From Astropecten irregularis (taxonomy: Eukaryota; Echinodermata; Asteroidea; Paxillosida; Astropectinidae): a stretch of DNA of 64,000 nucleotides. The stretch is from assembly GCA_963971285.1 (NCBI GenBank), contig OZ020262.1:3102082-3166081 (forward strand). Direction: 5' to 3'. A program made the position numbers and the translations under genes. Within the stretch, counting starts at the first letter, position 1, and every line of letters begins with the position of its first letter. This document shows, one piece after another, positions 1 to 64,000 of this stretch. The notes beneath the pieces are model-generated. The model worked only from the letters and a program-made list of their open reading frames with translations. It did no database searches and had not been told where the DNA came from.

Positions 1-33
1 TAATGAGTGTGCTTGTAATGATGTAATGTATCC

Positions 34-551
34 TTGTCGCACAGAGACAGGCCGATATCTGTTCTGTATTTGTATTTTTGTTATGTTTTCGCAATTTGTT
101 CAGACCATGATGTAGATGATAATGATTGTGCTTATCTTGAATGTAACGATTTCAATAGCATAGATATTCCTACTCCGGGTACTTTCTTGATCTTTTACAT
201 GACTTCCAGGAGTCTCTGTAAAACTTTCTTTGACATCCAAGAGTTTGTCGCCACTCTTGACCACTCATTTTCTATTTATGGCTTCACTGAAACCTGGCTC
301 AAGGAGGTCCCCCCGCCATACAATGTACATTCATAATGGAATACTACCACCATTCTTCTAGATCAACTAAACATGGCGGAGGGGCTGCCATGTTCGTTAG
401 CTCCTCACTGAATGTTCGCACCCCTGAAGACTTAATACCTTCTTCACCTGGCGACTTTGAATCCATTTTCATTGAAGTCCCGCGAGACAATGCTTCCAAT
501 TTGATTGTTGTGAATGTTTACAGGGCTCCTGGAATTCATTTGATACATTGA
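34..551 (+). pseudogene. LINE endonuclease domain, N-terminal fragment
   Basis: Two overlapping frames (34-336 and 336-551) encode pieces typical of the apurinic-like endonuclease of LINEs. GFTETWL sits near the end of the first; a GGAAMFVSSSL and IFIEVPR stretch lies in the second. A frameshift near 336 separates them. After about 575 the coding sequence degrades into a G-run and is cut at 618 by an inserted element. The rest of the domain resumes at 3510. Confidence 0.75.
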
Positions 552-619
552 ACAGGTGTATTGACTCTTGCCTGGACAAAAAAGGGAAAGGGGGGGGGGG
601 GGGGTTAGCTGTGTTACAC

Positions 620-2340
620 ATGGGTGGAAATCCCTCCCCGATCATGGGGGGGACATCAATTTACACTTCATAAGAGAGTAACTTTCAGTATACAGTGCCA
701 TGCCTGTGGCCTAGCATACGCTTGCATGTTTGTGTACCGTATCGTAATGTATGGTAGGTGTGCCGGTCACGAGTCAGTGTTCTCCAACTTTGAAAAATAA
801 AACTATATGAGGCTATGCATGGTAGAAGTACAGGTTTTTTTGTAACACCATGTGACACTCTTGTGAAGTATGGGGTGGGTCTGCAAAATCCTATCACTTT
901 TTTTAAGAAATAAAGTTACGGCGTGGGATCCGGGGCCCGCTTAAGGGCCGGCAAAATTTTGATTCTAGATGCTCTGCAGTGCATTCTAAGGCAATTCCTG
1001 GCCACTTTCCTCAGACTTTTTTTAGGGAAAGTTGAAAAGATTTTAATCAGACTAGCATGGTATAGAAGTAAATAATAGGCTTTTTGGTAACATCATGTGA
1101 GTACGTTATTTGGTCTGAAAAGAGCATGATAACGGGATGTTCCAGCCAGTATGCTCTGGTCGCTCGCAAACCTATGACTTTTTTAAGCCATGTAAAGTTA
1201 CGGCGTGGGGTCCGGGGCCCGCTTAAGGGCCCCGGGAAAATTTTGATTCTAGATGCTCTGTGGTGCATTCTAAGGCAATTCCCGGCCACTTTCCTCAAAC
1301 TTTTTTTAGCGAAAGTTTTTGAAAATTTTTAATCAGACTTCCATTTATTTAGCACATAATTAGTAAACAGAACTTAAAATAAAAGGTTGTAAATAAAGAT
1401 TAATACCACTACGTACTCCTATAATTCCTAATTTTCCAAACTTCTATTTTTCAGTTATTGATCTGGGTGGTTTTAGAAAACACGCAAGTAGGGGATTTCA
1501 AAGGTATTAATTTATCTACATAAATTGTGTACATTCGTGGTACCTCATAGTATCGGGTAAGGTAAGGAATAAAAAAGAATATAACAATGCAAACAAAACA
1601 CATCAAAACGAAACAGGACAAAGCAGAAACAGGATGTTTGTCAGTGTAAAATGATCCATTTGGCCAGACAATTGTAACTTCTCACGTGTATTACCATGTA
1701 AAACGGAAACATGAGTTGTGCCCATGGGCGGAAATCCCTCCCCGATCATGCGGGGGGGGGGGGGGGGGACATCAATTTACACTTCATAAGAGAGTAACTT
1801 TCAGTATACAGTGCCATGCCTGTGGCCTAGCATACGCTTGCATGTTTGTGTACCGTATCGTAAGGTATGGTAGGTGTGCCGATCACGAGTCAGTGTTCTC
1901 TAACTCTATATGAGGCTATGCATGGTAGAAGTACAGGTTTTTTTGTAACACCATGTGACACTCTTGTGTAGTATGGGGTGGGTCTGCAAAATCCTATCAC
2001 TTTTTTTAAGAAATAAAGTTACGGCGTGGGATCCGGGGCCCGCTTAAGGGCCCGGCAAAATTTTGATTCTAGATGCTCTGAAGTGCATTCTAAGGCAATT
2101 CCTGGCCACTTTCCTCAGACTTTTTTTAGGGAAAGTTGAAAAGATTTTAATCAGACTAGCATGGTATAGAAGTACATAATAGGCTTTTTGGTAACATCAT
2201 GTGACACTCTTGTGTGAGTACGTTATTTGGTCTGAAAAGAGCATGATAACGGGATGTTCCGGCCAGTATGCCAGTAATTTTAATCAGACTTCCATTTATT
2301 TAGCACATAATTACTAAACAGAACTTAAAATAAAAGATTA
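620..2340 (+). repeat. Direct duplication of a ~0.7-kb segment, with an inner tandem repeat
   Basis: The segment from about 620 to 1340 recurs at about 1724-2340, both starting with GGAAATCCCTCCCCGATCAT and a poly-G run. Inside the first copy a ~290-bp stretch containing GGGGCCCGCTTAAGGG is present twice (around 930 and 1215). The second copy has lost one of these by deletion. Open frames at 685-897, 1084-1332 and 1686-1913 fall wholly in this repeat and are not genes. Confidence 0.8.
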
Positions 2341-2465
2341 TAAATAAAGATTAGTACCACTACGTACTCCTATAATTCCTAATTTTCCAAACTTCTATTT
2401 TTCAGTTATTGATCTGGGTGAGTGGGTGGTTTAAGAAAACACGCAAGTTGGGGGTTTCAAAGGTA

Positions 2466-2660
2466 TTAAAGGAGTTGTATCATACTTTAGTAGGGAAAAC
2501 CAAAACAGAAATGTTCACATATTTACCTATTACTTACAGGGTATAAAGATGGTGCTGGCAGATACCATCACAATTGTTCTGCCTGAAATGGTGTACTTTA
2601 TCAAGAAATTAGTAAAACAACGACAGAAAATATTTTTGATCTTAAAAAAATCCTGTGTTG
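2466..2660 (+). mobile_element. Truncated TTAA-flanked MITE (AGGTAGTATC family)
   Basis: TTAA followed by AGGAGTTGTATCATACTTT begins a copy of the MITE that is complete at 33582-33857. Only the left half is present. It ends near the TTTTTGATCTT motif, which lies mid-element in full copies. Confidence 0.65.
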
Positions 2661-3509
2661 TATTTAGAAATATGCCTATATGGTGAAGCAAATAATGTAA
2701 ACCTCAAAATGATAAACATATTTTGAATGAAGAAAATGCAAATGTTTTACTTCAGGTGAAAACAATACTTGGGTGAACCAGTTAAGTTTTTAAATGAAGA
2801 CACTGTATTTTATGGGCCTAGGTAGATTTCTATACTGTACTCTATTGTACTCAAATTCTGCAATTCCACAGAAAAATCATGAGAACTTTACTTTCATTAC
2901 AAACGTAATGACAGATGACAAATAATAAATATAAATGTACCTAAATATTTTCAAATATGGCACCTTGTGTTTTTTTATGGATGTACGAGAATTCTTCGGA
3001 AATATTGTTTGATTAAAGCAACCTCATTCAAAACGCAGTAAGAAGTTTCGCGAAACTCTGACGACGAACGAGATTAAATCCGTCATGAGTCAGTGCAAAA
3101 TCATTTGATTCGAGCATGGTGCTCTGTGGAAAAAAACGGTTTTAAATGGATGAGTCGAACGGGAGACGCGTAACCAGATTTGTATACACAAGAATGTATA
3201 CGTATGCAGACTGTATGCGGTTTAAGTCGATTTCAGTGCAGTAAACGTTACGTCTATGCATGCGGGCCGGCCATGCAGGGGCATCTCAACTGCACGTCGT
3301 CGATTTGAGTCGCATGGCAAACGTGACAGTTCACAAAATTTGCCCATTGGGAATGAGCAAGCGGTCAGTGCGCAGACGACAAAAACAATTGCTCATGGTA
3401 GAGGGTTAAAACATGGAGGGGACAATCGACATTATGTCCCCCACTTCCAAAATCATGGGGGGGACGTGTCCCCCCTGTCCCCCCCGGGATTTCCGCCCAT
3501 GGTGTTACA

Positions 3510-4155
3510 TAATGGGTGATTTCAACCTCTATTTGCTCAATAGGTCGTGGGTTCGAATCCCACCTGAGCCAGCATGGCTGACCACCAGCCCACGGATAAC
3601 TTTGGGAATACTGTCTTTTCGTATGGATTCCGTCCTCTTATCACCAAACCATGGAGCTATAGCTTCATCACCAAACCAACTCGCATCACTCCACACTCTG
3701 CTACCATAATCTATAACATAATAATCAATTCTGATCTTGATACCACAGCTAGTGTATTGTATTCTGACAAAACCGATCATTATCCACTCTTTCAATACAC
3801 TGATTCTTGTCTTCAGAATCCGGTGTGTTTCCAAAAAACATCTTTTTCCAGAAATGTCAATAATAACTCTCTCCAATCCTTTAGCTTAGATCTTGCAAAC
3901 GTTGACTGGAATGAAAGCACCGAGATTCAAGATACTGACTCTGTCTACAATGCTTTTCTCTCTACTTTCACTTTCCTTTATAATCGACACTTTCCTCTCA
4001 TTTGCAAAACAGCTGGAAAATCTAAGAAAAACCAACCCTGGATCAACCAGTCTATGACCGACTCCCTATCTTTAAAAATAGACTCCACAAAAGGTTCTTG
4101 TGCAATTCCACTGAAGCTAACGGGCGTAATTATAAGACCTTTCGCAACCGATTAA
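3510..4155 (+). pseudogene. LINE endonuclease domain, C-terminal fragment
   Basis: Directly right of the TSD the frame reads MGDFNLYLL, the conserved GDFN motif. A ~40-bp tRNA-like scrap (3540-3580) intervenes. From 3574 the frame continues with SYGFRPLITKPTRIT-like sequence and TDHYPLF, the usual distal endonuclease motifs. A short internal duplication of a TCACCAAACC segment around 3640-3680 disrupts the PTR motif. The frame ends at 4155 and shifts into the linker and RT region. Confidence 0.75.
3540..3580 (+). repeat. tRNA-like fragment (B-box type)
   Basis: GGTCGTGGGTTCGAATCCCA, followed by CCTGAGCCAGCATG, is a T-arm with B box plus a 3' flank. The same string, slightly diverged, occurs at 48808-48850 within a SINE-like repeat. 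No intact tRNA cloverleaf is present. Confidence 0.6.
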
Positions 4156-4170
4156 CAGCTTACATTCGCT

Positions 4171-4946
4171 GTGCAAAAAAAAAAAGATTATTACGCTCGT
4201 CAGCTTCATCGGCAGAAAGACAACCTTAAAGGACTCTGGAGAGAAATAAACAGCATTCTCGGCAAATCAAAATCAGCTTCAATGCCAGATAACTTTACTC
4301 TTTCTAGTCCTGCTGATATTGCCAATTCTTTCAATGCATTTTGTTTTACTAATATCGGCTCTTCTCTTGCAAATAAAATCCCTGCCTCATTCACCAACTT
4401 CACTGATACCCTCTGCATAACCCCGATCCTTCCTCTTTTTTTCTTACACCAACTAATACACTTGAAATCATCCAGATTGGTAAGAACCTCAAGAATGGAG
4501 GCAGCTGTGGATTTGATTGGATCAGCTCCACGGTTATAAAATTTGTCCTTCCACTTATTGCTGAACCATTGAGCTATATCTTTAATCTTTCCTTTCAATC
4601 AGGCCTTGTCCCACTCAAGTTGAAGATAGCCAAAATCACCCCTATCTTCAAAAGTGGAGACAAGCACAACAACAATAACTACAGACCTATTTCTATCCTA
4701 CCTTGTTTCTCCAAAACTCTAGAGAGGCTCGTTTACAATCGTCTTTCTCAATTAATTTCTCGTTTCCAGATTCTGTTTAATCATCAATATGGTTTCCGTT
4801 CTAAACACTCGACTGATATGGCTCTCATCCAACTTAACGACAGAATCAACACGGCGTTCAGCAAAAAAGAATCTGCCTTTGTATTGCTCTTTCTAAAGCC
4901 TTTGATACTATCAAGCATTCTATCTTTATTACTAAACTCGCCCACT
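4171..4946 (+). pseudogene. LINE linker and N-terminal reverse-transcriptase fragment
   Basis: Frame 4171-4539 carries the linker seen before LINE RTs, with LKGLWREINSILGKSK. Frame 4569-4940 carries RT motifs: AKITPIFKSGD, then YRPISILPCFSKTLERLVYN and HQYGFRSKHST. At least one frameshift lies between them, around 4540. The RT is cut at 4946 by the MITE at 4947-5237 and continues at 5246. Confidence 0.85.
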
Positions 4947-5237
4947 CAGGCGCGGTTCTACGGGGGGGCTAGAGGGGCCCCCCAAAAATTTTGTCTAGCC
5001 CCCCCAAAAAAATGCAAGTGAAAAAAAAAATCTTGAAAATACTGGATTTGTTCAGTTATTAAGCGCCAATTACATAAAAACGCGTTGTGTGGGCTATAAT
5101 GTGCATGTTTTTCGACCCCTAATAAGACATATCAGAAGCAAATGTTAGAAGAACCCAAAATATTGGGTCTTCTAGCCCCCCCAAAAAATAATGGCTCTTC
5201 TAGCCCCCCAAAAATTCTGGCTCTAGAACCGCGCCTG
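4947..5237. mobile_element. hAT-like MITE with 8-bp TSD, C/G-run family
   Basis: The terminal inverted repeat (TIR) is CAGGCGCGGTTCTA at the left and its complement at the right. The octamer CGCCCACT flanks both ends (4939-4946, 5238-5245). CAG...CTG termini with an 8-bp TSD are a hAT signature. Inside the ends are G/C runs next to CTAGAAG motifs. A second copy lies at 13848-14167. It splits the LINE RT cleanly. Confidence 0.85.
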
Positions 5238-5245
5238 CGCCCACT

Positions 5246-5400
5246 ATGGAATTAGGGGCGTTCCTCTCAACTGGATTTCCGACTATCTCTCCAACAGACA
5301 TCAATTTACTTTCATTAAACATACCGAATCCGAATACCGAAATGATCCTACCTCCAGTGAATATTGACGACATTCCCATCACTAGGGTCAATTCGACTTA
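5246..5400 (+). pseudogene. LINE reverse-transcriptase fragment (middle)
   Basis: After the MITE the RT frame continues with YGIRGVPLNWISDYLSNRHQ, the stretch that precedes the GVPQGS block in LINE RTs. Residues further on are degraded, and the catalytic FADD region is not readable. The piece is interrupted at 5400 by the MITE at 5401-5531. Confidence 0.7.
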
Positions 5401-5531
5401 GGGCCTGTTTGTTTCTGACGAATCCTGCGGATCCAGATCCCATTTTTCGGATCCACCTCCTATGCAGGGTACGCTAAAATGGGATCCGGATCCGAAGGAT
5501 TCATGATCCTTTGCGTGAAACAAACAGGCCC
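5401..5531. mobile_element. Short MITE with GGGCCTGTTTGTTTC ends
   Basis: GGGCCTGTTTGTTTC at 5401 faces its complement ending at 5531. TTA is on the left and TAA on the right. A second copy is at 53281-53406 with TGT on both sides. Both carry AAAATGGGATCCGGATC internally. The 3-bp flanks hint at a PIF/Harbinger (Tourist) origin, which remains uncertain. Confidence 0.7.
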
Positions 5532-5544
5532 TAAATTCTTGGGA

Positions 5545-5944
5545 ATGGGTGTCGATCCCGGGGGGGGGGGGGGGGGGGGGGGGGGTAGGGGGATACATCC
5601 CCCCCAATATTTCAGGTGGGGGAATGGCGGGTATTATCATCCCCCCAATATTTTGAGGTTAATGTCATTCAAGTCTATTGTATAGAAATATTACATGATC
5701 CTTGTTGTTTTTTGTGTCTTCGCAGTGAATTTATACTACACATATAATGTCTAATTCTTCGGAATATCGTTTTTAAATGCTTTAAAATGCGACTTTTTGA
5801 CTCTGTTTTTATTAAAAAGTCCCTGGTTTGGGAGGGGGTATTCCACCTCCCACAGCCTCCCCCGGCTCGGTCGCTTCGCTCCCTCGCATAGGACACCAAA
5901 TCTCCAATCATCCCCCCAAACTTGAACAGAAATCGACACCAGTG
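5545..5944. mobile_element. Poly-G MITE (GGTGTCGAT ends) in the LINE, 9-bp flanking repeat
   Basis: The 9-mer TTCTTGGGA flanks it (5536-5544 and 5945-5953), and the LINE motif KFLG is split exactly here. The left end, GGGTGTCGATCCC plus a run of about 29 G, faces a right end with CCCCCC and AAATCGACACC. A related, inverted copy lies at about 19408-19745, sharing GCATAGGACACCAAAT-type sequence. Confidence 0.75.
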
Positions 5945-5953
5945 TTCTTGGGA

Positions 5954-6124
5954 GTCTCTTTCTTGACGATAAACTTTCCTAGACAGCACATAATTATTTC
6001 TTCTATTAATGTAGTCTCTCGCAATACAGGTGTCCTGTCCAAACTTCGTCTCTTTCTTCCTACTGAATGCCTTGTCTTACTTTATAACTCACTTATCTTA
6101 CCTTATGACAACGGAAAGTTGTAA
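5954..6124 (+). pseudogene. LINE reverse-transcriptase C-terminal (thumb) fragment
   Basis: The frame reads GVSFLTI then, with a frameshift, the DDKLS-type block, and then NTGVLSKLRLFLPTECLVLL and YNSLILPY. These are the conserved blocks after the RT palm in jockey/CR1-type elements. The expected following W/HxF block is missing, so the LINE is truncated here. Confidence 0.8.
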
Positions 6125-6244
6125 GCGAGGGGGCATACAATAAGAGAAAGATAAGGATAGCAAAGGGTATAATAAAATTAAGATAAGGGGAGTGAAGGTA
6201 AGGAAAAATACGAGGGTTGGGATGGGCTGGGATGGGTTCGGAGA

Positions 6245-6625
6245 GGGTTGTAAATAATGATGATAATTAATAGGACATTTATATTGCGCAGATATACTAT
6301 ATCAATATACTCTACTGCGCATTAAAAATGTATTATTATTCATGGTCGTCAGGCCATAATTTACATTCCTGAAACCATCTCAACTCCCTGGGGAGTGGCC
6401 TAGACTACCGTGAGGTGCACATAGGTTAATCAAACCACAAAGCCATCTCTACCCTCACAGGTACACATTTTACACCTGGGTGAATAGAAGCGATAATTTG
6501 ACAAAGCGTCTTGCTCAAGGATGCAAGCACCAATACCCTATGGCTGGACTCGAACCCTCAATCTGTTGATTGACCACAAATATCTTGATTTTGACACGCC
6601 AGACCACTAGGCCACATCACTCCCC
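6245..6625 (-). mobile_element. tRNA-derived SINE (full-length-like)
   Basis: Read on the minus strand, a tRNA-like head has an A-box-like TGGCCTAGTGGTC (near 6610) and a B-box GGTTCGAGTCC (near 6555). A conserved body follows (GCAAGACGCTTTGTCA, CCTGTGAGGGTAGAGATGG), then a tail with GCGCAATATAAAT near 6285. A 5' copy of the same family is at about 27795-28013 on the plus strand. A tRNA head plus fixed body identifies a SINE rather than a tRNA gene. Confidence 0.75.
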
Positions 6626-8151
6626 ATAAAGGAGAGTAGAGAGGTAGAAAAGTGCCCAGTTGCTGTTCAGCCAACAGGCAGAAACTAATGATAACTTAGA
6701 AAAATATGATAGTTATGGCGGAGGTTTATTGGTCTTAGATAATTGAACATTTCTTGGAGTTTTAGGTCCGAGCAGGTGTACGTTGAAGTATGACGATATG
6801 AATATGGCGGCTTCATCTTAACTTATACCTCCTACTGCCGTGACATTACATGTAGACATCGATATGAGTTTCCATTGTTTTAAGTGTAATGTATTGCAAG
6901 TGACAGAAAAAGAACTCATTGCGGAGAATGCAATACACAATTTGTTATGATATGTAGGCCTATGCAATGCCGCTAGCAAACAGGAAGCAGGAAAACAAAA
7001 GAAGAGAAGACCCTTAAAAAGAAGATTTTGTCTGTTGATATTATATGCTAGCATTTTGTTTTTCCTTGTTATAGTTGGTTCAATGCATTTGTGTGTTCTT
7101 TTTGCTGCACTTTATCACTCACCTTTTTGCATTTTGTTGTTTTGACCGAACAATAAAAACGAATGTGAAATTTTATATGTTTTTGTATACATCAAAACAT
7201 GTAAACGTTTATTTTGTTTATTAAAGAAATGGCAAGATCCCTTCTGAAGTTCTGATTTAACTCGTGTTTATTCTAAATGTTGCTCCTGCAGTACATGTAC
7301 TTTAAGCAGAATGTGCAGATCGGTCCATGAGATGAGGTTTGGTGACTGGCTAGAGGGCGCCTTGCGGAGGTCTCTCCACGTCTAAATGTAATATTTTACA
7401 CCATACTGCATGTACTTTGTTTTAACAAAGTTTGGTTCAAGATGGGTTGACATAAACCGTCGGGGCATTTTTTCAAGTGGGTCAAGCAAGAAGGTCCAAA
7501 ACCTATGGGGGTAGGCTGACCAACTTATTGATGAAGACATGGACAACCTAAGTAACTAAGGGGTCAAACCTTCTAGGTGAACTGGGTACAAATCTTATGT
7601 AGCTACGTACTGCTCGACCTTTGTTATTAACTCCAACTCATGAACACCTTAACAAATGGAAACAGAGTGAACCTTTTTAGGTTTGTCAACTTCCGTCACA
7701 AAATAAAGGTGTTTCATGGTAGAATCTTCAAGCTGTAATTGCTGCTGACTAACATGTATGCCACCCTACTGTGCAGGCCTGATGGTCTCCCTCAGTGGGC
7801 ATTCTCACAAATTGTACACGATACGGCTGTACAAACGATCAGTATGACGTATAGTCATACATCTTGTCATTAGTCAGTTTGGTCTAATGCCATAGAGACC
7901 GCATGTTCTTATGGACGTTCTTACACTTTTGTATGTGAAAACCTTGAAGTTTGCCCTGCCCATTCTCCATGTGTTATATAGGAAAAAACTAAGAAACTAA
8001 CAAAACCAGCAATGAAATAAAGAAAAGTATGTCCATGAAGTTCCAGTACCTCATATCTTGTTACACGACAAACAGAACATGTAGTAAAAATATCTTCAAT
8101 TGGTCATTACGCTTTCCGCTAGGCAGGAAAGCAATCAGGCGAGCAAACAGG

Positions 8152-8177
8152 GGCAGCGGCGGATCTAGCTTTTTGCT

Positions 8178-8208
<31 letters not shown>

Positions 8209-8345
8209 CCCGGAGTGAAGCGCCCGAGGGCGGGGAGGGGGGCTTTGTGGAAGGGGGTGTCCTCCCTACTTTGGTAGGGAGCTTTTTCAATTGTTTTTCA
8301 ATTTTTTTTTAGGGAGCCCAAGGGGGGGGGGGGGGGGGGGGAAGC
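8152..8345. repeat. Two long poly-G tracts in a G-rich block
   Basis: GGCAGCGGCGGATCTAGC is followed by a run of about 28 G (around 8178-8205), and a second run of about 19 G ends at 8341. The first resembles the end of another nested poly-G MITE. Run lengths in an assembly are unreliable. Confidence 0.6.
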
Positions 8346-8612
8346 AAACAGGGGAGGGGTAAGCAAACAAGGGAGGGGCTGGCAAACAAGGTAGGGGCAA
8401 GCAAATATGGGAGGGGCGAGGAAACAGGGGAGGGGCGAGCAAACAGGGGAGGGGCGAGCAAACAGGGGAGGGGCGAGCAAACAGGGCCGGGAGGGGTAAG
8501 CAAACAAGGGAGGGGCAAGCAAACAAGGGAGGGGCAGGCAAACAGGGGAGGGGCAGGCAAATAGGGGAGGGGTAAGCAAACAAGGGAGGGGTAAGCAAAC
8601 AAGGGAGCAAGC
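8340..8612. repeat. 20-bp G-rich minisatellite
   Basis: About 13 tandem copies of a unit like GGGGAGGGGCGAGCAAACA, with variants AAGGGAGGGG and GGCAAGC. The low stop content opens three long minus-strand frames (8287-8666) of leucine, proline and cysteine, which are artefacts. It lies inside the 6765-8875 element. Confidence 0.9.
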
Positions 8613-9147
8613 AAACATCAGCATCATGTGAACCAATACCGATGGGTACCGAGCACTATTGATCAAAGGCTGCCATGTCAGTATTACACAGTGTAATACG
8701 TCTTGACACTAAGGAGAGGTTAAGTTGCAACTGTGGCACAGTAAGGTGTCTACATGTAATATCAGGGCAGCAGGAGGTATAAGTTAAGATGAAGCCGCCA
8801 TATTCATATCGTCATACTACAACGTACACGATCTATCTAAGGTGCTTGTACCCCGTGGAGACACCTGCTCGGACCGTCATAGGACTAACCAGTAACTGCT
8901 TAACAGTAGCTCTCCCTGCAAATATCCACCTTTAATCAGTTTATTGGAAATCACCGAGGAGAGATGTTTTGTTTACCAATGAACTCACCAGATATGCATG
9001 ATTCAAATCTCAGCAGACATAAGCTGCCCCTCGAATGCGATACACACGATACACGTTACTGAACAAACAAGTCATCAACACGCAAAGCATGTTGTAGTAA
9101 ATAAGTCAACTACTATCGCATACTTCTTGTCAGAAACATCCGTGATT

Positions 9148-10236
9148 ATGGCAAGAATGCTAGTGGGTTGCTGGAGATTGACAACATTCATGTTAGTCTG
9201 TAGCCTCATATTATCAGTGGTGAAAGCTGTTGAAGAAAATAAACAATGCACACGTTACTTCTATACAGGAACAGTTCGACATCCAAGGAAACAATGCAAC
9301 GAAAAGGTAAGTTCATGTTTCCAAAAACGTTTTGGTCATAAATTGGGGAGTCCTTTGTGGTCATCAATAATTGTCGCACTAAAAGAAATTGAATGCCACA
9401 AAATACATGGATAACAAATGATTGCTTTTGAAATCAACAAAATCATTTGGTATGTACATCTTATGTCACCTTAGTTTTTCTCTGGTAGCGTTGCGGCTTG
9501 AGAGGAAAAATCACTGTCCAACAATCGTGCAATGCTTAATTCTATTTTTTAGAGTGAAAGGTCGACAGTCCAAACCGTTTCATTTAAAATATTTGAAATA
9601 ACTTAAGGGCCATGTCACACGAGGCAATTTTTCCGGGCAACTTGGAGGCAAGCAAGTACACCACGTGCAAAAGTCTGGGTAGAACAAGTCATTTTTCTGT
9701 CAGTTTCTCATTATCCCCTATAAAGTTAAACCAAGATTTTAAGATGAAGACAATTTCTTTATGGAGATTGCCTGAAACTGGTTGCCTGTATATTGCCTCG
9801 TGTGACATGGGCCTACATTTAAAATGCTCCAAGTACAGTTCTATATTTGAAATACAAGCAGTGGCAGGTCCTAAGATATGATTGGATTTTTCTCAATGAA
9901 TTTTGAATCAATAAGACAGTGTTTTCCTTCTGCACATCGCGATGCATACAGCAATACAAGAGGGTTTGATTTGTATGATTGCAGGTTGTATTATTGTCAA
10001 GATGTGCTGGACGTTGTGACGTCACGTCGTCAGCAGACCCAGTCGTCGCGTTTCGAAGTGTACTAAGGCATCCTTTCAAATATCGCTGCACTAGCTGTCA
10101 AGACCAGACGTCGGCCATGAAAGCCGTACGCCTACGCTGTAGAAACAACGAGAGAGTATATGCGGTATATCGCTACATATTGCAGTGTGGCTGTTCGGCT
10201 TGTAAGGGTGGCTTACACCTTCGCTCATTGGTATGA
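9148..10236 (+). CDS. Bursicon/glycoprotein-hormone-like secreted cystine-knot protein, two exons
   Basis: Exon 1 is 9148-9306 (53 codons) and ends in a strong donor, AAAAG/GTAAGT. Exon 2 is 9985-10236, after the acceptor TGTATGATTGCAG. Both junctions are phase 0, giving about 136 aa. Residues 1-27 look like a signal peptide (MARMLVGCWRL, hydrophobic core, VKA before the likely cut). The mature part has ten cysteines. CAGRC and CTSCQD match the CxGxC and CxxCQE blocks of bursicon alpha. As I recall that protein, the spacings of 9 residues before CxGRC and 13 residues after CxxC are also identical. The end, LQCGCSAC, matches the terminal CxCxxC. Start 9148 has A at -3 and G at +4; the frame is open upstream to 8998, but that adds residues before the signal peptide. 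In the known family such proteins are dimeric secreted hormones acting on LGR receptors. A GPA2/GPB5 or DAN-type relative is possible. The intron carries a MITE (9607-9813). Confidence 0.72.
9607..9813. mobile_element. MITE with GGGCCATGTCACACGAGGCAA ends, in the hormone-gene intron
   Basis: GGGCCATGTCACACGAGGCA at 9607 faces the complementary sequence ending at 9813. About 207 bp lie between the outer ends. The interior has repeated TTGCCTGxAxxxGGTTGCCT motifs. Flanks are TTAA on the left and TACA on the right, so the TSD is unresolved. The frame at 9612-9881 is inside it and is not a gene. Confidence 0.8.
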
Positions 10237-10255
10237 ATAGTATCATTTCAACTTA

Positions 10256-10688
10256 GGCCCGCTTCAAAATCGAACTTTTACCGTTTCAAATAATTCAAAC
10301 AATGACCCAAAATTAGAATTAGACACGGCAGAAGTTCAACGTTTTGAAGCAACTGCCGGCTTGCTGTTGAACGATCGACTGGTCTTGCCGCTTGTAACGG
10401 CAGAAGAGCGTCACGGCTTCAAACGTCGATTTTCTGCCGTGTCTAATTCAATTGATACGTTCTAAGTCAGAGTTCCACCCGTATCGTTTTAAAAGAAAGA
10501 GCACAGCCTTCTCACAATATAAGAATACATCACAATATTATAAATCTCTCTTGGTCCGCCATGTTGAAATTTGCATCAAGGTTAATAGAAAACCGGCATT
10601 TGATGCAACTGCCGAACTTCCACCGCTTTTATGTCAATTGAAATGTATTGAATTAGACACGGCAGAAGTTCCACGTTTGAAGCGGGCC
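10256..10688. mobile_element. Harbinger-like MITE with TTA target duplication
   Basis: GGCCCGCTTCAAA at 10256 faces TTTGAAGCGGGCC ending at 10688, with TTA on both sides (10253-10255, 10689-10691). A second motif, ATTAGACACGGCAGAAGTT, occurs near both ends. It begins 20 bp past the hormone stop codon, so it may sit in that gene's 3' UTR. Confidence 0.8.
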
Positions 10689-10869
10689 TTACTGCCTGTT
10701 GCATTTATGATTTAAAATGACTAATGAAACATGCTAGGCATATCCCATTCAAAGTCATGCAATGTTATTCAACCTTAAATGGTTGGCCTGTTAATTGCGA
10801 ATATCCGAATGTGGCATTATAAGAATAATCATTATCATGCAGGGCAAGAACTAAGACCAACTAAGTACA

Positions 10870-11345
10870 CATCACAGACGGTGGACACTACAGACTGAGT
10901 GGACATCACAGACTGAATGGACACCACAAACTGAGTGGACATCACAGACTGAGTGGACATCACGGACTGAATGGACACCACAAACTGAGTGGACATCACA
11001 GACTGAGTGGACATCATAGATTGAGTGGACATCACAGACTGAGTGGACATCACAGACTGAGTGGACATCACAGACTGAGTGGACATCACAGACTGAGTGG
11101 ACATCACGGACTGAGTGGACATCACGGACTGAGTGGACACCACAAACTGAGTGGACATCACAGACTGAGTGGACATCACAGACTGAGTGGACACCACAGG
11201 CTGAGTGGACACCACAGGCTGAGTGGACACCACAGGCTGAGTGGACACCACAGACTGAGTGGACACCACAGGCTGAGTGGACACCACAGAATGAGTGGAC
11301 ACCACAGATTGTGGACATCACAGAATGAGTGGACATCACAGACTA
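10870..11345. repeat. 18-bp minisatellite (ACTGAGTGGACATCACAG)
   Basis: About 26 units of 18 bp, with C/T and A/G variants at fixed positions (ATCACAG versus ACCACAG or ACCACAA). 18 is a multiple of three, so several frames stay open for 60-156 residues (SVMSTQ, GVHSVC, GLSGHH repeats). None shows a start, splice or domain signal. An inverted piece lies at 11440-11585. Confidence 0.95.
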
Positions 11346-11439
11346 AGTCATCTCTTACGGGTTTTTTCAAAGACCACTACTATTCTTTTTAATCTTGTTG
11401 AAAAGTGAACAAAGAAAAATTGACTGGACCGGGATTGTG

Positions 11440-11585
11440 ATGTCCACCGTCTGTGGTCACAGTCCACCACTCAGTCTGTGATGTCCACTCAGTTTGTGGT
11501 GTCCACTCAGTATGTGGTGTCCACTAGCACTCAGTATGTGGTGTCCACTCAGTCTGTGATGTCCACTCAGTCTGTGGTGTCCATT
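11440..11585. repeat. Inverted partner of the 18-bp minisatellite
   Basis: About eight units of CTGTGATGTCCACTCAGT, the reverse complement of the array ending at 11345. The outer ends of the two arrays are AAGACCAACT (10854) and its near complement TTTGGTCTTT (near 11588). The whole block therefore looks like one element with the arrays inside its inverted ends. A SINE scrap, GAAAAGTGAACAAAGAAAAA, lies between. Confidence 0.85.
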
Positions 11586-11869
11586 TGGTCTTTTTAATCT
11601 TGAATAACCTTTTATTTTTTTGTCTCTTAAACATTAAAAAATGCATCACATCGTCTATAATAAGTATTACACAGTATATGCGTTTGGGCTTGATTAAAAA
11701 ACAGACTTGAAATAATGCTTGTAAGTTTTGAATAAATTAACTATGGTCTACGATAAAGCATACAAAGTATCGAGATATTCTTCATGCCTTTATATTTCTG
11801 TTGCTGCCGTTGCATATTTTAATAGGGCTAGTGTAGTCATGACGACCAAGCAATTATTTCGACTTTGCG

Positions 11870-12050
11870 ACGTTGCGTTTCCTCTGCAATCGAATTAATT
11901 TTTCGAGAGAACAAAATAAAATTTCGAAAAAATGAAACAATTTTTTGAGAAAACGAAAATGTATTTCCGGGGAACGAAATAATAACTTTTTTAACCTCTC
12001 TCCAACTATTGTTTTGCCCGTCCCCTTAGGGGCTCCGTAGGGACCGACTG
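11870..12050. mobile_element. Fragment of the GAGCCCCTAAGGGGACGG element
   Basis: TAACCTCTCTCC and CCCGTCCCCTTAGGGGCTCC (around 12025) match in inverse the left end of the element at 27033-27600, with a body of CGAGA/AACGAAA-rich sequence. Only one end is recognisable. Confidence 0.6.
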
Positions 12051-13735
12051 GGCCGGCTTGATTTTCCTTCAAAGTTGATGATAGACTCAGCCTTCTCCGA
12101 TCACACCAAGCTACACTTTTACTCTTGATTGCCGGTCTGCAACGTTCGGCACTTAGCTTTCCCTGTGTAAACCGAATAATACACCTCACAGTCGCCACGA
12201 AAAGAGGCTAATCGAACGTTGGGAAAAGTAAGGTCAAAGGATATTGCATGACCAGACTTGAACAAGTGCAAATTATGCACATAACTCAGCGATTTTCACG
12301 TCGTAAAGGCACGACTTATATCATTCATTTCTCGCATCCAGCAGCTTTCAAGAAATACACATCTTTCCATTGGCTTTTCGTTTCATTAACATGTTATCTC
12401 TGTATGATGAGCAGTGTTGGAGTCGAGTCCTCAGATCCATCGTATATCATTAGACCCAGTAACTGGGGCGCTGAACTTTTTTAATTTTGGGGGTCGACGG
12501 TCGGTGTAGCGCCACAGAGCGTCCCATAGACTTTAACGTTTTGTACACAGAAACAATTGTACTTCACGGTACTTGGGCCAAGAAATGTCCCCAAATTACA
12601 ACAAAGACATCGCAAATCAGCTTGAAAATCGCTCCATCTCTTCTCTGAATGTCAAGGATGAAATGCAGCTTATTTGCTTGTGCTCACGATCTTTCCATGT
12701 GATAAAAACCGACGTTTTCCGATGAAAATCCAGACGATCGTTTCGGACTTCTTCGGATCGTCCGCCATCTTGGTTTTACTCTCCGCCAATAAGAAACAAG
12801 CATGAAGTCACGTGTGTGACTCAAAGTCATACGTAACTTCATACTTTGTTTTTTTATATCAAGAAAAGTACAGTCACAGTAATCTGCGAAATCTTCAGTC
12901 CCATACGGGTCCTACTTTTTTTAGAAAACAGTGGAAAACGCTGACGGTATTTTCATCGTCCAATCCTTCCTATAAGCTAGCGGATATAGCACTGTGGCTG
13001 TAAAGCGCGCCCTCGTTCACAGTGGGTGTATACTAACTGCTGATTGGCCGTTATTAGGCAACTTGGAAATTCGTTTTTTTGTTCGATTTGTATTGATTTC
13101 TAATCGACGGGAATGTATCTGATCAACGGGAACATTTTGACGAAATGCTTCCTCGTGATGATTACTGGAATTATTATAATTTTATCAATAAGGCTTAGAG
13201 ATTTTTTTTCTCAGATTCTAAAGTAGGAAGGTACTATGAGCAATAATATGAATATGCACGGGCCTATTCCGTTGATCGCAAACTCTCTGCTATATAGCAT
13301 ACAGTATGTTATGGTGTCGTACTTTCTGGGAAAGATGTTGGCTCTCCGATAGTCTGGACTCATCTGAATCTAGAGGCGTTGATGGTTGCACCCTCTGCTC
13401 TGTTTAGTAGCAGACCATTGTCATATAACATGTTTTGCTGTGTATTAGTGACGCCAGTCGCAGCTCTGGGTGGGATGGGGTGGGGGCGGGGTGTTCTAGA
13501 AAACAAGATGACTGAGATGAATGCTGTCTTACACAAACCAACACGACAACGCCTATAATTGTATTATACCTCTAATCACTATTAAATTGTGTGTATCATG
13601 ACACATCGTACACAATTAATTCACCTTATGAACCAGCAAACTTACAGTCAAGCATCTACCTCTAGGCCTAAGTCAATAAATCAAGATCTGGGCGAATTAT
13701 TACTATTAGTAGTGAATTCAGCTCTTGTAAACTTA

Positions 13736-13894
13736 AGCAGAGTGTACACTGTCAACATTTTCGGTAACAATCTCGGTAACATGTTGCCCATGTATCTTGT
13801 TGCTGAAGAAAAGTGTTGTCAGTGCACACAGAGCAAAACGAGTGATGCAGGCGCGGTTCTAGGCCAAAATTTTTTGGGGGCTAGAAGAGCCATT

Positions 13895-13925
<31 letters not shown>

Positions 13926-14327
13926 CTAGAAGACCCAATATTTTGGGTTCTTCCAACACTCGCTTCTGCTATGTCTTATTAGGTGTCGAAAAACATGCAC
14001 ATTAGAGCCCACACAACGCGTTTTTTTAATGTAATTGGCGCTTAATAGCTGAACAAATCCAGTATTTTCAAGACCTTTTTTTTCACTTGCATTTTTTTGG
14101 GGGGGCTAGATAAAATTTTTGGGGGCTACAGCCCCCCCCCCCCAGCCCCCCCGTAGAACCGCGCCTCGAGTGATGGGTAACATGTCACAGCAACATCTCG
14201 GTAACATGTTGGCCAAATGTTTCTAGTGTACACAGGGCCCAAAGTCGTGTTGCCCAGGTGTGTTGCCCTAACTGGGCAACATGTTACCGAAAATGTTACC
14301 GAAATTGTTGATAGTGCACACTCTGCT
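13736..14327. mobile_element. Harbinger-like MITE with TTA duplication, itself split by a hAT-like MITE
   Basis: AGCAGAGTGTACACTGTCAA at 13736 faces the complementary end at 14327, with TTA on both sides (13733-13735, 14328-14330). The inverted arms repeat GGTAACATGTTGCCC. The hAT-like MITE 13848-14167 sits inside, so this element is the older. Confidence 0.75.
13848..14167. mobile_element. hAT-like MITE, second copy, 8-bp TSD GAGTGATG
   Basis: CAGGCGCGGTTCTA at 13848 faces TAGAACCGCGCCTC ending at 14167. GAGTGATG flanks both sides (13840-13847, 14168-14175). It is homologous over its length to 4947-5237 in the opposite orientation. Poly-G and poly-C tracts lie beside CTAGAAG motifs. Confidence 0.85.
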
Positions 14328-15087
14328 TTAGGGCGGGTACGCAAAGAAAGAAAATACAAAGTTGTAAAGCCTATTCTGATTTTCACTTGCAAATTCACAA
14401 ATTCTTCCCAAGTTGAATAATATTGAGCGAATGATGAATACAACCCACGGTACAGTTTACAGCAGAACCAAACGAAGACATGATATTTCAAAATATTTCT
14501 GTTCCTAAACCATTTTTCGAATTATTTCTCCAAAGAAAAACTCTATTTCATGGTATTGTTTAAAGCTATTTTTATTTTTAACTACATATTAAAGCAACAA
14601 TTAGAGCGAGTGCCGAACTTGAGCAGAATTCTGTTCATAGGCATCCTATACTGCGTTTCGCTTGTCTATTATTTCTTCGAAAAGATTTATTGCATTGGCG
14701 ATACCATAGTAATTAAGCTTTTCAAATAACCTTAAACATAATATCACTTTTGCAAAGCAGCAACAGGCCAACTACAAAACAAAGCATCTATAGCTAATAT
14801 AACACGCTCCAGTGACGAAGAGTAAACCAAGTGATCCTGTCACTGCAAACACCGGACATGTCATTGGTTTGGTTTTGAGTGTAAGGAGTAGTGATGAAAC
14901 CAAGATATTTACTTGATATTTATACCTGTCATTTGTTTACACGTATAACGAGACTTGAGAACAGTTATAATAATCTAAGCAGCTTAGTTTTATCCTATTC
15001 ATATTCACCATCTTATCGAGTACAGGGTATTATTGAGATTTGATTCACAATAATTATTTAAGATACCATCCACTCTTTGATATTATA

Positions 15088-15527
15088 CAGGGTGTCCCAG
15101 AAAAAACGCAACACTGTGCACGTCGGAACCCATTATGTTCAAATTCTACTGTTTATCACTTCAGGATTCAGATATGTGATATAGCCACGTCTTGGCTATC
15201 ACCATATGAAATTTAAGCATATTTGGGCTAAAATTGGCGAAAATATGACAAATTGAAAGAGTACTCCTTAAAAACAAATTTGCAAGGATAACATGCATAG
15301 TGGTCAATACACACACAATGTGTATGAAAGAAAAATGAAACTCGAGTTTTTAGGTTGGGTAATTCATTCTTAGTTTTTTCACTCATCTTTAGTCCAATTT
15401 TGCTCAAATTCTACATGGTGATAGCCAAGACATAGTTGTATCACATATTTGAATCTTAAAGTGATAAACAGTTTTATTTTCATATAATAGTTCTCGACAT
15501 AAGTGTTGCGTTTTTTGAGACACCCTG
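15088..15527. mobile_element. Mariner/Tc1-type MITE with TA duplication
   Basis: CAGGGTGTCCCAGAAAAAAC at 15088 faces the complement ending at 15527, with TA on both sides. A second inner inverted pair contains GCCAAGACATAG near 15425 and its complement near 15193. A second copy is at 17206-17606 and a fragment at about 32155-32362. Confidence 0.85.
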
Positions 15528-15860
15528 TACATGTATAACGGTGAACATTCAATAACAGTGAAAAAAAATTATAAAGTTGGCTGAATAAAAAATTACATTT
15601 TCTTTTTGATTCTTTTAAAATTTGTTTTCAATTTTTTTTCTTTGAATACAAAACGGCGGATATATGCGTTATATGAAACTTTTTTATTTCTATAATTATC
15701 ATTAATGTAAATCGTACATAATATCATTACGAGTATAACTCTACATGTATACAAGCAACTATAGCATAATATGTGCGTGAGTATATTTTCTGCATGGTTA
15801 TAAGCACATTGTGTGTCAGATTCTAAAGCCTTGATCTGGTGGTTCATCTCATCAGTTTAT

Positions 15861-18800
15861 CTACATCTTTATGGAGGCATAATCAGTGGCTCCACTGATT
15901 TCAAGAGTCATCTCTGAATGTTCGTCTGACGGCTTGACTATGTGAGCCTCTTGGTTTACAGCATTCCTGGCGATGCAGTATCCTAAAAGAAAACAAATAA
16001 CTGTAAATTATAAAAACGAACACAGTTACAGAATAAAATCACATAATGATCAATGGACAGTTTGGACACAGTCATATGTGTTTACATACAGTAAGTGACA
16101 GTAGTGTAGACACGTCCTCAGACCTGGGGGGGGGGGGGGGTTGATCGTGTAGCTGGGTTGTTCTTCCATATACGTTTGTGCACAAAATCATTTTTTATAT
16201 ATATAAAAAGTGAAAACCTGGGGGGTTGCAACCCCCCTAGCCCCCCGGGATCTACGCCCATGGTAAGTGATCACTCTTGACGAGGTGAAAGGTGATCTCA
16301 CATTGGTGTATTCTCATTTGCCTAATAGTTGTATAAAATTAAAGTAGTTTAAGTACATGTAGTTAATTTCTTTGTATGTTTGATTCATGCCTGTACAGCG
16401 CATTGGGTTCTGTCTGACGGAATGCGCTCTAAAAGAGTGATTTATTATTATTATTATTATTATTATTCGTAAAATAAAAAAACGTAGGCCTACGATTTGG
16501 CTGGACATATCGGTCAGTATGCTTATAAATATATCTGGGGAATTCTATAATGACGTAGTTTGCATAGGTAGCGATGATGTACTTTTGCAGACTTCGCTCT
16601 TTGTAGAAACCACAACCCATTGAGAGGGTATATGGTATGACAGAAATGTGACAGTACAAGTTATGAGATCCGAACAAATAAACATTCTATTAAATCAAGA
16701 AGATTCATACTAAGACACTTCTTTTATAACCAGGGGCCGATTTCACTAACGCTTTGCGATCATCGTAAAGCCCAAATCCATCGCTAAACAGAAAATCGAT
16801 CGCTACTTTGCGTAGCAATTTTCCGTTTAGCGATGGATTTAGGCTTTACGATGATCGCAAAGTGTTAGTGAAATCGGCCCCAGGCCTGGCCGTTGTGCAT
16901 GTATATTCTGTAGGCCCTATACCTACTGTCAGTTCTACTCGCCCAATATATCTTATAGGCCTACAATGCATATCCACGGCCACTTCTTATAAGTACAAGT
17001 AGGCCTGGCCAATGGATCTGTTACACGTCAGTGTATAACTACAAAAATGCACTATTTGTGTGATTGTGAGCATGCGCGCGTTGATTTGCGCCTGCGCTGT
17101 TGTGCGTGCGCGTGCGCTGTTGACTTGAAGACCGGTTCTCCAAAATCTCCGTAGTGTACCAACTCTACTCTCACACGTATCCCCAGTACTTCTGGGTAGT
17201 ATATACAGCGTGTCCCAGAAAAAAACAAAGTACTCGGGACCCATTATGTTAAAATAAGATTCAGATATGTGATACAGCCATGTCTTGGCTATCACCATGT
17301 ATAATTTAAACATACTGGGACTGAATTTTGCGAAATTATGACCAATTATTGAAAGATATACTCCTTAAAAACAAATTTGCAAGGATAACACGCAAAGTGG
17401 TCAATACACACATAATGTGTATGAAAGAAAGATGAAAATCGGGTTTTGAGGTTGGGTAATTTTTCTTAGTTTTTTTCCCACTCAATTCTACATGGTGATA
17501 GCCAAGACATAGCTGCATCACATATCTGAATCTTGAAGTGATAAACAGTTTAATTTTTATATAATAGTTCTCGACACAAGTGTTGCGTTTTTTTGGAGAC
17601 ACCCTGTATAAGAAGCAATGAGCCACAACCCACTATAGGTTCAAACCTACTACCCGTGGACATTCCGTCAAGATGTTGTCTTCGATGCGCCGTACTATTC
17701 AGACAAAGTACATGCACATCACAAGAGAACCACAGAACTTAAATTCTTTTGTCTCCATACTTGTTGCCAACATTTATCATTGGTTGCCCAATATACATCA
17801 CATAATGTACATCCACACAACCTCCATAAGAGGAAGCAATGTGTATTAAAGATTAAGCCTTCACTCTTGGTTCATTGTTACCAGGTCTGCAATACTGAAC
17901 CACTGTGGAGATCCCACCATTGAGTTCCAAAGTACTCAGGAACTGAAACGATCTGTGAATATCCGTTCTTTTGAACCATTTCTATTTTCTATTCCAGAAA
18001 GAATGATTTAATGATCGACAGTCATGATGCACCGTATGCGTAAAACTTCTCCATCGTGCGCAGACTAGAATCTCAACGCATGACCTTGGGGTACATGTAC
18101 TTTGCAAGGACGCGAAATATGACCTATAATGTATTTTGGTCAGCTTACCACTGTGTTTTGCACTTTCAAACAAATGCAGCGCAGTATTAGTTGATATTGT
18201 CCTGAAGAAGAACATTCCGTTGCTTAAGATCGGACTATCATCGGTCATGTAGTCTGGAAAGGACTGCCAAAACAAACAAACAAACAATTGCACAAGCAGT
18301 AATGGTTATTACTACGGTGATTATTGCTATCATCTACAACATTTGGTAAATTCGTCAGATTCACGTTTACAGTAATTATAACTGGGCATTACTGGAATAC
18401 ATTTATACATTCGTAGGTGTACTCTCTCCCAAAGTGATATTACAGGTAACAAAGGAACATGAGACGAATTTGATCTTTCTGGTAATTAAATTTGGCATAA
18501 AAACGAGGTGGCAAGACTAGTAAAATTTACGATTGAATATAAGTAAAATTTTAAAATTCAATCTTGAAAGGAGTACAGACAAAGATGCTTGTAATGTGAA
18601 ACCACTTAAAGCGTTTCAAATCAATCTAGTACAAACCAACATTTAACTTTGTCAAATGTTTATTTTTTTTTACGGATAACTATAAAATTGGGCCGTAATG
18701 AGTGAATCTTACTGTCAAGCTGAGTTGGACCACATCATTCGGTTTGACTGTTTCAATACAATTCTCTGATTCAGGAGTCTGGCTCGGTGGTATCTGAACC

Positions 18801-21800
18801 AATGATACTGGAACGCCATCTGATGGGAATGAGCTGGTGTACTTGTTCACGTGAAACAAACCTTCATGGGGAAAACAAGATTTCACATCCAAGTATAAAC
18901 ATAGCTTGGTTTGTCTGCAAAGCAAAACATACTGACTAGTGGCTGGCATTGTGTAGGGGTCGTGTTATAGCGGTGTTGGTTGTGTGATGGTACAGTGGTG
19001 TTGGTATGGTGGTAAGGGATATGATATGGTAATGAGGTGATTGAGATGAGTTTTACTGGGATCATGCATATATTCATTAATGAATCGTACTTGCTTGCGG
19101 ATTGAAAGTGGTGAACTCCAGCTTGTTATTACTCAAAGTCAGGTACTTGTCATTTTGGCTGATGTTTGCTTTGTCCGTCGATAAATACGTAAATCTGTTG
19201 ACTTGTTGGAAGTCTTTATAAAATTCAGGAACAACACCAGTGGAGTTAGATATCTTGAAAATCACATCGGCATCTGGCTTTCCATCTGTAAAGTGACAAA
19301 ACGTGTAATATAACGTAGAATCGTAATATATACCGGGGTAGATGTAATCATCACAGTATCACAGTATGCTATAAGACGTCAATAACTGACATAGGCCTAG
19401 GTGTCGATTTCTGTTCATGATTGGGGGGGGGGGGGGTGATTGGTGATTTGGTGTCCTATGCGAGGGAGCGAAGCGACCGAGCAGAGGAGGTTGTGGGAGG
19501 GGGGATACCCCCAGGGACAAAGTGGAAAAAGTCGCATTTTAGAGCATTTAAAAACGATATTCAGCAGAATTAAACATACTAGTGCGAACAAGTAAAATGT
19601 ATTGTCTTTCTACATTCCAAGCATGATGCTATTTATTCATTATTTTGTTGCCAATTCAGATATTTTGTCGGTATTAAATGACATTCAACCTCGAAATATT
19701 GGGGGATGATAATACACGCCACCAGCCCACCTCAAATATTGTCAAAAAAGGTCGCCATCAGCGTGTGTATATCAGTGTTGTAGTACTCGTACTCGTACTC
19801 GTACTCGAGTACAACTCGAGTCCACCAAAGTACTTGGACCGTACTCGATTAAAAGTACTCGAAAACAAAATGTACTTGGCCCGTACTCGATCCGATGTAC
19901 TTGGATTTTGGACGTACTCGACGTTAAGTACTCGGTACTCGATCCCAGTACTCGACAATTTCCGAAAAAAAAAAAAAATCGTCGATGACATTGCTCAACC
20001 TCGAACATATCTATCGTAAGCTCGGTAGCACGATATCCATTTAATTATAACGTGTAGAAGCATAGAGGCTTTCCTTGCCCTGGGTACAGTGTGAGTGCAT
20101 GCACATGCAAAGAGCGCCGAGATACATGTAGTGGAGTTAGTGGTTAGCGCGGCCTGAATTGGGATGTCGGGCCCAATGCCCAGTTATGGTTGGGTCAAAA
20201 TAATGCACTATTATGTACATGTACAGTCCATGGTACATTCTCAATCGGTACATATTAAAATTGTGATATATGGGCAAAAATAACAAGGAAGATACAGCAA
20301 ATATCCAGTCCCTTACAGTGCCCACTTTTTTTTTAAAGAAAACATGTGGAGTTTTGATCTCACCCTAAGATCCAAAGTGTTTTTGGCTTGTGATTTAGTC
20401 CAGAGAGGATAAAGGGCAGTGTTCTTTTTTGTTTCTTTTAAATTTACCTGCTGACTTTGTTATGTAATGAAGAGATTTATTAAACACTACTGTCATGAAC
20501 TGCATTTGTTGGTACTGTGCATTGGTTCTGTGCATGTACTCGGCCCGGGACTCGAACTTTGGTACTCGGACTCGGCCATGTACTCGACCTTGAATGTACT
20601 CGGACTCAATACTTAGGACTTGGACTCGGCAGCAATGTACTCGGACTCGGCCCAGTACTCGGACCCTGAAGTACTAGGAGTACTCTGTACTCGGATCTGA
20701 GGACTCCACTACAACACTGGTGTATATACTTTATGGACTGTCCCTATGATGATATCTCAGGGGCCTAGAAAGCGGGGGGGGGGGGGGCTCCCCCTTCAGA
20801 ATTTCATTTTTACATACACTGTACAGTATATGTAAATACAGGTCTGAGGACCTACGTCACTGGGATATCTCTTCTTCTGAAAGAAAATGAACATTTCAAA
20901 AATAGATGCTTGAGAATTGATGCCTTTCACATATCAATCGAAACCGCCGAGTGTGCCAGTCATTTAGGAAGAACTGCCCAGTATTGCCCACGCAGTGTGT
21001 ATATTCACCGCAGTACTAGGCATACCTCAAATAGGCCCCTATACGGCACAATAAATCTTGTTTGGAACATCCATCAGCCCCATAGTCATGTATTATAAAC
21101 GACATGAATGGATTTGCCTTGCCTACAGACAGTACTTGTGTAGTGTATGCACTTACTATTGATGCTGAGTTTGAAGACAATCCACAGGAAGACATCCTGC
21201 TCAGGGTCATGCCGCTTGATACCCTTTCAAAAACAAATCCAAAACGGTTTTACTTTGTGTGTATTTTATATACCGAAGTAAATATATTCAGATGACATCA
21301 AAATATTGGAAAGAACTATAGGGACATAAACTGTTTCAATGTATTTCACAAGGAATAGTGAATCACTGGCCATGATGATGATGATTGTTATGTTTTTAGC
21401 CATTCATTCCAATAATGTACTTTTTCAAAATGCATATCATTCAGTCAGTTTCCCTTGTGGTTATTTGTTGATTGTATAAACTTAACTCGTTAAAACTTCA
21501 ACAAATCACGCAAAATTGATATTGAGAGTGGTTTGTTCAGCATTCGGGCGGCTTTCTGCAGAAGGTAATATAGGCCTATTAAATATGGCATGTGTACATC
21601 ATTGGTAACAAACCAAAATAGAAATGTTCACAGCTTTGCGTATATATACAGATTGTAATGCTAGAAATATACTGTGAATTTGTTTTATATAAATGCTTCA
21701 TTTATCCAGAAAAAGAGTAAAACCAAACACCAAAACATTTTTGATCTTGGCAAGATCCAAAATGAGACATCTACCGGACATTCCCAAACAATTTGGCGTA

Positions 21801-24800
21801 ATAATATTATTGCAACGTGTTTTCGTCGTTTTTTCTATTGTTTCCACTATGATCAATTGAGCTAAACATTTCAAACATTTGTTTTTATTCCATGACAAAT
21901 CACGTTGAGCGGCCTGCAGCTCTTCTATCACCATTACCAATCATTGTACTTGCATGCCCTTTAATAGAATAGGCGGTATACATTTACTGTGGCTCTTCGA
22001 ATTTCGAAATCATATGATCAATACGCATAATTATATTAAATAGATCGGAACAGTACTTACAAAGACCATTGGACGAGTTGAATCCAGCCATAGCAGATTA
22101 TCAGCGACAGACTCCACTGAAACTTCATCTACATCAGTCATATTAATCGACTTCAAAATATCTCCATTCCTGAGAGTCAAAGATTGTAAAGTCATCTAGT
22201 GCGCATGACTTTGACTTGCTGTCTCGCAGTTTATAACTAAAATATACTAAAGTATTCCTTAAACTAACCATTTAGGGTGCGGTTTTTGAATCTATGTTAT
22301 ACCATTACAGCATAACTTAGTTATAAAGGCTACTTTTATATAGACATATTAGTCTAAGGACGGTTTGCAAAACATAACAAAACTTAACAAATATCCATTC
22401 AACAAAACAAATTTTGATGGGCTTTGAAGAGTAAGTTCCTAAAATTACAAGCCTTAAAATCAAGCATCAATGCACATACGTCAATGAGAATAATACAAGG
22501 TATCATTCAATGATTATCAGTTTCCATAAAAAAAATCATTTTGTCAAAAAGATACACATCTTGTGCGATCCTTTTTATGATTATGTATCAGGAAATTGAT
22601 TTTCGTGTCGCCCAATGATTAAGATTCAATATTGAGATATATCCAACCTTAGTCCAATTTTGTAAGCCAGACGACCGGAGGCAATACTTTCAATCAAAAT
22701 CTTGGCGGCGTCACGGGCTTTATTTAGACGGCATTCCAGTTCACAGTAAGCGTATGGTACGCCAGGAAACTTCATGTACAACCGAAAACCTTTCTGTTAA
22801 GTAAAACAAATCAGACCAAATAAGTTAAAATGGGGTTCTTCTAAAACCCCCTCGACCCCCACGATCCACGACCCATGACCCCCTCGACCCCCACGATCCA
22901 TGACCTCCTCGACCCCCTTGACCCCCACGATCCACGACCCACGACCCCCTCGATCCACGACCCACGACCCCCTCGACCCCCACGATCCACGACCCCCTCG
23001 ACCCCCTCGACCCCCACGATCCACGACCCACGACCCCCTCGACCCCCACGATCCACAACCCCCTCGACCCCCAAGATCCAAGACCCACGACCCCCTCGAC
23101 CCCCATGATCAATGACCCCCTCGACCCCCTCGATCCATGACCACGACCCCCCTCAACCACCTCAACCCCCTCGACCACCTCGACCCCCACGATCCACGAC
23201 CCACGACCCCCTCGACCCCCTCGACCCCCACGATCCACGACCCACGATCCCCACGATCCACGATCCACGACCCACGACCCCCTCGACCCCCTCGACCCCC
23301 ACGATCCACGACCCCCTCAACCACCTCGACCCCCTCGACCACCTCGACCCCCACGATCCACGACCCACGACCCCCTCGACCCCCACGATCGACGACCCAC
23401 GATCCCCTCGACCACCACGATCCACGACCCCCTCGATCCACGATCCACGACCCCCTCGACCCCCACGATCCACGACCCCCTCAACCCCCACGATCCACGA
23501 CCCCCTCAACCCCCTCGATCCATGACCACGACCCCCCTCAACCACCTCGACCCCCACGATCCACGACCCACGACCCCCTCGACCCCCTCGACCCCCACGA
23601 TCCACGACCCACGACCCCCTCAACCACCTCGACCCCCTCGACCACCTTGACCCCCACGATCTACAACCCCCTCGACCCCCTCGACCCCCACGATCCACGA
23701 CCCACGATCCCCACGATCCACGACCCACGACCCCCTCGACCCCCTCGACCCCCACGATCCACGACCCACGACCCCCTCAACCACCTCGACCCCCTCGACC
23801 ACCTCGACCCCCACGATCCACGACCCACGACCCCCTCGACCCCCTCGACCCCCACGATCCACGACCCATGATCCCCTCGACCCCCACGATCCACGACCCA
23901 CGATCCCCACGATCCACGACCCACGACCCCCTCGACCCCCTCGACCCCCACGATCCACGACCCACGACCCCCTCAACCACCTCGACCCCCTCGACCCCCT
24001 CGACCCCCACGATCCACGACCCACGACCCCCTCGACCCCCTCGACCCCCACGATCCACGACCCACGACCCCCTCAACCACCTCGACCCCCTCGACCACCT
24101 CGACCCCCACGATCTACAACCCCCTCGACCCCCTCGACCCCCACGATCCACGACCCACGATCCCCACGATCCACGACCCACGACCCCCTCGACCCCCTCG
24201 ACCCCCACGATCCACGACCCACGACCCCCTCAACCACCTCGACCCCCTCGACCACCTCGACCCCCACGATCCACGACCCACGACCCCCTCGACCCCCTCG
24301 ACCCCCACGATCCACGACCCATGATCCCCTCGACCCCCACGATCCACGACCCCCTCGATCCACGATCCACGACCCACGACCCCCTCGACCCCCACGATCC
24401 ACGACCCCCTCGACCCCCACGATCCACGACCCCCTCAACCCCCTCGATCCACGACCCACGACCCCCTCAACCACCTCGACCCCCTCGACCAACTCGACCC
24501 CCACGATCCACGACCCACGACCCCCTCGACCCCCACGATCCAGGACCCACGACCCCATCGACCCCCTCGATCCACGACCCACGACCCCCTCGACCCCCTC
24601 GACCCCCTCCATCCACGACCCACGACCCCCTCGACCCACGCTACCACTACTAGAGTACCATTTTGCAATGCCATGCATATCTCATGGCCGACCGGAGCCT
24701 GAATAATGATCCCAACTGGAACCTGTTACCACCCGACTTCGATTCCGGCCAACTCATTAGCGTGAATTCGGCTTTCGATCTGTACCGGTTTCAATATACG

Positions 24801-27800
24801 GCCCAAGTCTGGAAAGTATAGTTCCTTGCAATTTCGCGACGTGGTATAATTGGAAAGGGGAGAATATAAACTTTCTTTTGACACCAATATGAATCAAATC
24901 GGACGACGTTTCGAGCGCTGATGCGCTCGGCTGTCAAAAATTGGTAAAACACAAATTTTTCCTCCGCCATTCCGCGATCCGGCGATGCGCACTGAACAGG
25001 GCGATTTTCGGCGCAACGTACAAACTTCAACAAATAGGTCCATGCTTCAACCCAGTGAACATTGGATCCTTTTCAAATTTGTTGATATCATAGAAAATAT
25101 ACTTCTCAGTTTATTTCGAGAAAAAAAATACATATAATGCATTTTTAGCAAAAAAAATAATTCTTGTAAACGACTCATCGTGCCGCGTCCCTCCATTTTT
25201 CTCATGTTTACATAATGCACGCGCGTGACTTCGTCCTTCAGCTTATACCGTGCAGCGATACACTAAAGTCGAGACGTCGCCGCGCCTACGCGTCGCTTTG
25301 GATTTCCCGCTCGATCATCCGCATTCTAAATTGGGGACTTATTTAATATTATTACTCGGCCATAAATGAATTCAGATTTGGGACACGTTTCGATTTATAT
25401 GGGGCGGACATCGAGGGGTCGAGGGGTCGTGGGTCGTGGGGGTCGAGGGGGTCGAAGTGTACATTTCACAGTGATCGATCGTAACAAGAGTATTATTGAA
25501 GGGTAACTCTCAATTCGTTACTGCATGATTTTTCTCATTTGCATTTAAAACAAAATGAGTTAATAATGTTATTAATAATATTCCACCCTGATTATGCACT
25601 TAAAGGCATTGCATACGTTTGGTAATGACTCAGAAAATTTATGGCAATAAAAACTTACTTGGTGAGAAGTACAGCTGCTTTGGATAGTATAATGCATATT
25701 GAGAAACGTTCAATTCGAAGTACCGCGGTTATGGAAAAATATGTCACTTTTTATCTCCAACAATTATGAATCTGAGAAGCGTTATGGCCGTAACGCTTCT
25801 CAGCTATTGACTAACTGTTCTCTGGCTTGAAATAACCGCTCTAGTTTGTCGCCAAAATCTCAAAAACGCTACCACCTTTTGAATTGAAACTTTCACAGGT
25901 TAGTTTTATGGTATATATATACAATTATATTGGTTTGAAACAAACAGTAGGCTCAAATTACCAAACGTATGCAATCCCTTTAAACAGAAGCTGATTTAGA
26001 GTTCCCTGATTTTACATCATTTCCTGCAAAAGTGTCAACCTAAAAAAGTGAAAAGATGAAACTTTTTAATAACCTGTTCATTTTGATCAAGCAATGCCTA
26101 ATAAACAATAGATGTTGCAGGTTTTAGTGTCAGTGGTTCACACAGCTCTAATATACGCCATCATGCATTATAACCGTGATATTGTACTTTTTCCTGGGAT
26201 TTAGATCTAAGTGAAATGTAGTTTTTGCAAGAAAGTAACTGCTGTCCACAAATAACGCATACCCATTCGTCGTCGAGCTAGACGGCCAGCCCGATTGCGT
26301 AGTACATACAGTACAGTCATCAAAATCATTCCCCGAAAAGTTTACAAAATACTACTGCACGATATGCAGGCCACAACTACGTAAACGTACGTAAATACGC
26401 CTATGGTCAACAATGTTTGTCTGACATGAATAATTCATGATGCGAGCTAAAACTCGCTCGCTGATTGGCTCCCTTGGAATTCCAAGGGAGATTCGACGAA
26501 AAGTAAAGAAAAAGTTAAAAATCGCTTTACAAAATATCCAAGACCTTCGTGACGATCCAAAAGTCTGACAGAGTTCTCCCAAATCCGCCGCGCGGGGGCG
26601 CCCTATGCGCCGCGGGAAAGCAACAACGAAGGCCTTTGAACCAAGACTAGTCAGATACCGGTACACAATTTCCTTAATGCGATCGGGTCACCAGATATTA
26701 ATCTTCTTATGAAGCTAGCCATAGGCATAGCGGATATAATGGTTTTATTATTCATGCATTGTTAACATCATACACATTGCATCAAATGGATAGGCACTTG
26801 ACTGAATGGATCTGGTTAAGCTAGCCCTAGGCATAACGAAACACAAAATGGTTTTATTATTCATCCATTGTTAACACCAAACACGTTGCATCAAAATATG
26901 TACAGCCACTTGACCGTGGTAATGGGGGCCTATATAGTACAGTACACGAGAGCACACCAGTTTTTATTCTTTATTAAACTCTCAAAGTTCCACCTCTATT
27001 CTTCTCAATCAAACCAAAATTGGACTTGGAATGAGCCCCTAAGGGGACGGGCAAAGATTTGAAGAGAGGTTAAAAGGGTAGAATTGTAAAGATTTCGAGG
27101 TAGAATGTATTATTTTGATGGAACGAAATCATGTCGAGGGAAGTGAGGGAACGAAACAGTTTGCATTTTGGTTATCCCGAAGTTATTTCGTTCCCTCGAA
27201 TTGTGAAGAAGAGTGAAGATTGCTTCACTTTCAAATCACTTTGTCGTCCACTATGCCAAACTAACATAAGACGAACGAAAGTGAACATAAAATACATAGG
27301 TTCGTGAATTTTGGAGTCGACATTGGGGCTAATTGGTCATAATGTGAATGCGAAAGGTTCTAAAACGTCCAGGAAAACCTTGATTTTCAGATGTCTCTCA
27401 TCGTTCCCTTAAAAGGCGCTCGTTATTGCCACAATTTCCGAAGTTGTCATAACCAAATAAAAGTAATGGTTCCTAACGAGCTCCATACAAGCATATCTAA
27501 TTCGAGATAACCAAATGTAAACTATTTACTTCCTTCTAAATGATTAATTACCATTTCATTACCTATCTCTGTCTTTTTTGTCCGTGCTCTTAGGGGCTCC
27601 GTAAATTTGAACATAATGGTTCGGTACCGTATACAGTTAGGACAGTTGGAATTATTTACAGATACTAAATATACAATTTGTAAACGTGTTACACAACATA
27701 ATTTGATATCTGTAAACGAGACGAAACTCTACAGTAGCCTCACATGGACACCTACTTGTACAACCTTCATCACTTTCTCAAGCCTAAAAAACTGTCATAG

Positions 27801-28176
27801 TTCATGTGGCGTGCTGTGGTCTAGTGATCTTGTGTGTTGTACTCAATATTTTGTGGTCAATCTACAGATTGTGTGTTCGAATCCAGCCATTGGCTAGAAC
27901 GTGGTGCTTGCGTCCTTGGGCAAGACGCTTTGTCACATGTTGCTTCTCTAGCTCTGCACCCAGGGAGTAAATAGGTACCTGTGAGGGTAGAGATGGCTTT
28001 GTGTGCTTAAAGGGATGGTACTGAACTGGTTTTTGCGACATAACCGTTGCTGACTTACTTACAAAACTTACAAAATCAATGCTTATTTCGTCTAATAAAC
28101 TTACCTTGAAGATTGCTTGAATAAGAGTACGTTTCGGTTCACTTTCGTGGGACATGTTGATCACCAATGACGTATC
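15861..28176 (-). CDS. Unrecognised multi-exon gene, probably extracellular
   Basis: Minus-strand exons, 5' to 3': 28105-28176 (tentative), 22648-22793, 22061-22169, 21157-21223, 19091-19285, 18713-18942, 18149-18263 and 15861-15982 (stop TAG at 15861-15863). All are bounded by AG/GT and all phases agree (984 nt from 22793). One junction is ambiguous: an alternative pairing ends an exon at 19147 and starts the next at 18914, where the acceptor is stronger, and it also keeps frame. The sequence includes MKFPGVPYAYCELECRL, WIVFKLSINNGKPDAD and CLYLDVKSCFPHEG. It has NMS, NMT, NST and NIS sequons and several cysteines, suggesting a glycosylated outside protein. No membrane segment is evident and the C-terminus ends in TDYASIKM. 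I do not recognise the family. The true start is not found; the tentative first exon has an ATG at 28155 without a signal peptide. Confidence 0.6.
16095..16262. mobile_element. Small poly-G MITE (GTAGAC / GATCTACGCCC ends)
   Basis: GTGTAGACACGTCCTCAGAC plus a run of about 17 G on the left, and AGCCCCCCGGGATCTACGCC on the right. The related copy at about 31712-31858 has the same ends but a broken G-run. GGTCTGAGGACC near 20840 may be a third scrap. Confidence 0.65.
16375..16470 (+). repeat. SINE 3' tail with (TTA)n microsatellite
   Basis: GTACAGCGCATTGGG and AATGCGCTCTAAAAGAGTG lead into about eight TTA repeats (16441-16468). This is the form of a SINE or LINE 3' end. No tRNA head is attached here. 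Confidence 0.55.
16733..16881. mobile_element. 149-bp near-perfect palindrome (foldback MITE)
   Basis: GGGGCCGATTTCACTAACGC at 16733 is matched by its near-exact complement ending at 16881. The arms are about 65 bp around a centre near ATCGATCGC. No TSD is resolved. It lies in the intron between the last two exons of the 15.9-28.2 kb gene. Confidence 0.85.
17206..17606. mobile_element. Mariner/Tc1-type MITE, second copy
   Basis: CAGCGTGTCCCAGAAAAAAA at 17206 faces GGAGACACCCTG ending at 17606, with TA at both sides. It shares long stretches with 15088-15527, including CACATAATGTGTATGAAAGA. It is intronic in the 15.9-28.2 kb gene. Confidence 0.85.
19408..19745. mobile_element. Poly-G MITE, second copy (GGTGTCGAT family)
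   Basis: AGGTGTCGATTTCTGTTCAT and a run of about 14 G, then sequence with CCTATGCGAGGGAGCGAAGC, match in inverse orientation the element at 5545-5944. The right end, GAAATATTGGGGGATGATAA, is less certain. It is intronic in the 15.9-28.2 kb gene. Confidence 0.7.
19773..20719. mobile_element. 947-bp hAT-type element rich in GTACTCG, 8-bp TSD
   Basis: CAGTGTTGTAG at 19773 faces CTACAACACTG ending at 20719. The octamer GTGTATAT flanks both sides (19765-19772, 20720-20727). The subterminal regions are packed with GTACTCG/CGAGTAC words, like the transposase-binding repeats of hAT ends. No transposase remains. A smaller relative is at 62528-62940, and a single end may lie at 12412. Confidence 0.88.
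20757..20865. repeat. Poly-G tract with remnant MITE end
   Basis: AGGGGCCTAGAAAGC is followed by about 14 G and CTCCCCCTTC. It resembles the other poly-G element ends in this window, but only one end is recognisable. Confidence 0.45.
22850..24650. repeat. 1.8-kb C-rich minisatellite (GACCCCCTCGACCCCCACGATC)
   Basis: Interlocking short modules (GACCCCCTC, GACCCCCACGATCCAC, GACCCAC, AACCACCTC) alternate with higher-order blocks of about 100-150 bp. The strand is almost G-free except in CG and GATC. Stop codons are rare, so all frames stay open for up to 261 codons (STPTIHDPRPP on plus, GSWVVDRGGRG on minus). These are not genes. It lies in an intron of the 15.9-28.2 kb gene. Confidence 0.95.
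25405..25460. repeat. Inverted scrap of the C-rich minisatellite
   Basis: GAGGGGTCGTGGGTCGTGGG and GGTCGAGGGGGTCGAAG are the reverse complement of array units at 22850-24650, placed about 750 bp downstream. Together with the array end they suggest inverted ends of one element, with the array expanded in one end. Confidence 0.75.
25604..25979. mobile_element. TTAA-flanked MITE (AGGCATTGCATACG family)
   Basis: AGGCATTGCATACGTTTGGT at 25604 faces the complementary end at 25979, with TTAA on both sides (25600-25603, 25980-25983). A TTAA target fits the piggyBac superfamily. The outermost AGG/CCT bases are shared with the AGGTAGTATC family. Confidence 0.8.
26440..26660. other. Local CpG-rich, promoter-like stretch
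   Basis: CTGATTGGCTCCC contains an inverted CCAAT box, and CGCCGCGCGGGGGCGCC with ATGCGCCGCGGG is a dense CpG patch in otherwise AT-rich DNA. It could be a promoter or the end of an unrecognised repeat. No gene start is tied to it, and the minus frame at 26352-26666 shows no domain. Confidence 0.25.
27033..27600. mobile_element. 568-bp element with GAGCCCCTAAGGGGACGG ends
   Basis: GAGCCCCTAAGGGGACGGGC at 27033 faces TCCGTGCTCTTAGGGGCTCC ending at 27600. The interior is rich in GGAACGAAA and TTATTTCGTTCCC motifs. A TSD is not visible. A diverged end is at 11870-12050. Confidence 0.7.
27795..28013 (+). mobile_element. tRNA-derived SINE, 5' portion
   Basis: TGGTCTAGTGATC (A-box-like) and GTGTTCGAATCCAGCC (B-box) are followed by the body motifs CAAGACGCTTTGTCACA and CCTGTGAGGGTAGAGATGG. 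These are the same family as 6245-6625. The 3' tail is missing. Confidence 0.75.
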
Positions 28177-28374
28177 CTATCCAGCAAAACTTGATGTTGT
28201 ACTCCGAGTAAATCAGTCTGCCTCTTCGTTCAATTCGCTCATTGAGAGTTATACGCATAATCATGCCGTGTAGGCACTTATTGTATGGCCACACCTAAAT
28301 ATACGGAAGCTCATTAGGGCCATATAGCCAGAAAACTCGCCAGATTCACGTTTACTAAAAAACATATAATAGCC

Positions 28375-28475
28375 TAGTCTGGTTCCCGGACCCAAAAAGC
28401 TCCCGACTATTTAATTGTCTGTCATATATTTTTAATAAGAGTCGTCAGGGAATCTTTGGGCAGGGAACCAGACTA
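28375..28475. mobile_element. 101-bp foldback MITE (TAGTCTGGTTCCC)
   Basis: TAGTCTGGTTCCCGGACCCA at 28375 faces CAGGGAACCAGACTA ending at 28475, with inner AGCTCCCGAC/GTCAGGGAATC arms. A half copy is at 37316-37353. It lies just upstream of the tentative first exon of the 15.9-28.2 kb gene. Confidence 0.75.
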
Positions 28476-28732
28476 ATAATAGCCCCAACAGTACACTAGA
28501 TTTTGATGACTGTCGGAGCCAAGTGAAAAATTTGATCGACTAAGATTGTTATCATTAAAAAAAGAAAAGAAAGAAAACGCCAGTAAAAACTCTTGTAAAC
28601 ATCTTCAGTACTTCAGTATTAACACACATTCAACTGAAGGACCATGGGCAAATTTCATAGAGCTTCATAAGCACACAGATTGCTTAAGCATGAAAAGTCT
28701 AATTCCTTGATCAATCAGGATTGCCAACCAAA

Positions 28733-28797
28733 TTTTCATGTGATGTTTACTGCTTTTGACTTAATACAAGTCAAAAGCAGTAAACATCACATGAAAA
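28733..28797. repeat. Perfect 30-bp inverted repeat with 5-nt loop
   Basis: Arms 28733-28762 and 28768-28797 are exact complements, separated by AATAC. The core arm reads GTTTACTGCTTTTGAC. It sits beside a scrap with CATAGAGCTTCATAAGCAC, probably part of an older MITE. Zero mismatches suggest recent formation or gene conversion. Confidence 0.85.
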
Positions 28798-28799
28798 CC

Positions 28800-30440
28800 A
28801 TTGTTCGCTGATGAGCATAACATTCACAAGGAGCTTTTGCTGGCAAACTGATTTAATTTACCAGTTTTAGTTGTTGGTGCGACAATGTAAGACTAAGAGA
28901 TCATTAGCTCGTCAGCCATGGGAACATTGGTGTTTAGATTTGGAATGATTCGAAAGATTTTGACTTTGTATTATAATAACTGTCACTTTACATAATGAAC
29001 TGACCGACAATGATCGAAGCACCCATACAGTATCAGCGCCATTCAGTCTGTCCTGTAGCTATGAGCTATGAGGAGCGTGAGATTAATGACCTCTAGCAAT
29101 CAATTCATTCCTGGCATGTCGTCGTTACGCGGTTACGGTCTGATGTGCTCAGAATAATTGGATAGACTTGACCCAAGTCCGACTCGAGTTCAATGCTTGT
29201 TGCTACCTGTATTCATTCGTTTGAGTTGTGTCAACTCAGTCTAGCTGAAACATATATCACAGCATGCAGATCAGGGACAAGCAAGGAAATTTGGTGGGAA
29301 AAAACAACTCCAAGAACCACAAATTAGACAGAAAATACGTTAAGGTTAAAAGTTACTTTTTTATTGCACCGCGCACCTATAAATATTTGAAAATTCTAGA
29401 TAAAAGTAGTTTTGATTAATTAGATCTATTCTATTACAAGATATTATCTTGTATTCAATGTACTGTTATTTTGCTCCTTAAACCTACATTCTGATGCTTC
29501 ATTACAAAATTAATTATTAAAGGACATTCATATTGAAATAAAAAAATAAATCATTTCGATTTGTGAAATCCACTATGTTCGAGGCTGAGATGTTAGTCCA
29601 TTTAGTATAAGTCTATGATAAGGTCTATAAGTAAATAAAACAATGCTTACTTATATTTTACAGCCGCTGTTATTATCATGCATCGATCTATAAATGTTTT
29701 ATACTCATATAATCATAATGATGAAAGGTTCCATTTGAGTAAGCACGCTAATCATGTGTATCTTAAGTGTCTTTAGCAGTGCTCATATTAATGGGCTGAT
29801 GTACTGCGCTGCAAATGCACATGATATTATGCTAAGTAAGTGTTGATAACATGACTCACAGTCATGATCAAATGGCAACAATCGTTCCATCAACCAAACA
29901 GCAAATGACTAGCGAATTCATACCATGAACGAGGCATCCTACATTAAACAACAAAATTGCTATTAAATTTACCTAGTATTATACAGTAGACAATCCCCTA
30001 TGGTAATTTATTAGTGTAACATGTACATGTATATGTTAATGTATGGTTTAGAGGTTCATGATTGTGCATGACCCGTCATGGTGTAGTTTAATATATTGTG
30101 GATGTTATATCTGTCATTATCTCTTCATTTGGTATCATTACATAGCATTTTCGAGGCTGACATGTATACATTTTGTCACAATTTATTGTTTGTTTCTTTC
30201 GAGAGCTTAATAACTATTAACGAATCTCGTATCAAACTCCTGACGCATAGGGTCGTAAGTACTCTGCACAGCTTTTAACAGTAATTTCGCCCAACCATTA
30301 TTAAAGTAAAAGGTTAATCAACGATGACTATAGTGCTCAAATCAATTATTTAAATGAATGCTCCGCATGGAAAATGCAAAGGTAGCTTCATTTTCACCAA
30401 CGTCGGCTGAGCTTTGATAACATTCGCGATGGCAACAGCT
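28800..30440. other. AT-rich intergenic DNA, no gene seen
   Basis: I find no exon, tRNA or element ends here. Open frames are short and AT-driven, including 30096-30278. It separates the two unrecognised minus-strand genes. Confidence 0.5.
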
Positions 30441-30450
30441 ATGACCTTAA

Positions 30451-30785
30451 AGGTATTATGCAGATGCAGATTCATGGGCAAAAATATCAAGGAAGATACA
30501 GTAACAGTCATCTGTGAATATTTCAGTCCCATACGGTGCCCACTTTTTGAGAAAACTGTGAAAAACGGCCACAGTATTTCTTAAGTCTTTTCTCTTTTAT
30601 TTTAAAAGATCAAAAATAATTGTGGTCACTGGTTTTACTCTCTTCTGGATAACTACAGCATTTCTGGCAGAACATTTTTAACAGTACATGTATATGTTTT
30701 TATACCATCGTGACCATCTTTATACCCTATAGGTAAATCTGTTAAAATTTCTATTTCGGTATGCTACCAAAGTATTATAATACCT
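30451..30785. mobile_element. TTAA-flanked MITE, AGGTAGTATC family, 335 bp
   Basis: AGGTATTATG at 30451 faces AATACCT ending at 30785, with TTAA on both sides (30447-30450, 30786-30789). It contains CAGTCCCATACGGTGCCCAC and CTTTTATTTTAAAAGATCAA. It lies about 110 bp past the stop codon of the gene at 30897-34147. Confidence 0.8.
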
Positions 30786-30896
30786 TTAACCAAAACACAA
30801 TAGGCCTATACAAAAATACTGAATTCTCTGAGTTTCCCAAATGTCCGAAGGTCAATGTTAGTTGTTATGTACGAAATGAAGTCGTAAAAATCAGCT

Positions 30897-33800
30897 TTAA
30901 ATCCATTCCGATTCTGTTTCAAATGATTTGACAATAGTTTGGTAATCAGTAACTGTATATCGTGAGGGTATTCCCCTACGTATGTCGTCAATGGTATCCA
31001 TATTGGGCCATGGATTCTCACCAGTATCTGCTATACCAGTAGCAACATTACCTACTACATCAATCCATGACTGGGCCAATGCATGATAACTTGCCATGAT
31101 TTCATGTAATGCATCGATGAGGGCGTTGATGTACTTCTCTGTCTCGTAGCGTTCTTCTTTGCCCACAGGCAGTTCTATGCACGTATCCTGGATTTTTTCA
31201 GATTCCTGTCAACAAATTAAAATTTTGTTTAAATTCAAGCTACTAATGAAACTACTATTTTGCAATTGTTATTATCAAAATGTCGGCATATGATTTTCTG
31301 AACAATGCTGGCACAGTGTGTGTAAAAACAAAACAAACAAGGTACAGCAAATACACGTAGGCCTATATGTAGTTAAAATACCAACACGGACACTACAATC
31401 CATTTCCAAATAATGTATTTTTGTATAGTGTGGTTTCGTATCCAGGGCGAGATGTGATGGTCGCCATGACACATGACTTTTGGGGCATGCATTTCATTAT
31501 TCACACCGTGAAATTAACTATACTAAAAATGCGCAAGACGGCAAAGAATGGTGGCAAGGTAGGGATATCGCACACCACGATAATATCTGCAGTCGATTTC
31601 ACGAAGCCCTACGATCGATCGTAACTCAAGTTACGAACGATAACCCATCGTAGGGGGTCTATCCTACGTAGGATTGAAATGCATCCAAGGTCCTACGATT
31701 GGTAGTATAGAGCATTGGCGTATAGACACGTCCTCAGACCTGAGGGTATGCCTCTGATCCTGTATCTGGGTCCATAAGCGTTTATGCACAAATTTATTTT
31801 TATATTTATAAAAAATGAAACTGGGGTGTACCCCCCCTGCCTGATCTACGCCCATTATTGTAAGTTACGGTTAGTTTGGTGAAATGCACATAACATCACA
31901 AACGCAATATTACGCATTTTTTTGTGATGTGCGAAATTTGCACATCACAAATATCCTTGCTCATAATGACGTGAGATACATCGTATATCACTAATTTGGG
32001 CACATTTTCTTTGTGTTTTTTGTATATGTGCATGACTTTTTCTGAATAATCTTTGTTTGCTTAGTTACGGTACAATGAACTCAAGTGAAATGTAAACAAA
32101 AAGTTATTAAAACAGAGATCAACTGCCACGACATGCACAAAACGGGGTGTTAGAATTAGTGGTCAATACACACATAATGTGTATGAAAGAAAGATGAAAA
32201 TCGGGTTTTGAGGTTTGGTAATTCAGTCTTAGTTTTTTCACTAAATTTCAGTCCAATTTTGCTCAAATTCTACATGGTGATAGCCAAGACATGGCTGCAT
32301 CACATATCTGAATCTTGAAGTGAGAAACAGTTTGATATTCATAAAATAGTTCTCGACGCGGTTTTTTTGAAATATAATTTTGCTTAAATATAATTTCATA
32401 CTGTGGTTTTTGTCAAAGAAATGCAGATTCATGGGCAGAAAGATACAGCAAGAGTCATCTGTGAATTAACCTTTTCAACGTTATTTTTTGTCTGTAAAAG
32501 ATCTAATTTGATTTTGGTCATTGGTTTTTACTCTTTCTGGATAAATACAGCTTTTCAGGCAGACATTTTTTAACGGTATGTTTCTACCCTCACCATCTTT
32601 ATACTCTAAGTTATAGGTACTGTGAAGATTTCTTTTTAGGTATTCTACGTATGATAACACCTTTAAATGAGATGACGAAAGTGGAAGGCTAACATGAAAC
32701 AAATTTAAACATTTTCAATTTCGAAATGATAATGGAAGGAAAGACCAGGAAAAGAATCTTTGCTGTCACCTTTTCCAAAACACGAAATAGGTGCTGAATT
32801 TTGTCCTGGACCCATTCGGAACAGTTAGCCTTCTCCTCAAGCCGTCGGAACAGTCTCTCCTGCACTACGATCAGCTGATCCAGGACCATGAGAAGTTTGG
32901 AGATTTTTAAATGGCGGACCTGGGCATCTAGGGTAGGTTTGCCATGCTTCGTGCTCATGCACTGCGTGAGGGCGATTTTCCCCCTGCTAACAGCTATCTC
33001 ACAAGGAGGAGGAGGTGGTAGGGCTAGATCTTTATGCACGCTGAAGCGATACAGGAGAAAATGAAAGGCGATATGTAGCCGATGTGAAGATGGATGCAGA
33101 GCTGACACAAACTCGTCCTCCTCGTTCTCACTCACGGGTGAACCTATAAAGAAATACATCGTTTATGACTAACAACCAAGTATACATTAATTTATTCATA
33201 ACAGTAAGAAAGGAAATAGTTCCAGTCCCAACTCGGACTATGCTAAAATGGGCTAAAATGTATCGGATGAAAAGCCTTGTTTGTTGAAAAGTGAAGATGG
33301 TTTCGTATGAAGCAGAATTCGAGTATTAAAAACATTCTGAATACATTTATCATATTAAGCAGAGATGATGGTGCTTAAAGTTTGCTCTTCTAAGAGAAAA
33401 ATGTTTGGTAAATCAGGCATTTTCCTGATGTATCGGTAATCCGTACAGCTATACAGTCTACACACAACTGAAACCAATTAAAAATGTATTATATTCTTCA
33501 ATACCGAAGGACAACAATCCACCCCCAAAAAATAAAATCGAACCGAACCAAAAATATTACCAAACGGAAACAAAAACTTAAAGGTAGTATCATACTTTGG
33601 TAAGAAACCAAAACAGAAATGTTCACAGATTTACGTATAACTTGGGTATGAAGATGGTGATGGTAGAAACATACCGTTACAAATTTCCCGCCTGTATTTA
33701 TCAAGAAATTAGTAAAACAACTACCGAAAATCTTTTTGATCTTTTAAAAGATCAAAAATAAAAGAGAAAAGACTTTCACAGATGACTGTTATTGTATCTG

Positions 33801-34147
33801 TCTTGGTATTTTTGCCCATGAATCTGTATTTCTTTGATAACAATTATGATACTACCTTTAACAAAAACAGATTAATTACTTCATTCCTCACGGCATTCTA
33901 TAATGATATCTTACAGTTTGCCGTTGATGATAGCCTACGCAGCATAATAATTAATATTACATGATGTATGCATGCGCTTGCAGACTTGAGTACCGGTAGT
34001 TGTTTGTTATTCGTACTTACTATTGGGACGCCTATCGAAGAGCTGTGATGGATAACCCTGTAATGAAGGGTCGCTACACTCTCTTCCCCGCATTAAGCTT
34101 CCAATGGAAGTACGCCATTTCATTCGGATCACTTGCATCCAGATCAT
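30897..34147 (-). CDS. Unrecognised three-exon gene, helical ~269-aa protein
   Basis: Minus-strand exons are 34021-34147, 32770-33143 and 30897-31205 (stop TAA at 30897-30899). The donors are CCCAATA/GTAAGT and GAAAAG/GTGACA; the acceptors are TTTCTTTATAG and TTTGTTGACAG. Phases agree throughout (1 nt plus 2 nt, then 0/0), giving 810 nt. The start is taken at 34147 because an in-frame TAG lies 27 bp upstream. The first part is polar and basic. The middle has helix-like blocks such as LHIAFHFLLYRFSVHKD and LDQLIVVQERLFRRLEEKAN. The last exon has YETEKYINALIDALHEIMAS and a W-rich segment. Five cysteines; no signal peptide or membrane segment. I do not recognise the family. The 34.0-34.1 kb exon could be internal, with more exons upstream. 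Introns carry MITEs of the TTAA and mariner families. Confidence 0.62.
31712..31858. mobile_element. Small MITE (TAGACACGTCCTCAGACC), second copy
   Basis: GGCGTATAGACACGTCCTCA on the left and CCTGATCTACGCCCATTA on the right match 16095-16262, including TTTATGCACAAA/TTTGTGCACAAAAT. Here the G-run is reduced to GAGGG. It lies in an intron of the 30.9-34.1 kb gene. Confidence 0.65.
32155..32362. mobile_element. Truncated mariner-type MITE fragment
   Basis: GGTCAATACACACATAATGT through TAGTTCTCGACG matches the right half of 15088-15527 and 17206-17606. The terminal CACCCTGTA is lost. Confidence 0.75.
32400..32662. mobile_element. TTAA MITE fragment, AGGTAGTATC family
   Basis: It contains CAGATTCATGGGCAGAAAGA and ends in ATGATAACACCT followed by TTAA (32663-32666). 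The left terminus is lost. It is intronic in the 30.9-34.1 kb gene. Confidence 0.7.
33582..33857. mobile_element. TTAA-flanked MITE, AGGTAGTATC family, intact ends
   Basis: AGGTAGTATCATACTTTGGT at 33582 faces ATGATACTACCT ending at 33857, with TTAA on both sides (33578-33581, 33858-33861). It is the best-preserved copy of the family in this window and lies in the first intron of the 30.9-34.1 kb gene. Further scraps are around 12860, 20270, 21600 and 34660. Confidence 0.85.
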
Positions 34148-34749
34148 TCTGGGAAGGTTTTGTCTTCTGATCTAGTTAGACGCCTTATAGCAACTGCAGA
34201 AGTATTGCTATATAACTTTAGCTACCTCGTTGCTCACTCAGTAACAAACGGGTTGTGAACCGAGTTGTTTGCGACTGCTGTAAAGACAGATTTAGCTGTT
34301 ATTGAAGAAGGTTGAGTATTGTTGGATTCAGCCGCTATGTCAGATAGTCAATAGGAAAGTAGAAGCTTACGGAGACTTCCAGCCAATAGTATTAATTGGA
34401 TGCATAATAGCAATATACACTGAAGGCTACCTGCTTATTCACCTGAATGACCCCTTTGTAAAAACTACATTCACGTGGAGGGTATAGGAACTTCTAATGT
34501 GGGTTGTTATGGTGTTGCATGTTAATCCAATGGCCGCCGGCTGAGACGTGCATCGCGCGCACCGCACCCACATTATACTTTGGGCTTTGGCACTACAGCC
34601 TGATAATAATTGTAAAATGTGACGATCGATTTGATCAGCAGAGGTACAGTACAGGCGCGGTAACATACCCAAACAGAAATATTCACAGATTTACCAATAA
34701 CTTTTATGCTATGAATATTTAGTCAAAACCGTTTTGATATTTGGATGAG

Positions 34750-34915
34750 ATCAAAACCATAGTTGGGTTTTTAGCTATTTTCACGGGACTCAGATGTCTG
34801 TTTGAACTGTTTTTCACAGGGTTAATATTTCATGCACATAATTATTGGAGTCAGACAAAGTGTGAGTGCTGTTCTGTGACCTTTACCAATCATGTATTAT
34901 ATCTTTAAACCAACC
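34750..34915. repeat. Dispersed repeat, shared with 55770-55935
   Basis: GACTCAGATGTC, GTCAGACAAAGTGTGAGTGC and TGTGACCTTTACCAATCATG recur at about 55810-55925 in the same order. Terminal repeats are not clear. Confidence 0.6.
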
Positions 34916-35042
34916 AGAAATTCAAAGTTTATACGGATCGATGCGTTAGTCTGCTTGATTGACATATGTTGTCAATAGCAGTTAATTGAATCAATTTGTG
35001 ACGAATAGAACCCCCACCCCCAACAATTTTTTTTACTATACA

Positions 35043-35313
35043 ATAATTCGAGCACACGGTTTTGAATGACGCCCTCTTTTAACTAAAACAAGAAACTGCG
35101 ATAGTGTCACTATATTATTTTGTACACCGCCAATCATCTTTTGTTGAGATATGGGAAGCCGAAAGCTAATCATGAGCAAAACACCGGTGGGGAAATCCGG
35201 TCCTTCATGCCGAATAATCATCTAACTAGTGCATTTAGATCGATAAACACCACCTCAGTTTCTTGTTTTAATCAAAAGAGGGCGCCATTTAAAACCGTGT
35301 GCTCGGATTACTG
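35043..35313. mobile_element. MITE with ~55-bp inverted ends
   Basis: TAATTCGAGCACACGGTTTT at about 35043 faces the complementary sequence ending near 35313. The arms continue with GACGCCCTCTTTTAA and ACAAGAAACTG. The total is about 270 bp. The TSD is not resolved. Confidence 0.8.
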
Positions 35314-35339
35314 TTAAGCAGAGCAGAGCAGAGAGGCGC

Positions 35340-36660
35340 TAGGAGCAGGAGTACCCCCCCCCCCCAACAAAAAAAGAAGCAGAAGAAGAAGACGGACTAT
35401 ACCACTCCCGCATCGGCAAATTAAACTTGCAGGATGAGGTGCAGCAACCATGCAGAACTGATCAAACCTATAATTTATATGCCTCTCTAGAGGCGGAAGC
35501 ATGAAATAGTATTTCGGGGAATGAAAACATCGCCTATACATTTGTGTACAAGCTGTAACTGGTTGAGCAATTTGTTTAAGCATCAACAGAATGACAATAT
35601 TGACATAAACAATTTGTCACTCCGTGGACTGAGTAATAAACATTTGTCAAAGTGTGGTTCTTGTCAGTTTGTGGATTTTGTCATTCTGTTGTTTGACCCA
35701 TGAGTGACATTATGAGGCAATAACTTTACATTTGTATTTCATCTTAAATGGGCTATATCTTCTTCCATGTGTTCCCTTTGGTTATAAAACCTGTGCCTTT
35801 TGTAGTTTTTTTAATTTTTAGAATTTTTTTTTACTTTTTATTTTTGTTTCCTGGTAAAATTCAAGATTTATGTCATTATGTGTGGTTGAGACATTGACAT
35901 TTGTTCTCTGAGTAATAATATGCTGAAATTTCAACCTGGCTGTAAATCGTACTCCTTTTGTATTATATTGTTGGTATTTCTGGAAAATCTTGCGTTTGTT
36001 TGTAGTATTGTAAATAAGTGTCACAGCCATGCACTTCAATTTGTCTTTTTTCCCAGCCATAATTTATTTTACACTACTATTAATAGTGATGACTTAATGA
36101 ATATGTTACCCACCAACTGACGTTTGTTGTATTTAGAACATGTTCGTTAAACTGCTGTGTAAATGGTTCACCTTGAAAAACAAGATTGTGTTGATGCTGC
36201 ATTTGACAGGTACCCTTCGATCCTGATAAAGCGATACTAACTCCTTTTATCCACTTGCACCAAAGAAGCCTAAATTTGTGAACCCATCCCAAGCAAACTA
36301 GAATAATTATCCAAACAAGTTTATGGAATTATAGCCGTTTACATGTAACAGCTGTTATTGTTGAAACTTTAATCCTCATTAGAGAATACAATGTTCAAAA
36401 GGAAAACGCCCCTCACTTGAATATGCAAGACTTGTCCCGTTTCAAATGTTTCACTAAAAAGCAACAGCACATTAAACAAAATAATGGAGATACATGTCCG
36501 CATTCAGTTCATTGAAATTTAATAACCTATTTTCCAATGTATTTTACCCAAGCCTTCAACATTTTATAAAATATTGCAAACTTCATGACAATTCATTTCA
36601 ATGTCAGAGGTGATAATTATTTTTCGTGGTTATTAAAAGAGAAGTTCTTAAACACATTTA
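35340..36660. other. Intergenic DNA, no gene seen
   Basis: Contains a short poly-C/GAAGAA stretch at 35353-35395 and AT-rich sequence. Frames at 35818-36060, 35920-36120 and 36080-36292 have no domain, start context or splice logic. Two CAACAGAATGACA motifs (35584 and 37655) are the only repeat noted. Confidence 0.45.
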
Positions 36661-36689
36661 TAAATACTTATTATTGTTTATTATTTTGT

Positions 36690-36810
36690 TCCTCTCTGTG
36701 GACCAAGAGGTTCGATGGATACGAGGAATTGGGTGAATGTGACGGGGCTGTTGGGACCACGGTCTTTGGCAGGCCGGGGCCGGGATGGGGTAATACAGTG
36801 TTAACAACAA
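36690..36810 (+). repeat. SINE-like repeat fragment (GAGGAATTGGGTGA)
   Basis: TTGTTCCTCTCTGTGGACCA, ACGAGGAATTGGGTGA and GGCCGGGGCCGGGATGGGGT match, inverted, 48645-48755. It is the non-tRNA half of that repeat. Confidence 0.65.
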
Positions 36811-37024
36811 TACAGTCGTAAATCAACAGACTGACAGGGAGACGCATGAACATTTTTCGTATCATTTTGTGGTTGGAGCCTGTCAAATCTTCATAAAAAA
36901 GAATTTCTGGCTGGATTTTTTTGAAAAGATAGGAATCCAATGTATGTATGTATTTATTCCCCTCATAAAACTACCCAATTTCCGTACTAATTAAAATGCA
37001 ATGACCTCCAAAATGACCAGTTGC

Positions 37025-38190
37025 GGTACATTACACCCCACCCAATTGTTTGCTTGCGTCGTTTTGCAGTGCTAGAAGTGCTTCAATACACGATATGTAT
37101 GCCTTATTGTTAAACATCGCTTTTAAAAACTGAAAAGATATTGCATCAATAACTACCTTCAAAAACTTGTTTTCTTTTTTTTTCTTAATTTTCCAGATCG
37201 CCACTATTAAGTCTCCAAAAATAATACAAAGTACAATGAAACATATCATTTTCTTTCGGATTATTTTGAAAATTGGAGCTTGTGTTCGAGGTTGGTATTC
37301 CCTTGACCACAAATAGTCTGGTTCCCGGACCCAAAAAGCTCCCGACCGTCTATTGTCACCACAAACTGACACAAAGAAGGCCCTCTATTGACCAACTACT
37401 GTTCAGCAGCAAGAACTTTTAGTGTGATCAATTTTTCCTTTATGCTGAATTCCGCTTTAAAAAAAAAAATTATGAGGCAGGCTTAAAGGTTTTTTTTCAC
37501 CTTTAAATACATTAAGACTTGTTTACATTTGCGAGGGATATCGTCATTGTCAATTAAAGTGTAATGACCGTAAATGACGTTTCAAGGAGCCACATAAAAA
37601 CCAGTAGTTCAGTAAATTATGTAAACATGTACGTATGTTCACGCCTACATCAACAGAATGACAGCAGCCTGAAATAACTCAATTTGTTACGCAGCGTCAA
37701 CAGACTGACGTTCACGAAATAAAAACTATTTGGTTTCATCGACCAAAATGATTTATATACAAAGGGTATAAAGGGACTCTATTCGTACCTAGCCGACTCC
37801 AGCAACTGACCGCGAGCGCCCTCTCTCGGTGAATACCAGAAAGTAAATAGTCTCCCATACAGGGTGAGTCCGCCACAAGAAGACGGAGATTGGTGATGTT
37901 TCAAAGAAACAAATGACACTCAAAAGTTCAGTAAAGCATAATCTAACAAGCACTCTCTCCTGCTTATTAGAAATAAAAGAGAATGCAACAAATTGATCAT
38001 TCCTAGGAGGACTTATGTCTACTTTAACAAAGCGCTATTCATTGTTCAAGTTGGAAAATTATTTTAAAGAAGTTTTTGAAGGTAGTTATTGATGCATTAA
38101 CTTTTGATTTTAAGTGATGTTTAACAATAAGGCATCGTGTATTGAAGCACTAGCACTGCAAAACGACGTACGCAAACAATTGGGAGTGGT
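37025..38190. repeat. Inverted ~120-bp repeat pair around ~0.9 kb
   Basis: 37030-37160 (CCCAATTGTTTGCTTGCGTC, GATATTGCATCAATAACTAC) is the reverse complement of about 38075-38190. The pair could be the ends of a degraded DNA element. A half copy of the TAGTCTGGTTCCC MITE lies inside at 37316-37353. Confidence 0.65.
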
Positions 38191-39490
38191 GTCAGTGGCG
38201 CACCTAGTCTTGTCCAAGACGTTGATTATGCGCTTGTCCCTCCAAACAATTACCCAACAAAGTGGACCATTCCACAAGCAATTACCCACCCCACGTGAAC
38301 AAAGTGGACCATTCCACCGCCCTACGAAATATCAACGTCTTGTTTGTTTACTATGGTGTCACGTGACGAAGACTGAGCGTGACCTCTGTGGGTAAAAATT
38401 GCATATTCATTGAGGTCAACAACGGGGTGCAATGCGCTGTTTTGGTCAGCGTCCAATCCACGTCCACGCACGTGGCGTGATATACATGTACCATGCCAGT
38501 GCATATCACGTAATGACGGTCGTTTGAAACTCAGCCGCAACCGTTATTGCCATGGAGCAATAACAACAGATAGCTCCATGGTCATTACCAAAGCCATGGC
38601 TTGATTATACTTCGATCAACTGTCATGCGGCACAAAAAGATTTCGAGAAATTGTAGGATATGAATAAGCCGTACTACTGTTTTTGGGGTTATCCTCGGGC
38701 TTTTGTTATTCGTTATTTATTGTGCATTTCATGTGTACAGTACTTTTATATGTTGCCAAAATAAATGAATGAATGAGGGGATGAATGAAATTATTTCACT
38801 GAATTATGATACCATGGAGTCTGTTCCCGGGCTCCATGAAGACACGGAATGATTTCGAGGGGCACGGTTAGTAAATTTATTCCATTCCCAAGTTGTCTAA
38901 GAGCCTTAATTGTTGTTCTCCGGAAAACTCTCGAATCCCCGACATTTGTGTTGCAAAATCCAAGGCCTCCAAATTCAATACGATCCGTCAGCAGCCATGG
39001 TACGATATCAATGAAGGCCTACATACGGCAGTATAACGGCACATGTAAGTTACAAGTACTCGGTAAATAATACACGTGTGTATGCGTACTATATAATGCT
39101 TGCGACGTCGTTGCGGTACTAGACTTCATCCCTTTGCAAATTTTCAGAATATATTAATGCAAATAAGGCTACGTCATGATGCACCGACTTCGCGGGGGGT
39201 TATTGCCCGGAATTTTCCGGGCAGTTTGGCGTAAATGGACAAGACGGTATTACAGGCTTGTGTGTGTGGCGTAGACGTTATTTCGGGTCGTTTGTTTTGT
39301 TGACACGTACACGTACGTGCGATCTGTTGGCCAAGTACAACTACGTAATACCGTCTTGAACAAGACTATGGCGCACCCACAACAAGCACTCTCTCCTGCT
39401 TGTTAGAAATAAAAATAGAATGCAACAAATTGATCATTCCTAGGAGGACTTATGTCTACTTTAATAAAGCTATTCATTGTTCAAGTTGTC
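37960..39490 (+). repeat. Direct ~105-bp duplicate segments
   Basis: ACAAGCACTCTCTCCTGCTT through TTCATTGTTCAAGTTG occurs at 37948-38053 and again at 39381-39488 with few changes. The span between has no gene; the frames at 38322-38604 cover a palindrome-rich patch with CACGTGGCGTGATATAC. Confidence 0.65.
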
Positions 39491-40119
39491 CATATAATAT
39501 ACATGTACTTGACAAAACAAATTAAACAAAGTAATCTTTATTACGTACCATTTGCTACTTACCCATATGTTTAGATTCAGTCAAGCCATGTTTGCTTTCC
39601 ATTAAAACGTATGATATCACTTTTATTTTGATCTATTCAATATTGTATTGCTGTGATCCCCACATACACTGTACATTAGAATGAAACAGGAACAGAAAAA
39701 CAAACAGACAACCCGACGGGGAGACATACAGATACAAAACATAACGTAAAATTAATTCATAATAAAGGAAAGATTACCTAGGTGTACAGTGTACGCCGTA
39801 ACTTGAAAACTATGAAATTTGACAGAGTAAAAAAAAACCCCTAAAATCATGGAGACAGGCTTTTCAACTTTTTTTTTTCAAACCCCAAAAAAGAGCAAGA
39901 GTTAAGCAGACCGCCAGGTGTTCAGGGGCACGCGATTCACCCGGATTCTTTCACCCGGCTTACCGGCTCCCATAATAGTCCCCATAGGCTTACTGGCAAG
40001 CCGACTACTGCATATCCTCCCCACCATTGAGACCTTAGCCTGACATGCAAAGCTCTGAAGGACTAAGAGGGAGAAACAAGGCGGCCCCTGGACCATCGCG
40101 GTGCCAGGGTCCGCAGATA

Positions 40120-40225
40120 CCATGTTCCATTCATTATCAGAGAGTCAGGATCGGAGAATCGAACCCAGGCTGCCGGAAGTCTGAGCGGTGGTACCATCGC
40201 TTATCCCACCGAGCCACGAAGCTTT
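40120..40225 (-). repeat. tRNA-like SINE head
   Basis: On the minus strand, TGGCTCGGTGGGATAAGC (A box) is followed ~45 nt later by CTGGGTTCGATTCTCCGA (B box), but the arms do not close into a proper tRNA. It is most likely a SINE promoter. Confidence 0.5.
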
Positions 40226-40299
40226 GGTGAAATCGCAGCCTTTTCTAAAACTATTTATACCAGACAATTGATAGGAGTAAAACATTCAACAAAATTGCG

Positions 40300-40372
40300 G
40301 GCATCACATCAGGGCTCGAACCCGGGACACCTAATTCGAAGTCCAATTCCCTAACCACTCGGCCATTATGAA
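40300..40372 (-). repeat. tRNA-Leu/Ser-like sequence, probably SINE head
   Basis: On the minus strand, ATGGCCGAGTGGTTAGGG and CCCGGGTTCGAGCCCTGATG give consensus-like A and B boxes about 70 nt apart, as in type II tRNAs. The variable arm is too short and the acceptor stem does not pair well. I call it tRNA-derived and not a functional tRNA. Confidence 0.45.
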
Positions 40373-41484
40373 CTGTGTTGACGGTGTCATGTAATTAAGC
40401 AGTGAAGTGATTGTCAATGCCCTATTTGCATCGATGTGAACGTTGAGGGCGACTGATGATATATCAGTCGCGATTCTGTAACCCCCGTAGCTGGGTGTGC
40501 CGTTTGCTGGGTCATCACAAAGGTCCTTCATTTCCCCAGAAAGCAATGGATTCCCTCCAGAAATAGGAAGGCGATATGGTACAGTTGATAGGAAGGTGTT
40601 CGTTACCCTTAGAGCTCGGGAAATGCAAGGTAATGGCGTTTTATCCTGTTTTAATGAAGAGAATTCAAGGTTCTTCAGCGATCGGGATCTTTGGCCCCGC
40701 CCCTAATACATAATATAAGGGAGGTTCATGAGTTGGACTTTGTGTCCATGGACACCGACTGAGTTTGTTGGTATATGCAGGATTTATTTTAAAAAAATTG
40801 TTTGAAATCTTCCATGGGCCGGGTAATCGTGTAAATCTTAAGATTGTTGGAAATTCAGCCAAGGGGGAAGTGGCCAGGCGGGGCCGGCTGGGTTCATATT
40901 GCATTGGATATGAGACCCTGCACGGGTGAGTGGTTCAGCACAATTGCAGTATTTTGATATTGTGTCGCAAAGCACATTCGCATTTAGGGTGCGGTCCACG
41001 CCCATGCCTTTCAGGTCAGGAGCATTCCGCCACATAATGGAGTGGCCATTGTGTCAGCTTACACATTCAATGGACCAGTTCACTGAGGATCAGAACGCAT
41101 ACATTATGCGATGACGTAGAGGTCAGTCCCTTTTTTTTTCATTTACCAAGGGCGTTCTAGAGGATGATGGCAGTTTAATACTGATTATAATAGATTAGTA
41201 AAATAAAGGGGAACCCGGCTCAGAAGACGATTACGTAATGTGCAGTGGTATGAACAGAGTACACTGTAGATATTTTGGGCTCATTGGAAAGGCGTACATA
41301 GTACCGTCCCAGCCTGTTGTGTTTATAGGTATCGTTGGGTTGGTTGTGTACAGAGCAGAGAAAGTTTTATCTTCCTCTTGAGTCGGTCTAACCTCAGGCA
41401 TTGTAAAGTGGACATATAGATGGTTAGGGCTTATACTGAACGAACCCTAGGTCCCCTATTATGAATATATATATAAGGGTGCAG

Positions 41485-41700
41485 GCATTCAATTCAATTC
41501 AAAATGGTTTATTAAATAGATCATGAATCGCAGCTAGTGCTGAATTGCTACATGATTTACAGTTTAAAAACATTAAATTAAAATTATAAAAAGTATTAAG
41601 AACAAATAATACACATTTTTTAAGTCATTGTTAAAAGGTACATCAAAAGGCAACGATTATTAACAAGAACAAATTACAAGAAAAAAAAGGGATAATGTAA
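41485..41700 (-). mobile_element. 3' tail of a non-LTR element
   Basis: Minus-strand reading ends in AATAAACCATTTTGAATTGA followed by ATTGAATTGAATG, the typical short-repeat 3' end of CR1/L2-like LINEs. The upstream UTR is AT-rich and no coding part remains. Confidence 0.55.
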
Positions 41701-42474
41701 ACATAATATATTAGGCATATATTTAATGCGGCATCGCGCCCGAGGCATAATTTCAGGAGTTTCGTATATGAATTATACGCATAAAATGTTCGCATTTATG
41801 GGTGGATGTGTAGGCATAGGTGTGTATGCATGTATATTGGGGGACACCCATGCCCCTTTTCACATTATTTCGGGTTTTGTGTTGTTCGTGTTACTGCCTG
41901 GTTTAATCAATTTGTTGATTGCCTTATATGATCCTTTTAATAGGAGGACGCTGGGGCCCGTGGCGATGTCGGCGAGCCGGTCAGTGCTCCATGGAAAGGT
42001 CTCTCTCTGTACTCCAGACAGCAGATGAAATTGATGTTTTCAGAATTTGCGTCCAGGGCGGTTGGGATGATGTGTGTCCCTAGCTGTGGGGTTCGGAGGA
42101 AGGTGTGGCACGGACTTGCTCTAACCTTTGCCCCAAGCGGGGGCCCACAAGAGGGAAATGAGAACGAGTCCCCCCTTTAAGACTCGGAAAGGTTCATCCC
42201 AGCAAAGACGCAAGGACCTATAGGTGCCGGCCCCAGCGGTTTCAGATGGCAACGGGAGTGCCATGCACGCCATACTCAAATTCTTCTCAGGGGTTTCTGG
42301 ATCGAGTGACCGTCCAGTTTTACTGCCCTTTTTTTTTAGCGCGCCCAAGAGGCGGCAATCAGGAAACAAATAGGGCGTATTTATGACTGTGATTCAAGAC
42401 ACTGAGGGAAGGAGGGTGGAGGTTTAAAGAATGGCTTCGGGCCAGTAAAAATAATCGTTGGCTCAATATGGCAT

Positions 42475-43125
42475 GAGGATTTACAAAGGGGGAAATCTCT
42501 AACATACTACAAACAGTCGTAGGGGGAAATCCCCGGTGCCACTACATGTATACTGTACGAGAGGTGCAAAGACTCAAAGAGCATGACGGTGCGGTTAGCC
42601 GTGAATGACTGTGGCTCGAGAATACCAGTTTATGCGCATGGAGAAAAGCCCCAACGCGCTAAGAACAGCCGTAGGGGGGAACGCCCAGTTCGTCTGTTGT
42701 ATGAACGGTGCAAAGACTCAAAGAGCATGAGGGGACAGCTATAGCTGTGAATGCGTGTGGCCTGAGAATATGAGATTTTGCGCAGGAGGAAGCCCCTAGC
42801 CAGAGACAGCCGTAGGGGAAAAGCCCTGGTTCGGCTCTGTTATAATTATGAACGGTACAAAGGCTCAAAGAGCATGAAGGGACAGCTATAGCCGTGAATA
42901 GATGTGGCTAGAATATGAGGTTTAGCGCAGGGGAAAAGCCCCTAACATCGGAGACAGCCGTAGGGGAAAAGCCCTGGTTCGGTTGAGAGCATGGGTTATG
43001 CGCGGGGAGAAGCCCCAACGCGCTAGAAACAGCTGTTGGGGGAAAAGCCCCATTTCGGCTCTGTTGTATGAACAGTGCAAAGAGCATAAGGGTACAGCTA
43101 GCCTTTAATGACTGTGGATTGAAGT
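42475..43125 (+). repeat. Array of ~145-bp units with nested hairpins
   Basis: Five diverged units share AGCCGTAGGGGAAAAGCCC, GGTTCGGCTCTGTTGT, GCAAAGACTCAAAGAGCATG and GACAGCTATAGC. Each has two potential stem-loops: AGCCG-GGGG-AAAA-CCC-CGGCT, and GCGC-GGGG-AGAAG-CCCC-GCGC. The stems are better kept than the sequence between them. Confidence 0.7.
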
Positions 43126-44344
43126 ACAGTGTATCAGTGAGATCCTTTAATTGAGATTCAGGTATTTTGTGCCGTCATGGCAGTTGTTTCTTCTTTTTTT
43201 TGCACTCTGTGAAAGGGTTGTGAACGCGCTCAGATCCGGTGGCGTTTGAAAATGTATGCCCGGATTCAAGGCTAAGTTTGTCTAAGGGTCCCGACTATCC
43301 TTTTAACCTTAGATGGTTGGGCAGTGGGATTTATTCACAATTAAGGTGCAGGACCCATACAGAAACTCAGTGTCTTCTTATACATTTAGAACAAGGGGGA
43401 AAGGGGGAAATCTCGGCCATACATTTATGGGGTTTTACGTGGACAAGTTGCATCAAACGCAGCTCTTAACGTGGCATGAGAATGTCAATGATAGCGGTTT
43501 TTTCCATTTTTATATCCCAAATCTGCTTGTGGTGTTTATATTTGGCCCGCTCGCACCTTTTCCTAGGCGCAACTCTGTTATAGTGGGCCTGTTATGTGTT
43601 GTTTGCGCCAAAATAAAATGAAAACAATAGACAGATTGTCGGTAGGAAAATGCCCGGTTTGATCGAAACAAAACCCGCGCAGTGGAAAATGTTCTTGTTG
43701 GCTCCCGCCTAGGGGAGGGGGAAAACCTCCGCCTGGAGGAGTTCAAGGATGGATCTTGGGTTTTGGGTCTAGATCGTTTGGGGTCACGACCTCTGCGACC
43801 CTTGCTATAGCCCGATAGGGAAATCAATCAATCATTGGCAATCATGATAAATTAGGGGAAATGTGGTTTTATGGGCCCTGACTCTGTCGTGAGTATATTC
43901 GGTATACATGTACACGTATTTTATATATTATGTATTTAATAAGTCGGCAGCAGTCCGTTTTCCCTGGGTAGAAGCAGTCGTTTATATCAGGGAGGTAGTT
44001 TAGGTCAGGCGTTTGAAAATGAGGATAATAGGCTAAATGGGTTGCCCAAATATGGGGAATATGGCCTCATACTTATGAAATAAGCGTTAGTACGGGACAA
44101 GCCCTGCCCAACAAAGGGAAGGAGGCGAAGGCCCACGTTTGGCAGGATGCGCCCCTGAAGTTGTGTTCAGGGTGTGGGGAAACCCAATCGAATTCTAATG
44201 AATCGCAAACTTGCTTGCAGGAAGTGATGGCCTTTGTCGGGGTGCGTGTCATGCCCAATCTATACCCAGAGAGGGGCGCTAGGCCCCAACATTACATTTT
44301 TCGGGCGGTCATGTATGTCAGACACATGCAGCCTTTATTGAGTC

Positions 44345-45230
44345 TTGCTTGCTGAAGTTAGGCAAGCAAGAAAGGGGAAAAGCCCCATAAAAGTGAAGCT
44401 TGCTGATGTGAGACAAGCAGGTGAGGGGAAAAGCCCCATAAGAGTGAAGCTTGCTGAAGTTAGGCAAGCAAGAAAGGGGAAAAGCCTCATAAAAGTGAAG
44501 CTTGCTGATGTGAGACAAGCAGGTGAGGGGACGGGCCCCATAAGAGTGAAGCTTGCTGAAGTTAGGCAAGCAAGAAAGGGGAAAAGCCCCATAAGAGTGA
44601 AGCTTGCTGAGGCAAGACAAGCAGGAGAGGGGACGGGCCCCATAAGAGTGAAGCTTGCTGATGTGAGACAAGCAGGAGAGGGGAAAAGCCCCATAAGAGT
44701 GAATGCTTGCTGAGGCAAGACAAGCAGGAGAGGGGACGGGCCCCATAAGAGTGAAGCTTGCTGATGTGAGACAAGCAGGAGAGGGGAAAAGCCCCTTAAG
44801 AGTGAAGCTTGCTGAAGTAAGACAAGCAGGAGAGGGGGCGGGCCCCATAAGAGTGAAGCTTGCTGATGTGAGACAAGCAGGAGAGGGGAAAAGCCCCAAA
44901 AGAGTGAATGCTTGCTGAGGTAAGACAGGCAGGAGAGGGGACGGGCCCCATAAGAGTGAAGCTTGCTGATGTGAGACAAGCAGGAGAGGGGAAAAGCCCC
45001 TTAAGAGTGAAGCTTGCTGAAGTAAGACAAGCTTGAGAGGGGTCGGGCCCCATAAGAGTGAAGCTTGCTGATGTGAGACAAGCAGGAGAGGGGAAAGGCC
45101 CCTTAAGAGTGAAGCTTGCTGAAGTAAGGCAAGCAGGGGAGGGGAAAGCCCCTATAACTTGAAGCTATAGTTGATGCGAGACAGGCAAGAGAGGGGAAAA
45201 GCCCCTATAAAAGATAGAGGCTAGCGGATG
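44345..45230 (+). repeat. 51-bp minisatellite with two hairpins per unit
   Basis: About 16 units: GGGG-loop-CCCC, then ATAAGAGTGAAGCTTGCTGA and a CAAGC closing the second stem. Loops alternate between AAAAG and ACGGG while GGGG/CCCC is constant, giving a ~102-bp higher-order period. 51 is divisible by three, so frames stay open on both strands (VRQAGEGKSPIRVKLAD; LPNFSKLHSYGARPLSC). These lack starts or domains and are artefacts. Confidence 0.9.
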
Positions 45231-48200
45231 TGACACTAGCAGGGAAAGAAGAGGCTTGCCGATATGAGGCATTCAAAGGGGGTTCCCTGAGAAGGATGAG
45301 GGTTTTTATGAGGCAGGCCCTATCAGGAGAAGAAGAGAAATAAAGCGGCCAGATAATAATGGCTTATTATGGGACAGTTCTAGTCAAATCAGGAGAAGAG
45401 GGAGAAAGCCCCACGAAGGGTTTGCTAGTCCATTCAAATAGTCTAAGTGTTAACGTATTAAAGCAGACGAAAAAATGAGGAGAGCATTGGGGCAAACATA
45501 ACGGTGACGAATGCTTCGCTTTTATCGGGAAAGCCCGAAATTCCAGAAGGGAGAGAACCCTTTACGGTAAGACGGGCTACGCCGGGGCCCAGAAGAGCCC
45601 ATCAAGGGACGGTGTGGAGGTGTTAATAAAACAGAATGCTATAAGACGTGTTGAACTCTTGTGGTTTTTTGATGTGGTTTTTAACGCTGTTTTGTTCTCT
45701 TTCCCGTTGCCCAGTCCATATGCCCCGCTGGCATGCAGTCAGTACTTCGTGGGAGCAGTTGTCCGCCAATGTTTTGCAGTTCTTACCTTACAGCCGGAGC
45801 AGGGGATAGCTCATGGGCAGACATACACCCCGTGAGGGTAGCTATCGCCAGGTTGGACTAAATCTGAGTCTTGGCTTTTACGGCCCAGAATGGGTCGGGA
45901 TGGGCGGCTCCGTTGCGCGAGTACTGATGGGAGGCTTGGGATACGTTTTTGACTGGGTTAGGGCACGGTGCGTGATGGGGAAGGGGAATCAGATCAGGAG
46001 CCTTGGCAAGGCAGTCCGACAAGGCAGTTCCAAAGCGCGCCCTCGCATTGGCGGGTAGTTTGTTTGTGCCCTTATTATTTAAACAATTGCAGGGCTGTTA
46101 ATAATATGCTTCTGTAGGAATGTTTATCAGTGGGGCCACAACGCCCATATTGGTCCTTCCATAGGGGCACAATCCTCGGGGTAGGGACTCCTCGAGGGTC
46201 CGAATGGACGGGGTCCTTTTTTTTCTTTTTTTTTACGCACAGCCTGTGTGATGATGTTCTGCCCCAAGCAGCGCTTCTATTTGCTTGGCAGCTGGATCTC
46301 GCCATTTGTCCGTGCGGAGGAGCAGTGGAACCCATGAAGAAGAGCAGTGGAACCCATGAAGAATTCTCGTTTGATTGCCGTTTCCTAACGGAAGCCAATA
46401 GGGGTTCAAGGTGTAGGCTCCTGGGCGACGACTTGCATTCTATTTCATTCACTTCCAGAGGGTTCAGCCAGTGCCGAAGAAGACGGGAGTGTCACTGGCC
46501 TTATAATTGGGCCATTTCATTGACGTGAGGAGAGGACATCGACGGCCGGCCTGCACCTTTTGTGTCAGTGGCTACGCCTCAATTCTAGCTCTTTATGGGC
46601 ATCTGGTGGGCTGATACGAAGAATGTTATATTCGCCAGGTAAGGGAGGACATCTTGTCGGTGCTAGCGGAGTTCTTTTGAGGGCCATGCTTGGTCGTTTC
46701 AAGGGCCGGAGTTGTTCTGTTTGGGTTGTGTGACGTTTTCACTTCCTACCTTGATGGTCCCACTTTGGTTCCGCTGATTCGGTCCCAATAGGTTGGGGAC
46801 AGGAACTTCCGCTCAACAATGCGGCTCACCTTGGATGCATCGAGTTACAGATATAGGGTGGAGTGCCGCCGTCGCCTATTTTGTTGCGGCCAAGAGGCAT
46901 TAAGCTTGGGTTTTACTCGTTAAGGGGGTCATACGCTGCAAAGAGGCTCCCTTCACTTCGTGCTCCCTGTGGTGCGCCATCTTTTGAGCAGACGGAGGTG
47001 GATGCGCTAGCGGATTCGGTGATATAACGCCACGCGGGATCAGGTCTCCAAGCGAGGTCGGTCATGTTTGCGAGTGAATTGAGCCTTCTCATTCGTGCCT
47101 GCAGTGGAGAGGATTTTCACTTGTGGGTGCCGTTTAGGAGTAGGCCTAATCCGACTGACGCCCCCTCGAGGTAATTTTTGTCGAGGGCTGGCTCTCGGCT
47201 CATACCGTGTTTGGGGTGGCTTCTTCGCAAGAGGGGGAACTGGGCGGTAAGTAGTACGTGAAGTCTAACGCATGTGGGTTTCTTCTACTATACGTGCAGT
47301 TTGCACGAATGAAAGCCAGTCTGGAGAGGCTGGTCCAAAATTTTGGGCGCTTGCCCAAACAATAGCAGGTACGGGGCTGTTTGTTTGATCAAGCTGGGAT
47401 GCACTTGCTCGAACGTGCCCCCCTGCTGCCATTGTTACTGAAGGTGGAGCATTCAGTAGACCGAGGCTCAAGAGGGAAGACCCGATCCTGTTATGATGTC
47501 CTTGGATGGCCTAGTGGGGGAGACAAGGTTTTCAAGATGGCTAGCGTCAATCATGCTTGGTAACGGTAGCGGGCACAGTGGGCTCATGTAGGAGGACCGT
47601 ATGGCATATTGTCCTCTTTGTACTCGATTGCGGACATCCAGGGTATCCAAACACCCGAGATAAAAAAAAAAAAAAAAAAAAATTATAATCATCGAAGCGG
47701 GTCAAAAAATAAATGAAGCTACTCGGTCGGAGCAGGCCAGGGCGCTCGTCTTACCAGGAGGTACAATGGACTTTTTCTCTGGCGGGCCCGATGGTTGGTC
47801 GGTGAGATTTGGGAGTCGGGCAGCTTTGCCTTCGCTAAGGCAGCGGACCCAAGCCTCATTTCAGCTGAATAATTGGGTTCCCCTCGGAATTCTAGGCATA
47901 TGGGGCAACGGGCTTAAATCAGGGTTGTGGATCTGGCCCGCGAGGATGCTTTGACATGTTTTCAGGAGCTTCAAATTTCCGGATGCCCCGCGCCAGTTGC
48001 TTAGTGAACAAAGTCTTTGTCGTGAGGCAGCCCTGATATTCGGTTTCAAACTGTATTGTCAGGTTCTTTGGACGAGGGCTGCCACGCCCTGGGAGCACTT
48101 AGGCACTTGGCCTCCACCTTGAAGCTTCTAGGGCCGCGGAGCAGAGCAGAGAGCGGCTCCTCGAACCTGGGGTGCAGCTGTGCCACATTAACGACGTAAC

Positions 48201-48599
48201 GAGGCCTCGCGTCACAGTTCTAGTGCCTCGCAGTGCGGTTATAACCTTAACGGTAGTGGAAGGTGTTCAGCAGCGGGCTTTGCTGGGGTTTCTATCGCCC
48301 TTTGGTCCGTGGCTCCAGAGCCCTTCTGGCTTTCCAATTCATTTCCTTACTGGAGTTCAGACAGGTCTATAAAATCGGATACGGGGTCTAGAGCCCAAAT
48401 GGCAAGAGATGAGACAACGGTGGTCGAAATGGTGGCAGGTTTTGCAGCTTATCAGAAAGGGGGCGGTTAAGGTATGGGAGTGAGAGATGGGGTGGTTTAG
48501 GGAGAGTTTTACTTGGAGGAGATGCGCGGTTCGGCAGGTGCCCGGAACCAAAATCATTTCTACCCATATCTCAATCCATAGAATCCAGAGCCCGAGACA

Positions 48600-48905
48600 A
48601 TACAGCGATGCAAATAGTATTAGGGAATTTACACTGTATTACCCCATCCCAGCCCCGGCCCGCCAAAGGCCGCGGTCCCATGTAGCCCCGACACGGTCAC
48701 CCAATTCCTCGTATCTTCTGCTCCACACTGATGAGAGGAACAAATATACAATAATAATAACAGTCGAGGTTTTTATTTTATCTGAGCTGTATGTATGAGC
48801 TGCACTAGTAAGCAGGAGGTCGTGGGTTCGAATCCCACCTGAGCAAGCATGTGATTTTTTCTCACGTGCTCTCACAAGCACTGAGTATACAGTGCTCATC
48901 CACGT
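48600..48905 (-). mobile_element. SINE-like repeat with tRNA-like part
   Basis: TCGTGGGTTCGAATCCCACC (B-box type) at about 48820 is joined to a block with CCCAATTCCTCGTATCTTCT and CCAGCCCCGGCCCGCCAAAG. The two halves also occur apart, at 3540-3580 and 36690-36810, so they form one composite family. The minus frame 48639-48899 (GGIRTHDLL) is the usual artefact of such repeats. Confidence 0.65.
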
Positions 48906-49529
48906 CGGGCAAGCCTAATTTGCATGTATACAATTACTCATGACGTTGTTGCCTATACACGACAACAACGTCATCAGGAGTTACTGCAGCTACGGCAGAC
49001 CCACCAAAAATTGAAAAGAATGAGTCAGATAGTGGCCCCAACTAAACTACCATTTTTGCAATTTTCCACCAAAATATGAGGGGACTGCTGGATTTTTCTT
49101 TTGACTGTGAAGTCGACGGTTACAGTCGCAGGATCTCTATGTGTGCGTTCGTTTCATAACACGGGGTATACCTGACCTGAGAATGGGTGCCTGTTAATAG
49201 CGCAAACAACATGCGAGAGGCTGTAGGCGAGGTTCAAAAAAGCTAAAAGTGTGTAATGCATGCAGTTGTTTGTCGCCACCAATCGTCCTCACGATAACAA
49301 ACACAATCCCCAAGTATTACACACACTCACGTACTGTACATTCTTGATATTATGTCTGTGCCTTTTCTCTTCTAGTTCTGGTCTACCTAAGAAGAAGGAC
49401 CAGTCCTAAGTGCTGTATATTCTCAGCCAATGTGATTGTCTGACTGCGACCGGTCCCGTGATTATCTTAACAGGTGATGGATTCATTCTTGGTGCGATAA
49501 AAGTTGAGATTTTAATCTTTAATTTTAAT

Positions 49530-52110
49530 CTAGTAGGGGCCTAGTAGTAGTATCGTCCGGTCATAAGTTTCCGATGGACATATGTTTTCGATGACGAAAT
49601 TTGATTCCCATTTACCGCGAGACCGTGCGTGATACTTTGTAATCAGTAAGCCTGAAGTGATGACTATACTCAGGGCTATCTCCAACATTCAGGATATTGA
49701 GAATAAAGTTTTCAGTTGTGAGTGATACTCAAAAGTAAAAAACTATGTAATTTTGGGTATAGATTACTAATGCATTTTAAGGCTAATGTTCAAACGTTTA
49801 TAAAAGACACAATCTGTGGTCAAATATTCCAAACTAAAATGTCGTCTGCTCGAACAACTTTCATTCTTCCGATGTCAGACGGCAGGTCATGTGATCGCAG
49901 TGCGATCTGGGTTTTTATGGCATGCCAATGTAACAAAAGTGTTAAAGTCTTTCTTAAATCGAAGTGCCATAATTTTATTTTTCTCTTTTTAATTTGAAAC
50001 TTTGCTAAGCTGATGAACTTAAGCTATCCACGTTTAGGCCTCTCATAATGATGCCATATATTATAAAAATGTTGTGATAATAATTTTACCTACCATGATC
50101 TGTACCAAATTCTCATTTTGTTGATTCATCCATTTATTTATAAAAAATAATTTATCATTCACGATCTTTGAATCAAAACAGTTTCAGGACCTTTTATAAA
50201 TAACTCCATCGACCCAGTTCGATCAAATCAAGTCAGGACAATATTTCATCAATTTTTGAGTGACTTGGCACGCCATAGCTACTCCGATGTCAACGAACTT
50301 TGCCGCACAACCAAGTTATCGAAAACTGGTGACGCGTTGTTTACATAGCGGAATCGATGTCGCTGTAAATGACGGACAATGTTTCCAAAGAAAAGACTTC
50401 AACTTCGATGATTTTTACAGAGTATAATCTGGAAGTGTCCAGTTCAAAGTTAGTGAAGTGATTTTCTGAAATTTTATTTCGTTTCTGTTTTATAGAAGTT
50501 TTCCCGTTATCCCATCGGAAACCGGTGACTGCAGGATACTAGTACTAGTACTAGTATCCTGCAGTCATCGGTTTTCGATGGGATAACGGGAAAACTTCTA
50601 TAAAACAGAAACGAAATAAAATTTCAGTTAATCACTTCACTAACTTTGAACTGGACACTTCCAGATTATAATCTGTAAAAATCCTCGAAGTTGAATTATT
50701 TTCTTTGGATATATTGTCCGTCATTTACAGCGACACTGATTCCACGGGGATTGTGGGTTGACGGGTCCTAAAACTATAAAGGAAAGGAAACTACTTTTTG
50801 AAAAGTAACTTACCTACATATACTTGAGCTTTGATGGTCTCCTCCTCTATATTACCAAGGTTAAATTTTTGGAAAGAGGGCAGGGCTTTGATTTTTGAGG
50901 GAAATTATGGGGTAAAAACGGTAACCAAGATTGTAACATTTCACCGCCGCACGGACGGCCGCAGACGAGAATAGTCTGGTTTCCACTCTGACATTTTGAG
51001 GACTCTTGATCTGTTGGGTCTGGGCACTAGACTAACCAGACCAGACAAAATAGCCTCACGCGATCAGACGGTCTGTTTTAAAGTTTACAAGAAGTGCGTA
51101 AGAAAATTGAATTTTAACCCTGAAATCTTTAACAAATGTTTTCAATCTAGGCTTTTAAGGACCCATGAACATTTGCTGAAAGTCAAAAGTATAATTTTTG
51201 AGGAGTAGAAGTTAGTTCAGAGCCAAAAAAATCAATGTGTTTTGGGATCCCGTCAACCCACAATCGCCGATTCCACTATGTAAACAAAGCGTCACCAGTT
51301 TTCGGTAACTTGGTTATGTGGCAAAGTTCGTTGACATCGGAGTAGCTATGGCGCGCCAATTCACCCAAAAATTGATTAAATATTGTCCTGACTCAATTTG
51401 ATCGAATTGGGTCGATGGAGTTATTTATAAAAGGTTCTGAAACGGTTTTGATTCCAAGATCATGAATGATAAATTATTTTTTATAAATAATTGGTTGAAT
51501 CAACAAAATGAGAATTTGGTACAGATCATGGCAGGTAAAATTATTATCACAACATTTTTATTATATCTGGCATCATTAGGAGAGGCCTAAACGTGGATAG
51601 CTTAAGTTCATCAGCTTAGAAAAGTTTCAAGTTGAAAAGAGAAAAACTAAATTATGGCACTTCGATTTGAAAAAGACTTTAACACTTTTGTTACATTGGC
51701 ATGCCATAAAAACCCAGATCGCAGCAGGATCACATGACCTGCCGTCTGACATTGGAAGAATGAAAGTTGCTCGAGCAGAATACAGTTTAGTTTGGAATAT
51801 TTTACCACAGATTGTGTCTTTTCTAAACGTTTGAACATTAGCCTTAAAATGCATTAGTAATCTATACCCAAAATCACATAGTTTTTTTACTTTTGAGTAT
51901 CACTCACAGCTGAAAACTTTATTCTCAACATCCTGAATGTTGGAGATAGCCCTGAGTGTAGTCATCACTTAAGGCATACTGATCACAAAGTATCACGCAC
52001 GGTCTCGCGGTAAACGGGAGTCGAATTTGGTCATCGAAAACACATGTCCATCGGAAACTCATGACCGGACGATAGGGCCTACTAGTAGTAGGCCCTACTA
52101 GTAAGTAGGC
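49530..52110. mobile_element. Giant foldback element, two ~1-kb arms
   Basis: The left arm, about 49534-50540, is the reverse complement of 50541-50745 plus 51269-52085. The centre is GATACTAGTACTAGTACTAG near 50540. The outer ends carry CCTAGTAGTAGTATCGTCCG and its complement. Arms look about 90-95% identical by eye. The right arm is split by the element at 50746-51268. The mirrored frames 49722-49997 and 51627-51854 are the same sequence in both arms and are not genes. Confidence 0.88.
50746..51268. mobile_element. 523-bp element nested in the foldback, 8-bp TSD
   Basis: GGGGATTGTGGGTTGACGGG at 50746 faces CCCGTCAACCCACAATCGCC ending at 51268. GATTCCAC flanks both sides (50738-50745, 51269-51276). 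The intact left arm of the foldback confirms the empty site. An 8-bp TSD suggests hAT. Confidence 0.85.
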
Positions 52111-52165
52111 AGTAGGCCTAGGCCTATTTTAAAGTTTAAAAATGTGTTTTAAAACGTCTAACGTT

Positions 52166-52390
52166 AATAGACACTCAGGGCGCTGAACTTTTTGGGGGGT
52201 TCCTGAAGTTTACTACACTCAGGTTAGGTTTAGTACACTCAGGTTAGCTGGTACCCAGCTGGTACCAGCTAACCTGAGTGTGCTAAACTTCAGGAACCCC
52301 CTTTTTTTATAATAGTTTTAGGCATGCATGTTATGATGTTGGGGGTCGATCGAGTCGATGGGTCCCAAAAGGGAGTTCAGTGCTCCAGTT
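52166..52390. mobile_element. Palindromic MITE (CAGGGCGCTGAACT ends)
   Basis: CTCAGGGCGCTGAACTTTTT at 52166 faces AGTTCAGTGCTCCAG near 52390. Inside, 52197-52300 is a long hairpin with AACCTGAGTGTGCTAAACTT arms meeting at GGTACCCAGCTGGTACC. A related end is at 12458. Confidence 0.7.
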
Positions 52391-52399
52391 AATACTGTG

Positions 52400-53080
52400 T
52401 AGTGTGTCTAGTTTACGTCATGAATTAGTCTAGACCATGTAACTGCGTAGGACTTGACTTTGAAAGTACACACTGACAATAGACCGTACCCTTAAACAGG
52501 GCCTGGCCTTGCCTGGTCCTTATTTCCTTAAATCTGTAACGCCCTATTTTTGTGCTTACGGGCACTGCTCTGCTGTGATATCTATTTTTCATGGAATCCA
52601 TTTAAGCAAGACTTTCAGTTAGCAAAGAACTTCTAGGCTAGCCGTGATTATTTTCTTCTAATGTGCTGTCATATGCATTCTGCAGAAAGTTCATGCTTAG
52701 CATAGCTAGAAAGAAAACTCTCCCGTGAAAAATGCTAACCGTGTATGCAAAAAACCTCTACTATCGTACATGTAAGTGAAGAATCTTTGCTTAGGGTAAG
52801 GGATTCCATGAAATTGGGCCCTGTTTACATGTATGTGTCTATTAATGCTGACACGGCTTTCAAGCCAATTAAAAAAAAGAAGTATGATGCCCCAGTTACA
52901 AGGTCTAGAACGTGTTAGTCAACAGTCATTTGCAGTTGGCCCAGACCATAGTATTCCACACTACTACATACTAAAACCTGTACTAATTAAACATATTTGC
53001 TTGGACGGCAGGACGCATCGGATCCAGGATTCGGAGCATTGAATTATGATTTAATGGGTACAAGTTTTGATTTTTTGGGC
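52400..53080. other. Intergenic DNA, no gene seen
   Basis: No exon or element ends recognised; the frame at 52833-53042 has no domain. Confidence 0.4.
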
Positions 53081-53100
53081 CCTATTGGACCGCTAAACAC

Positions 53101-53198
53101 AGATCCAGTAACTGGAGCCTATAGATTACAGCCGATCATCTCAAAATCGTTCATAATGAGTGATACTAAATACTAGGGCTGGGCTCCAGTTACTGGAT
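53101..53198. mobile_element. ~100-bp MITE, AGATCCAGTAACTGGAGCC ends
   Basis: AGATCCAGTAACTGGAGCC at 53101 is complementary to GGGCTCCAGTTACTGGATCT ending at about 53198. The interior is unique. Confidence 0.7.
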
Positions 53199-53280
53199 CT
53201 ATGCGAACCCAATCATTTGCAAATACTTTAGGCCTACTGCATTCAGCACATTGGGGATGTACATGTACATGTATGACTGT

Positions 53281-53406
53281 GGGCCTGTTTGTTTCGTGCT
53301 CATGATCGTGATCTGCAGATACACGTTCCATGCAGGATACTCTAAAATGGGATCCGGATCAGCATTCAGTAAGATAACGGATATCATGCATGAAACAAAC
53401 AGGCCC
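53281..53406. mobile_element. Short MITE, GGGCCTGTTTGTTTC family, second copy
   Basis: GGGCCTGTTTGTTTC at 53281 and its complement ending at 53406, with TGT on both sides. It shares AAAATGGGATCCGGATC with 5401-5531. Confidence 0.75.
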
Positions 53407-53414
53407 TGTACATG

Positions 53415-53850
53415 TATCTGTTGACCTGGGACAGAGTTGACCTGGGACTGAGTTGACCTGGGACTGAGTTGACCTGGGACTGAGTTGACCTGGGACTGAG
53501 TTGACCTGGGACTGAGTTGACCTGGGACTGAGTTGACCTGGGACTGAGTTGACCTGGGACTGAGTTGACCTGGGACTGAGTTGACCTGGGACTGAGTTGA
53601 CCTGGGACTGAGTTGACCTGGGACTGAGTTGACCTGGGACTGAGTTGACCTGAGACTGAGTTGACCCGGGACAGAGTTGACCTGGGACTGAGTTGACCTG
53701 GGACTGAGTTGACCTGGGACTGAGTTGACCTGGGACTGAGTTGACCTGAGACTGAGTTGACCTGGGGCTGAGTTGACCTGGGACTGAGTTGACCTGAGAC
53801 TGAGTTGACCTGGGACAGAATTGACCTGGGACTGAGTTGACATATGAATG
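53415..53850. repeat. 16-bp minisatellite upstream of WDR53
   Basis: About 27 units of GAGTTGACCTGGGACT, with rare variants (GAGACT, GGGACA, GGGGCT), end ~190 bp before the WDR53 start codon. Because 16 is not a multiple of three, both long minus frames here (53199-53843, 53359-53859) read the same 16-residue cycle and are artefacts. Confidence 0.95.
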
Positions 53851-53988
53851 AGATGACATAGTAAGGTGACCTAGAAGCTACTCTCTGGTCATGCCAGCAA
53901 ATTTGTCAATCTTTGATGCAGCAGGCTTGGTCATTTACCAGTATATGAGAATATCTACCAGTGTAATTAATGAAGATTATTTTTTCTG

Positions 53989-54037
53989 GATTTCTTTCCT
54001 CAGGGATGCACATGTTCAGACGCATACTTGTACCAAA
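53989..54037 (+). promoter_or_regulatory. Splice acceptor and 5' UTR before WDR53 start
   Basis: GGATTTCTTTCCTCAG is a pyrimidine tract ending in AG at 54003. The 34 nt to the ATG have no in-frame start. It rules out translation from 53891 in a spliced transcript. Confidence 0.6.
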
Positions 54038-55165
54038 ATGGAGTTAAAGACAGTTTGGAGGAATGGTCATATGGAGACAGTTCTTTGTCTGGGACTGAAT
54101 GTACTAAATGACGTAGCTGCATCTGGAGCTGAAAAGGGTGAGGTATGTCTGTGGAGCCTTGATGGAAAGGTGATCAGCAAAAAGACTTTTCCCTCTTTGG
54201 CTGATGTTAACAGCGTGCGCTTCTCTTCAGCACAGCCATCTATACTGTACGTTGCTGTAGGGCAAGTCATTGAAATGGTTGATATTCGATGTCCAGATAA
54301 CTCCATGGTAACATTCACTTACAACAAGGAGGACATTAACCAATTAGCTGTTGATCCTAAGGATGCTTTCCTAGCAGCTTGTGATGATGATGGAGTTATC
54401 AAAGTCATCGATGTTCAAAACCATAAAGTGTTCAGGACGCTTAAGGGTCATGATAACATATGCTCCAGTGTGTCATTTCATCCCAGTGTGCCAAGGGAGA
54501 TGGTATCTGGTGGTCTGGATTGTTTCATTCATACATGGGAGATAAATCGAGGGAAACCTTTAGTATCAATGAACATGCAAGAGGTTCTACTTGAAGTTGC
54601 AGCTGGAGATGATGAGACACCTAGCCCATACATGATCAACCCTCCATTTGTACATTCTGTGGATCACTCCAGTAGTGGTAATCATATTGCTTGTGGTTTG
54701 GAAAATGCGCAAATCCAGTTACTTGAGAGAAAAGGGAGAAGGAACTTGTTATCTGCTAGAAGCCTTCAAGGACATAGTCTTGGTGTTACACAGGTGTGCT
54801 TTGTGCCGGATTGCCCAGGACAAACCCCAGATTTGTTGGTTTCAGCGGGGAACGACTGTAGGCTTATTCTGTGGGATACATCACCCAAATGTTGCAGTTC
54901 TGGAGATACAGGGAAAACTAAAACAGTAGCACAGAGATCAGAAACAAATTCCAAGTCAGAAATTGAACTAACTAGTGAGTGTGAAGGTACCAGCAAGGAT
55001 TGTAGTTCAAGCGAATCATCAGTTTTAAGCAAAAACCAGCAACGGTGTTCCATAAAACACACAGATAAAATTAATTGGATTGCACCATTATATTCATCAG
55101 GTGGAACCAATCTGATTCTTGTTGCAGATGTTTCCCAAACCGTATCAGTCTACCAGTGGCAATAG
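54038..55165 (+). CDS. WDR53: WD repeat-containing protein 53
   Basis: A single uninterrupted coding exon gives 375 aa; the human protein, as I recall it, is about 358 aa. Distinctive matches to vertebrate WDR53 are VLCL near the start, ASGAE.G near residue 30, SLKGHDNICSSVSFHP-type sequence (here TLKGHDNICSSVSFHP), VSQVCF (here VTQVCF) with GNDCRLILWD, and a C-terminal KINWI and ILVADVSQTVSVYQ block. The WD40 repeats form a beta-propeller scaffold. The human protein has been listed among DDB1-CUL4-associated WD40 proteins, but I see no clear WDxR motif here. Start 54038 is preferred over the upstream in-frame 53891, because a splice acceptor (TTTCTTTCCTCAG) ends at 54003 and homology begins at MELKTVW. 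So a 5' UTR intron is likely. An acidic/serine-rich insert lies near residues 290-335. It converges with the ABCC4-like gene. Confidence 0.93.
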   Translation: MELKTVWRNGHMETVLCLGLNVLNDVAASGAEKGEVCLWSLDGKVISKKTFPSLADVNSVRFSSAQPSILYVAVGQVIEMVDIRCPDNSMVTFTYNKEDINQLAVDPKDAFLAACDDDGVIKVIDVQNHKVFRTLKGHDNICSSVSFHPSVPREMVSGGLDCFIHTWEINRGKPLVSMNMQEVLLEVAAGDDETPSPYMINPPFVHSVDHSSSGNHIACGLENAQIQLLERKGRRNLLSARSLQGHSLGVTQVCFVPDCPGQTPDLLVSAGNDCRLILWDTSPKCCSSGDTGKTKTVAQRSETNSKSEIELTSECEGTSKDCSSSESSVLSKNQQRCSIKHTDKINWIAPLYSSGGTNLILVADVSQTVSVYQWQ

Positions 55166-57870
55166 ACATTTGTTTCTCCAAATGTACAGTATAATTATTC
55201 TACTGATCAAATTTCCCTCCATAACTATCTTCCACAAGGCACTTGGGGAAAGCCCCATCATGCTCTTCATAGCTGTTTTGATCGTTGTATAAAGTGTGTA
55301 TCAAGTAATATTTAGCCCCTTCCCACTCTGACATCTCTTGATTATCTTCCAAGGGGTTAACCCTGAGATGCCCGATGTAAGTGTTCTCACTACTATTTTA
55401 CAACCAAAGTAATGATAAAAAACTACAAAATAATAGAAACAATATGGTCATTTTCTTGGGATTTCTATTCCTGGATGTCATGTTTGTGACATCAACAACC
55501 AAACATTGATGAGTGTTTATAAGGAAAATCAAGTATTATCTGAATGTCACGGTAACTTCCCGGATATTCTTGGTAGTTGAGATAAAAAGTACATAAAACC
55601 ATGGTCACCTTAAAAATGTTTTATTGAGTTTGAGACAGAAAATGGATTAAACAGTTCATAAACAGTGCAAACAGTCACCATGGGAAATCTTGGTTCATCA
55701 GATGCTGGGTTTTTCCAGCAAATCAAGATTTAGTGTCTTTTCCAAAGATCGTTTCTAAACTATTCTTCATGTTTTACAAGAAAAATCGAGTCGGGTTTTC
55801 GTTAATTTCTCGTGACTCAGATGTCCGATTGAGCTCAAATTTTTACAGGTTTATTATTTCATGTACATGTTTGATCAGACAAAGTATGAGTGCAGTCCTG
55901 TGACCTTTACCAATCATGTATTTTACCTTTAAGTTAACTTCACAGATAAAAAATCTCTGCAGCACATGCCTTGTTTTCATCATAGTGGCACTGCAGTTAA
56001 AGTTGGAGGATAACGATTGGTAAAAAATGAAACAAATACAAATCCTCGTTTATATGACATTAGAACTTTCTCATAATATACAATGGGGCTGTTCAGTTTT
56101 TATTATATAATAATATTGGAAATAAAATTTGATAACTTAGTTGTAATTCTTGGGACTAGTATCTACCCAAACTGGCCGTGGGTGGCACTATTTAAATTTA
56201 TGTCAATGTACTGGTGTGATGTAGTCGAGGGGATACGGTCCACTAACGAACCCCCTCGGTGCATGGGATTGTATGGGATTTCCAATGAGTTTTGTGTACA
56301 TGCGGTGTCTGTATGCTAAAACTGTCTGAATCACTCCCTGAATGATATCAGATGGGTACATTGATTATTCATCGATGCTGTATTCCTCCCAAGGACGGTC
56401 GATATCTGTATAATTTCCAGCCATTTTACTTTTGAAATGATTGGAGTGCATGTATTGCGTGTGGGTATATATATAATATATAACACACTGTGTATAAATA
56501 TTCATAAGGAAAGCGAATCCCCTCGCCTCTGCAATGTCATCAACTTGAGGAAAACATGAATATTTATGATATGTAAATGAACCAAACAACTGGCAAATTC
56601 TAGGGAAAATCACTTATTCTTGGTGCTTAAAACAGTAAAAAGTGGCTTAAAATTCACATCAACAAACTTAAAAAAGTGAGGGTTAATGATATGTTTACCT
56701 TAATTGGAGCTAGGTGAACACAATTTTAGGTGAACATCTTATTTTTCGAAATCATTGAAGCCCAGCTTTTTAACTGCACTAGCATAATGCATCATTTGAT
56801 CCTTACAACAGAGAGTACCAGTGGAATGACACTATGGAAAATAGGACATGAGAAATAGGACACGAGATTGAATTTTTCAAAATAATTTTTGAAGGAAGTG
56901 TTTTAATTATATCATGGGATAGCTATTAGTTGGGCTTTCTAAAATATAAAGTTTATCAAAAATGTTTGGCTCTGACAGGAAATATTTAGGCTGGCACTGA
57001 TACACAAAATGTTTCTGCAATTTAAGGTATGGCATAACATTTCTTTAATTTGAACATGTTGTAATTTGCCAGATTGATTTATGTGCTGGGGACATATTAA
57101 GTATGGACTACTTATTGCATGGTTTTGTTCTAATTTTTGTTTACTTTATTTTTTATGGTGGGGGGTCTGTCCTAGTGAAGGTAACGTCCTTCACGTAATA
57201 TCAGTCACAAAAAAGTCTCTTTTCAAAATTGTTCATAGGAAAGATAAAAGAAATTCCCGTCATTTGGTATCTAATGCAGGTTTTTCCAAACCACAAGATG
57301 AAGAAAATGTGGACTCGAATGTAGTATGTTTTCATTTATTCATATAAATATAATGATTCCTCTACAGGCATGCCTGTTTTTTTTTAAATGTACTATGTGG
57401 AAATTTTATGGAATACTTCCTCCATCAAAATAAAAGACAACAATACCTACAGAATACTGTTTAATTTCCAATGCATGTGAATGTACCCACAGTGATAGGC
57501 TGAAATGTGATGCACAAAAGGCATTCAGACTGCACCAGTTAGAAACCAGTAGATAATATCACTTGGGCAGGAACTGTCGTGCAGCCTTGACATGTCCTCA
57601 AGCCTTTACTAGTAGTTAGTCAGACTGTAAGAGTGATTTATGAAACAAATATAACTCACATCAAAATATTTGGTCATCATGTTGATAATTCTCAACAACT
57701 GCAAACTGTTTTACAGTATTTATTCAAATGTTGAATTTTCTAAAAAGCATGGAAGAACATCACCTATCATTACCCATTAACAATAAAAACTATTTAAAAA
57801 CGAAATAAAAAAATGCCTCTTCACACGGTGAATGCAAAAACGACTCGCAAGGCTTTATAATTGTGTGAAG
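55166..57870. other. WDR53 3' flank and intergenic DNA, no gene seen
   Basis: AT-rich sequence with a dispersed repeat around 55770-55935 (shared with 34750-34915). Open frames at 56083-56319, 56365-56613 and 57081-57347 show no domain or exon logic. Possible polyadenylation signals are too many to choose from. Confidence 0.45.
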
Positions 57871-57879
57871 AGGCCTTGA

Positions 57880-58200
57880 AGGTAATATCATACTTTGCCG
57901 GTTTTTATCAAAGAATTACAGATTCATGGGCAAGAATATCAAGACAGATACAGTAACAGTCATCTGTAAAAGTTTCAGTCCCATACGGTGCCCACTTTTG
58001 GAGAAAACAGTGAAAACAGCCACAGTATTTCTTAAGTCTTTCTCTTTGTTGACATGTTTGTTTTACTAATTTCTGGATAAATGCACCATTTCAGGTGGAC
58101 AAATTTGAATGGTATGTTTCTACCACCACCATACTCTGTAAGTTTTAGGTAAATCTGTGAACATTTCTGTTTTAGTTTCTTACCAAAGTATGATACTACC
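57880..58200. mobile_element. AGGTAGTATC-family MITE, ~320 bp
   Basis: AGGTAATATCATACTTTGCC at 57880 faces CAAAGTATGATACTACC ending at 58200. The left flank is TTGA and the right TTAA. It shares GTCCCATACGGTGCCCACTT with 30451-30785. Confidence 0.8.
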
Positions 58201-58838
58201 TTAAAGAAGAAAAACTATTGACTCCCCTTGTAGGACATTTTTTTATCTGAAAAATCTGAAAGATCCCAATAGCATGCATGGTGGATATCATTCAATATAT
58301 ACATGTATTTGTTTCACCATGGATGAGACTCGCTCATTGCTGTAGGTCATCAGGGACATCTGTGCAGCGTTTATAATGAAAGGTCACATAAGGTCATTTC
58401 CACAGTAACGTAAGTTACCTTTTAAAATTGACTTTGACCTATTCCTTGATCAATCACTCTTGAAAGACCCCAATTTAAAAAGGTTTTATTGGCATCAGAA
58501 AGTATACTAAATTATGGTTCCTTGAAATGCATGCAAATATGCAAAAAAAGAGGTAGGGACTTTACAAAATGTTCCAAAACCGTGGAAATGCCCATAAATA
58601 CATGTTATGCAATGCATATTATCAATTACAAATGTATTGAAATATAAAGAAGCAGACTGGACAGCAAATGTTAATAGAAGGTTATATCATAGAAGAAGAA
58701 AGAAATACGGTAATTTAAAATACAGATAAATAATATGAAAATATAAAGGAAATAAAACATACCATAAAATGCATAATAGAAAAGTACAGTAATGCCAGCC
58801 AGCCAAAAAAAAACATTAAAACACTAATAAAACGCTTG

Positions 58839-59110
58839 TCAAAAAAGATGGGTTTTAAGCAGGTTTTTGAAAGAATTAATGTTATTTGCAGTCCTAATAG
58901 CATGTGGGAGGGAATTCCAAAGTTTAGGAGCAGCGTACTCAAAAGCACGATCTCCCAAAGTACTTTTTTTTTTTTTTTCGAGTGGGTAGCTGAGAAGGAA
59001 AGTGTCATTAAATCTTCGAAGGTGGTAGTCTGACAAAGGCCTTTAACTCTTTTTTAAAAGATCAAGTATGTTGGAGCTTAAAATGTCATGTAAAACTTGA
59101 TTGTAAGAAA
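58839..59110 (-). pseudogene. LINE reverse-transcriptase C-terminal fragment
   Basis: The minus frame 58839-59036 reads LGDRAFEYAAPKLWNSLPHA and SFKNLLKTHLF, the conserved last block of jockey/CR1-type ORF2 proteins. A homopolymer of about 16 A around 58964-58979 breaks the frame from the upstream piece DYHLRRFNDTFLLSYP. Only this 3' end is present. It lies between WDR53 and the ABCC4-like gene. Confidence 0.85.
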
Positions 59111-60066
59111 AGTGAGATCATCCAGGTCGAAAGGTATTCCCAGAATCGCTTCCAATTTTTCTGAGAGATCAGAAACACAAATATCATGAAACACATGCAA
59201 ATATCATGTTTAAACATCTCCGAAATGTCCACATTATCATATTTCCTGTAAGTAATCGCTTACTATAGAGCAAGGAATAGGTTCATCCTTATGATGGTTA
59301 TACTGGAAAAACCAAAAATTACTTCAAAACATGGCGCCAAAAGCATACCGGTAATTCTTTTTTTATACACAAACATGGCACTCAATTAAGTCTGTATGTG
59401 TGGCGCAATTATAAGCAGTTCCTGGCACAAACATTGATCTCTAGGTTACACCATCCTGCTGGTCTAACAGACTAAAACTGGTGGTTTGGAGCGTTCCAGC
59501 ATGGGTCTAAATTTTGGGCTCAACCTCCATTTAGACCCATGTCCGAACGATGCCAAAAATACAAAAATAGTTTCTAGATTTGTCTTTACAAGGATTTCAA
59601 AACAAAATATCTTACTAATATTTCCATCAAAATTAAATACAGAACAGTATTAACAGCAGATTAGATATTTTTGATCATTCAGTATTATGACAAGACATTG
59701 CATTTCCAGTACAACATGTAATGATCATACAATATATTACAGATTTACAATGTGACTCAATACAAACAATAGTCATCAGGTTCTGCATAATAATTTGAAG
59801 AATAGTCAATAGTCAATTTCATACCATCATTCCATACTATACATAAGTTTATTTATTATTATTATGCATCAATCTTTGCAGCATTGTAAAGATAAAAATA
59901 ATGTTTTGCAAATCTGTGAGCATACATCATGTACACAATAAGTTTTATTTCAGTTTGTCGTTTGTGAACATTTCAAATGTCTACAGTCCTCAAACTTTTC
60001 ATCTAAACTATTTTTATTCAAACCCTGAATCTTGATTTCTTCTCTTTATGGTAGATGTATCACTAA
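59110..60066. other. Likely 3' flank/UTR of the ABCC4-like gene
   Basis: AT-rich sequence without coding potential. It should hold the polyadenylation site of the minus-strand gene. I see no element ends. Confidence 0.4.
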
Positions 60067-63960
<3,894 letters not shown>

Positions 63961-64000
63961 TCAAGGAATCATAAATACTTCTTTTATATTCAAACTTGAT

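Follow-up and report, generated by a model that had tools for sequence, protein, structure and literature searches.

A candidate invertebrate Norrin (NDP) gene with the NDP intron and one intersubunit cysteine fewer

Which cystine-knot family is encoded at 9148..10236 of the window (the whole 64-kb stretch of DNA analysed here), and how does its product compare with the best-known members of that family? The locus had been described in a preliminary way as a hidden two-exon gene for a bursicon-like hormone. The comparisons below lead to Norrin, which is lost in Norrie disease, activates Wnt-type signalling and is a non-Wnt ligand using Wnt receptors. A gene with the same intron and one intersubunit cysteine fewer would be a natural test of which Norrin features are old and which came later, namely the dimer bonds, the Fz4 surface and the heparan-sulphate strip.

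Gene model and match to Norrin

The spliced frame opens with an ATG at 9148 on the forward strand, leaves exon 1 at AAG/GTAAGT, resumes after TTGCAG at 9985 and closes with a stop codon ending at 10236, giving a product of 136 aa. Its parts are as follows.

9148..9306 (+): coding exon 1, with a signal-like N-terminus and the first mature residues including Cys34 and Cys50 (cleavage site assumed)
9307..9984 (+): intron of 678 bp, GT-AG, phase 0
9599..9821 (no strand): inverted repeat pair within the intron, arms 9599-9628 and 9792-9821
9985..10236 (+): coding exon 2 with stop codon, holding the remaining cystine-knot domain with 8 Cys and CTSC where human Norrin has CHCC

The donor and acceptor, the 678-bp intron, the common phase and the length of about 136 aa had all been given in the preliminary description and were recovered here. 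Because a second in-frame ATG occurs at 8998, with no stop between 8998 and 9148, the start at 9148 was deduced from the signal-like stretch. The 138-aa open frame listed at 8998-9414 contains exon 1, a small correction to the earlier remark that neither exon stands out as a long open frame. The hydrophobic core encoded by exon 1 covers about residues 11-25, with a peak at 16-25, and as far as hydropathy alone goes this N-terminus is in keeping with a signal peptide. The precursor has 12 cysteines, ten of them after the hydrophobic N-terminus with spacings of 15, 9, 3, 23, 2, 13, 15, 1 and 2 residues; the motifs CAGRC, CTSCQ and CGCSAC match the ten-cysteine pattern with CxGRC, CxxCQ and CxCxxC reported before.

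When the spliced protein was compared with the PDB chain sequences (phmmer), human Norrin was the best match with an E value of 1.3e-27. Up to an E value of 10, the search returned eight distinct sequences, of which six were Norrin constructs, at 1.3e-27 to 4.6e-25, and the other two NBL1/DAN, at 0.0084 and 0.02. The Norrin alignment runs without a gap through residues 30-131 of the spliced protein, crossing the splice junction, with 44 identities in 102 residues (43 in 99 if the last three, which lie beyond human residue 133, are omitted). Exon 2 by itself matched Norrin with an E value of 9.7e-21, while exon 1 by itself had no match among the PDB sequences. With Norrin as the phmmer query, the spliced protein scored 97.7 bits, while the best of 1000 cysteine-preserving shuffles reached 23.3 and the best of 1000 full shuffles 13.3. 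The ungapped BLOSUM62 score of residues 30-53, encoded by exon 1, against Norrin was 53, which was reached by none of 100000 full and none of 100000 cysteine-kept shuffles; the same segment ranked first among all stop-free 24-mers of the window (39541 over six frames), the runner-up scoring 29. A chance pairing of open frames was ruled out by the shuffle scores and the 24-mer ranking. Overall, the spliced frame, the PDB match and the shuffle tests agree with the earlier proposal that a hidden gene of two exons encodes a cystine-knot protein whose N-terminus is signal-like.

A Pfam search matched the whole protein to DAN (E 5.9e-5, 23.5 bits, above the cut-off of 22), with Cys_knot (2.8e-4) remaining under its cut-off. 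Exon 2 alone reached 18 bits for DAN and fell under the cut-offs of both families, and exon 1 alone matched no Pfam family. No NCBIfam family, from a set of bacterial and archaeal models, matched the spliced protein. An AlphaFold model of the 83 aa from exon 2, made with no alignment, had a pLDDT of 42.7 and a pTM of 0.28 and was unusable.

Cysteines and contact residues

The bonds of human Norrin comprise four intramolecular and three intermolecular ones, the latter being Cys93-Cys95, Cys95-Cys93 and Cys131-Cys131 (PMC4497409). The intermolecular set was taken from the text of that paper and the eight intramolecular positions were assigned by exclusion. In the alignment, the window protein keeps all eight intramolecular positions (as positions, not as pairing) and two of the three intermolecular ones, with 93 and 131 present and Ser at 95; human CHCC is thus CTSC. 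The spacings between the retained cysteines are identical to those of Norrin. With serine at 95, neither Cys93-Cys95' bond could form, and the dimer would be linked through Cys131-Cys131' (Cys126 of the window protein), perhaps with Cys88-Cys88' in addition, or partly by non-covalent contacts. Dimer-breaking mutations are said to abolish signalling (PMC4497409). Since a human Norrin mutant without Cys93, Cys95 and Cys131 is monomeric and binds Fzd4 at 13 nM (PMC11695057), the loss of one intersubunit cysteine need not abolish receptor binding.

The contact surfaces were compared by the same alignment. The GAG residues of Norrin given in PMC4497409 (Lys58, Arg107, Arg109 and Arg115) are all four conserved. 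The Fz4 set consisted of residues altered in binding mutants or engaged in a salt bridge (38, 41, 43, 45, 46, 61, 63, 102 and 104), and three of these nine are kept (41, 61 and 104); most of the positions were probed in combinations or by an added glycan, so a single change does not predict a loss of binding. In the proposed LRP5/6 patch (54, 90, 97, 112 and 121), only Arg121 is kept, Arg90 being replaced by Lys. Predicted Tspan12 contacts at 82, 102, 107, 115, 117, 119 and 121 (PMC11695057) are conserved at 107, 115 and 121, i.e., three of seven, and the positions outside the Fz4 site (52, 114 and 116) at none of three. Only the GAG set, small at four residues, exceeds the overall identity of 43%. 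Since the Fz4, LRP5/6 and Tspan12 sets are kept no better than that, Fz4-type binding is unsupported by these residues.

Norrin outside vertebrates has been encountered before. A probable NDP orthologue is reported from coral (PMC4079206), and BLAST matches to Norrin at an E cut-off of 1e-6 are given as three in EchinoDB and none in EchinoidDB or OphiuroidDB (PMC9590158). The structural and functional work described in PMC4497409 and PMC11695057 uses human Norrin. An invertebrate Norrin is therefore a known kind of protein, and one without the seventh conserved cysteine is a variant of it. In PMC4079206, NDP and bursicon are assigned one cysteine pattern, with gremlin and NBL1 lacking the seventh cysteine, which by our own reading of that text is human Cys95. 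None of the titles and abstract openings surveyed, in searches not aimed directly at this feature, reported a Norrin without Cys95, which does not prove its absence.

Identity of the gene and proposed mechanism

The intron adds a line of evidence of its own. The 133-residue human protein is encoded by exons 2 and 3 of NDP only (PMC6885210), and the coding intron lies at c.174/175 (c.174+1), between codons 58 and 59, in phase 0 (PMC9412000). The predicted intron in the window falls between residues 53 and 54, which are aligned with human residues 58 and 59, and is likewise in phase 0. This common position does not depend on the sequence score, and it speaks for common descent with NDP. As the eight intramolecular cysteines, the spacings and the intron position equal those of Norrin, the protein is placed as a Norrin/NDP homologue, and it is nearly certain that the gene is Norrin-type in the broad sense (the Norrin gene proper, a paralogue or a pseudogene). 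On score, spacing and intron position, which together form the basis for orthology, the locus is quite probably the Norrin (NDP) gene proper of an invertebrate animal, an invertebrate origin being suggested by the low identity to human Norrin (44 of 102). It shares with human Norrin/NDP (PDB 5bpu and others) two coding exons, all intramolecular cysteine positions, Cys93, Cys131 and the GAG-site residues, and differs in the Cys95 replacement, in running eight residues past the position of human residue 133, and in its sparsely kept Fz4-probed and LRP patch residues.

According to the first suggestion for this locus, the product is a bursicon-type subunit, either alpha, beta or from a new branch, with an LGR-type GPCR as its receptor. 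Such a subunit would belong to the same cystine-knot superfamily and, judged by a presumed bursicon core, would share the spacings of 9, 3 and 13 and the CxCxxC end. However, the 9- and 13-residue spacings, although correctly noted before, are not bursicon-specific: Norrin has both, plus the 15, 23 and 15 that it shares with the window protein and in which bursicon, by the presumed core, differs. The solved bursicon structure 8enb was in the searched library, yet it was absent from the plain search up to an E value of 10. A profile built from Norrin and the spliced protein listed ten PDB sequences up to the same limit, six of them Norrin (9.7e-61), followed by NBL1/DAN at 0.037 and 0.046, 8enb at 1.1 and von Willebrand factor at 2.1; the Norrin values are inflated, Norrin being part of the profile, and what can be read from the list is how the others rank. 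With BLAST, the presumed core of bursicon alpha gave 20 bits, against 106 for Norrin. Three spacings and the C-x-C-C block, which we take to be the bursicon form, also differ, and the missing middle cysteine of that block, already pointed out in the preliminary description, was confirmed as CTSC. The bursicon identity was rejected on PDB search, profile ranking, BLAST and spacings; the suggested bursicon-like family gave way to Norrin, and we regard a bursicon-type subunit as exceedingly improbable.

Two other readings keep the gene within the Norrin type. A paralogue derived from Norrin that has taken on another role, such as antagonising BMPs or serving LGR4 as a ligand instead of a Frizzled, in a lineage that also has a standard Norrin gene, would fit the CxxC block left by the loss of Cys95, with gremlin and NBL1 also lacking the seventh conserved cysteine (PMC4079206), as well as the three of nine Fz4-site residues kept, NBL1 being the next family by score, and the proposal of human Norrin as an LGR4 ligand (PMC4201215). 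The likeness to NBL1/DAN and gremlin extends to the common superfamily but not to the scores, which are far lower (in the PDB search NBL1 stands at 0.0084 and gremlin is absent up to an E value of 10). Moreover, the GAG-site residues and the intron are as in NDP, and tblastn of the spliced protein within the 64-kb window found no second copy, only its own two exons scoring well and the next match having an E value of 0.44. A paralogue of this sort thus seems unlikely. Even less is to be said for a decaying copy, in which the loss of Cys95 would be damage: a functionally important cysteine is gone and there are inverted repeats both within the intron and immediately 3' of the gene, but the reading frame is open, its start, stop and splice sites are present, and all ten remaining cysteines are retained in an alignment free of gaps, which makes a pseudogene very improbable.

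For the Norrin gene proper, the most likely product, as predicted from the sequence, would be a heparan-sulphate-bound dimeric ligand of a Frizzled/LRP complex, with a differently linked dimer and an uncertain receptor partner. The protein would be secreted, fold as a Norrin-type cystine knot and dimerise; heparan sulphate would hold the dimer on cell surfaces via the basic strip that is conserved here (human Lys58, Arg107, Arg109 and Arg115), and the ligand would bring a Frizzled and LRP5/6 together, leading to beta-catenin signalling. A bolder version is conceivable, albeit rather doubtful, in which this Norrin has natively lost the intersubunit bonds between Cys93 and Cys95 together with a large part of the Fz4 surface, keeps the heparan-sulphate strip and uses another receptor partner. 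If true, such a differently linked invertebrate Norrin would show the origin of the vertebrate Norrin-Fz4 pairing.

Surroundings of the gene in the window

The neighbours of human NDP are EFHC2 and MAOA/B. No synteny with human NDP was recognised in the window by eye in the open-frame listings together with Pfam on ten chosen stretches. These listings covered up to 213 of 468 stop-to-stop frames of at least 50 aa, namely those of 62 aa or more outside low-complexity stretches and tandem arrays, with the region 31.2-36.3 kb listed at 55 aa or more, and short exons would escape them. A tRNA scan of the window found none.

Among the recognisable coding stretches, two exons of an ABC transporter at 60070-60381 (-) and 63688-63960 (-) have ABCC4/MRP4 as best PDB matches (E 4e-10 and 6e-18), and by eye the frame at 63405-63656 (-) seems to belong with them to one ABCC4-like gene. 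A single open frame of 424 aa at 53891-55165 (+) contains WD40 repeats and presumably resembles WDR53; the bacterial and archaeal models of NCBIfam gave no family for it. A reverse transcriptase fragment (Pfam RVT_1, E 5e-8) occupies 4407-5018 (+), and the frames at about 3.6-5.0 kb may, by eye, share a broken retroelement with it.

Several repeats lie around the gene and elsewhere in the window. The inverted repeat pair inside the intron is probably a small foldback transposon remnant, and directly 3' of the gene, at 10255-10690, there are interlaced inverted repeats with arms of 29-37 bp that resemble a foldback element. Upstream of the gene, an 83-bp stretch at 8747-8829 has an inverted copy of 95% identity about 2 kb off, at 6776-6858, and the two are probably copies of an interspersed repeat. 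Long minisatellite arrays occur at 22846-24640, 44347-45243, 61078-61964 and other positions, with periods of 7 to 453 bp, of 51, 102 and 205 bp, and of 64 and 127 bp.
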